Source: Litorivivens lipolytica
Lineage (GTDB): Bacteria > Pseudomonadota > Gammaproteobacteria > Pseudomonadales > Spongiibacteraceae
Reading direction: 5' to 3'
NCBI RefSeq assembly: GCF_014191715.1
Contig: NZ_JACHWY010000001.1
Location: 1,674,001-1,738,000 of the forward strand
Length of the DNA stretch: 64,000 bases
Shown: piece by piece, positions 1 through 64,000 of the stretch
Position numbering within the stretch: position 1 is the first letter of the stretch
Layout: every line of letters starts with the position of its first letter
The notes under the pieces: generated by a model
The model's database searches: none
Seen by the model: the letters and a program-made list of their open reading frames with translations, nothing else
Told to the model about the DNA's origin: nothing
Program-made: the position numbers and the translations under genes

Positions 1-955
1 CAGCCGTCCATGTCGGTTTTTCATCCGGCCACATGAGATCTTCTACAAACTGATAACCGGTCCAGTATTCACCACTCTTGAGGCGCCACTGATGGAGCCA
101 GCTATAGAGGGTGACCGCACGGGCATGATCACCCGCAGCCAGCAAGGCCATAACCAATTCGCAAGACTCTGCTACCGTGACCCAGGGCTCGTCCGACACA
201 CAGCGGCACCCCATATCCTGCTCGACAAACTCTGACCACCGCTTTTGCAGATGTTCTTTCGCCCGCGCTTTCGGAAAAGCACCAGACAGGACTGGGTAAA
301 ACCAGTCCATCGAATAGCGCGCCTTGCTTTCCCAGGTGCGATCGAAGCGCTCCGGTTTATTTCGCAAAGCATCACCGAGACGTTCCCGTGCCGACAACCA
401 GTGAGCGCGATCTTCACCCAGTGTTACGGCAATATTGTGGGCGCACTCCAGGCTTTTATAAATAGAACTGCAGCCGGTTACTAGAGCGTCTTCCATCGGC
501 TTGCCGTGGGTATCCACGGCCCAGTTAATCTCGCCATGGCGACTCTGCTGCGCCAGAACGAAGCCAATGGCCTTATCCACGACGGGCCACAGGCGACGCA
601 GAAAACCCTCACGGCGGGTAATCAGATAATGGTGCCAAACACCGGTTGCGACATAGGCAACGAAATTAGTTTCACGACGCTCTCGATTATCAACTTCGCC
701 ATCCCGGTAGGCCGCCCACCAGCTACCGTCGGCCAGCTGATTTTCTGCCAACCAGTCGTAGGCCTGCTCAGCAGCCGTGTATTCGCCGCCAATACTCAAG
801 CCCATTGCCGCTTCGACATGGTCCCAAGGATCGGCATGACCACCCTCAAACCAGGGAATCAGGCCATCGGGGCGCTGAACGTGCTTGATAAACTCGACCG
901 TTGAGCTGAAAAAGGACTTGGGAAATAAACCCTTAGTGAGGAATACGCCACTCAT
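1..955 (-). CDS. terpenoid-cyclase-fold (phenyltransferase/prenyltransferase-like) protein, partial
   Basis: Open frame from an ATG at 955 to the window edge, so 318 N-terminal residues are visible and the C-terminus is cut off. It is rich in Trp and aromatic residues, with repeated helical-barrel segments such as PWFEGGHADPWDH (about residues 34-46) and QLADGSWW (73-80). The latter resembles the QW motifs of squalene-cyclase/prenyltransferase repeat proteins. Homologues are usually annotated 'phenyltransferase domain' or 'prenyltransferase' with no proven reaction. The start overlaps the stop of the upstream methyltransferase by four bases (ATGA), so the two are translationally coupled and are the last visible genes of a trio with a GT4 glycosyltransferase. 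The fold is moderately supported; the substrate is unknown. A glycan-processing alpha/alpha-barrel enzyme is the main alternative. Confidence 0.7.
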   Translation of the reverse strand, partial: MSGVFLTKGLFPKSFFSSTVEFIKHVQRPDGLIPWFEGGHADPWDHVEAAMGLSIGGEYTAAEQAYDWLAENQLADGSWWAAYRDGEVDNRERRETNFVAYVATGVWHHYLITRREGFLRRLWPVVDKAIGFVLAQQSRHGEINWAVDTHGKPMEDALVTGCSSIYKSLECAHNIAVTLGEDRAHWLSARERLGDALRNKPERFDRTWESKARYSMDWFYPVLSGAFPKARAKEHLQKRWSEFVEQDMGCRCVSDEPWVTVAESCELVMALLAAGDHARAVTLYSWLHQWRLKSGEYWTGYQFVEDLMWPDEKPTWTA

Positions 956-1683
956 TGTGCGGCTCCTTGGGCATCGGCCAGTTTACGGAAATACATGACC
1001 ACACTTTTGCCCACTACGGGATTCAGGGCCTGTTCCAAAACCTGTGTGGTTTTGGGACGCTCCAGCAGGTCCCACACCAACAGGCGATGATACTGGCGAA
1101 CCAGAAAGTTGCTGTCCTGACTTTTCCAGAACAGGCATTTCAGCCACCAAAACGGCGCATGCAAGGCATGCGCCCAGTGACGGTGATAAAACTGAAAGCC
1201 CAGCGCCTGAATCTGACCGCGCAGTTTAGCGGCATCGAAAATCCGCACATGACCGCCCTCAACCTTGTGGTAGGCCTCACTCAAGGCCCAGCAGATCCGT
1301 TCTGGCCACGCCCTCGGCACGCTCGCACAGAACAATCCACCCGGCTTGAGCACCCGCTCAATCTCTTTAAGCACCGAGCGATAATCGGGAATATGTTCCA
1401 GCACTTCCGAGCAGATAATCTTGTCGAAGGTATTGTCAGCAAACGGCAGCTGCAGCGCGTTCGCCTGACTGAGACCGAAGCCTTTCGCCTCGTTAGCCGG
1501 CTCAGCAAAATCCGCAAATTTGGACTGAGCCGTTTGCAGGTCTTTCAGGCAGAGGTCAACGCCTACTGCAGTCACATCCGCCTCGACAAAAGCCGAGATA
1601 ACGTGGCGCCCTTCGCCGCAACCCAGATCCAGAACCCGGTCGCCCGTTTGAAGAATAAAGTGTTTAAAGTCAACGGTTTGCAC
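952..1683 (-). CDS. class I SAM-dependent methyltransferase
   Basis: A 243-residue Rossmann methyltransferase. Motif I is VLDLGCGEGRH (residues 17-27). It is followed by an acidic post-I segment (VGVDLC) and the motif IICSEVLEHIPDYRSVLKE, with KPGGLF as the usual post-motif III turn, so it belongs to the Methyltransf_11/UbiE-like group. The coding sequence starts 14 bases inside the upstream glycosyltransferase and ends in an ATGA overlap with the downstream cyclase-fold gene, so all three are probably co-translated. The acceptor is unknown. A sugar or lipid-linked intermediate made by the neighbouring glycosyltransferase is plausible from context only. Confidence 0.85.
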   Translation of the reverse strand: MQTVDFKHFILQTGDRVLDLGCGEGRHVISAFVEADVTAVGVDLCLKDLQTAQSKFADFAEPANEAKGFGLSQANALQLPFADNTFDKIICSEVLEHIPDYRSVLKEIERVLKPGGLFCASVPRAWPERICWALSEAYHKVEGGHVRIFDAAKLRGQIQALGFQFYHRHWAHALHAPFWWLKCLFWKSQDSNFLVRQYHRLLVWDLLERPKTTQVLEQALNPVVGKSVVMYFRKLADAQGAAQ

Positions 1684-2986
1684 GATCGATGACCTTCCAG
1701 TAAAAGTCCGTCATTTCCAGCGCAGCCTTGCGCCAGCAGAATATGTTTTCCATGCGTTCTCGTCCTTCGCGAGCTAGGCGCTGGCGTAGTTCGGGGTCAT
1801 CAAACAGCTTGATCACCGCATTGCTTATCGCGTCGCTATCACGCACAGGCACCTGAATACAGGCGTCGCCCACCACCTCAGGCAGGGCCCCACCATTGCT
1901 CGAGACTACCGCCGTGCCGCAAGCCATTGCTTCACCGGCCGGCAGCCCGAAACCTTCATACACCGAGGGCACAACAACAATTTCCGCCTCGTTGTAGTAA
2001 CGAACCAACTCTTCGGTACTTATTCCAGTCACGCAGCGAATGCGCTCAGCAAGACCAAGCCGTTCGATCAGGCGCTCCGTTGAACCACCCGGCTTAGGCT
2101 TACCGACTAGCAGCAGTTCAAGCTCAGGATACCGCTCAATCAGAGCGGGCAAGGCATTAATCAGGTAATGAGCACCTTTCAAGGGCGCATCTGCAGATAC
2201 AGTCGCCATCAAGCGAAAAGGCTTCTTCTCCACTTCTGGCATGGGATGAAATACATCGGTATCAATGCCGCAATGCACCAGATCAATGCTTTCGGGCGCC
2301 ATCCCGAAAGCCTCGGCAATATCATGCCGCGAACACTCAGACACCGTGACGACATTGCGCAGCTTTGGCGCCACCTTGCGCTGCATGGTGATAAACGAAT
2401 GCCAGCGGCGGATCAGCACGCGCTGCCAAGCGCTGCGCGCAGCTTTGAGAGCAATGTCCAAATCACTGGTGATCGGGTGATGAATAGTCGTTACCAGCGG
2501 AAAGCCCTCTTTCTGGAGCTGCAGCATGCCCCAGCTAAGACTTTGATTGTCATGGATAATATCGTAATGACGACCGTGCTCGCGAAGATACTTCACCACC
2601 CGTCGGCCAAAGCAATAGGGCTCGGCAAAGCCGCCCGTCAGCTTGCTTGTCCACTCGATAATATTAGTCGCCGACCGCAGATGGTGCGGCCGCAAGGAAC
2701 CGAGTCCATTTTCGAACAGGTTGAGGCCCGGCATCTTGATAAGACGAATGCCGTCGTCCAGATGAGGGTATGGCTCACCCGAAATCACATCCACTTCATG
2801 CCCGGCTTCACGCAGGGCCTTGCTGAGATAGCGAATATAGATACCCTGACCGCCACCATAGGGGTGACTGCGGTATCCCAGGATGCAGATTTTCAGGGAG
2901 TGCTGGTGCAAGCCCTCGGCGATGGGTACGACGTCGGCAATCTGGGGCCGCGCCTGCTGTGATTTGGCTAGCTGCTCTGAACGCAT
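1670..2986 (-). CDS. GT4-family glycosyltransferase
   Basis: A 438-residue GT-B enzyme. About 30 residues of leader precede the first strand (LKICILGYRSHPYGGGQG, residues 31-48), whose glycine-rich loop binds the sugar nucleotide. The C-terminal half carries the retaining GT4 signature SVYEGFGLPAGEAMACG with the paired glutamates spaced E-x7-E. The ATG at 2986 has no strong Shine-Dalgarno, and a start nearer the first strand is possible. It is the first gene of a three-gene overlapping unit with a methyltransferase and a cyclase-fold protein. The rest of the region makes LPS or surface glycan, so a role in a glycolipid is likely, but donor and acceptor cannot be read from the sequence. Confidence 0.88.
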   Translation of the reverse strand: MRSEQLAKSQQARPQIADVVPIAEGLHQHSLKICILGYRSHPYGGGQGIYIRYLSKALREAGHEVDVISGEPYPHLDDGIRLIKMPGLNLFENGLGSLRPHHLRSATNIIEWTSKLTGGFAEPYCFGRRVVKYLREHGRHYDIIHDNQSLSWGMLQLQKEGFPLVTTIHHPITSDLDIALKAARSAWQRVLIRRWHSFITMQRKVAPKLRNVVTVSECSRHDIAEAFGMAPESIDLVHCGIDTDVFHPMPEVEKKPFRLMATVSADAPLKGAHYLINALPALIERYPELELLLVGKPKPGGSTERLIERLGLAERIRCVTGISTEELVRYYNEAEIVVVPSVYEGFGLPAGEAMACGTAVVSSNGGALPEVVGDACIQVPVRDSDAISNAVIKLFDDPELRQRLAREGRERMENIFCWRKAALEMTDFYWKVIDRANR

Positions 2987-3119
2987 ATCCGATACTGGCG
3001 TGAGTTGTTATCCCCTGCATAGCCAGTAGCGGCTTTTCGGCTGCGATGCCGAGGGGTCATGAACCTATAGAGGCTGTTATATTACTGAAAACGAGGACGG
3101 AGTGTAGCGACAAAAACGG

Positions 3120-5186
3120 TCAAAATCTAGTCACTATACGACTGGATAGCGGAGCGATACCCAACTCTGAAGCAACCCGACCAACCACCTGGTCAGCCCC
3201 AAAGCGCGTTAAATGATCATCATCTTGGTATAGCAAGTAACCATTCTTGTATGCCTTGCACCGCTCTTCATCACAAAAAACAGGCTTAGGATCAACTACC
3301 ACCAAATTTGACTCTAACCCTGCTACTTGATCCACCGCCCTCCGAAACGGAGCAGTTCGCTCATCATAGACCGCACTTTTTATTGATATATCAATCTCTT
3401 GCTGGCCTCTCATAACCTGTCGATAAAAATACCTAGGCACGTCCCAGCCAAACTCGGGTATAGGCTGTATAATCACGACCCTTTTTCCCGCCTCAAGCAG
3501 AGTCCGGAGAGGCTGCATCATTGAACTAAGAACAGCCGTTTCGTAGGCCATATCTCGCAACTTTTGTTTCGGCTCAAACCAGTATTTCTGCCCGCTTTCT
3601 CTTGCGCCGGACCCGTTATCATACCGTTGCTTGCTGTAATAATATGGCCCCCTCTCGGCCACAATTACTGTCTCTATATCAGCGTTATCGAGCAGCCACT
3701 TTTGCACACTCTCGTTGTGCTCCTCACACAGACCTTCATGATCTCCTACCAAGCGTACCCCGATAGCATAGCCACAGGTGTATCGAGCTAGAAGATAGCC
3801 GGATTCATTAGCCTCGCGAAATAAAGCATCTATGGAGGCCGTATATTGGGAGGCATGACTGTCACCAATCAAAGCCCATGTACGCATCGCTTCTGGATCA
3901 CCAATTTCGCAGATCTCTCCGGCCTCGATCTTGGAGCGACAATCTCTACCATCGGCAGTCATTGACACACTAGAAGAGCCACTGCGCTGCAGCGTTTCTT
4001 CCACAAAAGCTATCGGCAATCGGTGACGAAAACCATGCTTGTTATCTACATAATTAGCGACTGAGAAAACCACTAATGTTGAGCAAGCGACCCCCCACCA
4101 GAACTTCGGCTTAGATACTCGAGTTGCGCTTCGAAAAGGCTCTTCTACATATTTTCGGGTAACTGCAGATAACGCGACTGATACAGCCAACAAAGACGTA
4201 GCGATCAATAGGTCGAAATTATCAATAAAAACCCAACGCCCAAATGCAAGAAAAACCTGGTGCCAAAGATAAAGCGAGTAGGATAGACCGCCCAACCAAA
4301 CCAGTGGTGACCAACTTAGGAAGCGCACCGCCAGACTGCCCTCGCTGGCGAATAGCAGCAACAGCAACACACCGGACACCGGCACCAACGTAATACCACC
4401 AGGGTGAAGCGAGTGCTCACTGGCTAAAAAACATACGCCCAAAAGCATCGCAAAACCAAGATCAGCCAACCAACGGTGAGCAACAAGCGGAACTCGCTTG
4501 CGTATTCGACATTGGTAGATTGCCGCTAGGCCGCCCACAAGAAACTCCCACACCCGAGCCGAGAAAATATAATAGGCTCGTGCACTGTTCTCGTTGGTTG
4601 CCATGGAAAAAGCAAAAGACAAAGACAAGAGCATCAACCCAAACAGCGCAAAAGTTAGCCAGCCTCGACCAATTCGGGTAAAAAACAAAAACACCAAGGG
4701 AATTAGGAGATAATACTGCTGCTCAAGTCCCAACGACCAAAGGTGCATGAACGGCTGTAAACTGATGCTAGAACTAAAATATCCCGGCCCCGCATCAGCA
4801 AAAAACACGTTGCCAGCCATGGCAAGCGCCCAAATGCCGCTTTCCGCCAAGGTCTCATAATCCACTGGCGGCAGAACAAAGTAAGCGAATACGACACCAG
4901 TGAACACGACCAGATAAAGCGCAGGCAGAAGGCGGCGAGCGCGCCGCTCGTAGAAATCAACTAGACTGAAGCGGCCAAGCTCCATATCTTTGATGATGAT
5001 TGCGGCCATTAGATAACCGCTGACGACGAAGAAAGCATCAACAGAAAAAAAGCTGCTGCCAAAAAGCTGCGCGCCAGCGTGATAAAAGGCAATTATGAGC
5101 ATTAGGAGTCCTCGCAGACCCTCTAGCTCAACCCGAAATGCCAGCGGCGATACCACGCTCACTCCTCCGTTTCCAGCCATGCACAT
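3120..5186 (-). CDS. acyltransferase-3 / SGNH two-domain O-acyltransferase
   Basis: A 688-residue inner-membrane protein from the ATG at 5186. An upstream in-frame TTG at 5249 exists, but the added residues look non-family. The first ~380 residues are an acyltransferase-3 (OafA/YrhL) domain with about ten membrane segments, the histidine of AFYHAG near the start, and SVDAFFVVSGY. The C-terminal periplasmic part is an SGNH hydrolase-like domain: the nucleophile serine is in GDSH (about residue 443) and the Asp/His pair is in DDDHLTRFG (His about 658). Such fusions move acetyl or similar groups onto surface polysaccharides or peptidoglycan. It stands alone at the left edge of an A+T-richer block of surface-glycan genes, which suggests O-acylation of the local glycan. 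Confidence 0.9.
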   Translation of the reverse strand: MCMAGNGGVSVVSPLAFRVELEGLRGLLMLIIAFYHAGAQLFGSSFFSVDAFFVVSGYLMAAIIIKDMELGRFSLVDFYERRARRLLPALYLVVFTGVVFAYFVLPPVDYETLAESGIWALAMAGNVFFADAGPGYFSSSISLQPFMHLWSLGLEQQYYLLIPLVFLFFTRIGRGWLTFALFGLMLLSLSFAFSMATNENSARAYYIFSARVWEFLVGGLAAIYQCRIRKRVPLVAHRWLADLGFAMLLGVCFLASEHSLHPGGITLVPVSGVLLLLLFASEGSLAVRFLSWSPLVWLGGLSYSLYLWHQVFLAFGRWVFIDNFDLLIATSLLAVSVALSAVTRKYVEEPFRSATRVSKPKFWWGVACSTLVVFSVANYVDNKHGFRHRLPIAFVEETLQRSGSSSVSMTADGRDCRSKIEAGEICEIGDPEAMRTWALIGDSHASQYTASIDALFREANESGYLLARYTCGYAIGVRLVGDHEGLCEEHNESVQKWLLDNADIETVIVAERGPYYYSKQRYDNGSGARESGQKYWFEPKQKLRDMAYETAVLSSMMQPLRTLLEAGKRVVIIQPIPEFGWDVPRYFYRQVMRGQQEIDISIKSAVYDERTAPFRRAVDQVAGLESNLVVVDPKPVFCDEERCKAYKNGYLLYQDDDHLTRFGADQVVGRVASELGIAPLSSRIVTRF

Positions 5187-5289
5187 TGCTTCGCTGCACG
5201 ATACCGCAATCACACTTTTAATCGACGCACGGCAATCAGATGGGAACAAAGGCCTTCAATGCCCCCCAAAAAGGAAGTGCAATGATAAA

Positions 5290-5303
5290 CGGTAAAATTA
5301 CCG
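5290..5303. repeat. short inverted repeat in gap before acyltransferase gene
   Basis: CGGTAA and TTACCG, separated by two bases, form a perfect 6-bp inverted repeat about 100 bases upstream of the O-acyltransferase start. It could be an operator or a chance palindrome. The rest of the 283-base gap (5187-5469) shows no other gene, RNA or clear terminator. Confidence 0.25.
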
Positions 5304-5469
5304 ATTTAGTTGATTTCAGTCACAAATTCATGAGGCAAAAAATCGGCTGGTCCTCGCCACAACCACAAACCTGCCCGATACCGGCTAGCCAGTTAGGCGA
5401 AGAGAATCATTCCAGAGCGTAAACAATGCCAGCAATCACGCGAGATAAGTGGAGTACGAGCACCCTGCT

Positions 5470-6024
5470 CTACTGGATCGGGAGGCTCTTATAGGATCGC
5501 AGACGCTTCGCGTGCACGCGCAAAACGCGCTTTATCATACTCTTTTCAACAATGTAAAATCTATCTCGCTCCGATTCATCTACCAACCGCGCTCCAAAAA
5601 CGTTCTCGTGGAATTTCCAAACACTAACATTGTCTTGGCGAACCTCAAGCCGAGCCTCCTCAAAGCCCAGATCTACCGCATATCGATAAATCAGAAGTGC
5701 TGACTCAAGAGCCGCAAAAGGAGGAGCTCCACTAATCATTAGCCATGATCCCCACTCAAAGCTTTTCCCGCTGGGGTTATACATCCGAACACAACCCAAT
5801 CTGCGCCCGTCTTTAGACTGAATGATGAAATAGGCCTGATCGCAACTTTTCTCGTATTTTTGCATCCAGGCCTCCTGCTCAACTAAAGAGGGCACCGTAG
5901 CGCTCAGATATCGCCCCTTGTCTGGATCTAGCCTCAAAGAAAGGATAAATTCCGAATCACTAATCACGGCATTCCGCAACGAAACATTCACCCCTTCCAC
6001 GAGACTCGCCTTACGCAATCTCAC
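5470..6024 (-). CDS. GNAT-family acyltransferase, candidate sugar N-acyltransferase
   Basis: A 184-residue single-domain GNAT protein. The fold is recognisable from the N-terminal strand VSLRNAVISDSEFILSLRLD, the central FIIQSKDGRRLGCVRMYN and the C-terminal VRQDNVSVWKFHENVFGARLV. Pieces of this kind are typical of RimJ/PseH-like acyltransferases in polysaccharide clusters. The start is a GTG at 6024 with GAGGG about eight bases upstream. It lies six bases after the ANL ligase and ends a four-gene operon (acyl carrier protein, SDR, ligase, GNAT). From that context its donor may be an acyl-carrier-bound acyl group rather than acetyl-CoA. The acceptor could be the 3-amino sugar made by the nearby FdtA/FdtB pair. 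Fold assignment is firm; substrates are inference. Confidence 0.75.
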   Translation of the reverse strand: MRLRKASLVEGVNVSLRNAVISDSEFILSLRLDPDKGRYLSATVPSLVEQEAWMQKYEKSCDQAYFIIQSKDGRRLGCVRMYNPSGKSFEWGSWLMISGAPPFAALESALLIYRYAVDLGFEEARLEVRQDNVSVWKFHENVFGARLVDESERDRFYIVEKSMIKRVLRVHAKRLRSYKSLPIQ

Positions 6025-6030
6025 TTTGCG

Positions 6031-7326
6031 CTACCCTCTCTTAAACCTGTGCCCAACTTCCACTTTCTTTATTTTGATTCTTTTGGGCACCATATGGGAA
6101 GGCAATGTGTCTTTCAGCAAGCGTTTCAGCTCACTCGGGTCAACGCTTTCTCCACTGCGAGGCTGCACACTGAGCTCAACATGTTGTCCAGTTATGGGGT
6201 TTGACTTACCCTCAGCTTTAACAAGCTCAACCGTATCAAGCTCTAGCACCACTCGCTCAACTTCTGACGCCATAAATTTGAGGCCACCCACATTTATCAT
6301 CTCAGAAGTGCGACCAACCACTTTGTAGTATTCACCACTAACCTCAACGAGATCTTTGGTGTTGTACCAGCCTTCTTCATCAAATGGACACTCTGCATTG
6401 AGATAACCCAACATCCTATTTTCGGACTTTATCTCCAGCACACCGTCGACAACCCTAGTCTCTACCCCTTCACCTCCAACCTTCATGAAAAGGCTATCCC
6501 GTGATTTGCTCTTCACCCTCAGAATACCCAGCTCAGACATGCCAAATGTCTGCCTAAAATCAACCCTTGGCAATAACTCGCACAACGCATTCAAGGTGGA
6601 CTGATCCATACGCTCAGTTCCGTACGTGATAACCTTGAGTGAAGGAGGAACGCGCTCTGGTATCATCCCACTCATCAGCATCATCCGCAGAAACGTTGGC
6701 GTTGCCGGAAGCACTTCAACATCAAATTCTTCACAAGAACGCAATATATCCTCAACCTGCCTCGACCTCGGCGCTATCACGGTACCTGTATTAAACAAGG
6801 TATGCAGCAGCGTATTCAGACCACCGATGTGATCAAACAAGAGGAAATTCAATGTCCGAAAAGTTGGCCGAGGCGTCGAAAAACGCTTTAAAAATACAGT
6901 CAAATCATGCAATATTGCTTTAGGACGCCCTGTTGTACCTGTCGAAAACAGCACCAGCCCGGCATGCTTTTTGGCTCGCAAACAATCTAGGAGCTGGTGT
7001 GATCCTCCATGCCCCACCCTCTCGACGTGAGAGCCTTCTATGACAAAATCCACAAGGGCCGATTCAAAAAAATACTCATGCTGACTGCGGGTGTCACTGG
7101 TCAACGGCACAAGGATTACGTTCTTATCAATAAGCCTTAAAAGCGTTGAAATGGAACGCGGATCGAAATCCCCAATTAACGCGACCACATCTCCATCACC
7201 TATTTCAGTCAAATCTACATCGCCTTGCGTAGCAATTTGACTAAACCTCAATTCACCATCCGCGTGTATTAGAAAAGGCCTTTCCAGCCCAGCCCACTTT
7301 TGGGTCAAACTCTCAACAATTTTCAT
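6031..7326 (-). CDS. short ANL-superfamily acyl-activating ligase
   Basis: A 431-residue adenylate-forming enzyme. The P-loop-like A3 motif STGTTGRPK is at residues 128-136, QTFGMSELG (A5) is in the middle, and YNTKDLVE (A7) and VVGRTSEMINVGG (A8 hinge) follow. The C-terminus reads GHRFKRG, where Lys429 is in the position of the A10 catalytic lysine. Family members are usually 500-550 residues, and here the N-terminal subdomain ahead of A3 is clearly shortened. It begins on the last base of the upstream SDR stop (TAATG) and lies in one operon with an acyl carrier protein. The probable job is therefore to adenylate a carboxylic acid and load it on that carrier. The acid is unknown. Confidence 0.85.
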   Translation of the reverse strand: MKIVESLTQKWAGLERPFLIHADGELRFSQIATQGDVDLTEIGDGDVVALIGDFDPRSISTLLRLIDKNVILVPLTSDTRSQHEYFFESALVDFVIEGSHVERVGHGGSHQLLDCLRAKKHAGLVLFSTGTTGRPKAILHDLTVFLKRFSTPRPTFRTLNFLLFDHIGGLNTLLHTLFNTGTVIAPRSRQVEDILRSCEEFDVEVLPATPTFLRMMLMSGMIPERVPPSLKVITYGTERMDQSTLNALCELLPRVDFRQTFGMSELGILRVKSKSRDSLFMKVGGEGVETRVVDGVLEIKSENRMLGYLNAECPFDEEGWYNTKDLVEVSGEYYKVVGRTSEMINVGGLKFMASEVERVVLELDTVELVKAEGKSNPITGQHVELSVQPRSGESVDPSELKRLLKDTLPSHMVPKRIKIKKVEVGHRFKRG

Positions 7327-8003
7327 TAGACCCCTCCGATGTTCAACGTCTGCCCGCTTAGCGACAATGCGCGCGGATCAATCAGAAGTTCAACGAGGTC
7401 ACAAACGTCAGACTTTTCAAACTGCCGGGTTATTACTTGCTGAGACGTGATATTTTCGATTTGCGAATCTGTAATCCCTCGCAACAAATCAGTTTTTATC
7501 GGCCCTGGTGCGATACAGTTCACACGAACCCCAAAATCAGAAACTTCGCGAGCAAATGAGCGAGAAAATGCCTCCACACCCGCCTTAGACGCGGAGTAAA
7601 CTGATTCACCCTTTAACGCCAAAGCAACTGCAATAGTCGAGAAGTTAACTATCACCCCTGCGCGCTGCCTCATCAAAATCGGCGCAAACAACTGACAACT
7701 ATAAATAGTCCCCATGAGGTTGGTTTGGATCAGCCTCTGAACGGTCATGGCATCTGTTGTGACAGCCATATTCATTGACGCGATACCCGCAGCATTAATC
7801 ACCGCATCGACAGGCTCTCCTAGCCTCTTGACTGTTCGCGCCGCTTTTTTTACGGTGTCATAATCTGCTACATCACACTTGATAGCCTCGAAAGGCAATC
7901 CTTCCGTAGACCGAACCAAACCCACTACGTTGTGTCCTCGCTCTATCAAGCGATCAGCAACTGCCCTGCCCAGCCCCCGGCTTGCTCCCGTTACAACAAT
8001 CAA
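7326..8003 (-). CDS. FabG-like SDR oxidoreductase (candidate 3-oxoacyl-ACP reductase)
   Basis: A classical short-chain dehydrogenase/reductase with a TGASRGLG cofactor loop (residues 5-12), NAAG, catalytic Ser122 and the YSASK motif (Tyr136, Lys140). The best start is a TTG at 8003, one base after the acyl carrier protein stop, with GGAG about eight bases upstream. This gives 225 residues starting IVVTGASRG, the normal FabG layout; longer in-frame extensions overlap the carrier gene and look non-coding. The order carrier-reductase-ligase suggests reduction of a 3-oxoacyl group on the carrier to a 3-hydroxyacyl group. A sugar-nucleotide or other ketone substrate cannot be excluded. Confidence 0.85.
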   Translation of the reverse strand: MIVVTGASRGLGRAVADRLIERGHNVVGLVRSTEGLPFEAIKCDVADYDTVKKAARTVKRLGEPVDAVINAAGIASMNMAVTTDAMTVQRLIQTNLMGTIYSCQLFAPILMRQRAGVIVNFSTIAVALALKGESVYSASKAGVEAFSRSFAREVSDFGVRVNCIAPGPIKTDLLRGITDSQIENITSQQVITRQFEKSDVCDLVELLIDPRALSLSGQTLNIGGV

Positions 8004-8004
8004 A

Positions 8005-8280
8005 TCAATTCTCCGACTGAGCAGAAAACTCAGCTGAAAGACTCGAGATAGATCTAAACATACTCCGCGATTTAGACATCGCCGCATCCGAGGTCCAATC
8101 AAACTCAAACCCCAACTCATCGGCGCGATCTTCCAAAGCGAGACACACTTCAACTAGCTTCATCGAGTCGAGCACCGAGCCATCACCAATAAGCTGCATA
8201 TCTTCATCGACTGTTAACTTCCCCTCCAGAACCTGATCAACGACTTCCATAACCAGCTTCTTAGCCTCATCCAACTTCAT
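8005..8280 (-). CDS. dedicated acyl carrier protein
   Basis: A 91-residue acidic helical protein with the phosphopantetheine site GSVLDSMKLVE (Ser39), where Met replaces the Leu usual in AcpP. The stretch LALEDRADELGFEFDW and the C-terminal SKSRSMFRSI are unlike housekeeping AcpP and match the short carriers found in some polysaccharide clusters. It is the first gene of the carrier-SDR-ligase-GNAT operon, and the SDR start follows one base after its stop. It probably holds the acyl group activated by the adjacent ligase. A housekeeping role in fatty-acid synthesis is unlikely because no fab genes are nearby. Confidence 0.85.
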   Translation of the reverse strand: MKLDEAKKLVMEVVDQVLEGKLTVDEDMQLIGDGSVLDSMKLVEVCLALEDRADELGFEFDWTSDAAMSKSRSMFRSISSLSAEFSAQSEN

Positions 8281-8307
8281 CTTCTCTCGTTCCTTAACTC
8301 CACGTAC

Positions 8308-8336
8308 CTAATATCGAACCCAGCTTACACAAGCAA
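8308..8336 (-). promoter_or_regulatory. candidate sigma-70 promoter of acyl-module operon
   Basis: On the minus strand TTGCTT, a 17-base spacer and TATTAG lie about 30 bases upstream of the acyl carrier protein start. The elements match consensus at three and four positions. The gap after waaP (136 bases) allows an independent promoter, but read-through from waaP is equally possible. Confidence 0.3.
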
Positions 8337-8416
8337 ATCTCGCAAGCCACTCCACTCAAACGCATACATTCTCAATCCGGAATTGGCGCATATACTTAAT
8401 ATGTATCAAGCCTGCC

Positions 8417-9199
8417 CTAGCCAGCATACTTTCGCTCAAATTTAACCCTTAACCTATATGATTCTAACTCCAGCCACTGCAGGAGGCGTTTTTCACGCTT
8501 AAAAATCACTTTCAACGGAAGCTCAAAATAACACGAAAGAAACAGTAATCTCTCCCGATCCGTTAGGCCCGCTGCCCACGCAGAAAAATACAAGCTAGCC
8601 AAATCTTTTGCACGCCACCTAGCCGGCACTTGAGAGCGAATCTGAGCGCGATGAAGGTCGATAAGTGATATTTTAATTCCCCCCTTTTCCAAGCATGCAG
8701 TATCAAGCAAAAAATGACATAGATAGAGGTCCCTATGGTTCATTCCAACCGAGTGCATGATTGATGTCATTTTCGCAACCTTCCTAATTATCCCCCGCCT
8801 TAACCTGGTATCTGCGGCCCTATCGCTCCCTATAAAGTCCTCTAGACTCAGTGTGGGTTTTAACTCCTCAGTGATCAGAAAAGACTCAATCGCCGCAGGG
8901 TTCACTCCCCTAACACCGAATGCCGCCAACGTCATAGTATCTACGCCAGCTTGCGATAAAACCTCAATAGCTCGTCTCTCGTCCTGGGCACAGATAACTG
9001 GCCTTTTAAGCAGGCAGATGTTCTTTAGTATCTCCCTCCAACCTACGCCCGAGTGATATTTCAGAAAATAGCTTTTACCACAGTACTCAAACCGCAAGGT
9101 CTTCCGACCAGGCAAGTCTCGAAAAACCCTCCCTTCCCTAGAAGCTGCGAAATTAAAAGCCTCCTCGGGAGCGGAACCCACATTTAGACTTCCAGACAC
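8417..9199 (-). CDS. waaP: WaaP-family LPS heptose kinase
   Basis: Kinase-fold protein that probably phosphorylates heptose I of the LPS inner core on the cytoplasmic face. The catalytic loop MNHRDLYLCHFLL (Asp157) is almost that of enterobacterial WaaP, followed by the metal-binding SLIDLHRAQIR (Asp181) and an N-terminal GRKTLRFEYCGKSYFLKYH strand pair with the ATP lysine. A GTG at 9199 preceded by GAGGGGG gives 260 residues, close to the usual 265. An in-frame TTG at 9310 would add 37 residues lacking family similarity. Unlike in Pseudomonas, the gene is not next to waaG but about 13 kb away, inside an A+T-richer block. It could act on a heptose other than HepI. Confidence 0.88.
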   Translation of the reverse strand: MSGSLNVGSAPEEAFNFAASREGRVFRDLPGRKTLRFEYCGKSYFLKYHSGVGWREILKNICLLKRPVICAQDERRAIEVLSQAGVDTMTLAAFGVRGVNPAAIESFLITEELKPTLSLEDFIGSDRAADTRLRRGIIRKVAKMTSIMHSVGMNHRDLYLCHFLLDTACLEKGGIKISLIDLHRAQIRSQVPARWRAKDLASLYFSAWAAGLTDRERLLFLSCYFELPLKVIFKREKRLLQWLELESYRLRVKFERKYAG

Positions 9200-9427
9200 A
9201 ACCAACGGCACCCCCTCTGGAGGCGTTCCAAAAAGGCATATATTTACTCGATCTAGAAAGTGTAGAAGTGGGTTCAATTCATCCTCACAACACGGCCAAA
9301 AACATCTCAAAACCCAGACTTTGTCAGCAGAGCGAGGCGCAATTCTGCAAGTTTTGTATTAACATACGCCCAACTAAATCCTTGAACCAAATTGCGGAGC
9401 ACCGACTCCAAACCAGAAGGCCCGGAC

Positions 9428-10123
9428 ATGGACACTAGCGAATTTCTCGAAAAAGCTTGGGCAAACGAAGGCCCCAAAATAATTAGCGGATTTTCTCGCC
9501 CATTATACCATAACTTAATGGGCCTGCTGCACGGCTACCGCTACAATAAACGCGACTACGGCGGCATGATTCGCCACACAGAAGCTGCCATGTTGAAAAA
9601 GTGGGCATCCAGCATCCGCCGCGGTGGAACAGCGGTAGAGATTGGATGTTATGGAGGGCTCTCCACCAGCTACCTTCTATCAGGCCTGCGCTCCGTCGGT
9701 GGAAAAGTATATGCTATAGACCCTTTCAACTCCGACCTAGACAAGCAAGCAGAGCTCACGGACGACTGCGTCCCACTCGAAAACAAGCCGACCAAAAAAA
9801 TTGTGGAGCAGCGCCTAAACAAGAATGGCTTTGAAGGCTTATTTGAGCTTATCGAAGGGTATTCACAGGAGGTTGCCAGCAACTGGAACCCGGATATCAA
9901 AATCGACTTCCTCTGGATTGATGGAAATCATGACCAAGCGTACCTAGATTTCAAGTCCTTTGAGCCATACCTTGCCCCCGGAGCGAGAGTAGCGGTACAT
10001 GATGCACACCCACGATACGGCTACGACGCCGTGGTTCGAGACACCAAAAAGATCTTTGCAGAAAGAAAATGGGCCTCTATGGAACACGTTAAAAGCATCA
10101 TTTCCGGCGTACTAGCAGATTAA
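9428..10123 (+). CDS. class I SAM-dependent methyltransferase (Methyltransf_24-like)
   Basis: A 231-residue protein from the ATG at 9428, which has AGAAGG about eight bases upstream. Motif I reads VEIGCYGGLSTSYLL, the acidic strand end is VYAIDPFNSD, and IDFLWIDGNHDQAYLDFKS is typical of the group of sugar-cluster methyltransferases that includes cephalosporin-hydroxylase-like and rhamnosyl O-methyltransferases. It opens a rightward run with the 3-amino-sugar genes fdtA and fdtB and a GT2 transferase. O-methylation of a surface sugar is the contextual guess; the acceptor is unknown. Confidence 0.78.
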   Translation: MDTSEFLEKAWANEGPKIISGFSRPLYHNLMGLLHGYRYNKRDYGGMIRHTEAAMLKKWASSIRRGGTAVEIGCYGGLSTSYLLSGLRSVGGKVYAIDPFNSDLDKQAELTDDCVPLENKPTKKIVEQRLNKNGFEGLFELIEGYSQEVASNWNPDIKIDFLWIDGNHDQAYLDFKSFEPYLAPGARVAVHDAHPRYGYDAVVRDTKKIFAERKWASMEHVKSIISGVLAD

Positions 10124-10165
10124 ACCAGAAGAACGGAACGACAAGGTCGACCCCGAGAGCTATAA

Positions 10166-10573
10166 ATGAGCCTTAAAAACTGTAGACTTATCGAGCTTCC
10201 CAAAATCCAAGATCACCGAGGAAACCTGACGTTTATCGAAGAAAATCGCCACATCCCTTTCGATATCTCTAGAACCTATTACCTCTACGACGTCCCTGGA
10301 GGAGGAAACCGCGGAGGCCATGCACACAAAGCCCTAGAACAGCTCATTATTGCAGTCGCAGGAAGCTTCGATGTTCAGCTTGATGATGGCTCAAAAAGGC
10401 GCACGATTACGCTGAATAGGCCTTACCAAGGCCTATACATATGTCCTATGATCTGGCGCGAACTCGACAATTTCTCCTCGGGCTCAGTCTGTCTAGTACT
10501 TGCCTCAAACCTGTACGATGAAGACGATTATTATCGAGACTACGATAAATTCTTGACGGACTCCCAAAAGTAA
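10166..10573 (+). CDS. fdtA: dTDP-4-oxo-6-deoxyglucose 3,4-ketoisomerase (FdtA/QdtA type)
   Basis: A 135-residue single cupin of the WxcM-like sugar 3,4-ketoisomerase family. The [14 protein letters not shown] segment carries the His52/His54 pair that forms the active site in FdtA and QdtA. It would convert the RmlB product dTDP-4-keto-6-deoxyglucose to the 3-keto isomer. Its TAA stop shares a base with the ATG of the aminotransferase (TAATG), so the two steps are coupled. Sequence alone does not decide whether the product has the galacto (FdtA) or gluco (QdtA) configuration, so the symbol is given for the family. RmlB is encoded 4 kb away on the other strand. Confidence 0.85.
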
Positions 10574-11673
10574 TGACTAAAGTTCGCTTCTTCGATTTCG
10601 ACGCCTTCCACCAACCAATCCTTCAAGATATAGAAGATGCAGCAATCCAAGTTATCCGTTCGAATCATTATGTCGGAGGAGAAACACTTGATAAATTTGA
10701 GGACGAATTCGCTGAGTACGTCGAGTCCTCATACGCCGTAGGCGTTTCAAGCGGCTTAAGCGCCATTCACCTGGCACTACTTGCTTCGAATATAGGTCCT
10801 GGTGACGAAGTAATCGTACCTTCAAATACGTTTATAGCAACCTGGCTGGCTGTCTCTCACTGTGGCGCGACGCCTGTACCCGTTGAGCCAGACAGTCTCA
10901 ATCACTTAGTAGACCCCGCCCAGATCGCCAACAAACTTACTTCCAACACAAAGGCTATTATCCCTGTACACCTGTACGGACAAACAGCCGATCTGGACCC
11001 GATCATCGAACTCGCCAAAGCTCACAACCTGGTAGTGATAGAAGATGCTGCACAAGCACATGGTGCTTATTACAAAGGGCGAAAGATAGGCGGAATTAGT
11101 CACATGACGGCCTGGAGTTTCTACCCTGGAAAAAACCTTGGAGCTTTAGGCGATGCAGGCGCCGTCACTACTAACTCACTAGAGTTGAGAGATCGCCTAG
11201 TCTCACTGCGGAACTATGGATCCACAAAACGATACGTAAATGACTCCATTGGCTACAACTGCCGCCTAGACCCAATACAAGCGGCCATACTATCAGTCAA
11301 ACTCAAACATTTAGACACATGGAATACCCAGCGCCAGAACAATGCAGACTATTACAGTAGGCATATAACAAACAAAAGCTGCCAACTTCCAACCACTCCA
11401 ATATGGTCAACACCCGTCTGGCATCAGTATGTTATTCGGTGCAATCATCGGAATGAACTGCAATTCTGGCTCGCAAAGCATGAGATCGAAACACTGATTC
11501 ACTACCCTATCCCCCCCCACAAACAGCTAGCTTACCGCCATCAATCCTTTAGCGGGCTTGAGACAGCAGAACAACTGTCAAATCAAGTTCTCAGTCTTCC
11601 GATCTACCCAGGAATGACAACCAAACAACTCGAATCCGTGGTGAATGCCATAAATGCTTTTTCACCTAGTTAG
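10573..11673 (+). CDS. fdtB: dTDP-3-keto-6-deoxyhexose 3-aminotransferase (FdtB/QdtB type)
   Basis: A 366-residue DegT/DnrJ/EryC1 PLP enzyme. GLSAIHLAL binds the phosphate, EDAAQAHGA contributes the ring-stacking aspartate (Asp158), and [16 protein letters not shown] contains the Schiff-base lysine (Lys187). Length equals FdtB. It starts on the last base of the ketoisomerase stop and would aminate the 3-keto sugar to dTDP-3-amino-3,6-dideoxyhexose (Fuc3N or Qui3N). The usual next enzyme, a left-handed beta-helix N-acetyltransferase (FdtC/QdtC), is absent here. The GNAT at 5470-6024 is the only sugar N-acyltransferase candidate nearby. Confidence 0.88.
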
Positions 11674-11690
11674 CCCATAGGTTATACCGT

Positions 11691-12614
11691 ATGAAGCCTA
11701 GAAATATCCCCGCCAGCTTAATTCTCTTTGCATACAACCAAGAAGACTACATCGAAAGTGCTGTACATTCAGCACTATCTCAAAACTATGAACCACTCGA
11801 AATCCTCATAAGCGACGACTGCTCTTCCGACAAGACTTTTTCTCTGATCGAGAAAATTACAAAAGACTATTCGGGCAGACACTCCGTAAAAATAAATCGA
11901 AATGAACAAAACCTCGGACTGATCGAGCACATAAATAAAGCCTTCAGCATGGTCACTGGTGAAATCATTGCAGTTGCAGCCGGCGATGACATTAGCCTAC
12001 CAGACCGAGTTAATCAGATTGTCGAGGCGTACCTACAAAACAATGAAAGACCGACCTTGGTACATAGCAGCGCAATCCAGATAGACCACCAAGACATTGA
12101 AGCCGGCGAAATAAAACCAGAATGGGGAATCAGTGAGCCTCAAATAGCACATTCAGCCCTTTCCCCTGCACTTTACATAGGTGCTACCGCAGCGTACTCG
12201 AGATCACTACTTGCCTTATTCCCCCCCATACAGAACAAAAGGACCTACGAAGACTTGGTATGGGGATTCCGCTCAGCTCTAGTCAAGGCAGTGGTTTACA
12301 TCGACAAACCACTAGTAAAATACAGAACAAACGTAGGTATCTCATGGAAACTACATGAAGGTAAGAGCCCACAAGAAAAAAAGGCGTCCAGATTAAATAA
12401 ACTAAGGCTTTATAGAGAGGTCTTGAAACAGAGAGTTTGCGACTCTCAAAGTATTGATTACCCGAATAAGGCAACAATTGAAAAGAAACTCCACCGGGAA
12501 ATGCTAAAGACAAGCATCCAGATCAGCTTATTAGAGACCCCTCTAAAGTCTCTAATCTATTTGGCGATACATCCAAGAATCTACCTACGCCAAAGGAAAA
12601 AGCTGACTTCATAG
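11691..12614 (+). CDS. GT2-family glycosyltransferase
   Basis: A 307-residue GT-A transferase. The N-terminal strand is ASLILFAYNQEDYIESAVHSAL, then LISDDCSSDKT and the metal-binding region AVAAGDDISLPDR. The last 80 residues are basic and could hold it at the membrane surface. It follows fdtB by 17 bases in the same direction, so transfer of the 3-amino sugar is a reasonable guess. The gene is markedly A+T-rich compared with the LPS-core genes. It converges on the RgpF gene with no recognisable terminator in the 27-base gap. Confidence 0.85.
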   Translation: MKPRNIPASLILFAYNQEDYIESAVHSALSQNYEPLEILISDDCSSDKTFSLIEKITKDYSGRHSVKINRNEQNLGLIEHINKAFSMVTGEIIAVAAGDDISLPDRVNQIVEAYLQNNERPTLVHSSAIQIDHQDIEAGEIKPEWGISEPQIAHSALSPALYIGATAAYSRSLLALFPPIQNKRTYEDLVWGFRSALVKAVVYIDKPLVKYRTNVGISWKLHEGKSPQEKKASRLNKLRLYREVLKQRVCDSQSIDYPNKATIEKKLHREMLKTSIQISLLETPLKSLIYLAIHPRIYLRQRKKLTS

Positions 12615-12641
12615 ACAACAGGTTGACTAAAACAATGCTCG

Positions 12642-13469
12642 TCACTTCAGGTAATCCTGAATATCATCATACACTGGAAACCTCTCCAGATACCTATGAA
12701 TGCGCCCCAAGTTCATGCCTAAAGGATTGTCTCTCAGCAACTGAACCTTTACAAAAGGGACACCTGACTCGATAAGACTTCTCCAATGGCTAAGCGAAGG
12801 ATTCCCAACATCGCCTCGAAGCGCCCGCTTTGAGAGCTGAAAGTAACCTCGTCCTTTATTCTTCCCGTTGCGGAACACTGCCAATAAGCGCTGCCAGCCT
12901 CTCAACTCTTTAACATCGTAATATGCGCCAATCCTCCAGTGTTCAGCCAACAGCATATGACTCAAACCTACCTCATACTTCCTTACGATGCTGCTCTTGC
13001 AGTCCTCTTGCACAACACTCGATAAGAATCGAGCCAGCACTCCATCTTTAATCAAGCGACTACTAAAGCAAAGAAAATAACTTTGCAAGTGATATCCAAG
13101 CTGCATCGAACTACTCAAGCCTGCACAGTCCAACCCCGACTCGTCCAGCCAACCAAATATACGATCCATACTGTAGAGAGGCCCAAAAACACTATCATTC
13201 ATTAGAATCACCTGATCGTATTGATCAGGCTTATCCAACACGCCTAATGCCACATGCCAACTTTTGAAGTCGTATCCCACATTCTCTCTTGAAATAGCCA
13301 AATCACAGAACGGTCTTACACTAGACAAATCAATACTCTTCCCTGAAGCGGACACGAAAATTATCGTCTCAGCATAATGTGTCAATTCGCGAATCAAGCG
13401 GAGAACATGAGAGCCAACAACTCCATCTCGAGAATAGCTCGCAAAAAGAATGGCTCGTCTAGTCATCAT
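12642..13469 (-). CDS. RgpF-family rhamnan synthesis protein
   Basis: A 275-residue protein of the rhamnan synthesis F family (RgpF). Diagnostic segments are AILFASYSRDGVVGSHVL at the N-terminus, ENVGYDFKSWHVAL and YDQVILMNDSVFGPL; the NDS motif replaces the DXD-type site of ordinary transferases. RgpF proteins are linked to rhamnose transfer in streptococcal rhamnan synthesis and are common in Gram-negative O-antigen clusters. It is the last gene of the leftward rmlACDB-GT2 unit, which would supply dTDP-L-rhamnose. The role as rhamnosyltransferase is inferred from family and context. Confidence 0.85.
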   Translation of the reverse strand: MMTRRAILFASYSRDGVVGSHVLRLIRELTHYAETIIFVSASGKSIDLSSVRPFCDLAISRENVGYDFKSWHVALGVLDKPDQYDQVILMNDSVFGPLYSMDRIFGWLDESGLDCAGLSSSMQLGYHLQSYFLCFSSRLIKDGVLARFLSSVVQEDCKSSIVRKYEVGLSHMLLAEHWRIGAYYDVKELRGWQRLLAVFRNGKNKGRGYFQLSKRALRGDVGNPSLSHWRSLIESGVPFVKVQLLRDNPLGMNLGRIHRYLERFPVYDDIQDYLK

Positions 13470-13523
13470 TCAACACCAAACCAGCACAAACTAAAAAAAC
13501 CAGAGAGCAAATGCACCCACCCA

Positions 13524-14492
13524 TCAATATCTGCAAAGCCTATAGAGACGCTTGAGCCAAACGCTCTTTCGAGAAGAAAAGTAAAACAAAGAACGAGCGA
13601 TCGGCAGCAACAAGATAAATAATTTTAGGTCAAAAGTTTGCCTAGCAGGCCCCTCAAGGAACTTATTATCGAGGTGCCTTTCTATGGCATGGAACCTACT
13701 TCTATCTTTGGACCTAAGGGACACAGAGCCACAACTACGACTAAGGAGCTTCGAGGTTTCTCGTAGCATTACCAATTTTTTCCTATTTCGCGAAGTGTCT
13801 CTTCTACTAACTTTTTTTGCCACTATCTGGTTATTGGAGTTACTCTCGTGCTGCCTATGAAGCACCAATTCCCGATCAACATACGCGATACCATTTTCCG
13901 ATGCCGCGACCAGCGCAATCTGTTGGTCATACATCGGAACATCAGCAAAGGGAAGCACACTGGCTAAGAGCTCACGCCTGAACAACATTGCATGTCCAGA
14001 TACGCAGTTGTCCATCATTAGAGCTTTGTAGTTTGTTCCTATATCCAAGTCTGCACCGCCAATAAACTGGCTCATCGTGATACCAATTGGATGCCCCACT
14101 TCATCGATCAATGCGCTATCACAGTATGAGGCAGAGAAGCCCTGAATATAGGAGTTTAATATCGACAATTTCTCGGTGTGCCATATGTCATCTTGGTCAC
14201 AAATCGCTATTATCTGACCTCTAGCCTTTGACAGACCATTACTTAAATTTCCGTGTATCCCCCTACGCCCTTCGTTGGGATAAACACGGACATTTTCGTT
14301 CTCCGCAGCATACTGATTAACAATCTCTAACGTCTCATCATTGGAGCCATCGTCTGATATCACAACTTCTATATTAGGGTAATCCTGCGAGAGCACACTC
14401 CTGATCTGTTCACCTATGTAGCGCGCACCATTGTACGAGATGAGGACTACGCTAATTAGCGGATTCTTATTTTCATCCACTGCCTCTATCAT
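13524..14492 (-). CDS. GT2-family glycosyltransferase, candidate rhamnosyltransferase
   Basis: A 322-residue GT-A enzyme. It has ISVVLISYNGARYIGEQIRSVL at the N-terminus, EVVISDDGSNDETLEI, and the CDQDDIWHTEK metal-binding and acceptor region typical of the rhamnosyltransferase-like subgroup of GT2. The segment FRRELLASVLPFADVPMYDQ is also usual for that subgroup. It lies 24 bases after rmlB in the same direction, which supports dTDP-L-rhamnose as donor. The C-terminal ~60 residues are strongly basic. Base composition is clearly lower in G+C than in rmlACDB. Confidence 0.87.
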   Translation of the reverse strand: MIEAVDENKNPLISVVLISYNGARYIGEQIRSVLSQDYPNIEVVISDDGSNDETLEIVNQYAAENENVRVYPNEGRRGIHGNLSNGLSKARGQIIAICDQDDIWHTEKLSILNSYIQGFSASYCDSALIDEVGHPIGITMSQFIGGADLDIGTNYKALMMDNCVSGHAMLFRRELLASVLPFADVPMYDQQIALVAASENGIAYVDRELVLHRQHESNSNNQIVAKKVSRRDTSRNRKKLVMLRETSKLLSRSCGSVSLRSKDRSRFHAIERHLDNKFLEGPARQTFDLKLFILLLPIARSLFYFSSRKSVWLKRLYRLCRY

Positions 14493-14516
14493 AGATATTC
14501 CCTTCTCTATTAAATT

Positions 14517-15578
14517 CTACGCTACAAGTTTAATCCACCATCTCTCATTCTCAAGATACCAATTGATCGTAGCCTGTATACCCTCTTCGAACTGAAATGC
14601 CGGCACATAGCCCAATTCACTGGTAGTTTTTCCACAGTCGATCGCATAACGTCGATCATGCCCTGCCCGGTCTGCCACGAAGGCAATGCTGTCGACGCTC
14701 TTCTTGCCCTTCGATGCTGGAGCGTCCGGATAGCGCGCTTGTAGACTCGGATCCTGCTCAAATGCCGCATCCAGTTTTTCACAAAGCACCCGAATCAGCT
14801 CAAGATTATCCCACTCGTTATTCCCACCGATATTGTAAACCTCACCAGGAACACCTTTCTCAAGTACGGCTTCAATACCTCGAGCATGATCTTCAACATA
14901 GAGCCAATCACGAATGTTTTTACCGTCGCCGTAAATTGGAATCTGCTTGCCACGTAGAAGATTGGTAATCGCCAGCGGGATCAGCTTTTCGGGAAAATGA
15001 TAGGGGCCGTAATTGTTGGAGCAATTACTGGTTGTCACGTCCAAACCATAGGTATGGTGATACGCACGAACCAAATGGTCTGAGGCAGCCTTGCTAGCCG
15101 AATACGGTGAGTTTGGCTGGTATTGGTTTTCTTCAGTAAACGCCGGATCATCGGGCAGCAGCGAACCATATACCTCATCTGTACTCACATGATGAAATCG
15201 ATGGGGCATGCCATCACCGGCCAACCAGACACTGCGCGCGGCTTTCAACAGGGAATGCGTCCCCAACACGTTCGTCTCGATAAAGGCATCTGGCCCTGTG
15301 ATCGAGCGATCAACATGACTCTCAGCAGCAAAATGAACAATCGTATCGAGTTGTCTATCACGCAACAGGCTTTCCACTAACGCCGTGTCGTTGATATCGC
15401 CATGTACAAAAGTAAAGCGTGGATTATCTTCCACAGACGCCAGACTGGCGCGATTACCGGCGTAAGTCAGCGCATCCAGCACGACTACTTCGTCGCCGGG
15501 GTGCTGCTTCAACCAGTAGTGAACGAAGTTGCAGCCAATAAAACCGGCACCACCGGTTACCAATAATTTTCGTAACAT
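14517..15578 (-). CDS. rmlB: dTDP-glucose 4,6-dehydratase
   Basis: A 353-residue extended SDR that oxidises and dehydrates dTDP-glucose to dTDP-4-keto-6-deoxyglucose. The NAD loop TGGAGFIG, the THE-motif equivalent HVSTDEVYG and the catalytic YSASK are all intact, and the length matches the family. It is the fourth gene of rmlACDB, 33 bases after rmlD. Its product feeds both L-rhamnose synthesis and the FdtA/FdtB branch encoded 3-5 kb to the left, so this is the branch-point enzyme of the region. Confidence 0.97.
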   Translation of the reverse strand: MLRKLLVTGGAGFIGCNFVHYWLKQHPGDEVVVLDALTYAGNRASLASVEDNPRFTFVHGDINDTALVESLLRDRQLDTIVHFAAESHVDRSITGPDAFIETNVLGTHSLLKAARSVWLAGDGMPHRFHHVSTDEVYGSLLPDDPAFTEENQYQPNSPYSASKAASDHLVRAYHHTYGLDVTTSNCSNNYGPYHFPEKLIPLAITNLLRGKQIPIYGDGKNIRDWLYVEDHARGIEAVLEKGVPGEVYNIGGNNEWDNLELIRVLCEKLDAAFEQDPSLQARYPDAPASKGKKSVDSIAFVADRAGHDRRYAIDCGKTTSELGYVPAFQFEEGIQATINWYLENERWWIKLVA

Positions 15579-15611
15579 TAATCTAATCTACCGTCTTTAA
15601 ATTCAATCATC

Positions 15612-16469
15612 TTATTTGAGCTTGCGGACCTGCTCACGCAACGCGACCTGCCAATGCACAGCTGGCCACTCTATGGCCGTAAGCAGTTCACGCGAATCGA
15701 GCACACTAAACGCTGGTCGCTTTGCAGGTGTGGGGTAATCGGAAGTAAGTATTGGCTTTACTTCAACCGCTCTCGATAGCAAGCCTGCCTCGCGAGCCTC
15801 ATGATAAATTGCACTTGCAAAGTCATACCACGAGGCAACACCCGCGTCGGTGTAATGCCAAATACCCGACAGCTGTTTATCTAGCACTCGCCACAATACA
15901 TTGGCCAAATTGTCAGCCGAAGTCGGTGCACCAATCTGATCGCTAACGACACCCAGCTCATCCCGCTCAGCCATCAAACGCAGCATCGTCGACATAAAAT
16001 TCGCAGCACCGGCTCGGTATACCCACGCGGTACGTACTATCGCCGACTGGGGGTAAATCGTAAGTATCGCTTCCTCACCCTGCCGCTTGGTTTTACCGTA
16101 AACCCCCAGTGGATTACATATATCTTCGGGCAGATACGCTGACGTCTTGTCACCCCCAAACACAAAGTCCGTCGAGACATGAACAAAAGGGATGGCCAAA
16201 GTCTTAGCTGTTTCAGCCATTTTTTCTACGGCATCAACATTCAGCTTTCTCGCCTGCTCGGCTTCAGATTCAGCCTTGTCCACCGCGGTATAGGCGCTGG
16301 CATTGATTATTGCGTCTGGCCCGTAATCGCTCAGAACGGGGGTAATGTTTTCTGTTTTCGACAGATCCAAGTCAGCCCGCCCCCAGGCGGCCGCCTCTAT
16401 TCCTTCAGGGCAGCTTTCCAGCAAGGCCTGCGCCAGTTGACCGCTGCGCCCCAGTATCAACACGCGCAT
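15612..16469 (-). CDS. rmlD: dTDP-4-dehydrorhamnose reductase
   Basis: A 285-residue reductive SDR for the last step of dTDP-L-rhamnose synthesis. The cofactor loop reads GRSGQLAQAL, a slight variant of the usual GxxGQLG. HVSTDFVFGG and the YGKTK catalytic pair are present, with a C-terminal rhamnose-type region (KPILTSDYPTPAKRPAFSVL). The start shares a base with the rmlC stop (TGATG), so translation is coupled. Length and order rmlA-C-D-B are usual for gammaproteobacteria. Confidence 0.95.
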   Translation of the reverse strand: MRVLILGRSGQLAQALLESCPEGIEAAAWGRADLDLSKTENITPVLSDYGPDAIINASAYTAVDKAESEAEQARKLNVDAVEKMAETAKTLAIPFVHVSTDFVFGGDKTSAYLPEDICNPLGVYGKTKRQGEEAILTIYPQSAIVRTAWVYRAGAANFMSTMLRLMAERDELGVVSDQIGAPTSADNLANVLWRVLDKQLSGIWHYTDAGVASWYDFASAIYHEAREAGLLSRAVEVKPILTSDYPTPAKRPAFSVLDSRELLTAIEWPAVHWQVALREQVRKLK

Positions 16470-17017
16470 CAGTCAAAGGCCTCTGCGTCCACGAACGGCA
16501 CGCCTTGAGCATCCTTGGCTGATAGCTCAGGTTCCCCCGTATCCACCAGAGGCCACTCAATACCCACCTGCTTGTCGCTCCATAACAGACTGCGCTCGTG
16601 TTCAGGTGCATAATAGTCCGTGCATTTGTAGTGAAAATCTGCCGATTCAGACATCACATAAAATCCGTGGGCAAAGCCCGGTGGCACCCAAAACTGACGA
16701 TGATTCTGGCCACTCAGCACTACACCGTACCACTGACCAAAAGTCGGGGATGAACGACGCATATCAACGGCCACATCAAACACTTCACCATGCGTCACCC
16801 GCACCAACTTCCCTTGCGGTTGTTTAATTTGGTAGTGCAGGCCGCGCAACACGCCCTGACGTGATCGGCTGTGGTTATCCTGCACAAACTCGCCTTCTAC
16901 GCCCGCCTCGCGGTAGCGCTCCGCCTGCCAGGTTTCACAGAAAAAGCCGCGCTCGTCGCCAAAGACTTTCGGCTCGATGACAAGGAGGCCTTCAATTTGC
17001 GTCGTCTGTACCTTCAT
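16469..17017 (-). CDS. rmlC: dTDP-4-dehydrorhamnose 3,5-epimerase
   Basis: A 182-residue cupin epimerase. The catalytic His lies in [18 protein letters not shown], followed by [26 protein letters not shown] and the Tyr-containing [14 protein letters not shown]. All are standard for RmlC. It overlaps rmlA by four bases (ATGA) upstream and rmlD by one base downstream. It acts in the cytoplasm between RmlB and RmlD. Confidence 0.96.
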
Positions 17018-17895
17018 TGGGGCGTTCCCGGCTGTACGATTTTCTTGAGATAAGCGCCGTAACCGCTTTTCTCGGTTTCTCGGGCAATTTCAAGCAAGTT
17101 TTCAGTTGTTATATAGCCTTTGCGCCAGGCAATTTCTTCTGGGCAGCAGACTTTCAAACCCTGCCGGGCTTCGACCACACGTACAAAGTTGGCCGCATCC
17201 AGCAGGGACTCATGGGTCCCTGTATCCAGCCAAGCCGTTCCGCGGGGCATAAAATTCACCCGGAGGCTGCCTTGACTGAGGTAGACATTGTTAACGTCGG
17301 TGATTTCCAGCTCGCCACGAGACGAAGGCTTGATATTTCGCGCAATATCCACCACCTGATTGTCGTAAAAATAGAGTCCAGTGACGGCGTAGTTTGATTT
17401 AGGGCTTTTCGGCTTTTCTTCAATGCTGGTGACATTGCCCTGCTCATCGCAGGCGACCACGCCGTAGCGCTCAGGATCATCCACATAATAACCAAAGACT
17501 TCAGCGCCCTGCTCCAGCTTGCTGGCGGCCTCCAGCTGGGTGCCAAAACCACTGCCATAGAAGATATTATCGCCAAGCACCAGCGATACGCTGTCGCTAC
17601 CGATAAATTCTTCACCAATGATGAAGGCCTGAGCCAGCCCGTCCGGACTGGGCTGAACGGCATACTGCAGACTGATACCCCACTGACTACCATCTCCCAA
17701 CAAATGCTGAAAGTGGGGCGCATCCTGAGGTGTGGTGATAATCAGAATATCGCGGATTCCCGCCAACATCAGTGTCGACAGGGGGTAGAAAATCATCGGC
17801 TTGTCGTAAACCGGCATCAGCTGCTTGCTGACGGCCTTGGTCAGAGGGTAGAGGCGGGTACCGCTGCCGCCTGCTAGGATAATACCTTTTCTCAT
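17014..17895 (-). CDS. rmlA: glucose-1-phosphate thymidylyltransferase
   Basis: A 293-residue nucleotidyltransferase making dTDP-glucose. The signature [19 protein letters not shown] is at the N-terminus, [18 protein letters not shown] follows, and [10 protein letters not shown] holds the metal-binding aspartate. It is the first gene of the leftward rmlACDB-GT2-RgpF operon. The 119-base gap to the divergent GT2 gene at 18015 must carry its promoter; a GATAAT box about 45 bases upstream is the best -10 candidate, without a good -35. Confidence 0.97.
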
Positions 17896-18014
17896 TGTGC
17901 TGAAATTGGGCCTGAAAAATTAAGCCCGGGATTATCTCACTTTATGGGCCGAAGTAGCACCCCGCCGCGCTCATGCCGTAGAATTCCGGCTCACCCTCAG
18001 CAAAGACAGCCCCT

Positions 18015-18896
18015 ATGGACAACCCCAGCCCTGATTCTGGCCATCAACCCTTGGTAACAGTGGCGCTGTCATGCTACAACCACGAGAAATACATCGGCGA
18101 AGCCGTCCTCAGCATTCTGCGGCAAACCTACCCTCAGGTAGAGTTGTTGGTTTACGACGACGGCTCATCTGACAGTAGCGTTGCGATCCTGCAGTCACTG
18201 GCAGATCAGCACGGCTTTTTCTTTCAGCCGCAAGCCAATATCGGCCTATCGGCCACCCTGAATCAGGCACTGGAAAGGGCCAAAGGCGAATATTTCTTTC
18301 AGATGGGCTCTGACGATATCGCTTTTCTGGACAAGATCGAAAAGCAGGTCAGCTTTCTGGAAGCCAATCCCGAATTTACCGTCTGCGGCGGCAATGCTCT
18401 GTATATCGATGGAGACGGCACCCTCCTGAACAAACGTCAGGTCTTCCACCCGGCGCGAGAGCTCGTATTCGAAGACTTCTTTGAAGGCCGCAAGCCGGGT
18501 TTCGCCGCTTCAACAGCGCTGGTTCGCACAGAAGCCATGCGCAAGGTGGGTGGCTACCGCCCGGATATCCCACTGGAAGATATCTACATGTGGATGAAGC
18601 TATCGTCGGAGGGCTACCGCTTCTACGCCCTCAACGACATCATGCTCTACTACCGCAAGCATGGCAGCAACACTTATAAAAACACAGCCTTTATGCGCGA
18701 TTGCATCAGCAAAACGTTACGTGAATACAGCGACCACCCCAGTTTTGAGGCGGTCTACAGCAAAGAGATGAACAGCCTGTTCCTGACCGCAGCCAAACAA
18801 AAGCAGAAGCCCTTGGCTCGGAGCATTTTGAAGGAAATACAACCTCGCTACTTCACCCGAAAAACCCTGCGCGGCATGCTCCGCCTGTTGTTCTGA
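18015..18896 (+). CDS. GT2-family glycosyltransferase
   Basis: A 293-residue GT-A enzyme. The donor-binding N-terminus is LVTVALSCYNHEKYIGEAVLSILRQ in pieces, with LLVYDDGSSDSS and the metal site FFQMGSDDIAFLDKI; LEDIYMWMKLSSEGY is the usual acceptor-loop region. It is transcribed divergently from rmlA and is followed one base after its stop by a second transferase, so the two form a small operon. Donor and acceptor are not evident. Codon usage resembles the core LPS genes rather than the A+T-rich block. Confidence 0.86.
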   Translation: MDNPSPDSGHQPLVTVALSCYNHEKYIGEAVLSILRQTYPQVELLVYDDGSSDSSVAILQSLADQHGFFFQPQANIGLSATLNQALERAKGEYFFQMGSDDIAFLDKIEKQVSFLEANPEFTVCGGNALYIDGDGTLLNKRQVFHPARELVFEDFFEGRKPGFAASTALVRTEAMRKVGGYRPDIPLEDIYMWMKLSSEGYRFYALNDIMLYYRKHGSNTYKNTAFMRDCISKTLREYSDHPSFEAVYSKEMNSLFLTAAKQKQKPLARSILKEIQPRYFTRKTLRGMLRLLF

Positions 18897-18897
18897 T

Positions 18898-19860
18898 ATG
18901 AGCGAACCCCGCATTCTTCTGCTCGGCCAGCAGGACAGAGATATCGACTTTAGCTGGCTATACAGTTACGTGCAGCGCCAGCCCGGCGCAACGGTTGCCT
19001 CGCTTAACAAAAAAGAGATCAAGGCACTTCCGCGAACACTCCGACGACTCAAACCTCGCCAGTATGATCGCATTATCCTCGACCTGCCGTTTGCCAAAGT
19101 TCACCGTTTTGCCAAGCAGCTCCAAACACTACCCGGCCTGATCATTTTCGAGGAGGACGCCTGCCAGAACTTTCTCGAGCAATCGCGCTGGAAGGGCGCC
19201 TTTGCCGACTACTACAGGCAGCTACCCCACGCACAGATCATACTCAGTGGCTACGCGACCGGACAACGATTCCGCCAGTTGGGCATAGAGAACGAAGTTA
19301 TTCCCAAGGGCTTCGACGCCTCAACATTGCAAAACCACAATACAGCTCGCGATATCGAGATCGGCTTTATTGGCCGGGTACAGTCGGCGGTGTACAGCCA
19401 GCGCCGTGAGCTATTGGAGGCTGTTGATCAGGCATTAGGAGTCCATCTGCTGCGCACGGAGAGTCGTGAGGATTATCGCGACACCCTGAACCGAATTCGG
19501 ATTTTCCTCAGCGCTGACGTCGGCATTGGCGAGTACATGGCCAAAAACTTTGAAGCGATGGCCTGCGGCTGTGCCGTGGTCGCCGCTCGGCAGGGCAGCG
19601 GCGAGGAAGAGGCGCTGGGCCTAGTTGATATGCAGAATATCGTGCTCTACGACTCAGCCGATGAAGCCATCCAGAAAATACGAGAACTGCAGACAAAACC
19701 GGAATTGCTCTCGATGATCGCAGAAAACGGCGAAGCCCATGCTCGCGCAAGTTTCAGCCACCAGCACATTGCAGATCGACTAATGGAGCTTGCCCGCAAG
19801 CCCATGACGATGGAGCCGGCGCGCGCACCAAGCTGGTGGGAAAAGCTAACAGGTTTTTAA
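18898..19860 (+). CDS. GT-B-like glycosyltransferase (CgeB/GT4-like)
   Basis: A 320-residue protein whose C-terminal half has the GT-B nucleotide-binding pattern: EIGFIGRV, RIFLSADVGIGEYMAKNFEAMACGCAVVA (a GEYMxKNxFEAMACG-type element), then GLVDMQNIVLYD. The N-terminal half starts RILLLGQQDRDIDFSWLYSYV and lacks a classical GT4 glycine loop. This layout matches CgeB/Glycos_transf_1_2 proteins found in LPS-core loci. It starts two bases after the preceding GT2 stop. Substrate unknown. Confidence 0.75.
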   Translation: MSEPRILLLGQQDRDIDFSWLYSYVQRQPGATVASLNKKEIKALPRTLRRLKPRQYDRIILDLPFAKVHRFAKQLQTLPGLIIFEEDACQNFLEQSRWKGAFADYYRQLPHAQIILSGYATGQRFRQLGIENEVIPKGFDASTLQNHNTARDIEIGFIGRVQSAVYSQRRELLEAVDQALGVHLLRTESREDYRDTLNRIRIFLSADVGIGEYMAKNFEAMACGCAVVAARQGSGEEEALGLVDMQNIVLYDSADEAIQKIRELQTKPELLSMIAENGEAHARASFSHQHIADRLMELARKPMTMEPARAPSWWEKLTGF

Positions 19861-19863
19861 GCT

Positions 19864-20763
19864 TCAGGCTTTAATCTTACAGCTCAGGTACTTCAACAGA
19901 TACTCCGGCTTGCGCAGGCAGGCTTTCCAATCCGCTTGCCAGGCCAGTTTGAAATAGTCGCAAGCCTCTGGGTAGCGCTCCGCGCGCTTGCAGATACGAA
20001 ATACGGACAGGGCCCGCCGAGCTCGGTAATGCGCACGATACTGCTGAAACTCAGAAGGCAGGCGCTCGGGGTTAAAAACTTCGTCTACCAGAGACAAACC
20101 AACCGCCAGCGCCGTATCCGCATTGTGGCGCATACTCCCCGCGTGCTTGTAAATCCGCGTTGTAGGCTCACTGAGTCCCACTGCCTCGAAATTCGCCAGA
20201 CACTGGGCAAAGACGGGTATATCTTCGGTCTGACGCAACGCGGGATTATACGATACCAGCCCAAACACACGGCGATGCATCGCCACCGCACCATTGCTGA
20301 TTGAGAGCCGTTTGTACAGATAATCCAGAAACCGCTGCTGCGGCACTTCGGCAACGTGCACCGAGCCGCCGCTTACCATTCGACCATCATCAAACACCGA
20401 AACGGTCGGCGCAATCAGGAGCCCAGCATCCGGATGCGACTCTGCACCAGCTCGAAAAACCGCCAAGGCATTCGCCTCGAAAGCATCGTCCGCATCCAGA
20501 AAAATCAGGTAGTCGCCCCGAGCTTCCTTAACACCCCGATTTCTTACTGCGGCAAGCCCGGCGTTGTCCTGATGAATCACCTTCAGCGTCAAAAAATCCT
20601 GCGTAATACGATCCAGAACCTGCGGTGTATCGTCAGTGGAGCCGTCATCGATCACAATAACTTCAAAATCATCGCCCGCCTGCTCACAGGCCGAGCGCAC
20701 CGCGCGCTCCACCACCGCGCCATAGTTGTAGGCTGGAATGACAATCGAAAAGCGGATCACCAC
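19864..20763 (-). CDS. GT2-family glycosyltransferase
   Basis: A 299-residue GT-A transferase with FSIVIPAYNYGAVVERAV, VIVIDDGSTDDTPQV and FLDADDAFEANAL, the last being the metal-binding DXD. The start overlaps the tandem-kinase gene by seven bases, so it ends the leftward LPS-core operon that begins at waaF or further upstream. That position corresponds to where Pseudomonas LPS-core loci carry outer-core transferases, and a core-extension role is likely. Its stop lies three bases from the stop of the convergent gene. Confidence 0.87.
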   Translation of the reverse strand: MVIRFSIVIPAYNYGAVVERAVRSACEQAGDDFEVIVIDDGSTDDTPQVLDRITQDFLTLKVIHQDNAGLAAVRNRGVKEARGDYLIFLDADDAFEANALAVFRAGAESHPDAGLLIAPTVSVFDDGRMVSGGSVHVAEVPQQRFLDYLYKRLSISNGAVAMHRRVFGLVSYNPALRQTEDIPVFAQCLANFEAVGLSEPTTRIYKHAGSMRHNADTALAVGLSLVDEVFNPERLPSEFQQYRAHYRARRALSVFRICKRAERYPEACDYFKLAWQADWKACLRKPEYLLKYLSCKIKA

Positions 20764-22160
20764 GCTGGCTCCTGCCCAATGAGCAGCCGCTTAAACTGAC
20801 GCTCAACGCCGGGGTGGGCATACCAGTTCCGCAAAAAACGCTCGCGGTCTTTCTGGTGGCAGCGCTTGAAGTTACTCACTGAAGACACCGCATGAAGCAC
20901 ATCCAGATCAATCAACTGCACTCCCTGATCCGTCACAAGAAAATTGGTCGCTTTTAAATCGCCGTGACAAAGTTGCAACTCCCGCATTACTCGAAAGGTC
21001 TCGCCGACATCTTGAAGCTCCGCTTCCGTCGGCTCTCGCTGGGTGAAGGCATCCAGCATTTCGTCACCGCCGACATCTTCGGTAATCAGGTAGGCCACTC
21101 CACGTAGCGGACCACGCCGCTGCTCCAGCAAGACCAGTGGCGCCGGGGTCCGGATACCCGCCATCTGCAACAAATGCGCGGCGCGCCAGGCATTGCTGGC
21201 CCGGGTTTCGCGAAACAGGCGGCGCAGCCTGTGCCCCGTGCTTTTGATGTTATAGCGCTTGATAATCACTGGCCGGCCGGCCAGCTCGGTGCGTACCACC
21301 GTGGCGCTATTGCCGTCTTTCAGCATCTCTGCGCGCACCATCACACTGTCTGGCGCGGCCTTGAACTGCTCTATCCAGCTTTCATCTAGCCCGCGTTTAA
21401 AGGCGAGAAACCAGCCACCATCTCGGCGGACAACAATTTCCGTGCAGGTGCGGTAGATTTTTTCCAGATACTTATTGGTGCGAACCCACCAGCCTTTACG
21501 CGTTTTTTCATGGAGCAGGCGCCGCGCTTTTTCCTCAGCGATATCCAGCGACAACGGCAGGTAAGGGCTCTCCAACAGCGCCTGTCGCTCACGCCAGGGG
21601 AACTGGGCAATGAAAGCCGCGAGATTATCCAGTGACTTCTCGACCGACAAAGCGCCCTCGACGGCTTTCAGCGAGGCGTTGTCGACGATATACATCTTGC
21701 CATCGGCGAGTAGAAAGTTATCGAAGTGGATATCATCCTGCCAAATACCGGCGCGGTGCATACGGGCCAGCAGTTCACAGGTTGCCGCCAGAAAAGCGTT
21801 GCGACGCTCGCCTTGCAAACCCGCTCCGAGAGACTCGGCACCCTCCAGCTTTTCATATACCACCGCGAGCAGACCATCATCCAAGCCGCCCGCCCAAAGC
21901 AACGCTGGCGCGGGCAAGCTCGCTTTCTGCAGCGCATTGAAACCGGCAATCTCTGCCTGCTGCTCTCGCTCGGCAGAGGGCAGAAACAGTTTGGCCACAA
22001 CCGCACGACTCCCCCACTGTCCGGAAAAAGTTGCGCGTTTGCCCGGCAGCAATCTCAGGCTTTCCTCAAGCACCAATGGCTCACCGTCGAGCTCATAGCC
22101 AATAGGAACTGTGACCTGCCAATGCTTGGCTTCCAATGTCCCGCGGAGTGCCTCAGTCAT
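20757..22160 (-). CDS. tandem-domain LPS core kinase-like protein
   Basis: A 467-residue protein with two kinase-like modules. The first (about 1-225) has Lys57 in VVAKLF, a catalytic-loop pattern WQDDIHFDNFLL (Asp143, Asn148) and IVDNAS (Asp160). The second (about 245-467) has Lys301 in VIIKRY, LCHGDLKATNFLV (Asp401, Asn406) and LIDLD (Asp418). Both keep the residues expected for catalysis, so two phosphorylations, or one catalytic and one scaffold domain, are possible. Pseudomonas LPS loci encode comparable double-kinase proteins near waaG/waaP. The ATG at 22160 overlaps the waaG stop by eight bases. Acceptors, presumably inner-core heptoses, are inferred from context. Confidence 0.82.
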   Translation of the reverse strand: MTEALRGTLEAKHWQVTVPIGYELDGEPLVLEESLRLLPGKRATFSGQWGSRAVVAKLFLPSAEREQQAEIAGFNALQKASLPAPALLWAGGLDDGLLAVVYEKLEGAESLGAGLQGERRNAFLAATCELLARMHRAGIWQDDIHFDNFLLADGKMYIVDNASLKAVEGALSVEKSLDNLAAFIAQFPWRERQALLESPYLPLSLDIAEEKARRLLHEKTRKGWWVRTNKYLEKIYRTCTEIVVRRDGGWFLAFKRGLDESWIEQFKAAPDSVMVRAEMLKDGNSATVVRTELAGRPVIIKRYNIKSTGHRLRRLFRETRASNAWRAAHLLQMAGIRTPAPLVLLEQRRGPLRGVAYLITEDVGGDEMLDAFTQREPTEAELQDVGETFRVMRELQLCHGDLKATNFLVTDQGVQLIDLDVLHAVSSVSNFKRCHQKDRERFLRNWYAHPGVERQFKRLLIGQEPAW

Positions 22161-23265
22161 AAGCTTTCTCCAGAAATTCTGCAGCGCGCTGCGGCATGCT
22201 GAAAATATCCGACGTCTCTGCGAAATGGCGGCCACGCTCACGCCAGGGCTCGGCCCGCGCCTCGACAATGGATTTCAGGGCCGTATCAAGTAGCGCTTGA
22301 TCAAAGGGGCGTTCAATCACCGCCCCCATGTCCTGCTCTTTCACGTAACGCGCATAACCACAGGCATCTGTTGTAATCACAGGTAGACCAGCAACCATCG
22401 CCTCAAGCAAAACCGTGCCGGTGTTTTCCCGATAAGCGGGGTGCAGCAAAACGTCACCCGCCCAAAGATACTCGCTGACCGCATCAACACCACCAAGGAA
22501 CTCAACCGATTCGGAGACGCCGAGCTGAGTGGCCAGCTTTACAAATTTCTCCGCGCGATCCTTGCCCAGAATCAGCAGGCGGCTTTTGGGGCGCGAAGCC
22601 TTTAATTCAGAGAACGCGCGAATGGCACGATCCAGCCCCTTGGTACGAAAGCCACTGCCGACGAACAGCACAAGGGTTTCGTCGTCTTGCCAGTCGAACT
22701 TTTTACGCAGTAAGGCCCGGCGCTCGTTGTAATGGTCCGGCATGATGCGATCGCGGCGAATGCCGGGCGGCAAAAGGTGGAGACGATTGTCCGGCGTGTT
22801 GTAATACTGTTGATACACCGCTTTTTCCGGTTCGGAGATAAGCAGAACTTGCGTTGCTGCAGACGGGGAAAATACCGCTTCCTCCATCCGCTGATATTGG
22901 CGGGCGCGCGGCAGAAAGCGGTAGTAGGCTCCGCGCTCTTCGTAGATCTTGGCAGCGAAGCAGCTGTCGGCGGCGTAATACACATCCAGCCCCGGCATTT
23001 TGTTAAAACCCACGAGACGATCAATGTCGCTTGCCGCCACCGCGGCGGGCAACGCGTCAGCAAAGGAGCGATCGCGGGCGTGATTGGTCAGGCCCGCAAC
23101 CGGGACTTCCACGACCGCGATATCGTCGGGGCGCTCCCCTTCCCATTTACCGCAGAAAACCGTAACACGATGGTCGCGCTCGATGCAGGCACGGGCGATA
23201 GCCAGCATATCGCGCTGCAAGCCCCCAAACGGGAAAAACTTGAACAGCGCAAAGCCGAAATGCAT
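22153..23265 (-). CDS. waaG: LPS core glycosyltransferase WaaG
   Basis: A 370-residue GT4 enzyme that adds the first outer-core hexose to heptose II. The N-terminus FALFKFFPFGGLQRDMLAIA is the hallmark of WaaG, with FNKMPGLDVYYAADSCF and RFLPRARQYQRMEEAVF as further family segments. The C-terminal HPAYRENTGTVLLEAMVAGLP supplies the nucleotide-sugar glutamates. The ATG at 23265 shares its A with the waaC stop (TGATG), which decides the start; an upstream extension would overlap waaC. Order waaF-waaC-waaG is as in Pseudomonas. Confidence 0.94.
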   Translation of the reverse strand: MHFGFALFKFFPFGGLQRDMLAIARACIERDHRVTVFCGKWEGERPDDIAVVEVPVAGLTNHARDRSFADALPAAVAASDIDRLVGFNKMPGLDVYYAADSCFAAKIYEERGAYYRFLPRARQYQRMEEAVFSPSAATQVLLISEPEKAVYQQYYNTPDNRLHLLPPGIRRDRIMPDHYNERRALLRKKFDWQDDETLVLFVGSGFRTKGLDRAIRAFSELKASRPKSRLLILGKDRAEKFVKLATQLGVSESVEFLGGVDAVSEYLWAGDVLLHPAYRENTGTVLLEAMVAGLPVITTDACGYARYVKEQDMGAVIERPFDQALLDTALKSIVEARAEPWRERGRHFAETSDIFSMPQRAAEFLEKAYD

Positions 23266-24266
23266 CAGGCGCTCTCCTTTAGCAGTGCCGTCAACGCCTG
23301 CCATACCCGGCGCGGTGTAAGTGAGGTCATCACCACCGGATCAGTCGCCGGCAACTCGCCTCGCGGAAAGTCGCCCGCCAGCAGATGGCATTGATTGGCA
23401 CCATAGGTACCCACCAGATCTGGCGAGGTAGGGCCGTAGAGAGCAACCGTCGGCCGGTTAAGGGCCGCAGCCAAATGACCGAGACCGGTATCCACCGACA
23501 CCACAAAATTGGCGTATTGAAGTTCAGCCGCCACTCCCTGCAGATTGAGGCGGGGGAGCACTTTTACCTGATCGGTTAGCGCGGCAAGACGTTGCGCGCG
23601 CTCACGCTCTGCATCGCTTCCCCACGGCAAGCGGATTTCATAACCCGCATCAACTGCCTGCTTGCATAATTCCAGCCAGTAGGTTTCCGGCCAGTGTTTG
23701 TCATGCCGGGTCGTACCATGCAAAAACACGGCGTAGGGCTCGCGCTCGCCGCCGAGTTTAAACTTGCTGCAATCAATGGCGTAGTCGCCACGACTTGTCG
23801 GTCGGTCGTAATTCAGGGCCGCCGCAAACAACTGACGGGTTCGCTCAACCGCGTGCTGCTCACGCGGAATATGAAATTTGCGATGATAAAACCAGGCTGC
23901 AATTTTTTCGCGTACAGTCTCGCTGTCCATGCCGGCGCGGGGAGCTTTCACTAGGCGCATCAGAATTGCGCTCTTGAGCAGACCCTGTGCGTCAATCACC
24001 AGATCGTAGTTTTCCTTGCGAATCTGGGTTTTGAAGGCCTTCCACTCAATGCCTTTCACCGCCGCCAAGGGCGATTTCCGCCAGCGTCGAATGGCGACCG
24101 GAATCACTTTATCAACCGCCGGATGCCAACCCGGTATTTCAGCAAAACCCTCTTCCACCACCCAGTCAAAGACAATCCCGGGGATTGCGGCGGCAGCATC
24201 GGTCAGTGCCGGCAGGGTATGAACCACATCGCCCATCGACGAGGTTTTGATAATCAGTACACGCAT
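23265..24266 (-). CDS. waaC: LPS heptosyltransferase I
   Basis: A 333-residue GT9 enzyme that transfers the first L,D-heptose to Kdo. It begins RVLIIKTSSMGDVVHTLPAL, has VIDAQGLLKSAILMRL and FLHGTTRHDKHWPE as WaaC-specific blocks, and ends the Rossmann half with SVDTGLGHLAAALNRPTVALYGPT. It overlaps waaF by one base upstream and waaG by one base downstream. All diagnostic regions are intact and the length is normal. Confidence 0.95.
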   Translation of the reverse strand: MRVLIIKTSSMGDVVHTLPALTDAAAAIPGIVFDWVVEEGFAEIPGWHPAVDKVIPVAIRRWRKSPLAAVKGIEWKAFKTQIRKENYDLVIDAQGLLKSAILMRLVKAPRAGMDSETVREKIAAWFYHRKFHIPREQHAVERTRQLFAAALNYDRPTSRGDYAIDCSKFKLGGEREPYAVFLHGTTRHDKHWPETYWLELCKQAVDAGYEIRLPWGSDAERERAQRLAALTDQVKVLPRLNLQGVAAELQYANFVVSVDTGLGHLAAALNRPTVALYGPTSPDLVGTYGANQCHLLAGDFPRGELPATDPVVMTSLTPRRVWQALTALLKESA

Positions 24267-25315
24267 CAGATCAATTCTTTACTGACCGGCCCGTCGACCA
24301 AGAGAGCATCCAGCGAGCGGATCACCCGCGCCGGCTCGAGATCAACGAGACATTTGAGATGCCCCAGCGGACATTCACGTTTGAAACAGGGCCCACAGTC
24401 GACAGGAATCTGCTCGACCGCAACGCGCTCAGCCAGCGGCGGCGTAAAACCGGGAGAGGTGGAACCGTACACCACAGCAAGCGGTCGCCCGAGGGCCGCA
24501 GAGATATGCATTAGCCCCGAATCATTAGACACAACCGCTGTTGCCTGCGACAGGATATCAATGGCCTGACCCAGAGAGGTTTTTCCGCACAGGTTCACAC
24601 AGCGTGCTGCAGCGGTTGGTGGCAGTGCGGAACGAATTCGCTCAGCCACATCGGAGTCCTTGGCGGAGCCCATCAATACCACCTGCCAACCACGCCCGAC
24701 GTACTCTGCGGCTACCGCAGCGTAGTGCTTGTCAGGCCAGCGCTTGGCCGGGCCAAATTCAGCGCCGGGGCACAGTGCCAGCACCTTGCCTGCCAGCCCC
24801 TTTTCCTCCAGCAATTTTGCTGCCGCCTTCTGATCAACGGTCAGGGCCGGGCGAGGAATCGGCTGAGGCAATACCGCACCTTCCGGCAGAGCCAGCGCCA
24901 CAAAGCGCTCTATCATCAGCGGATAATGGGCTTTGTTCAGCTTGCGCACATCATTGAGAAGGCCGTAGCGCATTTCTCCGCGCCAGCCGGTGCGCTGGGG
25001 GATCTTGGCAAAGAAGGGAATCAAGGCCGATTTAAGGGAGTTCGGCAGCACAATGGCTTGATCATACCCGGCCTCACGCAGCTCACGACCGATACCCAGG
25101 CGTGTGCCAAGCTGCAGCTGACCATGACCGACCGGCATGCTCAAGCCCTTGCGCACTTCCGGCATCCGATCAAGAAGGGGTTTGCTCCAGGCCGGCGCCA
25201 GTACGTCTATCTCACAGCCGGGATGAAGTTGGCGCAACACCTTGAACAGGGTCTGCGCCATCACCATGTCACCGACCCAGGACGGGCCGATGATAAGTAT
25301 GCGACGGTTCGACAT
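24266..25315 (-). CDS. waaF: LPS heptosyltransferase II
   Basis: A 349-residue GT9 enzyme adding the second heptose. It starts RILIIGPSWVGDMVMAQTL, contains VLPNSLKSALIPFFA and LCPGAEFGPAKRWPDKHYA, and has the C-terminal SNDSGLMHISAALGRPLAVVYGSTSP. A four-cysteine stretch, PVDCGPCFKRECPLGHLKC, is typical of WaaF. It lies eight bases after ilvE and begins the strictly coupled waaF-waaC-waaG-kinase-GT2 series. Confidence 0.96.
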   Translation of the reverse strand: MSNRRILIIGPSWVGDMVMAQTLFKVLRQLHPGCEIDVLAPAWSKPLLDRMPEVRKGLSMPVGHGQLQLGTRLGIGRELREAGYDQAIVLPNSLKSALIPFFAKIPQRTGWRGEMRYGLLNDVRKLNKAHYPLMIERFVALALPEGAVLPQPIPRPALTVDQKAAAKLLEEKGLAGKVLALCPGAEFGPAKRWPDKHYAAVAAEYVGRGWQVVLMGSAKDSDVAERIRSALPPTAAARCVNLCGKTSLGQAIDILSQATAVVSNDSGLMHISAALGRPLAVVYGSTSPGFTPPLAERVAVEQIPVDCGPCFKRECPLGHLKCLVDLEPARVIRSLDALLVDGPVSKELI

Positions 25316-25323
25316 GAGCCCGA

Positions 25324-26253
25324 TCAGTCAGCGACCGGAGCAAGCCACTCGGCACGGAAATTACCCCGCCCCTTTACCGCATCGAAGTACGCATTTTGCA
25401 GCTTCTCGGTAATCGGGCCACGCTTGCCTTCGCCGATGCGACGACCGTCCAGCGACTGGATGGGCAGAACTTCTGCCGCCGTGCCAGTAAAGAAGGCCTC
25501 ATCCGCAATATACACTTCGTCGCGGGTAATGCGCTTTTCGATGATCTCGTAGCCGTGATCTTCGGCCAGTGCGAACAAGGTGTTGCGAGTAATGCCGTCG
25601 AGACAGCTAGTCAGCTCCGGCGTATAGAGTTTGCCTTCGCGAACAATAAAGATGTTCTCGCCAGAGCCTTCCGCTACGTAACCTTCGTTGTCGAGCAACA
25701 GGGCCTCTTCACAACCGCTGTCCAGCGCCTCTTTCAACGCCAGCATGGAGTTGATGTAGTGACCGTTGGCCTTCGCCTTACACATGGAGATATTGACGTG
25801 ATGGCGAGTATAGGACGAGGTGCGAACCTTGATGCCGTTGATCTTGGCTTCCGGTGACATGTAAGCCGGCCAGTGCCAAGCTGCTACGATGACATGGGTT
25901 TGCAGATTGTCTGCTCGCAGGCCCATGCCTTCGGAACCAAAGAACACCATCGGTCGCAGGTAGGCTTCTTCCAGGCCGTTTTCACGGACCACAGCGCGCT
26001 GAGCCGCATTCAGGTCGTCCTTGGAAAAAGGCACTGTCATATTCAGGATGTGAGCCGAACGGAACAGGCGATCCGTGTGTTCTTTTAAACGAAAAATTGC
26101 CGTGCCGTGGCTGTCGGTTTTATAGGCGCGCACCCCTTCAAACACCCCCAGACCATAGTGCAGGGTATGGGTCAGCACATGCACCTTGGCCTCGCGCCAG
26201 GGCACCATTTCACCATCAAACCAAATCACGCCATCGCGATCAGCCATGGACAT
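25324..26253 (-). CDS. ilvE: branched-chain amino acid aminotransferase
   Basis: A 309-residue fold-type IV PLP enzyme for the last step of Val, Leu and Ile synthesis. Family segments are VIWFDGEMVPWREAKVHVL, THTLHYGLGVFEGVRAY, SMCKAKANGHYINSMLALKEA with the Schiff-base lysine, and EGYVAEGSGENIFIV. The ATG at 26253 has AGGAG about eight bases upstream. The position between glnE and waaF is the arrangement known in Pseudomonas, so synteny supports both neighbours. Confidence 0.96.
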   Translation of the reverse strand: MSMADRDGVIWFDGEMVPWREAKVHVLTHTLHYGLGVFEGVRAYKTDSHGTAIFRLKEHTDRLFRSAHILNMTVPFSKDDLNAAQRAVVRENGLEEAYLRPMVFFGSEGMGLRADNLQTHVIVAAWHWPAYMSPEAKINGIKVRTSSYTRHHVNISMCKAKANGHYINSMLALKEALDSGCEEALLLDNEGYVAEGSGENIFIVREGKLYTPELTSCLDGITRNTLFALAEDHGYEIIEKRITRDEVYIADEAFFTGTAAEVLPIQSLDGRRIGEGKRGPITEKLQNAYFDAVKGRGNFRAEWLAPVAD

Positions 26254-26280
26254 TGCAGAGTCTCCTCAAGAAAATTCGTT

Positions 26281-29160
26281 TTACGCTTCGCCCGGTACCA
26301 TCCAGTGCTGCCACTGATCCAGCACCTGCTGGCGCTGTTCCATGACCTCGGCCAGGGGCACAACCCCCTTTTCCTCCTGCAGGCTTGAGCGGTGAACAAA
26401 ACTGCGGAAAGTCTTGTAGGCATCAATCAGAGCAAGCGCCTGGGATTCACTCAACAGGCCCTCGGCCTGCAGCGACTCCAGTATCCGGATATTGTCGGTA
26501 TATCGCGTCAGCAAAGGGTACCGACAGGCCTGGGCGAGAACCGCATATTGCACCATAAATTCAATATCAACGATACCTCCAAGCCCCTGTTTCAGCTCAA
26601 AGCTTTCATTTTTTTTGCCTGCAGCGTCACTGGAAAGATGCTCACGCATGCGATCGCGCATCACGACCACCTCCTCCCTCAGGGCCGCTTCGTCTCGTTG
26701 CTGGGATAAAAGGTTGGCGCGCAGCTCGCCAAAGCGCGCGGCCAGCCCCTCACCCCCGGCGACCACCCGGGCCCGAACCAGAGCCTGATGTTCCCAGGTC
26801 CAGGCACTGGTGCGCTGGTATTCCTCAAAGGCGCGGAAAGACGACACCAGCAGCCCCGAATTACCGGAGGGACGCAGCCGCATATCCACTTCATAGAGCT
26901 GGCCGAGACCGGTATTGGTATTGAGGATATGAATCATGCGCTGGCCGAGGCGGGTAAAAAAGGTCGCCCCGTCAACGGGTCGTTTACCATCAGAAACGGC
27001 GCTACCTTCCAGATCATGAATAAAGACAAGATCCAGATCCGAGCCGTAACTCAGCTCCAAACCACCCAATTTGCCGTATGCGACCACCACAAAGGGCAGC
27101 TCTTGCTCACAACCGGGCAGGTTGCCGTGGCGGGCCTGAATATCCTGCCAGGCCAGTTCCAGCACATGGCTTAACACCACTTCTGCAATAGCCGACAGGT
27201 AATCGCTAACCTTCATCAGCGGCAAGGTGCCGACGATCTCCGAAGCCGCCACCCGCAGAATATGAGCCAGCTTGAAGTAACGCAGGGCCTCCATCTGCGC
27301 TTCCTGATCATCCCCCGGAATACGCAGCAGTTGCTGGCGCAGCTCACTATAGAGGCCGTCCTTGTCGGGTACGGAGTAGAGTGTGTCTTCGTTTAACAGC
27401 TCATCGAGCAACACCGGGTTGCGCGACAGCTGCCGCGAAATCCACGGGCTGGCATCGCACAAGCGCACCAGCCGGCTCAGGGCGCCCGGGTTTTCAATCA
27501 ACAACACCAGATAGGCAGTACGGCGCAAAACCGCCTCCACCAAGGGCAGAATGCGCAGGTAACAACGGCCGGGCAGTTGTGCATCCGCGCAGGCATCGAG
27601 CAGACGCGGCAGAAAATCGTAGAGCCGCTCCCGACCAATGCTCTGCATCCGCTTTACCGTCCCGCCCTCCAGCATGGCTAGGGTCAGACGGGCAATTTCT
27701 TCCGCCTCATCGAAGCCAGCATCCTCAAGCTCTGCCAGCAGCGAGGCGTGATCGGCACTGTGCAACAGGTCTTCCCAGGGGCGCTCGGACAACTCAATCT
27801 CATCGCTCTCTTCCGGGTCGGCAATGACGGCCTCAAAGTGAGCTGTCACATTTTCGCGGTGCTGCTCAAGAGCCATGTAATAGGCATCCCAGTCGTCAAA
27901 GCCCATCACCCAGGCCAGTGCTGCGCGCTCCTTGGGTTCTTTGGGCAAATGCTGGGTTTGGCGGTCGAGCCAGGCCTGAATGGCGTGCTCACTGTCACGT
28001 AAAAAACCATAGGCAACCGTCAATTCTTGCACCGCATCCTGTGGCAGTTGCTCCAGCTCCAAGAGCTCATTCAGCACCACTAGCAAACGTCGCTCCTGCA
28101 ACCCAGGTTCGCGCCCCCCCCGCACCAGCTGAAAACACTGGGCGATAAACTCCACCTCGCGAATACCGCCGCTGCCGAGCTTGATATTGTCCTGTAGCTG
28201 GCGCCGTTTCACCTCGCGCCGAATCATCCCCTTCATTTCGCGCAGGGCTTCAATGACCGAGAAATCGATATAGCGCCGGTAGACAAACGGCTTGAGGTCG
28301 GCCAGCAGACGCTCGCCAGCGTCGATGTCGCCGGCAACGGCGCGCGCCTTGATCATGGCGTAGCGCTCCCACTCCCGCCCCTGATCCTGGTAGTACTCTT
28401 CCATGGCATCAAAATTAATGACCAATGGACCGCTCTGACCATAGGGTCGCAGACGCATATCCATGCGGAATACAAAGCCGTCTGCGGTGCGCTGATCCAA
28501 ACTGGCAATCAATCGCTGCCCCAGTTTGATAAAGAACTGCTGGTTATCGACCTGCCGGACGCCGCCGACGGTTTCGCCGGATTCGGGGTAGGTAAAGATC
28601 AGATCAATATCCGAGGACAGGTTCAGCTCACAGGCGCCGAGCTTACCCATGGCAATTACGACCAGACGCTGGGGCTCACCGCTGCGGCTGTGGGGCTCAC
28701 CCCACTCCGCCGCCAGTTCCCGGTGGTGATAATCCAGCGCCAGCTGCAGGCAGCGATCGGCCAGCAGACTCAGATCGCGGGTGGTGGCCGTGGTATCGGC
28801 CAGCCGATTGAGGTCACGCCAGACAATGCGCAACCAATGACGATTGCGAAAACGTCGCAGAGCCTTATCCAGCTCGGCGGCCGAGGCCAGTTCACGGTCA
28901 AAGGCAAGCTCCGGCTGATCCGCGTCCAACTGACCCGCCGCCTGTAAATCAATAACGGCCTGCGGCTGCTGTCGCGCCAGCTCAAACCACGCTTGAGAGG
29001 CCGCCAGCACGCAAGCAAGACGCTGGGCAAAGTCCGTGTTTTCTACGGCGTTTTCATACCAGCTGCGCTGTTCATCGCTGCAGGCCTCAAGCAACTGCTG
29101 CCAATTGCGAGTGGCATCTTCGCGCAGAAGTTCCGGAACCGTATCGACAAGCAGAGCCAT
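26281..29160 (-). CDS. glnE: bifunctional glutamine synthetase adenylyltransferase/deadenylase
   Basis: A 959-residue protein with two nucleotidyltransferase domains in tandem. The N-terminal deadenylase half has LSSDIDLIFTYPESGET and KLGSGGIREVEFIAQCF. The C-terminal adenylylase half has LSYGSDLDLVFIHD and LKQGLGGIVDIEFMVQYAV. The paired GSDxD metal sites are intact, and the length is close to the E. coli enzyme. It modifies glutamine synthetase in response to nitrogen status through PII. AGGAG precedes the ATG. It lies 28 bases after the GspE-type gene and 27 before ilvE, so read-through is likely. Confidence 0.97.
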   Translation of the reverse strand: MALLVDTVPELLREDATRNWQQLLEACSDEQRSWYENAVENTDFAQRLACVLAASQAWFELARQQPQAVIDLQAAGQLDADQPELAFDRELASAAELDKALRRFRNRHWLRIVWRDLNRLADTTATTRDLSLLADRCLQLALDYHHRELAAEWGEPHSRSGEPQRLVVIAMGKLGACELNLSSDIDLIFTYPESGETVGGVRQVDNQQFFIKLGQRLIASLDQRTADGFVFRMDMRLRPYGQSGPLVINFDAMEEYYQDQGREWERYAMIKARAVAGDIDAGERLLADLKPFVYRRYIDFSVIEALREMKGMIRREVKRRQLQDNIKLGSGGIREVEFIAQCFQLVRGGREPGLQERRLLVVLNELLELEQLPQDAVQELTVAYGFLRDSEHAIQAWLDRQTQHLPKEPKERAALAWVMGFDDWDAYYMALEQHRENVTAHFEAVIADPEESDEIELSERPWEDLLHSADHASLLAELEDAGFDEAEEIARLTLAMLEGGTVKRMQSIGRERLYDFLPRLLDACADAQLPGRCYLRILPLVEAVLRRTAYLVLLIENPGALSRLVRLCDASPWISRQLSRNPVLLDELLNEDTLYSVPDKDGLYSELRQQLLRIPGDDQEAQMEALRYFKLAHILRVAASEIVGTLPLMKVSDYLSAIAEVVLSHVLELAWQDIQARHGNLPGCEQELPFVVVAYGKLGGLELSYGSDLDLVFIHDLEGSAVSDGKRPVDGATFFTRLGQRMIHILNTNTGLGQLYEVDMRLRPSGNSGLLVSSFRAFEEYQRTSAWTWEHQALVRARVVAGGEGLAARFGELRANLLSQQRDEAALREEVVVMRDRMREHLSSDAAGKKNESFELKQGLGGIVDIEFMVQYAVLAQACRYPLLTRYTDNIRILESLQAEGLLSESQALALIDAYKTFRSFVHRSSLQEEKGVVPLAEVMEQRQQVLDQWQHWMVPGEA

Positions 29161-29188
29161 AACACTCCTTAACTAGGCAGGTGGTAGA

Positions 29189-30967
29189 TCAGTTGCTTTG
29201 CGGGCTGGGGGCCACGCGCATTACTTCGGCAATGGTGGTTTCACCCGCAGCCACTTTCTGGGCACCGCTCAGGCGTAGGGTCTTCATGCCGCCTTTGACA
29301 GCCGCCTGACGCAGACCGGCAAGGTTCATGTCGGCATTGATCATATCTTTTACGCCATCACCCATAGTCAGCACTTCATAAATACCCTGGCGGCCATAAA
29401 AACCGGTGTTGCGACACTCCAGACATCCGTCGGCGCGGTGGACCTGTTTGGGATTCTCTGCACGCCAGGGCGCAATCAACTGCTGCCAGCCAAGAGGATC
29501 CGTTTCTTCAGGCTGTTTGCAGTGAGGACACAGGGTGCGCACCAGCCGCTGGGCCATTACCCCAAGCACGGTGGCCTTGAGCAGGTAAGCGGGCACATCC
29601 AGCTCCAGCAGACGCGTGATGGCACTGGGCGCATCGTTGGTGTGCAGGGTAGCAATCACAAGGTGACCGGTGAGCGCCGCCTGCACGGCCATTTCTGCGG
29701 TTTCACGATCGCGAATCTCACCGATCATGATAATGTCCGGATCCTGCCGCAGCAGGGCTCGCACCCCGGCGGCAAAGGTCAGGCCGATCTGGGAATGCAC
29801 CTGCATCTGGTTAAAGCTGCCTTCCACCATCTCAATCGGATCTTCGATGGTGCAGACGTTGACGTCCGAAGTGGCAATCTGTTTCAGGCTGGAATAGAGA
29901 GTCGTGGTTTTACCCGAGCCGGTTGGCCCGGTGACCAGCACAATCCCGTTGGGCTGGCTAATCATGGATTGCCAACGCTTGAGATCCTCGCCGCGCAGGC
30001 CGAGCTGGTCAAAACTGCGCAGCAGCACCTCCGGGTCAAAAATCCGCATCACCAGCTTCTCGCCAAAGGCAGTCGGCAGCGTCGACAGTCGCAGTTCAAT
30101 CTCACCGCCCTGCGGGTTTTTGGTTTTAAGCCGGCCGTCCTGTGGCCGGCGCTTCTCCGCCAAATCCATGCGCCCGAGAATCTTCAGGCGGCTGACCACC
30201 GCCGCCATGACGCTGGAGGGCATTTCGTAAACGTTATACAAAGCGCCATCAATTCGGAAACGCACATTGCCGATATCCCGGCGTGGTTCGATATGAATGT
30301 CACTGGCGCGCTGATCAAAGGCGTACTGCAGCAGCCAGTCGACGATTTTTACGACGTGACCGTCATTGGCATCCAGATCCTTCCCGCCCCCCATCTGCAG
30401 CAACTGCTCCAGATTGGTGACACCGGAATCCTTCTTCTCGGCACCCTGCACCCCCATCACCGAGTTGGAAAGGGTGTAAAACTCGACAGTGTATCGGGCA
30501 ATATCCGAGGGTTTGGCCAGCACCTTGCGAATGGGTTTGCGCAGGGTCGGCGCCAGATTGTCCTCCCACTTGCGCTCGAAGGGGTCCAGCACCGCCACCA
30601 CGACTTCTTCATCGGTGACTTCCAGCGCCAGAATGTTGTAGCGCTGGGCAAAGGCAAAAGACATCACCTCGGTCACTGCCGGCACATCGATTTTCAGCGG
30701 GTCGATATGTCGAAATTCCAGACCGCAGTGCTCGGCGAGCCACTGCATCAGAAACTCTTCGGTCAACCGGCGACCGGGACGCTTGAGGTTTTCCAAGTCG
30801 AAGTTGGCGATATGCTCCACCGGGTGCACCGGTTTGCCTTCGCGCTTGGAGGTAAAATGAGGGATGCGGCGAAAGTCGGCAGTCGAGATATAGCCCTCCT
30901 GCTCCAGCCGGTTCAGCAAATCTTTGACCGACAGAGGCCCGGACAGGGTTGAAGCCATGTTCTGCAT
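29189..30967 (-). CDS. GspE/PilB-type secretion ATPase
   Basis: About 592 residues from the ATG at 30967; a GTG at 30991 and an ATG at 30958 are alternatives. An N-terminal MshEN/GspE-N region (LLNRLEQEGYISTADF, LAEHCGLEF) is followed by the hexameric ATPase core: Walker A GPTGSGKTTTLYSSLK, the Asp box IEDPIEM, Walker B RQDPDIIMIGEIRD and the His box ALTGHLVIATLHTND. A tetracysteine zinc element CPHCKQ...CLECRNTG follows. It powers a type II secretion or type IV pilus machine at the inner membrane. No gspD, F or G, or other pil genes, are adjacent, so the machine must be encoded elsewhere. Whether it is GspE or a pilus ATPase is undecided. Confidence 0.9.
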   Translation of the reverse strand: MQNMASTLSGPLSVKDLLNRLEQEGYISTADFRRIPHFTSKREGKPVHPVEHIANFDLENLKRPGRRLTEEFLMQWLAEHCGLEFRHIDPLKIDVPAVTEVMSFAFAQRYNILALEVTDEEVVVAVLDPFERKWEDNLAPTLRKPIRKVLAKPSDIARYTVEFYTLSNSVMGVQGAEKKDSGVTNLEQLLQMGGGKDLDANDGHVVKIVDWLLQYAFDQRASDIHIEPRRDIGNVRFRIDGALYNVYEMPSSVMAAVVSRLKILGRMDLAEKRRPQDGRLKTKNPQGGEIELRLSTLPTAFGEKLVMRIFDPEVLLRSFDQLGLRGEDLKRWQSMISQPNGIVLVTGPTGSGKTTTLYSSLKQIATSDVNVCTIEDPIEMVEGSFNQMQVHSQIGLTFAAGVRALLRQDPDIIMIGEIRDRETAEMAVQAALTGHLVIATLHTNDAPSAITRLLELDVPAYLLKATVLGVMAQRLVRTLCPHCKQPEETDPLGWQQLIAPWRAENPKQVHRADGCLECRNTGFYGRQGIYEVLTMGDGVKDMINADMNLAGLRQAAVKGGMKTLRLSGAQKVAAGETTIAEVMRVAPSPQSN

Positions 30968-31067
30968 GAATAATTCCCGCCTGTTTTTCACCGTATTATC
31001 ACAGTCACCGCCCCATAATTACCAGAGCAGCCCAATGGCCTGCCTCGAAAGGCCTGACACGTCAACT

Positions 31068-31096
31068 GTTACAATTTGATGACAAGCCAGTATACT
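31068..31096 (+). promoter_or_regulatory. sigma-70 promoter of the DUF47-pit unit
   Basis: GTTACA, a 17-base spacer and TATACT lie about 30 bases ahead of the DUF47 ATG. The -35 matches consensus at four positions and the -10 at five. Position and spacing make it the best promoter in the divergent gap to the GspE gene. Confidence 0.5.
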
Positions 31097-31123
31097 GGCG
31101 CCCTCGCGACTCAGGAGAGCATT

Positions 31124-31801
31124 ATGGCCAGCAATCCTCTCACCAATCTGTTCGGCAAATCGCCGATCGCTCCCATCCAACAACACATGACCAGTGTGCG
31201 CGATTGCGCCCAGACACTGGGGCTGTTTCTGGATGCCGCGGTCGAGGGCGATTGGAATGCCGCCAAGGAACAACAGAAAGCCATCACAAAACTCGAACAC
31301 GAAGCCGACAAGCTGAAAAAGCAGGTACGGATTCAACTGCCCAAGAACCTGTTTCTACCGGTACCGCGCTCGGATCTGCTCGATCTGGTGCGCATTCAGG
31401 ACCATATCGCCAACCTGTCCAAGGACATCGCCGGTCTGATGCTGGGCCGCCAGATGGAAATTCCGGAAAAACTGACCGATCTGATGCGCGACTATCTGCA
31501 GTTGTCCATCGACACGGTCAATCAGGCCCACCGCGCTATCGACGAGCTTGATGAGCTGCTGGAAAGCGGCTTCCGCGGCCGCGAAGTCGACTTTGTAGAA
31601 TCTCTGATCAACGAGTTGGATAAGCTCGAGCACGAAAACGACAAGGCCCAGGTCAAAATCAGAGCCGTCCTGTTCAAGCAGGAAGATTCGCTGCCCCCCG
31701 TCAATGTGATGTTCCTGTACAAGATCATCGACTGGGTGGGTGAACTCGCCAATGAAGCACAGAAAGTAGGCGCGCGCCTGCAGATTCTGCTGGCACGCTA
31801 A
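31124..31801 (+). CDS. PhoU-like DUF47 (TIGR00153) protein
   Basis: A 225-residue all-helical PhoU-fold protein: NPLTNLFGKSPIAPIQQHM at the N-terminus, ALGL-type helices rich in acidic and heptad residues, and LVRIQDHIANLSKDIAGLMLGR in the middle. The ATG at 31124 has AGGAG six bases upstream. It lies 26 bases ahead of pit, the usual arrangement for DUF47 proteins, which are thought to modulate the adjacent Pit-type phosphate carrier. No Pho-box was recognised upstream, so control by phosphate is not shown by the sequence. Confidence 0.9.
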   Translation: MASNPLTNLFGKSPIAPIQQHMTSVRDCAQTLGLFLDAAVEGDWNAAKEQQKAITKLEHEADKLKKQVRIQLPKNLFLPVPRSDLLDLVRIQDHIANLSKDIAGLMLGRQMEIPEKLTDLMRDYLQLSIDTVNQAHRAIDELDELLESGFRGREVDFVESLINELDKLEHENDKAQVKIRAVLFKQEDSLPPVNVMFLYKIIDWVGELANEAQKVGARLQILLAR

Positions 31802-31827
31802 CGACTTACGATTATTGGGGATAACAC

Positions 31828-33090
31828 ATGTCTGTTATTGCAGAACACGGCCATATTTTGCTGATTCTGGCCTGCCTGTTCGGCTTTTTCATGGCCTGGG
31901 GCGTGGGCGCCAACGACGTGGCCAATGCCATGGGGACCTCGGTAGGTTCCAAGGCACTGACCATCAAACAGGCGATTCTGATCGCCATGGTATTCGAGTT
32001 CGCCGGTGCTTATCTGGCAGGCGGTGAGGTCACCTCCACCATCCGCAAGGGCATCATTGATTCCTCGGTGCTAACCGATACACCAGAGCTATTGGTGTAT
32101 GGGATGATGGCCTCCCTACTCGCAGCGGGAACCTGGCTGCTGATCGCCTCCATTATGGGCTGGCCCGTGTCCACAACGCACTCCATTGTGGGCGCGCTGG
32201 TCGGTTTTGCGGCAGTCGGTATCAGTGTCGATGCGGTCGCCTGGGGCAAGGTCGGTCAGATCGCTGCAAGCTGGGTGGTCTCACCCCTCCTCGCCGGGAC
32301 CATCTCCTTCCTGCTCTTTATGAGTGCCCAACGACTGATTCTGGACGCCCCCGAGCCCTTTAAAGCCGCCAAGAAGTACATTCCCTTCTACATGTTTGCG
32401 GTGGGCTTCATTATCGCCATGGTCACCATGGTTAAAGGCCTCAAACATATCGGTCTGGGCCTGAGCTTTCAGGAATGCCTGGGTTACGCAGCGCTGGTCG
32501 GTCTGGTCATCATGGGGCTGGGCTACGTCCTGCTGAGCCGCATCAAGGAAGAGCCCATTACCGGTAACTTCCGCTACGCCAACGTAGAGCGCGTGTTTGC
32601 GGTACTGATGATTTTCACCGCCTGCGCCATGGCCTTTGCTCACGGCTCCAACGACGTGGCCAATGCGGTTGGTCCGCTCGCCGCTGTGGTGTCGGTAATC
32701 AATTCCGGCGGTGAAGTTGCCGCAAAATCAGCCCTGCCCTGGTGGATTCTGCTGCTCGGTGGCGGCGGTATCGTGGTGGGTCTGGCCACATACGGCTTTA
32801 AGGTTATCGCCACCGTCGGCAAGAAAATCACCGAGCTGACTCCCAGCCGTGGTTTTGCTGCTGAGCTGGGCGCTGCAACTACCGTTGTACTGGCTTCGGC
32901 CACGGGCCTGCCGATCTCCACAACTCACACGCTGGTTGGCGCCATTCTCGGGGTCGGTTTGGCCCGGGGTATTGCAGCACTGAACCTGCGCGTGATCGGC
33001 AATATCTTCCTGTCCTGGCTGATCACCCTGCCCGCCGGTGCCGCTTTGGCTATCGTATTCTTCTTTCTGTTCAAAGCGATCTTCGGCTGA
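31828..33090 (+). CDS. pit: Pit-family inorganic phosphate transporter
   Basis: A 420-residue inner-membrane carrier with about ten hydrophobic segments. The two inverted halves show the PiT signature as MAWGVGANDVANAMGTSVGSKAL near the N-terminus (read in two pieces) and AHGSNDVANAVGPLAAV in the second half. WPVSTTHSIVGA and LPISTTHTLVGA repeat in each half as well. Transport is low-affinity metal-phosphate/proton symport in characterised members. It follows the DUF47 gene and ends nine bases before the convergent oxygenase gene. Confidence 0.94.
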   Translation: MSVIAEHGHILLILACLFGFFMAWGVGANDVANAMGTSVGSKALTIKQAILIAMVFEFAGAYLAGGEVTSTIRKGIIDSSVLTDTPELLVYGMMASLLAAGTWLLIASIMGWPVSTTHSIVGALVGFAAVGISVDAVAWGKVGQIAASWVVSPLLAGTISFLLFMSAQRLILDAPEPFKAAKKYIPFYMFAVGFIIAMVTMVKGLKHIGLGLSFQECLGYAALVGLVIMGLGYVLLSRIKEEPITGNFRYANVERVFAVLMIFTACAMAFAHGSNDVANAVGPLAAVVSVINSGGEVAAKSALPWWILLLGGGGIVVGLATYGFKVIATVGKKITELTPSRGFAAELGAATTVVLASATGLPISTTHTLVGAILGVGLARGIAALNLRVIGNIFLSWLITLPAGAALAIVFFFLFKAIFG

Positions 33091-33099
33091 GGATCGCCC

Positions 33100-33780
33100 T
33101 TATAGTATTTCCCGCACCCGGAACCAGCCCGCTACGCTGTAGCGCTGGCGCCGGGCTGGCTTTACCTCGTGGGGAAAACGCTCGCTGAGAAACAACACCA
33201 GACGCCCGAACAGGGGCGCTACGGTTTCCACCACATCCCCGTCAAAATTTCGATACATCACCAGTTCTCCGCCCCAATCCGGCGCCCAGGTCGGATTCAG
33301 ATACAGCACACTCGACAGTATCCGGTTGGTCTGCCCGGCAAAGGCATCGAGGTGGGTTTTGTAAAATGCGCCCCGTTTATAGCGGGCAAAATGACACTCG
33401 AAATCAAACAGGCCAAGCATCAACCGCCGATTCAATTCCAGCCTCAGCTGCTCCATCCAATGCAAATATGCCGACTCCGCCGGGTAATCGTGATCCAGCC
33501 AGTGGATCGTGTCCGAGCGCAAACGCTCACTCACCCTGAAACTATCTTCACGGCCGACACCGGCCCGTTTGAAGCCCGCCCGGCTGCGTGGCCCAACCCG
33601 TTCATAGAGCGCCCACAACAGATCCTCGGGCACCAGTGAGTCACACAGGCTATAGCCGTCGCGAGCCAAGTCATCGGCGATCCGATCAAAGGCGTCGGGC
33701 AAAAACACAGGGGGCAAACTGTTCACGGCAGCACTCGCGAAAGGACGCGGCTTTTTAAGGCAAAAACCTGCGGCTGTCAC
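33100..33780 (-). CDS. 2-oxoglutarate/Fe(II)-dependent oxygenase (prolyl-4-hydroxylase-like)
   Basis: A 226-residue double-stranded beta-helix oxygenase. The iron triad is THLDAF (His143, Asp145) with FPHEV (His204), and RYSVAGWF supplies the 2-oxoglutarate arginine. YKRGAFYKTH and LNPTWAPDWGGEL are typical of the P4Hc/YbiX-like 2OG-FeII_Oxy_3 group. The GTG at 33780 is the longest start; a GTG about 20 codons in is also possible. It stands alone, convergent with pit and divergent from 6S RNA. The hydroxylated substrate is unknown; related proteins act on protein prolines or small molecules. Confidence 0.85.
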   Translation of the reverse strand: MTAAGFCLKKPRPFASAAVNSLPPVFLPDAFDRIADDLARDGYSLCDSLVPEDLLWALYERVGPRSRAGFKRAGVGREDSFRVSERLRSDTIHWLDHDYPAESAYLHWMEQLRLELNRRLMLGLFDFECHFARYKRGAFYKTHLDAFAGQTNRILSSVLYLNPTWAPDWGGELVMYRNFDGDVVETVAPLFGRLVLFLSERFPHEVKPARRQRYSVAGWFRVREIL

Positions 33781-33847
33781 GCAAATTCAAGCAAAGATTC
33801 ACATTGTGAATCGTGGTTAGCCCCTATAGGTGGCCTACCGCCAGTGT

Positions 33848-33853
33848 TATACT
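33848..33853 (+). promoter_or_regulatory. -10 box of 6S RNA promoter
   Basis: TATACT ends about seven bases before the predicted 5' end of 6S RNA. No good -35 is seen at the proper distance. The position relative to the RNA makes it the likely start site for transcription. Confidence 0.45.
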
Positions 33854-33858
33854 CTGCA

Positions 33859-34040
33859 ACGACCCTGGGGTATGCGTCAGGCCGCTAGATCCCTGAGCCG
33901 ATGCTTTTTACCCAGGCTGTTTCCAGCCGTTGCTGTTGTGCATGCCCGCTTGACGGGAAGCCTGATGCGACGCGGAAACCGCCACCTTGAACCTCTGGGT
34001 TCAAGGGTCACGCGGCCAACGGTACCACCGGGGTTTTTAT
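33859..34040 (+). ncRNA. ssrS: 6S RNA
   Basis: About 180 bases directly upstream of 5-formyltetrahydrofolate cyclo-ligase, the standard gammaproteobacterial location. Conserved 6S blocks are visible: GATCCCTGAGCCGATG on the 5' side, and ACCTTGAACCTCTGGGTTCA followed by AGGGTCACGCGG on the 3' side. The ends pair: ACCCTGGGGTATGCG against a 3' segment ACCACCGGGG, and GGCCGC against GCGGCC. This gives the long interrupted stem that mimics an open promoter and binds sigma-70 RNA polymerase in stationary phase. A run of T follows the closing stem. Exact ends are estimated to within a few bases. Confidence 0.92.
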
Positions 34041-34111
34041 CTTCCGCCCGCTCTTTTTACCTCTATATTTTTCCGCTTGCTCGGCCTCTGGCCTTTGCGC
34101 ACACTAAGCGC

Positions 34112-34696
34112 ATGACTTCCCTGCAGAAATCTGAATTACGCCGCCAACTTCGCGAACGTCGCCGGAACCTTTCCGCTATCGAGCAACGCATCGCAAGTAA
34201 AGCGCTCGACCGCCAATTGCGCACGCTACCGGCGCTGCGCGAGGCCTCAAAGCTTGCCCTGTATCTGGCCAACGACGGAGAAATCTCCCCGGAGATCACC
34301 CTGCGACGACTCGCCCGCATGCGTCGACGCTGCTACCTGCCCTGCCTCAAAAACAAAGCCCTGCAATTCAGACGTTTTCGACCGGGGCAAACCCTGAAAA
34401 ATAATCGCTTTCAGATTCCCGAACCGCCGCCGACCCGAGGCAGCGCTGTATCGGTAAACGCACTGGATGTGATCTTGCTGCCTCTGGTGGGTTTTGACCG
34501 AAAAGGGAATCGGCTTGGCATGGGCGGAGGCTTTTACGACCGGACGCTGGCCGGCCTGTCAAAAACAGACCGCCCGCTATTAATCGGGCTGGCCCACCAC
34601 TGCCAGGAAGTCGAACAACTCCCGGTTCAGAGCTGGGATATCCCGCTGGATGCAGTAGCGACGGATAAAAGGGTGATCTGGCTGAAGAAGCGCTGA
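34112..34696 (+). CDS. ygfA: 5-formyltetrahydrofolate cyclo-ligase
   Basis: A 194-residue enzyme converting 5-formyl-THF to 5,10-methenyl-THF with ATP. The basic N-terminus LRRQLRERRRNLS binds ATP phosphates, and the signature LLPLVGFDRKGNRLGMGGGFYDRTL is complete. The ATG at 34112 directly follows the 6S RNA. An open frame runs further upstream to 33830, but that part encodes the RNA, so the shorter start is chosen. Co-transcription with 6S RNA is the rule in the class. It converges on ribA with a nine-base gap. Confidence 0.93.
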   Translation: MTSLQKSELRRQLRERRRNLSAIEQRIASKALDRQLRTLPALREASKLALYLANDGEISPEITLRRLARMRRRCYLPCLKNKALQFRRFRPGQTLKNNRFQIPEPPPTRGSAVSVNALDVILLPLVGFDRKGNRLGMGGGFYDRTLAGLSKTDRPLLIGLAHHCQEVEQLPVQSWDIPLDAVATDKRVIWLKKR

Positions 34697-34705
34697 CAGC
34701 GGCGA

Positions 34706-35296
34706 TCAGTGATCGAACAGATGCCCCAGCTTGCCGGCCTTGGTAGCCAGATAACGAGCATTGTGGGGGTTTTCACCGATGCGCAGGGGCAGGCGCTCAA
34801 CCACATCGATCCCGTGCTCGGTCAGGGCATTCACCTTGCGGGGATTGTTGGTCATCAGTTTGAGCTGGGTAATGCCCAGATGGTCGCACATGACCTTACA
34901 CATGCTGTAGTCGCGCAGATCAGCGTGAAAGCCCAGTTTTTCGTTGGCCTCGACCGTATCAGCGCCGCCATCTTGCAGTTTGTAAGCGCGAATCTTGTTG
35001 AGCAGGCCAATACCACGGCCTTCCTGACGCAGATAGAACAGCGCACCACGACCTTCCGCCGCAATTTGCTGCAGCGCGGCCTGCAGTTGCGGGCCGCAGT
35101 CACAGCGCATGCTGAACAGGGCGTCACCAGTGAGGCATTCGGAATGCACACGGCCCAGCACCGGGCCGCCGGTGCTGACGTCACCCAGCGTCAACACGAT
35201 ATGCTCTTTCTGGTTTTCGCTATCCTCAAAACCATGAATATCGAATATGCCCCACTGAGTGGGCAGTTTGGAGGATTCGACAAACCTAAGGGACAC
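34706..35296 (-). CDS. ribA: GTP cyclohydrolase II
   Basis: A 196-residue enzyme for the first step of riboflavin synthesis. With the GTG at 35296, preceded by GGAG, the zinc cysteines of [17 protein letters not shown] fall at 54, 65 and 67, exactly as in E. coli Rib[19 protein letters not shown] and [12 protein letters not shown] are also conserved. It is a stand-alone gene, away from the rib operon at 43-49 kb. There, the second RibBA domain lacks this zinc site, so this gene probably supplies all GTP cyclohydrolase II activity. Confidence 0.95.
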
Positions 35297-35365
35297 GCTG
35301 AACTCCAGCCAGATTGCAGGGAGGCGCAATTCTAGCCTGATTGGCAGGCAAATTCGACCGCAATG

Positions 35366-36001
35366 TCAGTAACGGGCCCGAAGTGTCAGGATGTTGTCCC
35401 GTTCCTGCATATCGACGTGGGTGAGGTAGCTCATTCCGAGTAGAACCTCCTGAGGATAATCCCCCTCTACCACCACCGCCTGTATGTTGTGCACCTTGAT
35501 GCCACCCACACTGACCGATCGCAAGATCACCCGATAGGAGGGGGCAACGCCGCTCGCCGTGGTCACGGCGGAACGCTCGCCCTTTTTGAAATCTATGCCT
35601 AGCTGGCTGGCATGACGACTGCTGAGCGCCATCACATTGGCACCCGTATCAACCAGCGCAGCAATACTGCGCCCATTGATAACCGCCTGCGTCATATATT
35701 TCAGCTGACTATCCCGCCGAAGCACAACTTCGAGAGTATCATTGGCCCGATAACTGGCGTTGATGCGGGATGTCAGGGTCAGCTCTTGCTGCTGGCCGTC
35801 TATCTCCACCAGCGCGCGCGAGGGATTGGCATCGAGCAATGTGATGCCTTCAAAGCTCTGCCCCTTTCGCAGCAGCTTTTGCTGGCCATTGACCGTCAGA
35901 TAGGCCGACCCTTCAAACAACGCATTCACCTGCACATCGGCCCAGACCATTGGTGCCAGCATGCAAGTCGCCGCCAGCAGGTAGGCCAGCCGGCGCTTCA
36001 C
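35366..36001 (-). CDS. periplasmic retropepsin-like aspartic protease (TIGR02281)
   Basis: A 211-residue protein with a signal-peptide-like N-terminus (KRRLAYLLAATCMLAPMVWA, cleavage near residue 21). A short beta-rich segment follows, then one aspartic-protease half: AALVDTGANVMALS (Asp118-Thr-Gly), ASGVAPSYRVILRSVSVGG and VLLGMSYL. As in retroviral proteases, a single DTG per chain implies a dimer. The start overlaps the ThiDE stop by four bases (ATGA), so it is translated with the thiamin operon although no thiamin role is known. Substrate unknown. Confidence 0.86.
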   Translation of the reverse strand: MKRRLAYLLAATCMLAPMVWADVQVNALFEGSAYLTVNGQQKLLRKGQSFEGITLLDANPSRALVEIDGQQQELTLTSRINASYRANDTLEVVLRRDSQLKYMTQAVINGRSIAALVDTGANVMALSSRHASQLGIDFKKGERSAVTTASGVAPSYRVILRSVSVGGIKVHNIQAVVVEGDYPQEVLLGMSYLTHVDMQERDNILTLRARY

Positions 36002-37476
36002 TGGGCAGCCTCGTGCAGCGCCATCAGTTCAGCAACCGTCGCCTCAACATCCTCGGCTTGAGTAATGGCGCTGATCATCGCCGCGCTGCCGACGCCCGTT
36101 GCCAATACGTCTTTGGCCCGGCGCACATCAATCCCGCCAATGGCCGTTAGCGTGTACTGTTCGCCCAACAGCTCAACCCAATGCTGCAGCTGGCTCAAGC
36201 CCTGCGGATCAAATGGCATGACCTTGCTGGTCGTCGCGTAGATCGGCCCCAATGCGATATAGCTCGGCTTCACGCTGTGAGCCGTGGCGATTTCAAAGTA
36301 GCTGTGGGTACTGACGCCGAGCCGCAAACCCGCTTCGCGAATGGCGTTGATATCGGCGGTCTGCAGATCTTCCTGACCAAGGTGAACACCGTAAGCACCC
36401 GCCGCGATGGCTTCCTGCCAATAGTCATTAATAAACAGGCGAGCCTTATAACGTTCACTGATTGCTACCGCGCGCTCTATTTCCGCACGCAAGGCTTCGC
36501 CGCTTTTGTCTTTGACGCGGAGCTGGATGGTGGTGATGCCCAGCGGTAACAGACGCTCAATCCAATCGGCACTATCCACCACCGGGTACAGCCCCAGTTT
36601 TCCACCGCAACTGGGGAAAGGCTTCATCGCTGTTTGGCGAAGCGTCGGGCTAACGGTAGGCAAATCCCACCAGTGTGTCGGCCAGCCCATGTGGGCTACT
36701 GCGCCGGGGCCGCCGCCCAACTGGGTCGACAAGCGCAAACCCTGGGTCACATAGGCCTTGCCCAGCACCAGCGCATCTTTCAGGTCGTAGCCCCGCGCAA
36801 CCGCCGCGGCCACTGCCGACGACAGGGTACAACCGGAACCGTGGCTGTTCACGGTCTGCACATCGCGGCCGTGCAACCAGAAGCCGCTGTCGCCGTCGGT
36901 CCAGTAGTCGAGACGCTCGCCGTTGAGGGCATCAAAGTGCCCCCCTGTAATCAGTACCGAACGCGCACCGAGCTTGACGATTTCCTTACCCGCCTTCTCT
37001 ACATCCTCAAGGCCACGCAGCTGGCGTCCGAGAATAGCTTCCGCTTCGTTGCGATTGGGCGTCAGCAGATCGACCCGTGGCAGCAACTGATCCAGCAAGG
37101 CATTGGTGGCATCCCCCGTGATCAGGGAATCGCCGCTGCTGGCACGCGTTACTGGATCGCAAACCACAAAGCCCTGATATTCCTTGAGGTATTTGGCGAC
37201 CATCTCCACCACTTCCTCGCTGGCGAGCATGCCGACTTTAATGGCATCGGCAGGGAGGTCACTGTCGAGGGCGTTGATCTGTGCAGCCAGCGCCCGGCGA
37301 TGGGTCACCGCCACATAACCTACCGCGAAACTGTTCTGAGCAGTAATGGCAGTAATAACGGTGCAACCGTGTACCGCAAAATCCTGAAAGGTTGCGAGAT
37401 CCGCCTGAATACCCGCGCCGCCACCGGAATCGGAACCGGCGATACTCCAGGCGATGGGTTTACTGTGTGTTGCCAT
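35998..37476 (-). CDS. thiDE: fused HMP-P kinase / thiamin-phosphate synthase (ThiD-ThiE)
   Basis: A 492-residue fusion. Residues 1 to about 255 are ThiD: SIAGSDSGGGAGIQADLATF, DPVTRASSGDSL, LLTPNRNEAEAIL and the anion-hole motif HGSGCTLSSAVAA. A linker of some 35 residues leads to ThiE (about 292-492) with YPVVDSADW, TTIQLRVKDKS, YGVHLGQEDL, LGVSTHS, IALGPIYATTSK and TAIGGID. It phosphorylates HMP-P and joins it to the thiazole phosphate. AGGA precedes the ATG. It follows the LOG gene in the TPP-riboswitch operon and overlaps the protease gene. Confidence 0.95.
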   Translation of the reverse strand: MATHSKPIAWSIAGSDSGGGAGIQADLATFQDFAVHGCTVITAITAQNSFAVGYVAVTHRRALAAQINALDSDLPADAIKVGMLASEEVVEMVAKYLKEYQGFVVCDPVTRASSGDSLITGDATNALLDQLLPRVDLLTPNRNEAEAILGRQLRGLEDVEKAGKEIVKLGARSVLITGGHFDALNGERLDYWTDGDSGFWLHGRDVQTVNSHGSGCTLSSAVAAAVARGYDLKDALVLGKAYVTQGLRLSTQLGGGPGAVAHMGWPTHWWDLPTVSPTLRQTAMKPFPSCGGKLGLYPVVDSADWIERLLPLGITTIQLRVKDKSGEALRAEIERAVAISERYKARLFINDYWQEAIAAGAYGVHLGQEDLQTADINAIREAGLRLGVSTHSYFEIATAHSVKPSYIALGPIYATTSKVMPFDPQGLSQLQHWVELLGEQYTLTAIGGIDVRRAKDVLATGVGSAAMISAITQAEDVEATVAELMALHEAAQ

Positions 37477-37513
37477 ACGGTGTCCTTAGTGGGTGCCCGC
37501 TCACACGGGGAAA

Positions 37514-38416
37514 TCAGTTTTCGCAGTGTTGGCGAATAATCGCCCACGCCTGCTCGGCAGTATCGACATACGTGAAGAGATGAATATCCTCTGCACTGAT
37601 CATGCCGTAGTCCACCAATGCATCAAAGTTTAGAACCTGCTCCCAGAACGGTTTACCAAAAACCAGAATCGGCAGGCTTTTAACTTTTTGTGTCTGGAGC
37701 AGGGTCAGAGTCTCAAAAAACTCATCGAGGGTGCCGTAGCCGCCGGGGAAAACCACCAGCGCTTTCGCCCGCATCAGAAAGTGCATCTTACGAATGGCGA
37801 AATAGTGAAAGCGGAAACTCAGCTCCGGCGTGATCCACTCGTTAGGATGCTGTTCGTGGGGCAGCACAATATTGAGCCCGATGCTTTCTGCGCCCACATC
37901 ATCAGCACCTCGGTTAGCCGCCTCCATAATACCGGGGCCACCGCCGGTCATCACATGAACCCGTGGTTTACCCGGTGTACCGGAGTAATGTTCACCAACG
38001 ATGGCAGCCAGCCGACGGGCCTCTTCATAGTAAGTACTGAGCGACGCTCGCTTCTCGACAATCTCCAAGCGACGCTGCATCGCTGGATCGTCAGGGTTGT
38101 CGCTCAGCAGTTGCTGGGCCTGAGCTATCTGTTCAGCGGCCTTGTCGGGATCGGGCAAACGCGCGCTGCCAAACATGACAATCGTGGCGTCAATTTCCCG
38201 CTCCAGCATGGTCATTTCCGGCTTCAATAATTCCAGCTGCAAGCGGATCGGCCGCAGCTCGTTGCGCAGCAAAAACTCTTCGTCGGTAAAAGCCAGCCGA
38301 TAGGCGGAGGCTCGGGTTTGAGGGGTTTCTTCTACTTCTCGCGCGCGATGTGCGTCTTCAGCGGCGGAGGGAAAGGCAACATTTCCAAAACTGCGGCGGT
38401 TCTTTTTTTCACTCAT
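37514..38416 (-). CDS. LOG-family nucleotide 5'-monophosphate phosphoribohydrolase-like protein
   Basis: A 300-residue protein from the ATG at 38416 with AAGGG upstream. The LOG signature is present as VMTGGGPGIMEAANRGA and FPGGYGTLDEFFETLTL, with a YFAIRKMHFLMRAKA helix between. The first ~90 residues are an extra charged helical region, so it belongs to the longer LOG class. Characterised LOG proteins split nucleoside monophosphates into base and ribose 5-phosphate; the old label lysine decarboxylase is wrong. Its place between thiG and thiDE in a thiamin operon is odd and may hint at handling a nucleotide by-product. Confidence 0.85.
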   Translation of the reverse strand: MSEKKNRRSFGNVAFPSAAEDAHRAREVEETPQTRASAYRLAFTDEEFLLRNELRPIRLQLELLKPEMTMLEREIDATIVMFGSARLPDPDKAAEQIAQAQQLLSDNPDDPAMQRRLEIVEKRASLSTYYEEARRLAAIVGEHYSGTPGKPRVHVMTGGGPGIMEAANRGADDVGAESIGLNIVLPHEQHPNEWITPELSFRFHYFAIRKMHFLMRAKALVVFPGGYGTLDEFFETLTLLQTQKVKSLPILVFGKPFWEQVLNFDALVDYGMISAEDIHLFTYVDTAEQAWAIIRQHCEN

Positions 38417-38456
38417 CCACAACCCTTACTGTCAGCCTGAAGCGCCGTTAAGGGCG

Positions 38457-39245
38457 CTATTGTTGGTGCCAGAACGGCATCCCCAGCGTGGGCGTGCTCG
38501 GACTGGCTGTTTGCCGCTCGGGCATGGCGCCGGCGAGATAGCCCTGACGACCAGCCGCAATCGCATCGCGAAAGGCCTTGGCCATCCGCACCGGATCCGT
38601 GGCCTGCGCCACCGCCGTGTTCAGCAGAATTCCATCGTACCCCAATTCCAGCGCCATGACTGCATGGGACGGTTTGCCGATCCCCGCATCGACTATCAAG
38701 GGAATATCCGGCAGCCGCTCGCGAATAGTCTGCAGGTTGTAGGGATTCATCAGACCGCGCCCCGTACCGATCGGCGAGCCCCAGGGCATGAGCACTTCAC
38801 AGCCCACGTCGCGCAGGCGCTGGCAGATCACCAGATCATCCGTGCAATAGGGGAAGACCTTGAAACCGAGATTAATCAGTTTTTCAGCCGCCTCAATGGT
38901 GCCGATTGGGTCGGGCTGAAGGTTGTAATCATCACCCACCACTTCCAGCTTGATCCAGTCGGTCTCGAACATCTCGCGACTCATCTGCGCTAGGGTCACA
39001 GCCTCTTTAACCGAGTGACATCCGGCGGTATTGGGCAGGAGAGTTTTGTTAAGTTTTTGAATATGGGTCCAAAGGGACTGGCCACCGGCTTCTTCCGGCG
39101 ACTGGCGCCGCAGCCCCACGGTAATAATCTCTGAACCCGAGGCTTCGATCGCCTCACTCATGACTTGTGGCGAGGGGTACAACGCGCTGCCGATCAGCAA
39201 GCGATTACTGAAAGTCTGACCGTACAGTGTCCAGGTATCTGTCAT
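38457..39245 (-). CDS. thiG: thiazole synthase
   Basis: A 262-residue TIM-barrel enzyme building the thiazole ring from deoxyxylulose phosphate, dehydroglycine and ThiS thiocarboxylate. [13 protein letters not shown] contains the imine-forming lysine (Lys99). [15 protein letters not shown] and [30 protein letters not shown] are diagnostic (read in pieces). AGAGG precedes the ATG. It lies 23 bases after thiS in the riboswitch operon. Confidence 0.95.
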
Positions 39246-39268
39246 TATTTACCTCTGCTTCCCCTTAC

Positions 39269-39472
39269 CTAACCGCCTTGCACAGGCGCCACCACATCCA
39301 CCCGATCGCCCGCCTTCAGAGAAACACTGGCGTAAGTGGAACGCGGCACAAAATCTTCGTTGACGGCCACGGCTACACGCTGACATTCAAAACCCCATTC
39401 ACCTAACAGTTCAGCCAGGGTTTTAGCGCCGTCTATCTGTTTGCTTTCGCTGTTTACGCTAACTTCAATCAT
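39269..39472 (-). CDS. thiS: sulfur carrier protein
   Basis: A 67-residue ubiquitin-fold carrier ending in the required Gly-Gly (VDVVAPVQGG), whose C-terminus becomes a thiocarboxylate. VAVNEDFVPRSTYASVSLKAGDRV is the usual strand-turn region, seen in two pieces. The ATG overlaps the thiO stop by four bases. No ThiF adenylyltransferase is in this operon, so activation must come from a gene elsewhere. Confidence 0.94.
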   Translation of the reverse strand: MIEVSVNSESKQIDGAKTLAELLGEWGFECQRVAVAVNEDFVPRSTYASVSLKAGDRVDVVAPVQGG

Positions 39473-40551
39473 GATGTGACTGTCAAAGCATTCTGAACAA
39501 AGGTTCCAGTTACGTCGCCATCCAGCGCGTTGATCGCCGACTCTACGACCGTTGGCGCGAGCAAGTAACCGTGCCGATAAAGTCCGTTCAACCTGAGCAG
39601 ACCATCACTAACCTGCACCTGAGGCAGGTTATCTGGCAAGGACGGCCTGCAACGGGCATAGCTGCCAACGATTTGCGCTTCGGCAAAGCCCGAATGCACA
39701 CTGTAAAGCGCAGACAACAATTCCAATTGTGATCGCACAGTGACCGGGGCCTGGGATTCGCTTTCAATTTCGGTAGCGCCCACCACATAGATATCACCCG
39801 GTTTCGGCGTGATATACAGGTGATAGCGCGGATGCATCAGCCGGACTGGCCGACCCAACTGCACTTCCGGCGCCCGCACCCACAGGATTTCTCCGCGAAC
39901 ACCGCGTACCTCAGGCCAATCGGTTTTAGCACCAAGACCGCGACAATCAATGGCCCAGTCAAAGCTTTCCGTACCGGCAGGTGTATTTAATTTCCCTGCC
40001 TCAACCCGACTCACCGGACAGTGCCAGCGCAGCTCCGCACCACCTGCCTGGAGAACATCGTGCAATGCACGCAGCAAAGCGCGATTATCGAGACAGCCCT
40101 CGCCCGCCAGCCAAAGCCCCTGACTGAAGCGGATCGGCAATTCGGACTCAAGTTCGGCAATACCCGCACGATCAAGCGTCTTGATGGAGCTGTCATCGCC
40201 TACAGCGGCTCGCAGCTTCTGCGAAAAATGCTGAAGATTGGCGCGATCCAGTTCGTGGGCGATGACAACCGAGCCACTGTCATTCAATGTCACCGCGTGC
40301 GCGCTGCTTTCCGACAGTTGCTGTAACAACTCCCGCCATTGCGACACGGCCTGCTTGCCAACACCAAACAGTTCCGCGCCGCTGGTCACAGCTTCACTGT
40401 AAGGCGCCAGCATAGCCGCCGCCACATAGGCGGCGCTGTCCGTAGCGAGCTCGTCACCGGCATCAAACAAAGTCACCTGATGACCCCGGCGTTGCAGTTG
40501 CCAGCCCAGCAGCCGACCGAGCAGGCCAGCGCCAGCGATTCCCACCTTCAT
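39469..40551 (-). CDS. thiO: glycine oxidase
   Basis: A 360-residue FAD enzyme that oxidises glycine to dehydroglycine for thiazole assembly. The FAD loop is VGIAGAGLLGRLLGWQLQ at the N-terminus, with ATEIE and LNGLYRHGYLLAPTV at the C-terminus, which identifies the ThiO branch of the DAO family. Use of ThiO rather than radical-SAM ThiH points to an aerobic route. It lies seven bases after thiC and overlaps thiS by four bases. Confidence 0.93.
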   Translation of the reverse strand: MKVGIAGAGLLGRLLGWQLQRRGHQVTLFDAGDELATDSAAYVAAAMLAPYSEAVTSGAELFGVGKQAVSQWRELLQQLSESSAHAVTLNDSGSVVIAHELDRANLQHFSQKLRAAVGDDSSIKTLDRAGIAELESELPIRFSQGLWLAGEGCLDNRALLRALHDVLQAGGAELRWHCPVSRVEAGKLNTPAGTESFDWAIDCRGLGAKTDWPEVRGVRGEILWVRAPEVQLGRPVRLMHPRYHLYITPKPGDIYVVGATEIESESQAPVTVRSQLELLSALYSVHSGFAEAQIVGSYARCRPSLPDNLPQVQVSDGLLRLNGLYRHGYLLAPTVVESAINALDGDVTGTFVQNALTVTS

Positions 40552-40558
40552 ATGCAGC

Positions 40559-42600
<2,042 letters not shown>

Positions 42601-42607
42601 AGCGAGC

Positions 42608-42637
42608 AGTGTAGCGCTGGTGGGGGCTCAGGCGCAA
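42608..42637 (-). promoter_or_regulatory. candidate promoter of thiamin operon
   Basis: On the minus strand TTGCGC, an 18-base spacer and TACACT end about eight bases before the riboswitch begins, which would put the start site at the aptamer edge. The -35 is weak (three matches), the -10 good. Confidence 0.35.
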
Positions 42638-42691
42638 GGAGCAAGTGGACAGGGGTGTCGACTTAGATCTCCGCAGTGGAAAATTGCTTAT

Positions 42692-43162
42692 CTAAACCAG
42701 ATATCGCAGGGCTATCTGTAATACTACCGCCGCAAACACCCCGGCCAATACATCGTCGATCATAATGCCGAAGCCACCATGCACCTTTTTATCCAGCCAT
42801 TTAATGGGCCAGGGCTTGGCGATATCAAACAGGCGGAACAAGGCAAAACCGGCGATGATCCACAGAGGTTCTGCCGGCACCGCGATCATCGCGATCCAGA
42901 AGCCGACAAACTCATCCCAGACAATGCTGCCGTGGTCGTGCACGCCCATGGCTTTGGCGGTATAGCCGCAGCAAAACACGCCGAACACAAACGTGGCAAC
43001 CAGCACGGCGAGGTAAATGGGCAGCTCAAGTTGTGACAAGCCCAGCCAGAGCGGTACCGCCATCAGCGTACCGAAAGTGCCCGGTGCTTTGGGTGCCAGA
43101 CCCGAACCAAAACCGAAACTGGCTAAATGAATGGGGTTACGACACAGAGCAAACTGATTCAT
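42692..43162 (-). CDS. pgpA: phosphatidylglycerophosphatase A
   Basis: A 156-residue inner-membrane protein with several hydrophobic segments. FGSGLAPKAPGTFGTLMAVPL and IVWDEFVGFWIAM followed by GFALFRLFDIAKPWPIKWLD and GIMIDDVLAGVFAA are the family signatures. It dephosphorylates phosphatidylglycerol phosphate. It overlaps thiL by four bases and ends the nrdR-rib-nusB-thiL operon, a common gammaproteobacterial order without functional link to riboflavin. Confidence 0.95.
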   Translation of the reverse strand: MNQFALCRNPIHLASFGFGSGLAPKAPGTFGTLMAVPLWLGLSQLELPIYLAVLVATFVFGVFCCGYTAKAMGVHDHGSIVWDEFVGFWIAMIAVPAEPLWIIAGFALFRLFDIAKPWPIKWLDKKVHGGFGIMIDDVLAGVFAAVVLQIALRYLV

Positions 43163-44124
43163 GAGAAATGCTGGTATCCCTTGTTTTTATAGGCGTTTAG
43201 ATCCACATCGATGCTGCCGCGTTTTACGGCGAGCTCACCGCTCCCGGTGATTGTTCCAACACGAGTGCAGCGCAGTTTTTCAGTTCGTGCTAAATCACTT
43301 ATCAATTCACGCTGCTCCACAGACGCTGAAAAACAGAGCTGATAATCATCCCCACCGGTCAACGCATAGTATTGCGCCTGTTCAGCGCTATAACTCGACA
43401 TCAATGCATCTGACAGGGGTAGGCTTTCAAGATCCAGTTCTGCCCCGACCTTGCTGGCCTGAAGGATATGACCGAGATCAGCCGCCAAGCCGTCGGACAG
43501 GTCAATCGCCGAACTCGCTACACCCTGCAGACCGACCGCAAAGCTCAGCGGTGGCTCAGCGCGATAATACTGCTGCAGAAAATGTCGTTCACTGCCTGCC
43601 GGATTCTTTTTTTCCAAAACATCCAAGGCCGCCCGCGCGTCGCCCAAGGTGCCGGTTACCCAGAGATCATCGCCTACCTTGGCACCGCTGCGCAGCAGCG
43701 CTTTACCCGCGGGTGCTTCGCCGAAAACCTGCACAGACAAACACAAGGGCCCGCGAGTGGTATCGCCACCGACCAAAGGGATGGAGAAATGCTGAGACGC
43801 TTCAGCCAAACCTTCTGCGAAATCACTCAACCACCGCTCATCGGCCTCTGGCAGAGTCAACGCAAGACAAAACCCGAGCGGCTTTGCACCGCATGCACCC
43901 AGATCACTCACCGCCGCTGCCAACACACGCCAGCCAAGACCGTTCACATCCGGGTTCTTCGGAAAATGTACGCCCTCCACCATGGTATCGATGGAGGTAA
44001 ACAGGGTATGACCGGGAGACAGTGCCAGCTCGGCGCAATCGTCACCAATGCCGGTAACGACGGCCGGGCCTTGTTGAAAGGAAGTGAAGTACCGCCGAAT
44101 CAGATCAAACTCGGAGAGCGCCAT
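43159..44124 (-). CDS. thiL: thiamin-monophosphate kinase
   Basis: A 321-residue PurM-fold ATP enzyme making thiamin pyrophosphate. It has FDLIRRYF, VTGIGDDCAEL, LFTSIDTMVEGVHFP, LGWRVLAAAVSDLGACGAKP and SAIDLSDGLAADLGHI, all typical for ThiL. Its start lies directly after the nusB stop and its end overlaps pgpA. It completes the thiamin route whose other genes are in the riboswitch operon at 35-42 kb. Confidence 0.95.
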   Translation of the reverse strand: MALSEFDLIRRYFTSFQQGPAVVTGIGDDCAELALSPGHTLFTSIDTMVEGVHFPKNPDVNGLGWRVLAAAVSDLGACGAKPLGFCLALTLPEADERWLSDFAEGLAEASQHFSIPLVGGDTTRGPLCLSVQVFGEAPAGKALLRSGAKVGDDLWVTGTLGDARAALDVLEKKNPAGSERHFLQQYYRAEPPLSFAVGLQGVASSAIDLSDGLAADLGHILQASKVGAELDLESLPLSDALMSSYSAEQAQYYALTGGDDYQLCFSASVEQRELISDLARTEKLRCTRVGTITGSGELAVKRGSIDVDLNAYKNKGYQHFS

Positions 44125-44580
44125 TTACTTCCGCGCAGCGGCGATCTCGATCTGACGGGTATTGGCCGCTACCTTGTCCAGCAGGGAATTGATGTAGCGG
44201 TGGCCATCGGTGGCGCCAAAGCGCTTGGCCAGATTCACGCACTCATTGATCACCACTTTGTAGGGCACATCAATACGGTGCTTGAGTTCCCACACACCCA
44301 TGCGCAAGAGACTCAATTCGATGGGATCAAGGTCGCTCAATTTGCGATCCAGCAAGGGCTCGAACTCAGATTGCAGCTCATTCAGATTGGCCGGAATCTC
44401 ATGCAGCATTTCGCCGAAATACTCGGTATCCACATGCTTCATGTCGTAGTCGGTCAGGAACTGGGCCTGAATTTCGTGCAGGGGCTGCTTGGCCATCTCC
44501 CACTGGTAGAGAGCCTGCAGAGCATAGTGCCGCGCCTTGCGACGCAGCGCCGGTAGATTGTTTTCAGGGGCTTGCGACAC
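44125..44580 (-). CDS. nusB: transcription antitermination factor NusB
   Basis: A 151-residue helical RNA-binding protein. ALRRKARHYALQALYQWEM starts the fold and LSLLRMGVWELKHR, PYKVVINECVNLAKRFG and YINSLLDKVA are conserved blocks (mildly adapted). NusB with NusE binds boxA in rRNA transcripts. It sits between ribH and thiL as in many gammaproteobacteria, eight bases after ribH. Confidence 0.95.
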   Translation of the reverse strand: MSQAPENNLPALRRKARHYALQALYQWEMAKQPLHEIQAQFLTDYDMKHVDTEYFGEMLHEIPANLNELQSEFEPLLDRKLSDLDPIELSLLRMGVWELKHRIDVPYKVVINECVNLAKRFGATDGHRYINSLLDKVAANTRQIEIAAARK

Positions 44581-44588
44581 GAAAAACC

Positions 44589-45062
44589 TCAGCCGATGTT
44601 CTTGAGCAGGCTGACCATTTCCAGCGCAGACAGGGCGGCTTCTTCGCCTTTGTTGCCCGCTTTGGTACCGGCACGCTCAATAGCCTGCTCAATGGTATCA
44701 ACCGTCAGCACACCGAAAGACACCGGCAGGCCGTATTGCATGGAAACCTGAGCCAGACCCTTGGTGCACTCACCCGCCACATATTCAAAGTGGGGCGTAC
44801 CGCCGCGAATCACCGCGCCAAGCGCAATAATCGCATCGTACTTTTTGGTTTCGGCGACTTTCTGGCACACCAGAGGGATCTCAAACGCTCCCGGTGCGCG
44901 CACCACAGTGATATCGCTCTCGGCTATGCCGTGGCGGATCAAGCTGTCTTTGGCGCCTTCCAGCAGGCTCTCCACGACAAAGGCATTCCAGCGGCCGACC
45001 ACAATCGCGTATTTGCCTTCACAGTTCGCAAAGGTGCCTTCGATGGGTTTGTTTGTGCTCAT
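44589..45062 (-). CDS. ribH: 6,7-dimethyl-8-ribityllumazine synthase
   Basis: A 157-residue capsid-forming enzyme for the penultimate riboflavin step. [51 protein letters not shown] (catalytic His in the last) and [17 protein letters not shown] are complete. It follows ribBA in the rib operon by 25 bases. Confidence 0.96.
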
Positions 45063-45087
45063 AATCAGTTTCCCGAAACTTTAAAAA

Positions 45088-46227
45088 TTAATGTTCAGCC
45101 GGGGTGACTTCCCCGTCGGCGCTGACAAATTCGGCGATATCCAAATCAAAACCGGAGATCGCATTATACTTGATCGGCGCGCCCATCAGCCGGATTTTAC
45201 CAACGCCGAGATCACGCAGGATCTGAGAACCCAGACCGACATTCATATAGGTGTTCTGATGCTGGGCGCTGTCACCCATCGGCGCCGGTTTGTTGCCGCG
45301 CGCAATATCGAGGCTGCTGATCAGATCCGCTGAGGATTCGGCATTGGCCAGCAAGACCACTGCACCGCCCTCTTCCGAGATTTTTTTCAGGCAGCGGTTC
45401 ATGTTCCAGCCGCTATTTTCGCCCGGCAGCTGGATATGCAGCAGATCGCGAATTGATGAGCCCAGGTGTACCCGCACCAGCACCGGCGTTTCATGATTGA
45501 TTTCGCCCTTGGTCACGGCAAAGTGAATATCGTCATTCACGTCGTCGCGATAGCTGTGCAGCTGGAACTCACCAAAATCGGTGTTAATGGTTTCCACTGC
45601 CAGTTTGTGAATGGTTTGCTCGTTGACCACACGGTAGTGAATCAAGTCAGCGATGGTGCCGATTTTGATATCGTGCTTTTCCGCAAACTTTTCCAGATCC
45701 GGGCGTCGCGCCATGGTGCCGTCGTCATTCATGATTTCGCAGATCACACCGGCCGGGCCAAAGCCTGCCAGACGAGCCAGATCACAGGCCGCTTCAGTGT
45801 GACCGGCGCGGGTCAGCACGCCGCCGCTTTCGGCCATCAGCGGGAAGATATGACCGGGCTGAACGATATCATCCTTGGTCGCATTTTTAGCCGCCGCCAC
45901 ACGCACGGTGTGGGCGCGATCCGCCGCAGAAATACCGGTCGTCACCCCTTCTTTGGCTTCAATGGACAGAGTGAACTTGGTACCGAAACCGGAGGCATTG
46001 CGATCTACCATCAGCGGCAGGCCGAGGCGTTCGCAGCGATCGCGGGTCATCGGCATGCAGATCAGGCCGCGCGCATGCATCGCCATAAAGTTGATGTCCT
46101 GGGGCCTTACACACTCGGCCGCCATCACGATATCGCCTTCGTTTTCGCGGTCTTCGTCGTCCATCAGGATCACCATCTTGCCGAGGCGAATATCCTGAAT
46201 GAGTTCTTCCACCGTATTGAGATTCAT
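45088..46227 (-). CDS. ribB: 3,4-dihydroxy-2-butanone-4-phosphate synthase with degenerate GTP cyclohydrolase II domain
   Basis: A 379-residue RibBA-type protein. Residues 1-205 form an intact RibB domain with [45 protein letters not shown] and [16 protein letters not shown] (catalytic residues present). The second half aligns with GTP cyclohydrolase II in length and in pieces ([31 protein letters not shown]), but the zinc motif SECLTGD...RCDCG is absent, and so is the catalytic QEGRGIG stretch. It can hardly hydrolyse GTP. Such RibBX-like forms occur in other gammaproteobacteria beside a separate RibA, here at 34.7 kb. The remnant domain may be structural or regulatory. Confidence 0.93.
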
Positions 46228-46249
46228 AAGCCTTCCTGTTGATTGGGCG

Positions 46250-46936
46250 CTAGCGTTTGCGCCCGGTAAAACCGTGTTCTGCGAGAAAACCTTCGCTCAA
46301 GCGCGAAGCTTTCTGTTTCGAAGTTCTCTGTTCCTGTCCGTCCTGCCCACCGAGCAACAAACGCTCCAGATAGCGGGCAATCACGTCCACTTCCAGATTC
46401 ACCTTGGTGCCACTCTGGTAGTGGGTAATGATCGTCTCTGCCGCCGTATGCGGCACAATATTCAATTCTACGCCATCATCGCTCAGGGCGTTGATGGTCA
46501 GGCTGACGCCGTCGATACAGATCGAGCCCTTGTGCGCCGTGTATTTGCGCAAACTCTCCGGCACCGCTACCGACAAACGTATCGAGCGCGCATCTTCTGC
46601 GCGTGATATCACCTCACCAGTGCCATCAATATGGCCGCTGACAATATGACCGTCAAACCGCCCGTTAGCCGGCATGGCCCGCTCCAGATTGACTGGCGCG
46701 CCGACCTTTAAATCACCCAGTGTCGCCAGTGACAGGGTCTCGCGGGAAACATCCGCAGTAAAACGCGAACCGCTGAGACTGGTCACCGTCAAGCACACTC
46801 CGTTGGTGGCGATGCTGTCTCCCAGCTTCACGGCGCTCATATCGAGAGCACCCGCATCAATGGTCAGGCGCTTGTCGCCCCCGCTGTCGGCGACGGCCGC
46901 AATATGACCAACGGCTTCAATAATCCCGGTAAACAT
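46250..46936 (-). CDS. ribE: riboflavin synthase alpha chain
   Basis: A 228-residue protein with two related beta-barrels. It begins [10 protein letters not shown], the universal start, at the ATG of 46936, which shares its A with the ribD stop. GDSIATNGVCLTVTSL in the first barrel and GSICIDGVSLTINAL in the second are the paired lumazine-binding motifs. It dismutates two lumazines to riboflavin. The gene is sometimes called ribC in the Bacillus-style scheme. Confidence 0.95.
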   Translation of the reverse strand: MFTGIIEAVGHIAAVADSGGDKRLTIDAGALDMSAVKLGDSIATNGVCLTVTSLSGSRFTADVSRETLSLATLGDLKVGAPVNLERAMPANGRFDGHIVSGHIDGTGEVISRAEDARSIRLSVAVPESLRKYTAHKGSICIDGVSLTINALSDDGVELNIVPHTAAETIITHYQSGTKVNLEVDVIARYLERLLLGGQDGQEQRTSKQKASRLSEGFLAEHGFTGRKR

Positions 46937-48048
46937 CAGTGGGCCACCGTATGCAGTGTGGCATCCAGACGCCAATCGTTACCCACAGCGCGGATGTCAT
47001 CAATATGAAGTCGGCGCTGACTGTTCATGTCATCCAGCGGCAACTCAAACAACGGTCGCGCCTTTCTGCCCAGCAGAGTCGGCGCCATGTAGACCGTCAG
47101 TGCATCCAGCAGCTCTGCCTGCAGAAAAGCGCCTGCCAGAGTCGCACCGCTTTCCACCAACACTTCATTGCATTGGCGGCGACCGAGTTCTTTCAAAACG
47201 GCCGCGAGATCAACCCGACCATCCTCGCCCGCCAGTATCATCACTTCTGCGCCCGCCTGCTCCAGCGCTTCTCTCGCCTCGGGCATATCGGCGGCGGCAA
47301 CAATCAACACAGGGCCGCCCCCTTGAAACAGTTTGCCCTTTACCGGCGTGCGCAGTTTTGAATCCAGAATCACCCGCAGCGGCTGGCGACATTGATCTTC
47401 CGCCAGTTCCGCCTGCTCAGGGCGCACAGTCAGGGCCGCATCGTCATAAATAACGGTGTCGACACCGCTGACAATGGCACAACTGGCGGCCCGCAAGCGC
47501 TGCACATCGCGCCGCGCTTCAGCGCCGGTAATCCACTGACTTTCGCCGGAGGCCATGGCGGTGCGGCCATCCACGCTCATTGCCAGCTTGGCCCGAGTAC
47601 GCGGCAGACCGGTTTTCATCCGTTTGATAAACCCCGGATTCAGCTTTTCCGCTTCACTTTGCTGCAGGCCAATTTCGACCACAATGCCCGCATCGCGCAG
47701 CAATTGTACGCCCCGCCCCGACACCTGGGGATTGGGGTCTTCCATCGCCACCACCACGCGCTTGACGCCCGCCATAATCAGGGCCTCGGCGCAGGGCCCG
47801 GTTTTACCGTGATGGGAACAGGGCTCCAGACTGACATAGGCGGTGGCGCCACTGGCATCGTCAACCTGAGCCAGCGCATTCACTTCCGCGTGCCCCTCAC
47901 CGGCACGGATATGCCAACCTTCGGCCAGCAATTCGTCGTTACGCACCAGCACACAACCGACCTTCGGATTGGGGCTGGTGGTGAAATGCCCCCGCTCGGC
48001 CAGCTGGATGGCGCGCGCCATCCAGCGCGCATCGAGGGCAGTGCTCAT
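46936..48048 (-). CDS. ribD: bifunctional pyrimidine deaminase/reductase
   Basis: A 370-residue fusion. The deaminase domain holds the zinc residues in [10 protein letters not shown] and [17 protein letters not shown]. The reductase domain has [30 protein letters not shown] and [13 protein letters not shown]. It carries out steps two and three of the pathway. The start overlaps the nrdR stop by four bases and the stop overlaps ribE by one. Confidence 0.96.
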
Positions 48049-48521
48049 TGTTCGTTTTTCGCGGGAGCCGGGCTGGCTGACAGACGGTCGATCTCGGCGC
48101 GAAACTCATCGAGATCCTGAAAGCTGCGGTAAACAGACGCAAAACGCACGTAGGCCACGTGATCAACCTGCTGCAGATGGTCCATTACCAGCTCGCCGAT
48201 CAGCAGCGAGGGAATTTCACGCTCGCCCTTGGACTGCAACACCCGCTTTATATCGGTGATCATGGCCTCAATTTTTTCGACGCTAACCGCACGCTTTTCC
48301 AGCGCCCGCAGCAGGCCGGCACGCAGCTTGTCTTCGTCAAAGGGTTCGCGGCGATCGTTGCTCTTAATGACTTTCGGCATCAACAGCTCAGCCGACTCAT
48401 AGGTGGTAAAACGCTCTGAGCAGGACAGACACTCGCGGCGGCGGCGAACCTGCCCGCCCTCGGCGACCAGTCGCGAGTCGATTACTTTGGTGTCATCGAA
48501 GGTACAGAACGGGCAACGCAT
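48045..48521 (-). CDS. nrdR: transcriptional repressor NrdR
   Basis: A 158-residue repressor of ribonucleotide reductase genes. The zinc ribbon is CPFC...CLSC with KVIDSR and [17 protein letters not shown], then the ATP-cone [25 protein letters not shown] in two pieces. It heads the ribDE-ribB-ribH-nusB-thiL-pgpA series. No NrdR box was recognised in the short gap after glyA. Confidence 0.96.
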
Positions 48522-48607
48522 GCGTCAGCTCTCAAAAAGGCTTTATGCGGCAAGAGTTTAGCACAAGCACGGAGATTCACCCCGCGCTCGCGCTGCTGCC
48601 GGAGGGA

Positions 48608-49870
48608 TCAGGCGTAAACCGGAAACTGTTTGCAGATTTCCAGAACCTTGGCCTTCACTTCGGCGATGACCTGCTCGGAATTGCCGTTTTCCAGGCTTTC
48701 CAGCACGTCGCACATCCAGCCCGCCAGCTGCTTGCACTCGTCTTCCTTGAAGCCGCGAGTGGTGACGGCAGGGGTACCTACGCGCAGACCGCTGGTGATA
48801 AAGGGTGAGCGCGGGTCGTTGGGAACGGCGTTCTTGTTCACGGTGATGTTGGCTTCACCCAGCGCCGCATCGGCGTCTTTACCGGTGTAGGGCTTGCCGA
48901 TCAGATCCACCAGCATCAGGTGGTTTTCGGTACCGCCAGATACAATGTTGATGCCGCGCTCGATAAAGGTCGCCGCCATGGCCTGAGCGTTTTTCACAAC
49001 CTGCTGCTGATAGGTTTTGAACTCGGGCTCCATCGCTTCTTTAAAGCTGACGGCCTTGGCTGCAATCACGTGCATCAACGGGCCACCCTGACCACCGGGG
49101 AAGACCGCAGAATTGAATTTCTTTTCCAGCTCTTCGTTGGCCTTGGCCATAATCAGACCGCCGCGCGGGCCGCGCAGGGTTTTGTGCGTCGTGGTAGTTA
49201 CCACGTCGGCAAAGGGCACCGGGTTGGGGTAAACACCGGCGGCAACCAGACCGGCAACGTGAGCCATATCGACCATCAGGTAGGCGCCAACCTTGTCGGC
49301 GATCTCGCGGAAGCGAGCCCAGTCGACGATGCCGCTGTAGGCAGAAAAGCCTGCCACGATCATTTTCGGCTTGTGCTCCAGCGCCAGCGCTTCAACCTGA
49401 TCGTAGTCAATCAGACCGGTTTCCGGGTTCAGACCGTACTGCACCGCGTTGTAGATTTTGCCGGAGAAATTGGGCTTGGCACCGTGGGTCAGGTGACCAC
49501 CCGCATCCAGGCTCATGCCCAGCACGGTTTCTCCAGGCTGCAACAGAGCTTGGTAAACCGCAGAGTTAGCCTGTGAACCGGAGTGGGGCTGGACGTTGGC
49601 GTAGTCGGCACCAAACAGGGCCTTGGCGCGCTCGATGGCCAGCTCTTCGGCTTTATCGACGTATTCACAACCACCGTAGTAGCGCTTGCGGGGGTAGCCT
49701 TCGGCGTATTTGTTGGTCAGCGCCGTGCCCTGCGCCTGCATAACGCGGGGGCTGGTGTAGTTTTCAGAGGCAATCAGCTCGATATGCTCTTCCTGGCGAG
49801 TTTCCTCTTCCTGGATAGCACTCCAAATTTCGTCGTCATAACCGGCAATGGCCATGTCTTTAGAAAACAT
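48608..49870 (-). CDS. glyA: serine hydroxymethyltransferase
   Basis: A 420-residue PLP enzyme interconverting serine and glycine with tetrahydrofolate. [35 protein letters not shown] and the Schiff-base region [18 protein letters not shown] are complete. It lies 86 bases upstream of nrdR in the same direction. Upstream, TACAAT at about 60 bases before the leader is a possible -10. Its product folates also feed metF at the right side of the window. Confidence 0.97.
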
Positions 49871-50000
49871 TCACGGTCTCCCACAGATGTGATTCAGATA
49901 CTGCCGGCTAACTGGGCTGGCACGGGCTGGAAAAGGCGCGCATTGTACAATAATTGGGCCTTTGGGGCACCCTGAAATCCCGCGGAATGGAAGGGATCGA

Positions 50001-50016
50001 GCGACCGGGCGGTCGC
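50001..50016. other. perfect GC hairpin between PhzF-like gene and glyA
   Basis: GCGACC-GGGC-GGTCGC is a perfect six-base stem with a four-base loop just after the PhzF-like stop. On the minus strand it could stop transcription into glyA, but no T-run follows, so intrinsic termination is doubtful. Confidence 0.35.
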
Positions 50017-50024
50017 CCCGATCT

Positions 50025-50840
50025 TCAAGCGAAATCGTTGGTGAAGAAGGAACCACTCAACTGACGCACGGTGCGCAGTCGGGCCTGCCCCTTGAGCAGC
50101 ACGCGATCGCCACTCAGGGTGCAGTGAATTTCGCCACCGCGATCCGACAGTTGATGGGCCAACAGCTCCGTTTTACCCAAGCGCTCTGACCACAGCGGCG
50201 TGAGGGCGCAGTGAGCGCTACCCGTCACATCATCCTCATCAATCCCCAGCGCTGGAGCAAAGAACCGGGAGACGAAATCGCAGTTTTCACCCAGGGCGGT
50301 CACAATCAAGCCACCGGGGAGCGCCTCGCGCAGCGCGGCCATATTTGGCTCCAGCGCCTGCACTTCACCAACCGTAGACACTTCGGCAATCCAATAGCCG
50401 CCATTGGCCTCGGAGTAGTAGCCTTGCGCATCAGACTCCAATGCCAGCGCTTTCAGAATGTCGTCCGGCAGTGTCCGGGACGCAGCCGAATACGCGGGAA
50501 AATTCAGCGTCAGAAACTCCCCCTCAACCGCCACCGATAAATCACCGCTGAGACTAGAAAAGGTCAGCTCACCTTCCACCCCTTCAATTTCAGCGAGAAC
50601 CCACGCGGCGGTCAGGGTCGCATGACCGCAAAGCGCCACTTCAACAGCCGGCGTGAACCACCGAATATTCCAGCGATGGTCTCCCTCAGGCACAACAAAG
50701 GCCGTTTCGGCATAGCCCATCTCAGCGGCGATCGCCTGCATCTGGGCTTCATTCAACGCGTTTTTCAGCAGACATACGCCCGCCGTATTGCCACGGAAGC
50801 GCTCGCTGACAAACGCATCCACCTGATAAATCTTCATCAT
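50025..50840 (-). CDS. PhzF-family isomerase-like protein
   Basis: A 271-residue protein with two diaminopimelate-epimerase-like halves. IYQVDAFVSERFRGNTAGVCLL, MGYAETAFVVP (the PhzF glutamate position), VEVALCGHATLTAAWVL and VTGSAHCALTPLWSERLGK are the family blocks. Characterised members isomerise small carboxylates, as in phenazine synthesis, but most, like this isolated one, have no known substrate. Nothing in the window suggests phenazine synthesis. The gene is monocistronic, upstream of glyA. Confidence 0.88.
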   Translation of the reverse strand: MMKIYQVDAFVSERFRGNTAGVCLLKNALNEAQMQAIAAEMGYAETAFVVPEGDHRWNIRWFTPAVEVALCGHATLTAAWVLAEIEGVEGELTFSSLSGDLSVAVEGEFLTLNFPAYSAASRTLPDDILKALALESDAQGYYSEANGGYWIAEVSTVGEVQALEPNMAALREALPGGLIVTALGENCDFVSRFFAPALGIDEDDVTGSAHCALTPLWSERLGKTELLAHQLSDRGGEIHCTLSGDRVLLKGQARLRTVRQLSGSFFTNDFA

Positions 50841-50980
50841 TGTGCGGAATCTTCCTATACAGAAAAGCCTGTTCCAGCCAGCACGCCATCTAGGTAGAAG
50901 CCCTGACAGGAAGCAGTAGAAGCTCTCATACCTGACTGGCTGGGAGAACTTTACCCTGAGAGATAAGAAGGAATAATGTA

Positions 50981-51184
50981 ATGGAAGGCTATCTCATGCA
51001 ACCTGAAGCTATCAGCCACACTGACAGTAACGCACGGCTTTCAAATGAAGCCCTTGTAATTGAAGCAGCTTATCGTGCCGACAAGCCCTCCGCGTCCGTG
51101 CAATGGGACGTGAACCACTACCATAGCTTAACGGACACGGTGCATCGAGAGAACCTGGATATTCTGCGTCAGCTCGACAGCTGA
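50981..51184 (+). CDS. small protein of unknown function
   Basis: A possible 67-residue acidic, soluble protein with no recognisable domain, cysteines or membrane segment. AAGGA lies about nine bases ahead of the ATG at 50981; an internal ATG at 50996 is an alternative. Its last 16 bases overlap the end of the convergent hydrolase gene. It stands in the gap between two leftward genes, and the reading frame has plausible codon use, but nothing beyond the ribosome site proves that it is expressed. Confidence 0.45.
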   Translation: MEGYLMQPEAISHTDSNARLSNEALVIEAAYRADKPSASVQWDVNHYHSLTDTVHRENLDILRQLDS

Positions 51185-52131
51185 TCGGGCATCAGATACT
51201 CATCTACCTGCGCCCAGATCTGCTCCCGAATGCCTTCCGATTCGTTGACCAAATGATGGCGCGCTCCTTCCAGCTGACAGATTCTAGCCTCCGGAAAATG
51301 TTTCCGGATCACCGGCAAGTTAAAGCGCCAATCCACCGTCGCATCGGCATCACCCTGCACTACCAGCACACTCACGGGTGAAGTAGGCAGCCGATGAAAA
51401 GCCCGCTCCCAATGCTTCAGCGCATTCACCCAGCTCATGGGTAGCACACCGCACTGCAAGGCATCGGCCTCGCGCAGCCAGGCACAAAATTCAGCATCCC
51501 CGGAATTTTCCGCCCAGCGCCGTGGCAAACTGGCAATCCGTCGCCCGATGAGGTGATGAAGCGGCTTGCCCAGCCGCCAACCCTTGGGGCGAACCAGTGG
51601 CGCCAGCAAGACAGCGTGTTCAAACGCCTCGCCGCCCTGCAGCAAATACGTCATTAGAATCGCGCCGCCCGTACTCTGAGCCATGGCGATCCGCGTCGCA
51701 GGCAAGTCAAAGCATGCAGCTGCCGCGAAGGCGTCGCGCAAAACCTGCAGATACTGATCGAAACTATCTATTTCGGCGGGCTTCCCGGTCGACAGACCGT
51801 GACCGGGTAAGTCATACACCACCACTGCCCAGTTGCGTTGCAGACAGTAATCGATGGCGTGTTTAAACAGCCCGGCGTGATCGTAAAAACCGTGATAGAG
51901 CCAAGCGGTTTTTTTCGCCTGCGGGGGGATAAAGACGTGTGCGGCGATCTCGAAACCCGCCGAGTCAAATACACCAAAGTGGTGTTTCAACCCCTCATAC
52001 CGGTTTTCGAAATCAATGCCGTAAAACTGAAAATAGGCATCGGCCAGCGGCGTGGAATCCTCCGCCGCGGCCAGCCGGGGTAAGTTCAGTGTGTCGCGAT
52101 TGGAAACAGCTAGACTTACCCAGTCACTCAT
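51169..52131 (-). CDS. alpha/beta hydrolase (lysophospholipase-like)
   Basis: A 320-residue alpha/beta-hydrolase. The oxyanion loop is LYHGFYDHAG, the nucleophile lies in MAQSTGG (Ser153; Ala replaces the first Gly of GxSxG), the acid is probably in VQGDADATVDW and the base in GARHHLVNE. VVYDLPGHGLSTG is typical of the monoglyceride-lipase/PldB-like group. The ATG shares a base with the fba stop (TAATG), so a hydrolase is coupled to a glycolytic gene, which is unusual. Substrate unknown. Confidence 0.86.
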   Translation of the reverse strand: MSDWVSLAVSNRDTLNLPRLAAAEDSTPLADAYFQFYGIDFENRYEGLKHHFGVFDSAGFEIAAHVFIPPQAKKTAWLYHGFYDHAGLFKHAIDYCLQRNWAVVVYDLPGHGLSTGKPAEIDSFDQYLQVLRDAFAAAACFDLPATRIAMAQSTGGAILMTYLLQGGEAFEHAVLLAPLVRPKGWRLGKPLHHLIGRRIASLPRRWAENSGDAEFCAWLREADALQCGVLPMSWVNALKHWERAFHRLPTSPVSVLVVQGDADATVDWRFNLPVIRKHFPEARICQLEGARHHLVNESEGIREQIWAQVDEYLMPDQLSS

Positions 52132-53195
52132 TAGTTGACCTTAGCGTTGAGTTCTCCTTTTGCGTAGCGCTCGAACATGCCTTCCAGCGAGATCGGCTTG
52201 ATCTTACTCGCATTGCCGGCAGTACCAAACGCCTCGTAACGGGCAACACAGATATCCTTCATGGCCTTAACGGTTTCTTTCAGATATTTGCGCGGGTCGA
52301 ACTCGGCGCGGTTTTCTGCCAGAAAGCGTCGCACGGCGCCGGTAGACGCCAGACGCAGGTCGGTATCGATATTGACCTTGCGCACGCCGTGCTTGATACC
52401 TTCAACGATCTCTTCAACCGGCACACCGTAAGTTTCCGGAATTTCGCCACCGAACTCATTGATGATGGCCAGCCAGTCTTGCGGCACGCTGGACGAACCG
52501 TGCATCACCAGATGGGTATCGGGAATGCGCTTGTGAATCGCCTTGATGCGCTCAATCGCCAGAATATCGCCTGAGGGCGGACGGCTGAATTTGTAGGCAC
52601 CGTGACTTGTGCCGATGGCAATGGCCAGCGCGTCGACGTTGGTTTTGGCAACAAAGTCGGCCGCTTCTTCCGGGTCGGTCAGCAGCTGGTCGTGGCTCAA
52701 AGTGCCTTCAGCGCCAACGCCATCTTCTTCACCAGCCTGTCCGGTTTCCAGTGACCCCAGACAACCCAGCTCGCCTTCTACAGAAACGCCACAGGCGTGG
52801 GCCATATCGACAACGCGACGGGTGACATCGACGTTGTAGTCATACTCTGCCGGGGTTTTGCCGTCTTCGCGCAGAGAGCCGTCCATCATCACCGAGCTAA
52901 AACCCAGCTGGATGGAGCGCTGACAAACATCAGGGCTGGTACCGTGATCCTGATGCATTACCACCGGCACATCCGGAAACTCCTCAATCGCCGCCAGAAT
53001 CAGGTGACGCAGGAAGGGCGCACCGGCGTACTTACGGGCACCGGCAGAAGCCTGCATGATCACCGGGCTATCGGTTTCGCGAGCCGCTTCCATAATGGCG
53101 CGGGTCTGCTCCAGGTTGTTGACGTTAAAAGCCGGAACGCCGTAGCCGTGCTCGGCGGCGTGGTCCAGCAGTTGTCGCATGCTGATAAGTGCCAT
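52131..53195 (-). CDS. fba: class II fructose-bisphosphate aldolase
   Basis: A 354-residue zinc aldolase. The metal histidines lie in MHQDHGTS and [10 protein letters not shown], with [19 protein letters not shown] between; the last belongs to the longer CbbA-like (type B) subgroup also used by Pseudomonas. AGAGG precedes the ATG. It is the last glycolytic gene of the tkt-epd-pgk-fba series, separated from pgk by a 165-base gap with a palindromic repeat. Confidence 0.95.
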
Positions 53196-53231
53196 GGTTT
53201 ACCTCTGTATTTTTAAATGTCTAAAAATCTT

Positions 53232-53341
53232 CCGTCATTGCGAGCGAAGCGAAGCAAACTCGTGACGCACACCGTGAACTTGACCAAGCACTCTGCCAAC
53301 TTCACAAGATTGCTTCGTCGTTGCACTCCTCGCAATGACGG
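53232..53341. repeat. palindromic dispersed repeat, copy 1
   Basis: Between pgk and fba. The left end CCGTCATTGCGAG and the right end CTCGCAATGACGG are perfect inverted complements, with further pairing between GCGAAGCAA on the left and TTGCTTCGTCG on the right. This CGTCATTGCGAG unit is a widespread bacterial interspersed palindrome. About 50 unrelated bases lie between the arms. A second copy is at 58834-58920. The transcript would fold into a long hairpin between the two genes. Confidence 0.9.
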
Positions 53342-53360
53342 GTGGGTTAGTTATCGAAAA

Positions 53361-54530
53361 CTAGCCCTTCGCCCGCTCTTCCAGAATCGCCACCGCCGGC
53401 AACACCTTGCCTTCCACATATTCCAGGAAGGCACCGCCGCCCGTCGAAATGTAAGAGACTTTATCGGCAATACCAAACTTGTCGATGGCTGCCAGCGTAT
53501 CGCCGCCACCGGCGATGGAGAAGGCCGGTGATTCGGCAATCGCTTCGGCAATCGCTTCAGTGCCATCGGCAAACTGATCAAATTCAAATACACCCACCGG
53601 GCCGTTCCAGATAATGGTACCCGCCTGCTTCAAAATCTCTGCAAGACAGGCCGCTGAAACCGGGCCGATATCGAAAATCATATCATCGTCACCCACATTC
53701 TCTGCAGGGCGCAGGGTTGCAGGCTCATTCTCGTCGAATTGCTTGCCGGTGATGACATCGGTGGGAATCGGAATATCACACTTTTCCATCAGCTTTTTGG
53801 CTGCCGGAATCAGATCGTTTTCACACAGGGATTTACCTACATTCAGACCGGATGCCGCCAGAAAGGTATTGGCAATACCGCCACCCACCACCAACTGATC
53901 CACCTTGTCCGACAGGGCATCGAGCACTTCCAATTTGGTCGACACTTTCGAACCGCCGACAATTGCCACCATCGGGCGAGCCGGTTCTTTCAACGCCTTT
54001 TCCAGATTTTCCAGCTCATCCACCAGCAGCGGACCAGCGCAGGCCACCGGCGCAAAACGGGCCACGCCGTGAGTAGAGGCCTGGGCGCGGTGGGCGGTGC
54101 CAAAGGCATCCATCACAAAGACATCGCAGAGCGAGGCATAGGCTTCCGACAGCTCTTCCGCATCCTTCTTTTCGCCTTTGTTAAAGCGCACATTTTCCAG
54201 CAGCACCAACTGACCGGCATCCACGGTCACGCCATCCTGCCAGTTGGGAATCACCTCAACTTCGCGCTCCAGCAATTCACCCAAACGCTTGGCTACCGGC
54301 TTCAGAGAAAAGACCTCATCGTACTCGCCTTCAGTGGGGCGACCGAGGTGAGACATCACCAGCACCTTGGCGCCCTGCTCCAGAGCCAGTTTCAGGGTTG
54401 GCAGGGCCGCGCGAATCCGCGCATCCGAGGTCACCACCCCGTCTTTGACCGGGACATTGAGATCTTCACGGATCAGCACACGCTTGCCTGCCAAATCCAG
54501 ATCGCTCATTTTCAGTACTGAAAGGGCCAT
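53361..54530 (-). CDS. pgk: phosphoglycerate kinase
   Basis: A 389-residue glycolytic kinase. [47 protein letters not shown] and the C-terminal ATP region [17 protein letters not shown] with [16 protein letters not shown] are complete. It lies 114 bases after epd and 165 before fba, on the same strand as tkt. A start eight codons in (MSDLDLAGK) is possible. Confidence 0.96.
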
Positions 54531-54644
54531 TCCTTGTTGTTTCCTCTAGTAAAAATTCTTAAGCGGCACTAACGGACGCGTGACTTCCGACGCCGATTCA
54601 AACGAAATTACTGCATGCGGGTCACGCAACAATTTCACAAAGTT

Positions 54645-55640
54645 CTATTGCTGCCAGTGACTTACCACATCCAGCATACGATTGGCGTAGCCCCATTCGT
54701 TATCAAACCACACCAGCACATTAATCAGTTGCCCGCTCACCCGGGTCTGTCCCGCATCCACCACTCCCGAGCGCGGATCGTGGTTGAAATCACAGCTGGC
54801 CAGAGGCTCATTACTGACACCGAGCAAGCCTCTCAGCTGACCCTCTGACGCAGCCAGCAAGGCCCGATTAGCCGCCTCGACCGTCGCAGCTTCGCGACAG
54901 TGTACGGTCATTTCCATCGCAGAGACATTGTGTGTCGGAATGCGCAGGGCGCGGGAGGTAAATTTCCCGTCGAGATTCGGCAATATGCGACCGATGCCCG
55001 CCGCCAGACCGGTATCCACCGGAATCATCGACAGCCCCGCCGCGCGGGTTTTACGCAAATCCGTGTGGTGATAGGCATCCAGCACCGGCTGATCATTCAT
55101 CGCCGAGTGGATGGTGGTAATGGTGCCTGTTTCGATACCGAAGGCGCGATCCAGCACATCAATCACCGGCACGATGCAGTTGGTAGTGCAGGACGCCGCC
55201 GAGGCAATATGTGCGCTGTCATCCAGTGTTTTTTCGTTGATACCAAAGACAATCGCCGGAATATCGGACTGCCCCGGCTGGGACAACAGCGTGTAACTCG
55301 CACCCTGCTCCAGATGCGCGCTCACGGTCTCGCGACTGTCGTAATGGCCGGTACATTCCAACACAACGTCCACGCCAGCCCAGTGCACTTCATCCAGTGT
55401 GCGATGGTGGGTTACGGCAATGCGATCACCATTTACCACCAGCGACTGGTCGGCGGCAGACACCTGGCCGGGAAAACGGCCATGGGTGGAATCGTATTTG
55501 GTCAGGTGAACAATCGTCGCCAGATCGGCGGGCTCATTAATAGCCACAATCTGCATCTGGCGACGATAGTCGGATTCATAAAGGGCGCGCAGTACGCAGC
55601 GCCCGATGCGACCATAGCCATTGATCGCGAGACGGATCAT
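54645..55640 (-). CDS. epd: erythrose-4-phosphate dehydrogenase (GAPDH family)
   Basis: A 331-residue GAPDH-fold enzyme. The NAD loop INGYGRIGR and the catalytic Cys151 in [13 protein letters not shown] are intact. Segments [35 protein letters not shown] and [20 protein letters not shown] are those of Epd, not GapA, so the likely reaction is oxidation of erythrose 4-phosphate for pyridoxal phosphate synthesis. The ATG at 55640 overlaps the tkt stop by four bases, which decides the start. The tkt-epd-pgk-fba order is known in Pseudomonas. Confidence 0.9.
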
Positions 55641-57631
55641 TCCGGCAGACAATCCTCAACCGCCGCAACCACCGCATCCGCGGTGATATCAAAGTACTCA
55701 AACAGCTGACCGGCGGGCGCCGATTCACCGAAGGTGCTCATACCGACAATGCGACCGTCGAGGCCCACATACTTGTACCAGTAATCCACATGGGCAGCTT
55801 CCACCGCCACGCGGGCCAGCACATGGCTCGGCAGTACCGACTCGCGGTAAGCCGCATCCTGCTTTTCAAACACGTCGGTCGAGGGCATGGACACCACGCG
55901 GATGTTCTTGTCGCTCAGCTTGGCCTTGGCATCCATCGCTATCTGCACTTCGGAACCGGTGGCAATAATGATGGCATCCGGCTCTCCGTCGCAGTCACTC
56001 AATACATAACCGCCCTTGGCGATATTGGCCACTTGCTCGGCGCTGCGCTCTTGCGGTGCCAAGCCTTGGCGAGTCAGGGCCAGCGATGTCGGGCCGTCGT
56101 TGCGGCTCAGGGCCGAGCGCCAGGCCGCCATGGTTTCGGTTACGTCACAGGGGCGCCATACGCTCATGTTCGGAATAATCCGTAGCGACGGCACGTGTTC
56201 GACCGGCTGGTGGGTCGGGCCATCTTCGCCCAGACCGATAGAGTCGTGAGTCAGCACAAAGATGCTGCGCTGTTTCATGATCGCCGCCATGCGCAGGGCG
56301 TTGCGGGCGTAGTCAGAGAACACCAGGAAGGTGCCGCCGTAGGGGATAAAGCCGCCGTGCAGAGCCACGCCATTCATAATGGCGGCCATGCCGAATTCGC
56401 GCACACCGTAAGAAATGTAGTTGGCACCCGGCTCGCTCGGTGACATCAGGGTGCAGCCCTTCCACCAAGTGTTGTTAGAGCCGGTCAGGTCGGCAGAGCC
56501 GCCCAGCAGTTCCGGCATAAAGGGGCCGAAACCGTTCAGGGCTTTTTCCGAGGCCTTACGAGTCGCCACTTTTTCCATGGCCGCCTGAGCTTCTTCCACC
56601 AGCGCCTGGGCGCGGGCATCAAAGTCTTCAACCAGCTCACCGGCGATACGGCGCTCGAATTCCGCCGCCAGATCCGGGTAGGCCGCGCGGTAGGCGTCCA
56701 TCACCTTGTTCCACTCAGCCTCGGCAGATTCGCCCTTGGCTTTGGCGTCCCACTCGCTGTAAATGTCAGCCGGCACTTCGAAGGGGCCGTGGTTCCAGCC
56801 CAGATGCTCGCGCGCGGCCGCAATTTCGTCGCCACCCAGCGGGGCGCCGTGCACATCGTGGCCACCCTGCTTGTTGGGGGCACCGAAACCGATCACGGTG
56901 CGGGCACAGATCAGACTCGGCTTGTCAGTCACGCTGCGCGCTTCTTCAATTGCCTTCTTAACGGCTTCGGCATCGTGACCGTCTACACCGCGCACCACGT
57001 GCCAGCCGTAGGCTTCAAAGCGACCGGGAGTGTCATCGGTAAACCAGCCTTCCACATCACCATCGATGGAAATGCCGTTGTCGTCGTAAATGGCAACCAG
57101 TTTGCCCAAACCCAGTGTACCGGCCAGCGAGCAGGCCTCGTGGGAGATACCTTCCATCAAGCAGCCGTCGCCGAGGAAAGCATAGGTGTAGTGATCAACA
57201 ATCTCATGGCCATCGCGGTTGAACTGGGCGCCCAGCACTTTCTCTGCCAATGCAAAACCCACTGCATTGGTGATGCCCTGTCCCAGCGGGCCGGTGGTGG
57301 TTTCAACACCCGGCGCGTAACCGTATTCCGGGTGACCGGGGGTTTTGGCGTGGAGCTGGCGGAAATTTTTCAGATCGTCGAGAGAAAGTTCATAGCCGCT
57401 CAGGTGCAGCAGCGAATACAGAAGCATGGAGCCGTGACCATTCGACAGCACAAAGCGGTCGCGATCAGCCCAGTTGGGGTTGGCCGGGTTGTGCTTGAGA
57501 AAGTCACGCCACAGCACTTCGGCTATATCGGCCATGCCCATCGGTGCGCCGGGGTGGCCAGAATTGGCCTGTTGAACAGCATCCATACTCAGAACGCGTA
57601 TGGCATTGGCAAGGTCGCGGCGTGAGGGCAT
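55637..57631 (-). CDS. tkt: transketolase
   Basis: A 664-residue thiamin-diphosphate enzyme of the pentose phosphate pathway. [18 protein letters not shown], the ThDP motif [30 protein letters not shown] and the pyrimidine-domain MNGVALHGG...[21 protein letters not shown] are present. AGGAG precedes the ATG. It heads the leftward tkt-epd-pgk-fba series and is divergent from the ArsR-type regulator, with a 204-base gap holding a 20-bp palindrome. Its product, erythrose 4-phosphate, is the substrate of the next gene. Confidence 0.97.
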
Positions 57632-57786
57632 TGAGGGCTCCTGTGGGGTATTTGGTGCATGTGCCGGAAAAAAAGAGGCGCTATTTTCCCCTACTCAGCG
57701 CAATACAGCAAATCGGTTTGAGGCCAGAGTTCACGTGGCCTGCGCCACACCCCATTACGCGCACTCCAAATCATCAAAGATTTCTT

Positions 57787-57806
57787 ATATAAAAATATTT
57801 TGATAT
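57787..57806. promoter_or_regulatory. 20-bp palindrome, candidate operator of the ArsR-type regulator
   Basis: ATATAAAAATATTTTGATAT is a palindrome with only one mismatched pair of ten, centred 40 bases upstream of the regulator ATG and overlapping a plausible -10 (TATAAA). Size, A+T content and position fit an ArsR-family dimer site. It also lies in the tkt promoter region, 156 bases before tkt. Autoregulation of the regulator-metK-ahcY-metF unit is inferred. Confidence 0.6.
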
Positions 57807-57835
57807 TTGGAGAGGCGCTGCTACACTCCCCAACC

Positions 57836-58819
57836 ATGACTGAATCCGCCCTGCACATACGCAGCGGGAACGACACCCGCGACACTCTGGTCGGCCTGCT
57901 CAAGGCAGCGGCCGATCAGCTGCGCCTGTCGGTATTGCGGATTCTGCGGCGCGACACGTTTAGCGTGCAGGAGCTGAGCCAGATTCTGGACGTCAGCCAA
58001 CCCGGCATGAGCCACCACCTGAAGATTCTGGCGACAGCAGGATTGGTGACCACCCGCCGCGAAGGCAGCACGATTTTTTACCGACGCGCCCACACCGCCC
58101 GTGAAGCAGAACTGGCTGAGCTGCAGGAAGCCATTCTCGCCAGCGCGGATCTGTTGACACTGGATGCGGTGGCCGAGCGTCAACTGGCACTGATTAATGA
58201 GGCTCGTGCCGAGAGCTCCCGCGCCTTCTTTGAAGAGCATGCCGGGGAATTTCGTCGCCAGCAGGAACAGATTGTCGATTACAGCCTGTACGGCCCGGCC
58301 AGTGCCGAGCTGCTGGGCGGCACCCAACGCGGTGGCGCACTGGCGGTTGAGGTCGGTCCCGGCGAAGGCGGTTTTCTGCCGGAGTTGGCCAAGCGATACG
58401 AAGGCGTAATTGCACTGGATAACGCCAGCGCAATGCTCGACAAATCGCGCGAGGCCGCTGCGGCAAACGGCCTGAACAATATTGATTTTGTACTGGCAGA
58501 TACGGCCAGTGCTGGAATTGACGAGCACAGTGTGGACTGTGCGGTGATCAACATGGTGCTGCACCACGTGCCCTCACCGGCGGACATCGTGGCCGATGCA
58601 GCGCGCTGGTTGAAACCCGGCGGTGTGCTCAGCATTACCGATCTCTGCCCGCACAATCAGAGCTGGGCCAAAGAGGCCTGCGGCGATTTGTGGCTGGGGA
58701 TCGACCCCGACGAATTAACAGACTGGGCGGCAGCCGCCGGTCTGGAGGAAGGGCCAGCCGTGTTTCTGGCCCAGAAAAATGGCTTTCGGGTGCAACTCAG
58801 ACAATTTCTGAAGCCCTGA
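57836..58819 (+). CDS. ArsR-family regulator fused to a methyltransferase domain (SahR-like)
   Basis: A 327-residue two-domain protein from the ATG at 57836. Residues ~12-95 are an ArsR winged helix: LKAAADQLRLSVLRIL, recognition helix DVSQPGMSHHLKIL (52-65) and the wing TTRREGSTIFYRR. No metal-site cysteine motif is seen. From ~165 there is a class I methyltransferase fold with VEVGPGEGGFLPELA (171-185), NMVLHHVPSPADIV and LKPGGVLSITDLCP. It lies ahead of metK, ahcY and metF. ArsR-type SahR regulators of the SAM cycle respond to S-adenosylhomocysteine, so the methyltransferase fold probably serves as a SAH/SAM sensor rather than an enzyme. Confidence 0.85.
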   Translation: MTESALHIRSGNDTRDTLVGLLKAAADQLRLSVLRILRRDTFSVQELSQILDVSQPGMSHHLKILATAGLVTTRREGSTIFYRRAHTAREAELAELQEAILASADLLTLDAVAERQLALINEARAESSRAFFEEHAGEFRRQQEQIVDYSLYGPASAELLGGTQRGGALAVEVGPGEGGFLPELAKRYEGVIALDNASAMLDKSREAAAANGLNNIDFVLADTASAGIDEHSVDCAVINMVLHHVPSPADIVADAARWLKPGGVLSITDLCPHNQSWAKEACGDLWLGIDPDELTDWAAAAGLEEGPAVFLAQKNGFRVQLRQFLKP

Positions 58820-58833
58820 ATTTATAGGACTCT

Positions 58834-58920
58834 CGTCATTGCGAGCCTAGCGAAGCAATCTCCAAGGACCGCTGCCATTGATCGGGAGATTGCTTCGTCG
58901 CGATGCTCCTCGCAATGACG
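58834..58920. repeat. palindromic dispersed repeat, copy 2
   Basis: Between the ArsR-type gene and metK. The left end CGTCATTGCGAGCCTAGCGA and the right end GCTCCTCGCAATGACG are inverted complements at their outer 12 bases, and AAGCAATCTCC pairs with GGAGATTGCTT further in. The inner arms are more complete than in the copy at 53232-53341. The whole would form a long hairpin in the leader of metK. Confidence 0.92.
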
Positions 58921-58991
58921 GCGAAGTTAGAGAATTGATTAACTTTAACCACAACCACTTTTAATAAGTAGCGTTAACAAGAGGAAGAGCA

Positions 58992-60200
58992 ATGTCCGAA
59001 TACGCACTGTTTACTTCAGAATCAGTTTCTGAAGGCCACCCTGACAAAATGGCGGATCAGATTTCTGATGCGGTTCTCGACGCCATTATCGCCCGCGACA
59101 AACACGCGCGCGTGGCGGTGGAAACACTGGTAAAAACCGGCATGGCCGTCGTTGCTGGTGAGGTTACGACTTCCTGCTACGTGGATCTGGAAGACATTAT
59201 CCGCGACGTGATCAGCGGCATCGGTTACACCAGCTCCGACGTTGGTTTTGACGGTGCGAGCTGTGCAGTTCTGAACGCCATCGGCAAACAATCTGTGGAC
59301 ATCAACCAGGGTGTTGACCGCGCCAAGCCCGAAGACCAAGGCGCTGGCGACCAGGGCCTGATGTTTGGCTACGCCACCAACGAAACCGACGTACTGATGC
59401 CGGCACCGCTGTTCTACTCTCACCGACTGGTAGAGCGTCAGGCCTACCTGCGCAAGAATGGCGTACTGCCCTGGCTGCGCCCGGATGCCAAAAGCCAGGT
59501 AACCCTGCGCTACGAAAACGGCAAGCCCTGCGCCATCGACGCGGTCGTTCTGTCTACCCAGCATAACCCTGAGATCAGCCAGAAAGATCTGCGCGAAGCC
59601 GTGCTGGAAGAAATCGTCAAGCATGTACTGCCTGCCGAGCTGCTCCACGCCGGCACCCAGTTCCACATCAACCCGACTGGCAACTTCGTGATCGGTGGCC
59701 CAGTAGGTGACTGTGGTGTGACTGGCCGTAAAATCATCGTTGATACCTACGGCGGCATGGCCCGTCATGGTGGTGGCGCCTTCTCCGGTAAAGACCCCTC
59801 AAAAGTTGACCGTAGCGCCGCTTATGCGGGCCGTTATGTTGCAAAAAATATCGTTGCTGCCGGCCTGGCCGATCGCTGCGAAATCCAGGTGTCTTACGCC
59901 ATTGGTGTTGCTGAGCCGACTTCTGTGTCGATCAACACCTTCGGCACTGGCAAGGTGAGCGAAGACAAACTGGCCGCCGCTGTGCGCGAAGTATTTGACC
60001 TGCGCCCCTACGGCATCACCAAAATGCTGGATCTGCTGCACCCGATGTATCAGCCGACCGCCGCTTACGGCCACTTTGGTCGCGAGCCCTTCGAGCACAC
60101 TTACACATTTAAAGAGAACGGTGAAGAGCGCTCCGAAACGGCCACCGCGTTCAGCTGGGAAAAAACTGACAAAGCTGAAGCCCTGAAAGCTGCGCTGTAA
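58992..60200 (+). CDS. metK: S-adenosylmethionine synthetase
   Basis: A 402-residue enzyme making SAM from methionine and [23 protein letters not shown], the ATP motif [37 protein letters not shown] (read in pieces) and [19 protein letters not shown] are all present. It is slightly longer than the E. coli enzyme (384). Ribosome site AAGAGGAAGAG precedes the ATG. It stands downstream of the SahR-like gene and upstream of ahcY. Confidence 0.97.
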
Positions 60201-60207
60201 GAACTCC

Positions 60208-60277
60208 CCCTCTCCCTTTGGGAGAGGGCCGGGGTGAGGGAACCCCCTCCCCCTAACCCCCTCCCGATGGGAGGGGG
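60208..60277. repeat. C/G-rich double hairpin repeat between metK and ahcY
   Basis: Two perfect nine-base stems with three-base loops stand side by side: CCCTCTCCC-TTT-GGGAGAGGG at 60208-60228 and CCCCCTCCC-GAT-GGGAGGGGG at 60257-60277. The linker includes GGCCGGGGTGAGGGAACCCC. The first half is a known dispersed proteobacterial repeat type. It fills almost the entire gap before the ahcY ribosome site and may attenuate or stabilise the transcript. Confidence 0.85.
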
Positions 60278-60304
60278 GACAGAACCCAACAAGAGGAAAT
60301 AGAT

Positions 60305-61696
60305 ATGACTGCCACTGCAGCACAAAGCAACTTCACCGACTACAAAGTCGCCGACATTTCACTGGCCGAATGGGGCCGCCGCGAAATTGAAATCGCGGAA
60401 ACCGAAATGCCGGCCCTGATGGCCCTGCGTACCAAGTACAAAGCCGAGCAACCGCTGGCTGGCGCCAAGATCATGGGCTGTATTCATATGACCATTCAGA
60501 CTGCCGTTCTGATCGAAACCCTGATCGAGCTCGGCGCAGAAGTCCGCTGGTCTTCGTGCAACATCTTCTCCACTCAGGACCACGCCGCTGCGGCCATCGC
60601 TGCTGCCGGCATTCCCGTGTTTGCCTGGAAAGGCGAAACCGAAGAAGAGTTTTGGTGGTGCATCGAGCAGACCGTTCTGAGCGAAGGCAAAGAGTGGGAT
60701 GCCAACATGATTCTGGACGACGGCGGCGACCTGACCCTGCTGCTGCACGACAAATATCCGCACATGCTGGACAAGATCCACGGCATCTCTGAAGAGACCA
60801 CCACAGGCGTTCACCGTCTGCTGGAAATGCTGGAAAAAGGCACACTGAAAGTTCCGGCTATCAACGTTAACGATGCGGTCACCAAGTCCAAAAACGACAA
60901 CAAGTACGGCTGTCGCCACAGCCTGAACGATGCCATCAAGCGCGGCACCGACCACCTGCTGTCCGGTAAAAAAGCACTGGTTATCGGCTACGGTGACGTA
61001 GGCAAGGGCTCTGCTGCGTCACTGCGTCAGGAAGGCATGATCGTTAAAGTCACCGAGATCGATCCGATCTGTGCCATGCAAGCCTGCATGGACGGTTACG
61101 AAGTGGTTTCGCCTTACCTGAATGGCATTAACGATGGCACTGAGGCGAGCATCGACAAGCAACTGCTGGGCACCACTGATCTGGTTGTGACCACCACCGG
61201 CAACGTTGACGTGTGTGACGCCAACATGCTGAAAGCCCTTAAGAGCGGCTGCGTAGTATGTAACATCGGTCACTTCGACAGCGAAATCGACACCGCCTAC
61301 ATGCGCAAGAACTGGAAGTGGGAAGAGATCAAACCGCAGGTTCACCGCATTGTTCGCGACGAGTCCAACGGCGACCACCTGATCCTGCTGTCTGAAGGTC
61401 GTCTGGTTAACCTAGGCAACGCCACCGGTCACCCCTCGCGCATCATGGACGGCTCTTTCGCCAACCAGGTGCTGGCGCAGATGTACCTGTGGGAGCGCAA
61501 GTTTGCCGATCTGCCTGCCGACGAGAAAAAAGCCAACCTGTATGTGAAGGTTCTGCCGAAGAAACTCGACGAGGAAGTGGCTGCAGAAATGGTACGCGGT
61601 TTTGGCGGCGTGATTACCCGCATGACTGACGAGCAGGCCAAGTACATCAATGTACCGGTCGACGGCCCTTACAAGCCGGAAAGCTACAAGTACTAA
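60305..61696 (+). CDS. ahcY: S-adenosylhomocysteine hydrolase
   Basis: A 463-residue NAD-dependent enzyme that splits SAH into adenosine and homocysteine. [51 protein letters not shown], the NAD loop [19 protein letters not shown] and the C-terminal PYKPESYKY (Lys and Tyr of the dimer contact) are intact. GAGGAA precedes the ATG. With metK and metF it completes the SAM cycle, and no SAH riboswitch was seen in its short leader. Confidence 0.97.
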
Positions 61697-61757
61697 AACC
61701 CTTCGCGGGTGGGGCAATGACTGCCCTGCTCGCGAAAACGGATTGAAATAAAACAAG

Positions 61758-62582
61758 ATGAGCAAACGCTACAGTTTTGAATTTTTCCCGCCGAAGACTG
61801 ATGTCGGCCGGGAAAAACTGCAGACCGTTCGCGCCGAACTGAACGCCCTCGGCCCGAGCTTTTTCTCTGTGACCTATGGAGCTGGTGGCTCCACCCGCGA
61901 CAACACCCTCGGCATTGTCAAAGCGATGAAGGCCGAAGGTTTATCGGTTGCACCCCACCTGTCTTTTGGTGGTGACGACGAAGCCTCCATGCTGGATCTG
62001 ATCAACACCTACAAAGACGCGGGCATTGATCGCATCGTAGCCCTGCGCGGCGACCTGCCGTCAGGCATGGGTGCCACCCGACTGGTGTACGCCAAGGAGC
62101 TGGTGGAGTTTATCCGCAAGCACACCGGCGATCACTTTCAGCTGGAAGTGGCGGCCTATCCGGAGATTCACCCGGATGCGAAAAGCTATCAGGCAGATAT
62201 CGATTTTCTGAAAGCCAAACTGGATGCGGGCGCCAACAGTGCCATCACCCAGTACTTTTACAGCATCGATGCCTGGCACTATTTTATGGATCACTGCCAA
62301 AAAGCCGGTATCGACAAGCCGATCTACCCCGGCATCATGCCCGTCACTAACTTTGCCAATCTGGCGCGTTTTTCCCGCAACTGCGGCGCGGAGCTGCCCC
62401 GCTGGATGACACAGAAGTTTGAAAGCTTTGGTAATGATGCAGAGTCTGCAAAAGATTTTGGCATTGACGTCGTCACCCGCCTCAGCGAGCAATTGCTGGA
62501 AGCCGGCGCACCCGGCCTGCACTTCTATACAATGAATACGGTCGAGCCCGTACGTTCTATCTGGAACAATCTCGGTCTGTAA
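61758..62582 (+). CDS. metF: 5,10-methylenetetrahydrofolate reductase
   Basis: A 274-residue TIM-barrel flavoenzyme giving 5-methyl-THF for methionine synthesis. FEFFPPKTDVGREKL holds the catalytic glutamate, VTYGAGGSTRDNTL and LRGDLPSGMG bind FAD, and ITQYFYSIDAWHYFMDHC and PGIMPVTNF follow. It is somewhat shorter than the E. coli protein (296), with no missing core block. It ends 20 bases before a strong terminator and is the last gene of the SAM-cycle unit. Confidence 0.95.
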   Translation: MSKRYSFEFFPPKTDVGREKLQTVRAELNALGPSFFSVTYGAGGSTRDNTLGIVKAMKAEGLSVAPHLSFGGDDEASMLDLINTYKDAGIDRIVALRGDLPSGMGATRLVYAKELVEFIRKHTGDHFQLEVAAYPEIHPDAKSYQADIDFLKAKLDAGANSAITQYFYSIDAWHYFMDHCQKAGIDKPIYPGIMPVTNFANLARFSRNCGAELPRWMTQKFESFGNDAESAKDFGIDVVTRLSEQLLEAGAPGLHFYTMNTVEPVRSIWNNLGL

Positions 62583-62601
62583 TTCAGCGCTTCAGGAAAA
62601 T

Positions 62602-62630
62602 AAAAAAGCCCGGCATTTGCCGGGCTTTTT
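62602..62630. terminator. bidirectional intrinsic terminator
   Basis: GCCCGGCA-TT-TGCCGGGC is a perfect eight-base stem flanked by A-run on the left and TTTTT on the right. It works on both strands, ending the metF transcript rightward and the TonB-dependent receptor transcript leftward. Confidence 0.95.
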
Positions 62631-62646
62631 AGTTTCAAACATCCGC

Positions 62647-64000
62647 TTAGAAATTCCAGCTAACCTCAACACCATAGGTGCGGGGCTCACCGGCAATGTA
62701 TTCGTCAAAGCCGAAGTTCGCCTGCAGGTTCAGGCCGTAAACGTGATATTCCTCATCGGCCAGATTCTTGCCCCAGAGCGATACGCTGTAGCTGCCATCG
62801 TTGGCATACCAGCCCAAGCGGCCATTCACCAGCCAGTAGGCATCCTGACGGATTTCGCCATAGCCGTACTGATCGTTGTAGGCGCTGTACCACTGCTCGT
62901 CCTGATAGCTGGCGTTGGTGTTCAGGCTAAGATAACCGTAGTCGGTCAGCAGCAGGTCGTAGTCGATGGAGAAACTTGCATTCAACTTCGGCGCTGAGAT
63001 GAGTTCATTACCCGACAGGTCAACCTGATCGTCCGGATCATCCAACGTTTCGGTATTGGCCAGCGTCAGCTCGGAAAACTCGGTATCCAACATGCCAATC
63101 GCTGCCTGCACGGTCAGGCGCTCGGTGACCCGCGCCCACAACTCGGCTTCCACACCTTTGATGCTTGAGGCGCCGGCATTTTCCAGAAAGTTGGAAATAC
63201 CTACCACGTTAATGAATTGCTGATCGGTGTAGTCGTAGTAAAACGCTGCCGCGTTCAGGCGCATGCTGTTGCCCAGCAGGTCTGCTTTAAACCCGACTTC
63301 GTAAGCATCGATATATTCCGGTGCCGCATAGGCGCCACCATCCAGCGTGCGGCTGACATAGTACACACCGCCGTTAAAGCTGCCCGCACGATATCCCTTG
63401 CTGTAGCTCGCGTAAGCCATCCACTCTTCACTGAAGCGATAGTCGACACCGATTTTACCGGTCCACTCACGCTCGGTAGATTCCAGCTCCGGCGCTGAAG
63501 CGGTAGTGAAAGGACCGTGGGTGTAACCGCCTGCGGTAATGGCAGACAGAGCTGCTGGATTCGACAAAGCCAGCAAGGCGGTCGCGGGGTCGAGACGAAT
63601 CCAACCGTTGTCGACGCCGGTCGGGTTGCCCGGCACCCAGGTGCCCACGCCGTTACCGTTGTCGTCGTAACGAGACAGGTTCAGGTAGGGCATAGTGTTG
63701 GTATCGCGGGTATAGCGCAGACCGATATCCACACCAAAGTCCGGCGTAATATCAAAACGCATCTGGGTATAGGCTGCGGCGCTTTCTTTCTCGACTTCCA
63801 TGCGGTGAATGATTTCACCCACATCAATCAGGTAAGGCGCATCACCCAGCGTATCCGGTTTAGCTGTGACTACACGCGGGTCCGGCGTGGTTCGGAAAAT
63901 ATAGTAGGTGTTGCGCATGGCCAGATCTTCATAGCCGTAGTACAGGCCGGCGATGATATTAAACATGCCCTCGAAGGCCGAGGTAAAACGCAGATCCTGA
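62647..64000 (-). CDS. TonB-dependent outer-membrane receptor, partial
   Basis: The C-terminal ~450 residues of a TonB-dependent receptor; the frame stays open to the window edge, so the signal peptide, TonB box, plug and first barrel strands lie outside. The barrel shows alternating aromatic strands such as WMAYASYSKGYRAGSFNGG, NAAAFYYDYTDQQFINVVG and a typical last strand RTYGVEVSWNF ending in Phe. The receptor resembles the large expanded families of marine gammaproteobacteria and sphingomonads. Substrate cannot be told; no siderophore or sugar genes adjoin. It shares a terminator with metF. Confidence 0.93.
   Translation of the reverse strand, partial: QDLRFTSAFEGMFNIIAGLYYGYEDLAMRNTYYIFRTTPDPRVVTAKPDTLGDAPYLIDVGEIIHRMEVEKESAAAYTQMRFDITPDFGVDIGLRYTRDTNTMPYLNLSRYDDNGNGVGTWVPGNPTGVDNGWIRLDPATALLALSNPAALSAITAGGYTHGPFTTASAPELESTEREWTGKIGVDYRFSEEWMAYASYSKGYRAGSFNGGVYYVSRTLDGGAYAAPEYIDAYEVGFKADLLGNSMRLNAAAFYYDYTDQQFINVVGISNFLENAGASSIKGVEAELWARVTERLTVQAAIGMLDTEFSELTLANTETLDDPDDQVDLSGNELISAPKLNASFSIDYDLLLTDYGYLSLNTNASYQDEQWYSAYNDQYGYGEIRQDAYWLVNGRLGWYANDGSYSVSLWGKNLADEEYHVYGLNLQANFGFDEYIAGEPRTYGVEVSWNF

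Follow-up and report, generated by a model that had tools for sequence, protein, structure and literature searches.

A dedicated acyl carrier gene set and a predicted FdhC-type N-acyltransferase beside dTDP-3-amino sugar genes in Litorivivens lipolytica

Introduction

The N-acyl groups that rare amino sugars carry contribute to what makes a bacterial surface antigenically distinct, and little is settled about where their acyl donors originate. The GNAT-fold protein FdhC (PDB 5kta/5ktc/5ktd), a 3-hydroxybutanoyltransferase for dTDP-Fuc3N, works with FdtA and FdtB. For Escherichia coli O103, PMC4869667 describes FdhC as the enzyme making Fuc3N(R3Hb), and PMC3726653 also mentions this fdhC gene set. 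Genes for dedicated acyl carriers appear in three other systems. In the viosamine island of Pseudomonas syringae (acp/vioS/vioR/vioB), as outlined in sections of PMC3927599, an acyl carrier protein (ACP) and a 3-oxoacyl-ACP reductase serve the formation of an N-(3-hydroxy-1-oxobutyl) group on a dTDP-amino sugar. The portion of PMC6519341 on the R-group genes wfpC-wfpD-wfpG of Flavobacterium psychrophilum predicts a 3,5-dihydroxyhexanoyl group for Qui2NAc4N, and the relevant part of PMC7874193 lists orf1-orf3 of the group II flagellar glycosylation island of Aeromonas as coding for an ACP, a 3-oxoacyl-ACP reductase and an AMP-dependent synthetase. Beyond these three reports no other gene set of this type was found by title in the open-access literature among the matches listed, a scope outside which most subscription papers fall.

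The locus described here lies in a 64,000-nucleotide stretch of Litorivivens lipolytica DNA (the window), and resembles parts of all these systems. It shares with FdhC the GNAT fold, a homologous sequence and the proximity of FdtA and FdtB; with the viosamine island and with wfpC-wfpD-wfpG, as far as those accounts detail them, a dedicated ACP and a ketoacyl-ACP reductase-like protein; and with the published Aeromonas orf1-orf3 description its gene composition and order and a position beside amino-sugar genes, there pse genes. There are differences too. E. coli fdhC lies between fdtA and fdtB with no adjacent ACP, reductase or ligase gene in the stretches examined. The P. syringae island, in the sections cited, uses the KASIII VioS and the annotated dTDP-viosamine acetyltransferase VioB, acting at N-4 (PMC3927599), whereas the four-gene set of the window has an ANL ligase and no KASIII, and a GNAT predicted to act at N-3. 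The F. psychrophilum genes, in the portion cited, belong to a route resembling type II fatty acid synthesis that ends with a PglD-type transferase.

Results and Discussion

Organization of the locus

Four minus-strand genes, each overlapping its neighbour by one base or separated from it by 1-6 bases, encode the ACP (8005..8280, 91 aa), a FabG-like short-chain reductase (SDR; 7326..8003, 225 aa, TTG start), an ANL adenylate-forming ligase (6031..7326, 431 aa) and a GNAT (5470..6024, 184 aa, GTG start), as the original prediction had it. That prediction also placed the genes for the acceptor sugar a few kilobases away, and the start of the 3,4-ketoisomerase gene fdtA/qdtA (10166..10573, plus strand; assigned by Pfam and residue comparison) is indeed 1.9 kb from that of the ACP gene. 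It is followed by a FdtB-type PLP 3-aminotransferase gene (10573..11673, plus strand), assigned by domain matches and adjoining fdtA in other genomes too, and directly afterwards by that of a GT2 glycosyltransferase (11691..12614, plus strand; Glycos_transf_2), a candidate user of the product. Since these genes are on the other strand, the four-gene set and fdtA/fdtB are neighbours and not one operon, an arrangement that weighs against a common pathway. RmlB (14517..15578, minus strand) and RmlA (17014..17895, minus strand), open reading frames named by inspection, would supply dTDP-glucose and convert it to dTDP-4-keto-6-deoxyglucose, common to the rhamnose and 3-amino sugar pathways. The gene for the heptose kinase RfaP/WaaP (8417..9310, minus strand; NF011703, 315 bits against a cut-off of 170) assigns the cluster to an LPS core locus.

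The nature of the 3-amino sugar was approached through the ketoisomerase, whose motif is Trp-Arg-Glu in the window and in E. coli O91, and Trp-His-Glu in 2pa7 and E. coli O103. We take the His/Arg position to separate FdtA from QdtA and the O91 antigen to contain Qui3N, so that Qui3N is slightly favoured over Fuc3N as acceptor.

The hexapeptide N-acetyltransferase usual in such pathways had been predicted to be missing, and none was found in the window. When the whole genome was searched with a single FdtC-like protein, six weak matches came up, all outside the window and none of them convincing. The five that were read comprise two CysE-like proteins, a gamma-carbonic-anhydrase-like protein, GlmU and an orphan WbbJ-like protein, none encoded beside sugar genes. 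The orphan, the best match (2e-12, 34% over about 106 residues), still counts against our reading as an acyltransferase within the same genome. So do two genomes holding both the ACP-SDR-ANL trio and the GNAT (G376, G378), where a hexapeptide domain is fused to FdtA.

The carrier, the reductase and the ligase

The ACP has no Pfam match and a weak NCBIfam one (DltC, 5e-4), and its phosphopantetheine serine, Ser39 in GSVLDSM, is kept in 63/63 aligned ACPs. The SDR (Pfam adh_short) has TIGR01830, 3-oxoacyl-ACP reductase, as its best curated match, below the cut-off of that model; an in-frame start upstream of the TTG would lengthen it to 275 aa. Its residues Asn95, Thr123, Tyr136 and Lys140 follow the family pattern, with Asn, Tyr and Lys present in 78/78 sequences and the catalytic serine, found at the Thr123 position in typical FabG, replaced by threonine in 68/78, the window included. 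At the two positions that we take to be the ACP-docking arginines of FabG, the window protein has arginine at one and phenylalanine at the other; this phenylalanine and the threonine in place of the catalytic serine speak against the scheme proposed below. The ligase (Pfam AMP-binding plus a sub-threshold C-terminal domain) contains the P-loop STGTTG and an FDHIGG motif; it had been called shortened, yet at 431 aa it retains the C-terminal Lys429, which is kept in 9/9. The conservation of these residues, together with the recurrence of the ACP-SDR-ANL order across many phyla, indicates that the set is not a chance assembly.

The ligase profile gave no close fit to a single solved specificity among 4-chlorobenzoate, MenE, FadD13 and malonyl. 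This, with the lack of a KASIII in the four-gene set, would suit the same architecture with another chemistry, in which the acid loaded already bears its hydroxyl or is a different one (such as glycerate, dihydroxybutyrate or lactate), the SDR works on some other carbonyl or ahead of loading, and the group is not 3-hydroxybutyryl. A further hint comes from Duganella (L151), where the same type of GNAT occurs with an ACP, a more distant ANL and a protein that we presume to be FkbH-like, for which Pfam gave a sub-threshold HAD match alone; FkbH proteins load glyceryl units. The FdhC-like character of the GNAT and the TIGR01830 match of the SDR, though below cut-off, speak for the 3-hydroxybutyryl group instead, and we regard a different chemistry as unlikely.

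An Aeromonas flagellin glycan carries an unexplained 102 Da moiety, and its island has an analogous ACP/reductase/ligase set, which would also fit a group other than 3-hydroxybutyryl. That set was rejected as a member of the same family. In three LuxC islands (L195-L197), taken from 14 LuxC-positive genomes, the SDR is 25-27% identical to that of the window, neither the ligase (at 1e-3) nor the ACP matched the window proteins, and LuxE/LuxC-type genes come next; moreover, the window ANL family was found at 1e-60 in just 1 of 31 Aeromonas genomes.

Kinship of the GNAT with FdhC

The original prediction that the GNAT acts on the 3-amino sugar finds support in its kinship. In a single-sequence phmmer search the protein (Pfam Acetyltransf_3) had FdhC 5kta as its sole PDB match at E<=0.01 (2.2e-22), and it shares about 31% identity with the GNAT of E. 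coli O103 (E 2e-24). Its AlphaFold model (pLDDT 85.9) superposes on the FdhC product complex 5ktc with Z 24.7 (rmsd 2.8, 177 aligned) and on apo FdhC 5kta with Z 22.3, the next entry scoring 20.2. One loop has the sequence ISGAPP in the window protein and NEHKTK in FdhC. In the tree it joins a clade with the O103, O91 and other Fdt-adjacent GNATs (95/93), within a subclade of trio-linked GNATs, and the PseH-like and type C trio-linked GNATs lie apart. It is therefore largely supported, by sequence and modelled fold, that the protein is an FdhC-type sugar N-acyltransferase, predicted to transfer (R)-3-hydroxybutanoyl to a dTDP-3-amino sugar. A plain N-acetylation from acetyl-CoA, as by PseH, with the trio making something else, finds an echo in a weak PseH match and in the presence of PseH with acetyl-CoA among the structural neighbours (Z 19.6), but FdhC is clearly closer in sequence, fold and tree. 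A generic or PseH-type acetyltransferase was thus rejected, and simple acetylation seems to us highly improbable.

The relatives of this GNAT occupy the acyltransferase slot of Fdt operons: the gene lies between fdtA and fdtB in L152, L202 and E. coli O103, O91 and O184, and adjoins one of them in L158, L169 and L151. FdtA is present in all six genomes reached by the trio or GNAT sequence and holding this GNAT (G324, G376, G378, G408, G798, G525), against a class background of 27/369; L151, L152, L158, L169 and L092 stand outside this count because it was near FdtA or inside these loci that their GNATs had been looked for. The trio is dispensable for the GNAT family, since the trio ligase was not found at 1e-40 in the GNAT genomes G525, G798, G136 and G066, nor any ACP or ligase in the O-antigen stretches examined of E. 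coli O103, O91 and O184. These cases, and the CoA crystallised with (R)-3-hydroxybutanoyl-Fuc3N in 5ktc, which argues against use of an ACP, would agree with a GNAT that, presumably like FdhC in E. coli, is supplied with hydroxyacyl-CoA or -ACP by primary metabolism, while the trio serves another acceptor. Such a division of labour looks rather improbable, as the GNAT gene comes directly after that of the ANL both in the window and at loci L025, L027, L058 and L012, and acyltransferases of other types fill this position elsewhere among the trio loci.

A trio that travels

Among the best 80 of a longer list of related loci, the SDR immediately precedes the ANL in 76 and an ACP is present in 74, and the next gene encodes an acyltransferase, of several kinds, in 32/73. 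The trio therefore looks like a portable acyl supply. The classes were set by HMMs made from those downstream genes themselves; among representatives, Pfam confirmed a GNAT in two cases of type B and one of type C and a hexapeptide protein in one PglD-like case, two matches of the 'other hexapeptide' class being weak (32 and 47 bits). In the 49 trio genomes from these loci that were searched for FdtA and NeuB, the transferase type tracks the sugar pathway: FdtA accompanies the type A transferase in 3/3 against 6/46 of the others (p 0.005), and NeuB the PseH-like type B transferase in 8/9 against 16/40 (p 0.01), p-values that, like those below, ignore relatedness and genome size. Two of the six FdtA-positive genomes without type A (G380, G381) hold this GNAT at their Fdt locus. 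Overall, FdtA is present in 9/49 and absent in 40/49, so the expectation that the module as such would accompany these amino-sugar genes did not hold, because the trio also adjoins other acyltransferases.

ACP-SDR-ANL genes near fdtA/fdtB were also seen in L011 and L092. In the class sample FdtA occurs in 5/8 genomes with the ANL against 27/369 overall (p 7e-5), and in 4/7 when L. lipolytica is left out (p 6e-4). The two are neighbours in G000 and G176 only; in G167, G174 and G324 each lies on a contig of its own, the ANL of G167 and G174 being more distant. A DNA search with the Yersinia rohdei trio, which could have linked it to a solved O-antigen, gave no match in E. coli genomes at the DNA level.

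Conclusions

The homology of the proteins, their gene order, the kept active-site residues and the association of the GNAT family with Fdt genes lead us to a probable scheme, in which an acid is taken up on its own ACP, reduced and passed by the GNAT to the 3-amino sugar of a surface glycan. RmlA and RmlB would provide dTDP-4-keto-6-deoxyglucose, from which FdtA and FdtB would form dTDP-3-amino-3,6-dideoxyhexose. A short acid would be adenylated by the ANL ligase and attached to the phosphopantetheine of this ACP, where the SDR may reduce a 3-oxo group to a hydroxyl. The FdhC-type GNAT, presumably drawing on this ACP thioester rather than on CoA, would then transfer the hydroxyacyl group to the 3-amino group. 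The most likely product is a dTDP-3-amino sugar whose amino group bears (R)-3-hydroxybutyryl or a closely related acyl group, and the acylated sugar would enter the LPS core or O-chain.

The earlier view of the enzyme set as not well described was only half correct. The transferase was known, as were hydroxyacyl 3-amino sugars, and ACP/reductase modules serving hydroxyacyl amino sugars have been published, as parts of PMC3927599 and PMC6519341 attest, but the carrier set that would feed such a GNAT is a little-described and widely swapped gene cassette. More tentatively, and as a conjecture we would not favour over its denial, ACP-SDR-ANL may be a portable acyl-ACP supply exchanged between phyla and serving FdhC-type, PseH-type, other GNAT and PglD-type amino-sugar N-acyltransferases. 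It might make a single hydroxyacyl group, not described so far, starting from a free acid and with no condensation of the fatty-acid type, and the GNATs might have evolved from CoA to dedicated-ACP use. If the scheme is true, a recognisable donor cassette would predict unusual N-acyl groups in many genomes, marine single-cell ones included, and the various acyltransferases would form a natural panel, possibly able to work with one and the same carrier.

A GNAT of the FdhC type in the window

Four tightly coupled minus-strand genes at 5470-8280 encode, by ORFs, Pfam and NCBIfam, an acyl carrier protein (ACP), a FabG-like reductase (SDR), an adenylate-forming ligase (ANL) and a GNAT, as the original prediction had it. 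Although the ACP has diverged too far for a Pfam match, its Ser39 is conserved in 63/63 aligned homologues; the Asn, Tyr and Lys of the SDR are found in 78/78, and the FDHIGG motif and C-terminal lysine of the ANL in 9/9 bar one conservative change (surroundings LYDHIGG or MFDHIGG). Equally as predicted, the ketoisomerase gene fdtA is close by: it runs on the opposite strand, with 1.9 kb between its start and that of the ACP gene, and the aminotransferase gene fdtB comes after it. An RfaP/WaaP kinase (8417-9310) marks the surroundings as an LPS core locus. The next gene downstream of the GNAT, also in its orientation, encodes a large AT3-SGNH acyltransferase (3120-5249, Pfam) that may O-acylate the same glycan.

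The GNAT is of the FdhC type. A single-sequence search of the PDB matched one sequence at E<=0.01, that of FdhC (2.2e-22), and the family profile scored FdhC at 207.7 bits against 36.2 for PseH. An AlphaFold model built from five sequences (pLDDT 85.9) matched FdhC in complex with CoA and 3-[(R)-3-hydroxybutanoylamino]-3,6-dideoxy-D-galactose (Z 24.7, rmsd 2.8, 177 residues), then apo FdhC (Z 22.3), the following structure reaching 20.2. Passages of PMC4869667 report fdhC of Escherichia coli O103 as the Fuc3N 3-hydroxybutanoyltransferase, and one in PMC3726653 mentions the O103 Fuc3N(R3Hb) gene set. The O103 GNAT (31% identity to that of the window) is encoded between the ketoisomerase and aminotransferase genes, an arrangement shared by O91 and O184. 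When 25 GNATs were placed in a tree, that of the window grouped with those of O103, O91 and other Fdt-adjacent loci (support 95/93), and formed a subclade with the trio-linked L025, L027 and L058 (97/92). L012, the fifth GNAT of this type with a trio link, belongs to the clade but not to this subclade; its neighbour is L092, which has a long branch. The clade excludes PseH-like and type C trio-linked GNATs.

Association with the Fdt pathway

Among genomes reached through the trio (ACP-SDR-ANL) or GNAT sequence and confirmed to carry the GNAT, FdtA is present in 6/6 (G324, G376, G378, G408, G798, G525), against 27/369 genomes (28 places) in the class sample, so the expected co-occurrence was borne out for the GNAT. 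The order FdtA-GNAT-FdtB recurs in Aeromonas enteropelogenes (L152) and in G798, the latter found via the GNAT sequence alone. Two points weigh against the association: the two genes lie on separate contigs in G324, G378, G408 and G525, and in G376 and G378 a hexapeptide domain is fused to FdtA (Pfam; L147 7316-8239, L148 7103-8101), hence the GNAT there may have another acceptor or role.

Outside the trio genomes, 13 of 23 FdtA loci of the class sample (L158-L180) have a hexapeptide match, seven of them strong; the FdhC-type GNAT adjoins FdtA in two, neither with such a match. The original prediction also held that the usual hexapeptide N-acetyltransferase is missing. With a single FdtC-like hexapeptide protein as query, the whole genome gave six matches, all of them outside the window, and none of the five inspected adjoins sugar genes. 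That claim stands for the window, but an orphan protein among the matches (2e-12), WbbJ-like by inspection, could conceivably serve the pathway as an alternative N-acyltransferase.

A travelling trio, probably an acyl supply

ANL alignment over an 84,980-genome collection gave, as the best 80 of more loci (41-75% identity), members from Proteobacteria, Verrucomicrobia, Prochlorococcus, Desulfovibrio, Chloroflexota, Clostridia and others. The SDR immediately precedes the ANL in 76/80, and an ACP lies upstream in 74/80, a contig end cutting three of the remaining six. The trio is a travelling unit and is accessory within the window's own group; at 1e-60 the ANL was found in its own genome and in none of the 37 other relatives searched.

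Among the 73 of these loci with room, the gene right after the ANL encodes an acyltransferase in 32 (type A GNAT, of the window kind, 3; PseH-like type B 9; types C and D 6 each; PglD-like 6; other hexapeptide 2) and a KASIII in 4, while the remaining 37 have neither; for the 36 closest loci the acyltransferase count is 22/33. One supply trio is thus joined to transferases of two folds (classes defined by HMMs of genes downstream of the ANL), and the transferase type tracks the sugar pathway of the genome. Type B is accompanied by NeuB, a sialic-acid-type synthase, in 8/9 genomes against 16/40 other trio genomes. FdtA accompanies type A in 3/3 but is found in only 6/46 other trio genomes, so that co-occurrence with FdtA did not extend to the trio as such.

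Two loci have variant gene sets beside the Fdt pathway. In Duganella flavida (L151 1882-8688) a protein that we take to be FkbH-like, an ACP and a more distant ANL precede an FdhC-type GNAT, FdtB and FdtA, with a KASIII-like fragment upstream; here another acyl supply is joined to the GNAT and the Fdt pathway. In L011 (10578-16722; G176, a single contig of 1.19 Mb) the trio comes before a KASIII-like protein, a second ACP, a GNAT and an FdtC-like hexapeptide protein, with FdtA and FdtB after these, an arrangement that suggests an acyl group lengthened by chain extension on the Fdt sugar. In Yersinia rohdei (L070 9034-11300) the trio stands directly behind a large polyketide-synthase-like gene, and its ligase frame appears broken.

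Proposed carrier use and acyl group

The ANL would form an acyl-AMP and load the ACP, the SDR would reduce a 3-oxo group on the carrier, and the GNAT would hand the hydroxyacyl group from the ACP to the 3-amino sugar. The nearest solved proteins to the SDR are 3-oxoacyl-ACP reductases, bar one cumate-diol dehydrogenase. Since the GNAT is FdhC-like, (R)-3-hydroxybutyryl is the simplest guess for the group transferred. The window's own genome encodes, some 29 kb upstream, two proteins named phasin-like by inspection (L135 10149-11085), which hint at polyhydroxyalkanoate metabolism and so at a source of 3-hydroxybutyrate.

A weak clue to ACP use lies in the loop before the donor-binding helix, where a lysine present in FdhC (NEHKTK), L152 and L169 (both NEDK), O103 (NDDK) and O91 (NERK) is absent from the window GNAT (ISGAPP), L025 (VNGQGP), L027 (IKGLGP) and L058 (INGLPP). 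It is also absent from L012 and from L151, which adjoins an ACP and ligase; however, L158 lacks it without having a trio, and L152 keeps it though its genome has a trio elsewhere.

Relation to known systems

Passages of PMC7874193 describe an ACP, reductase and AMP ligase set in Aeromonas flagellar islands, for which its authors suggest a liposugar. Its gene composition is that of the trio, but the proteins in three LuxC islands from among 14 LuxC-positive genomes are different: the SDR matches that of the window at 25-27%, and neither ligase nor ACP matches. In A. enteropelogenes the flagellar-island set (L195) and the trio (L198), which are unrelated to each other, lie about 18 kb apart on one contig.

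The enzyme set had been judged not well described, which is true in part. 3-Amino sugars that bear hydroxybutyryl groups are already known, as is FdhC; modules that pair a dedicated ACP with a reductase have been described from Pseudomonas, where KASIII is included (PMC3927599), and from Flavobacterium, resembling fatty-acid synthesis (PMC6519341). As far as the open-access literature was searched, it is new that the trio forms a family, that it is linked to FdhC-type GNATs and that different acyltransferases are swapped in beside it.
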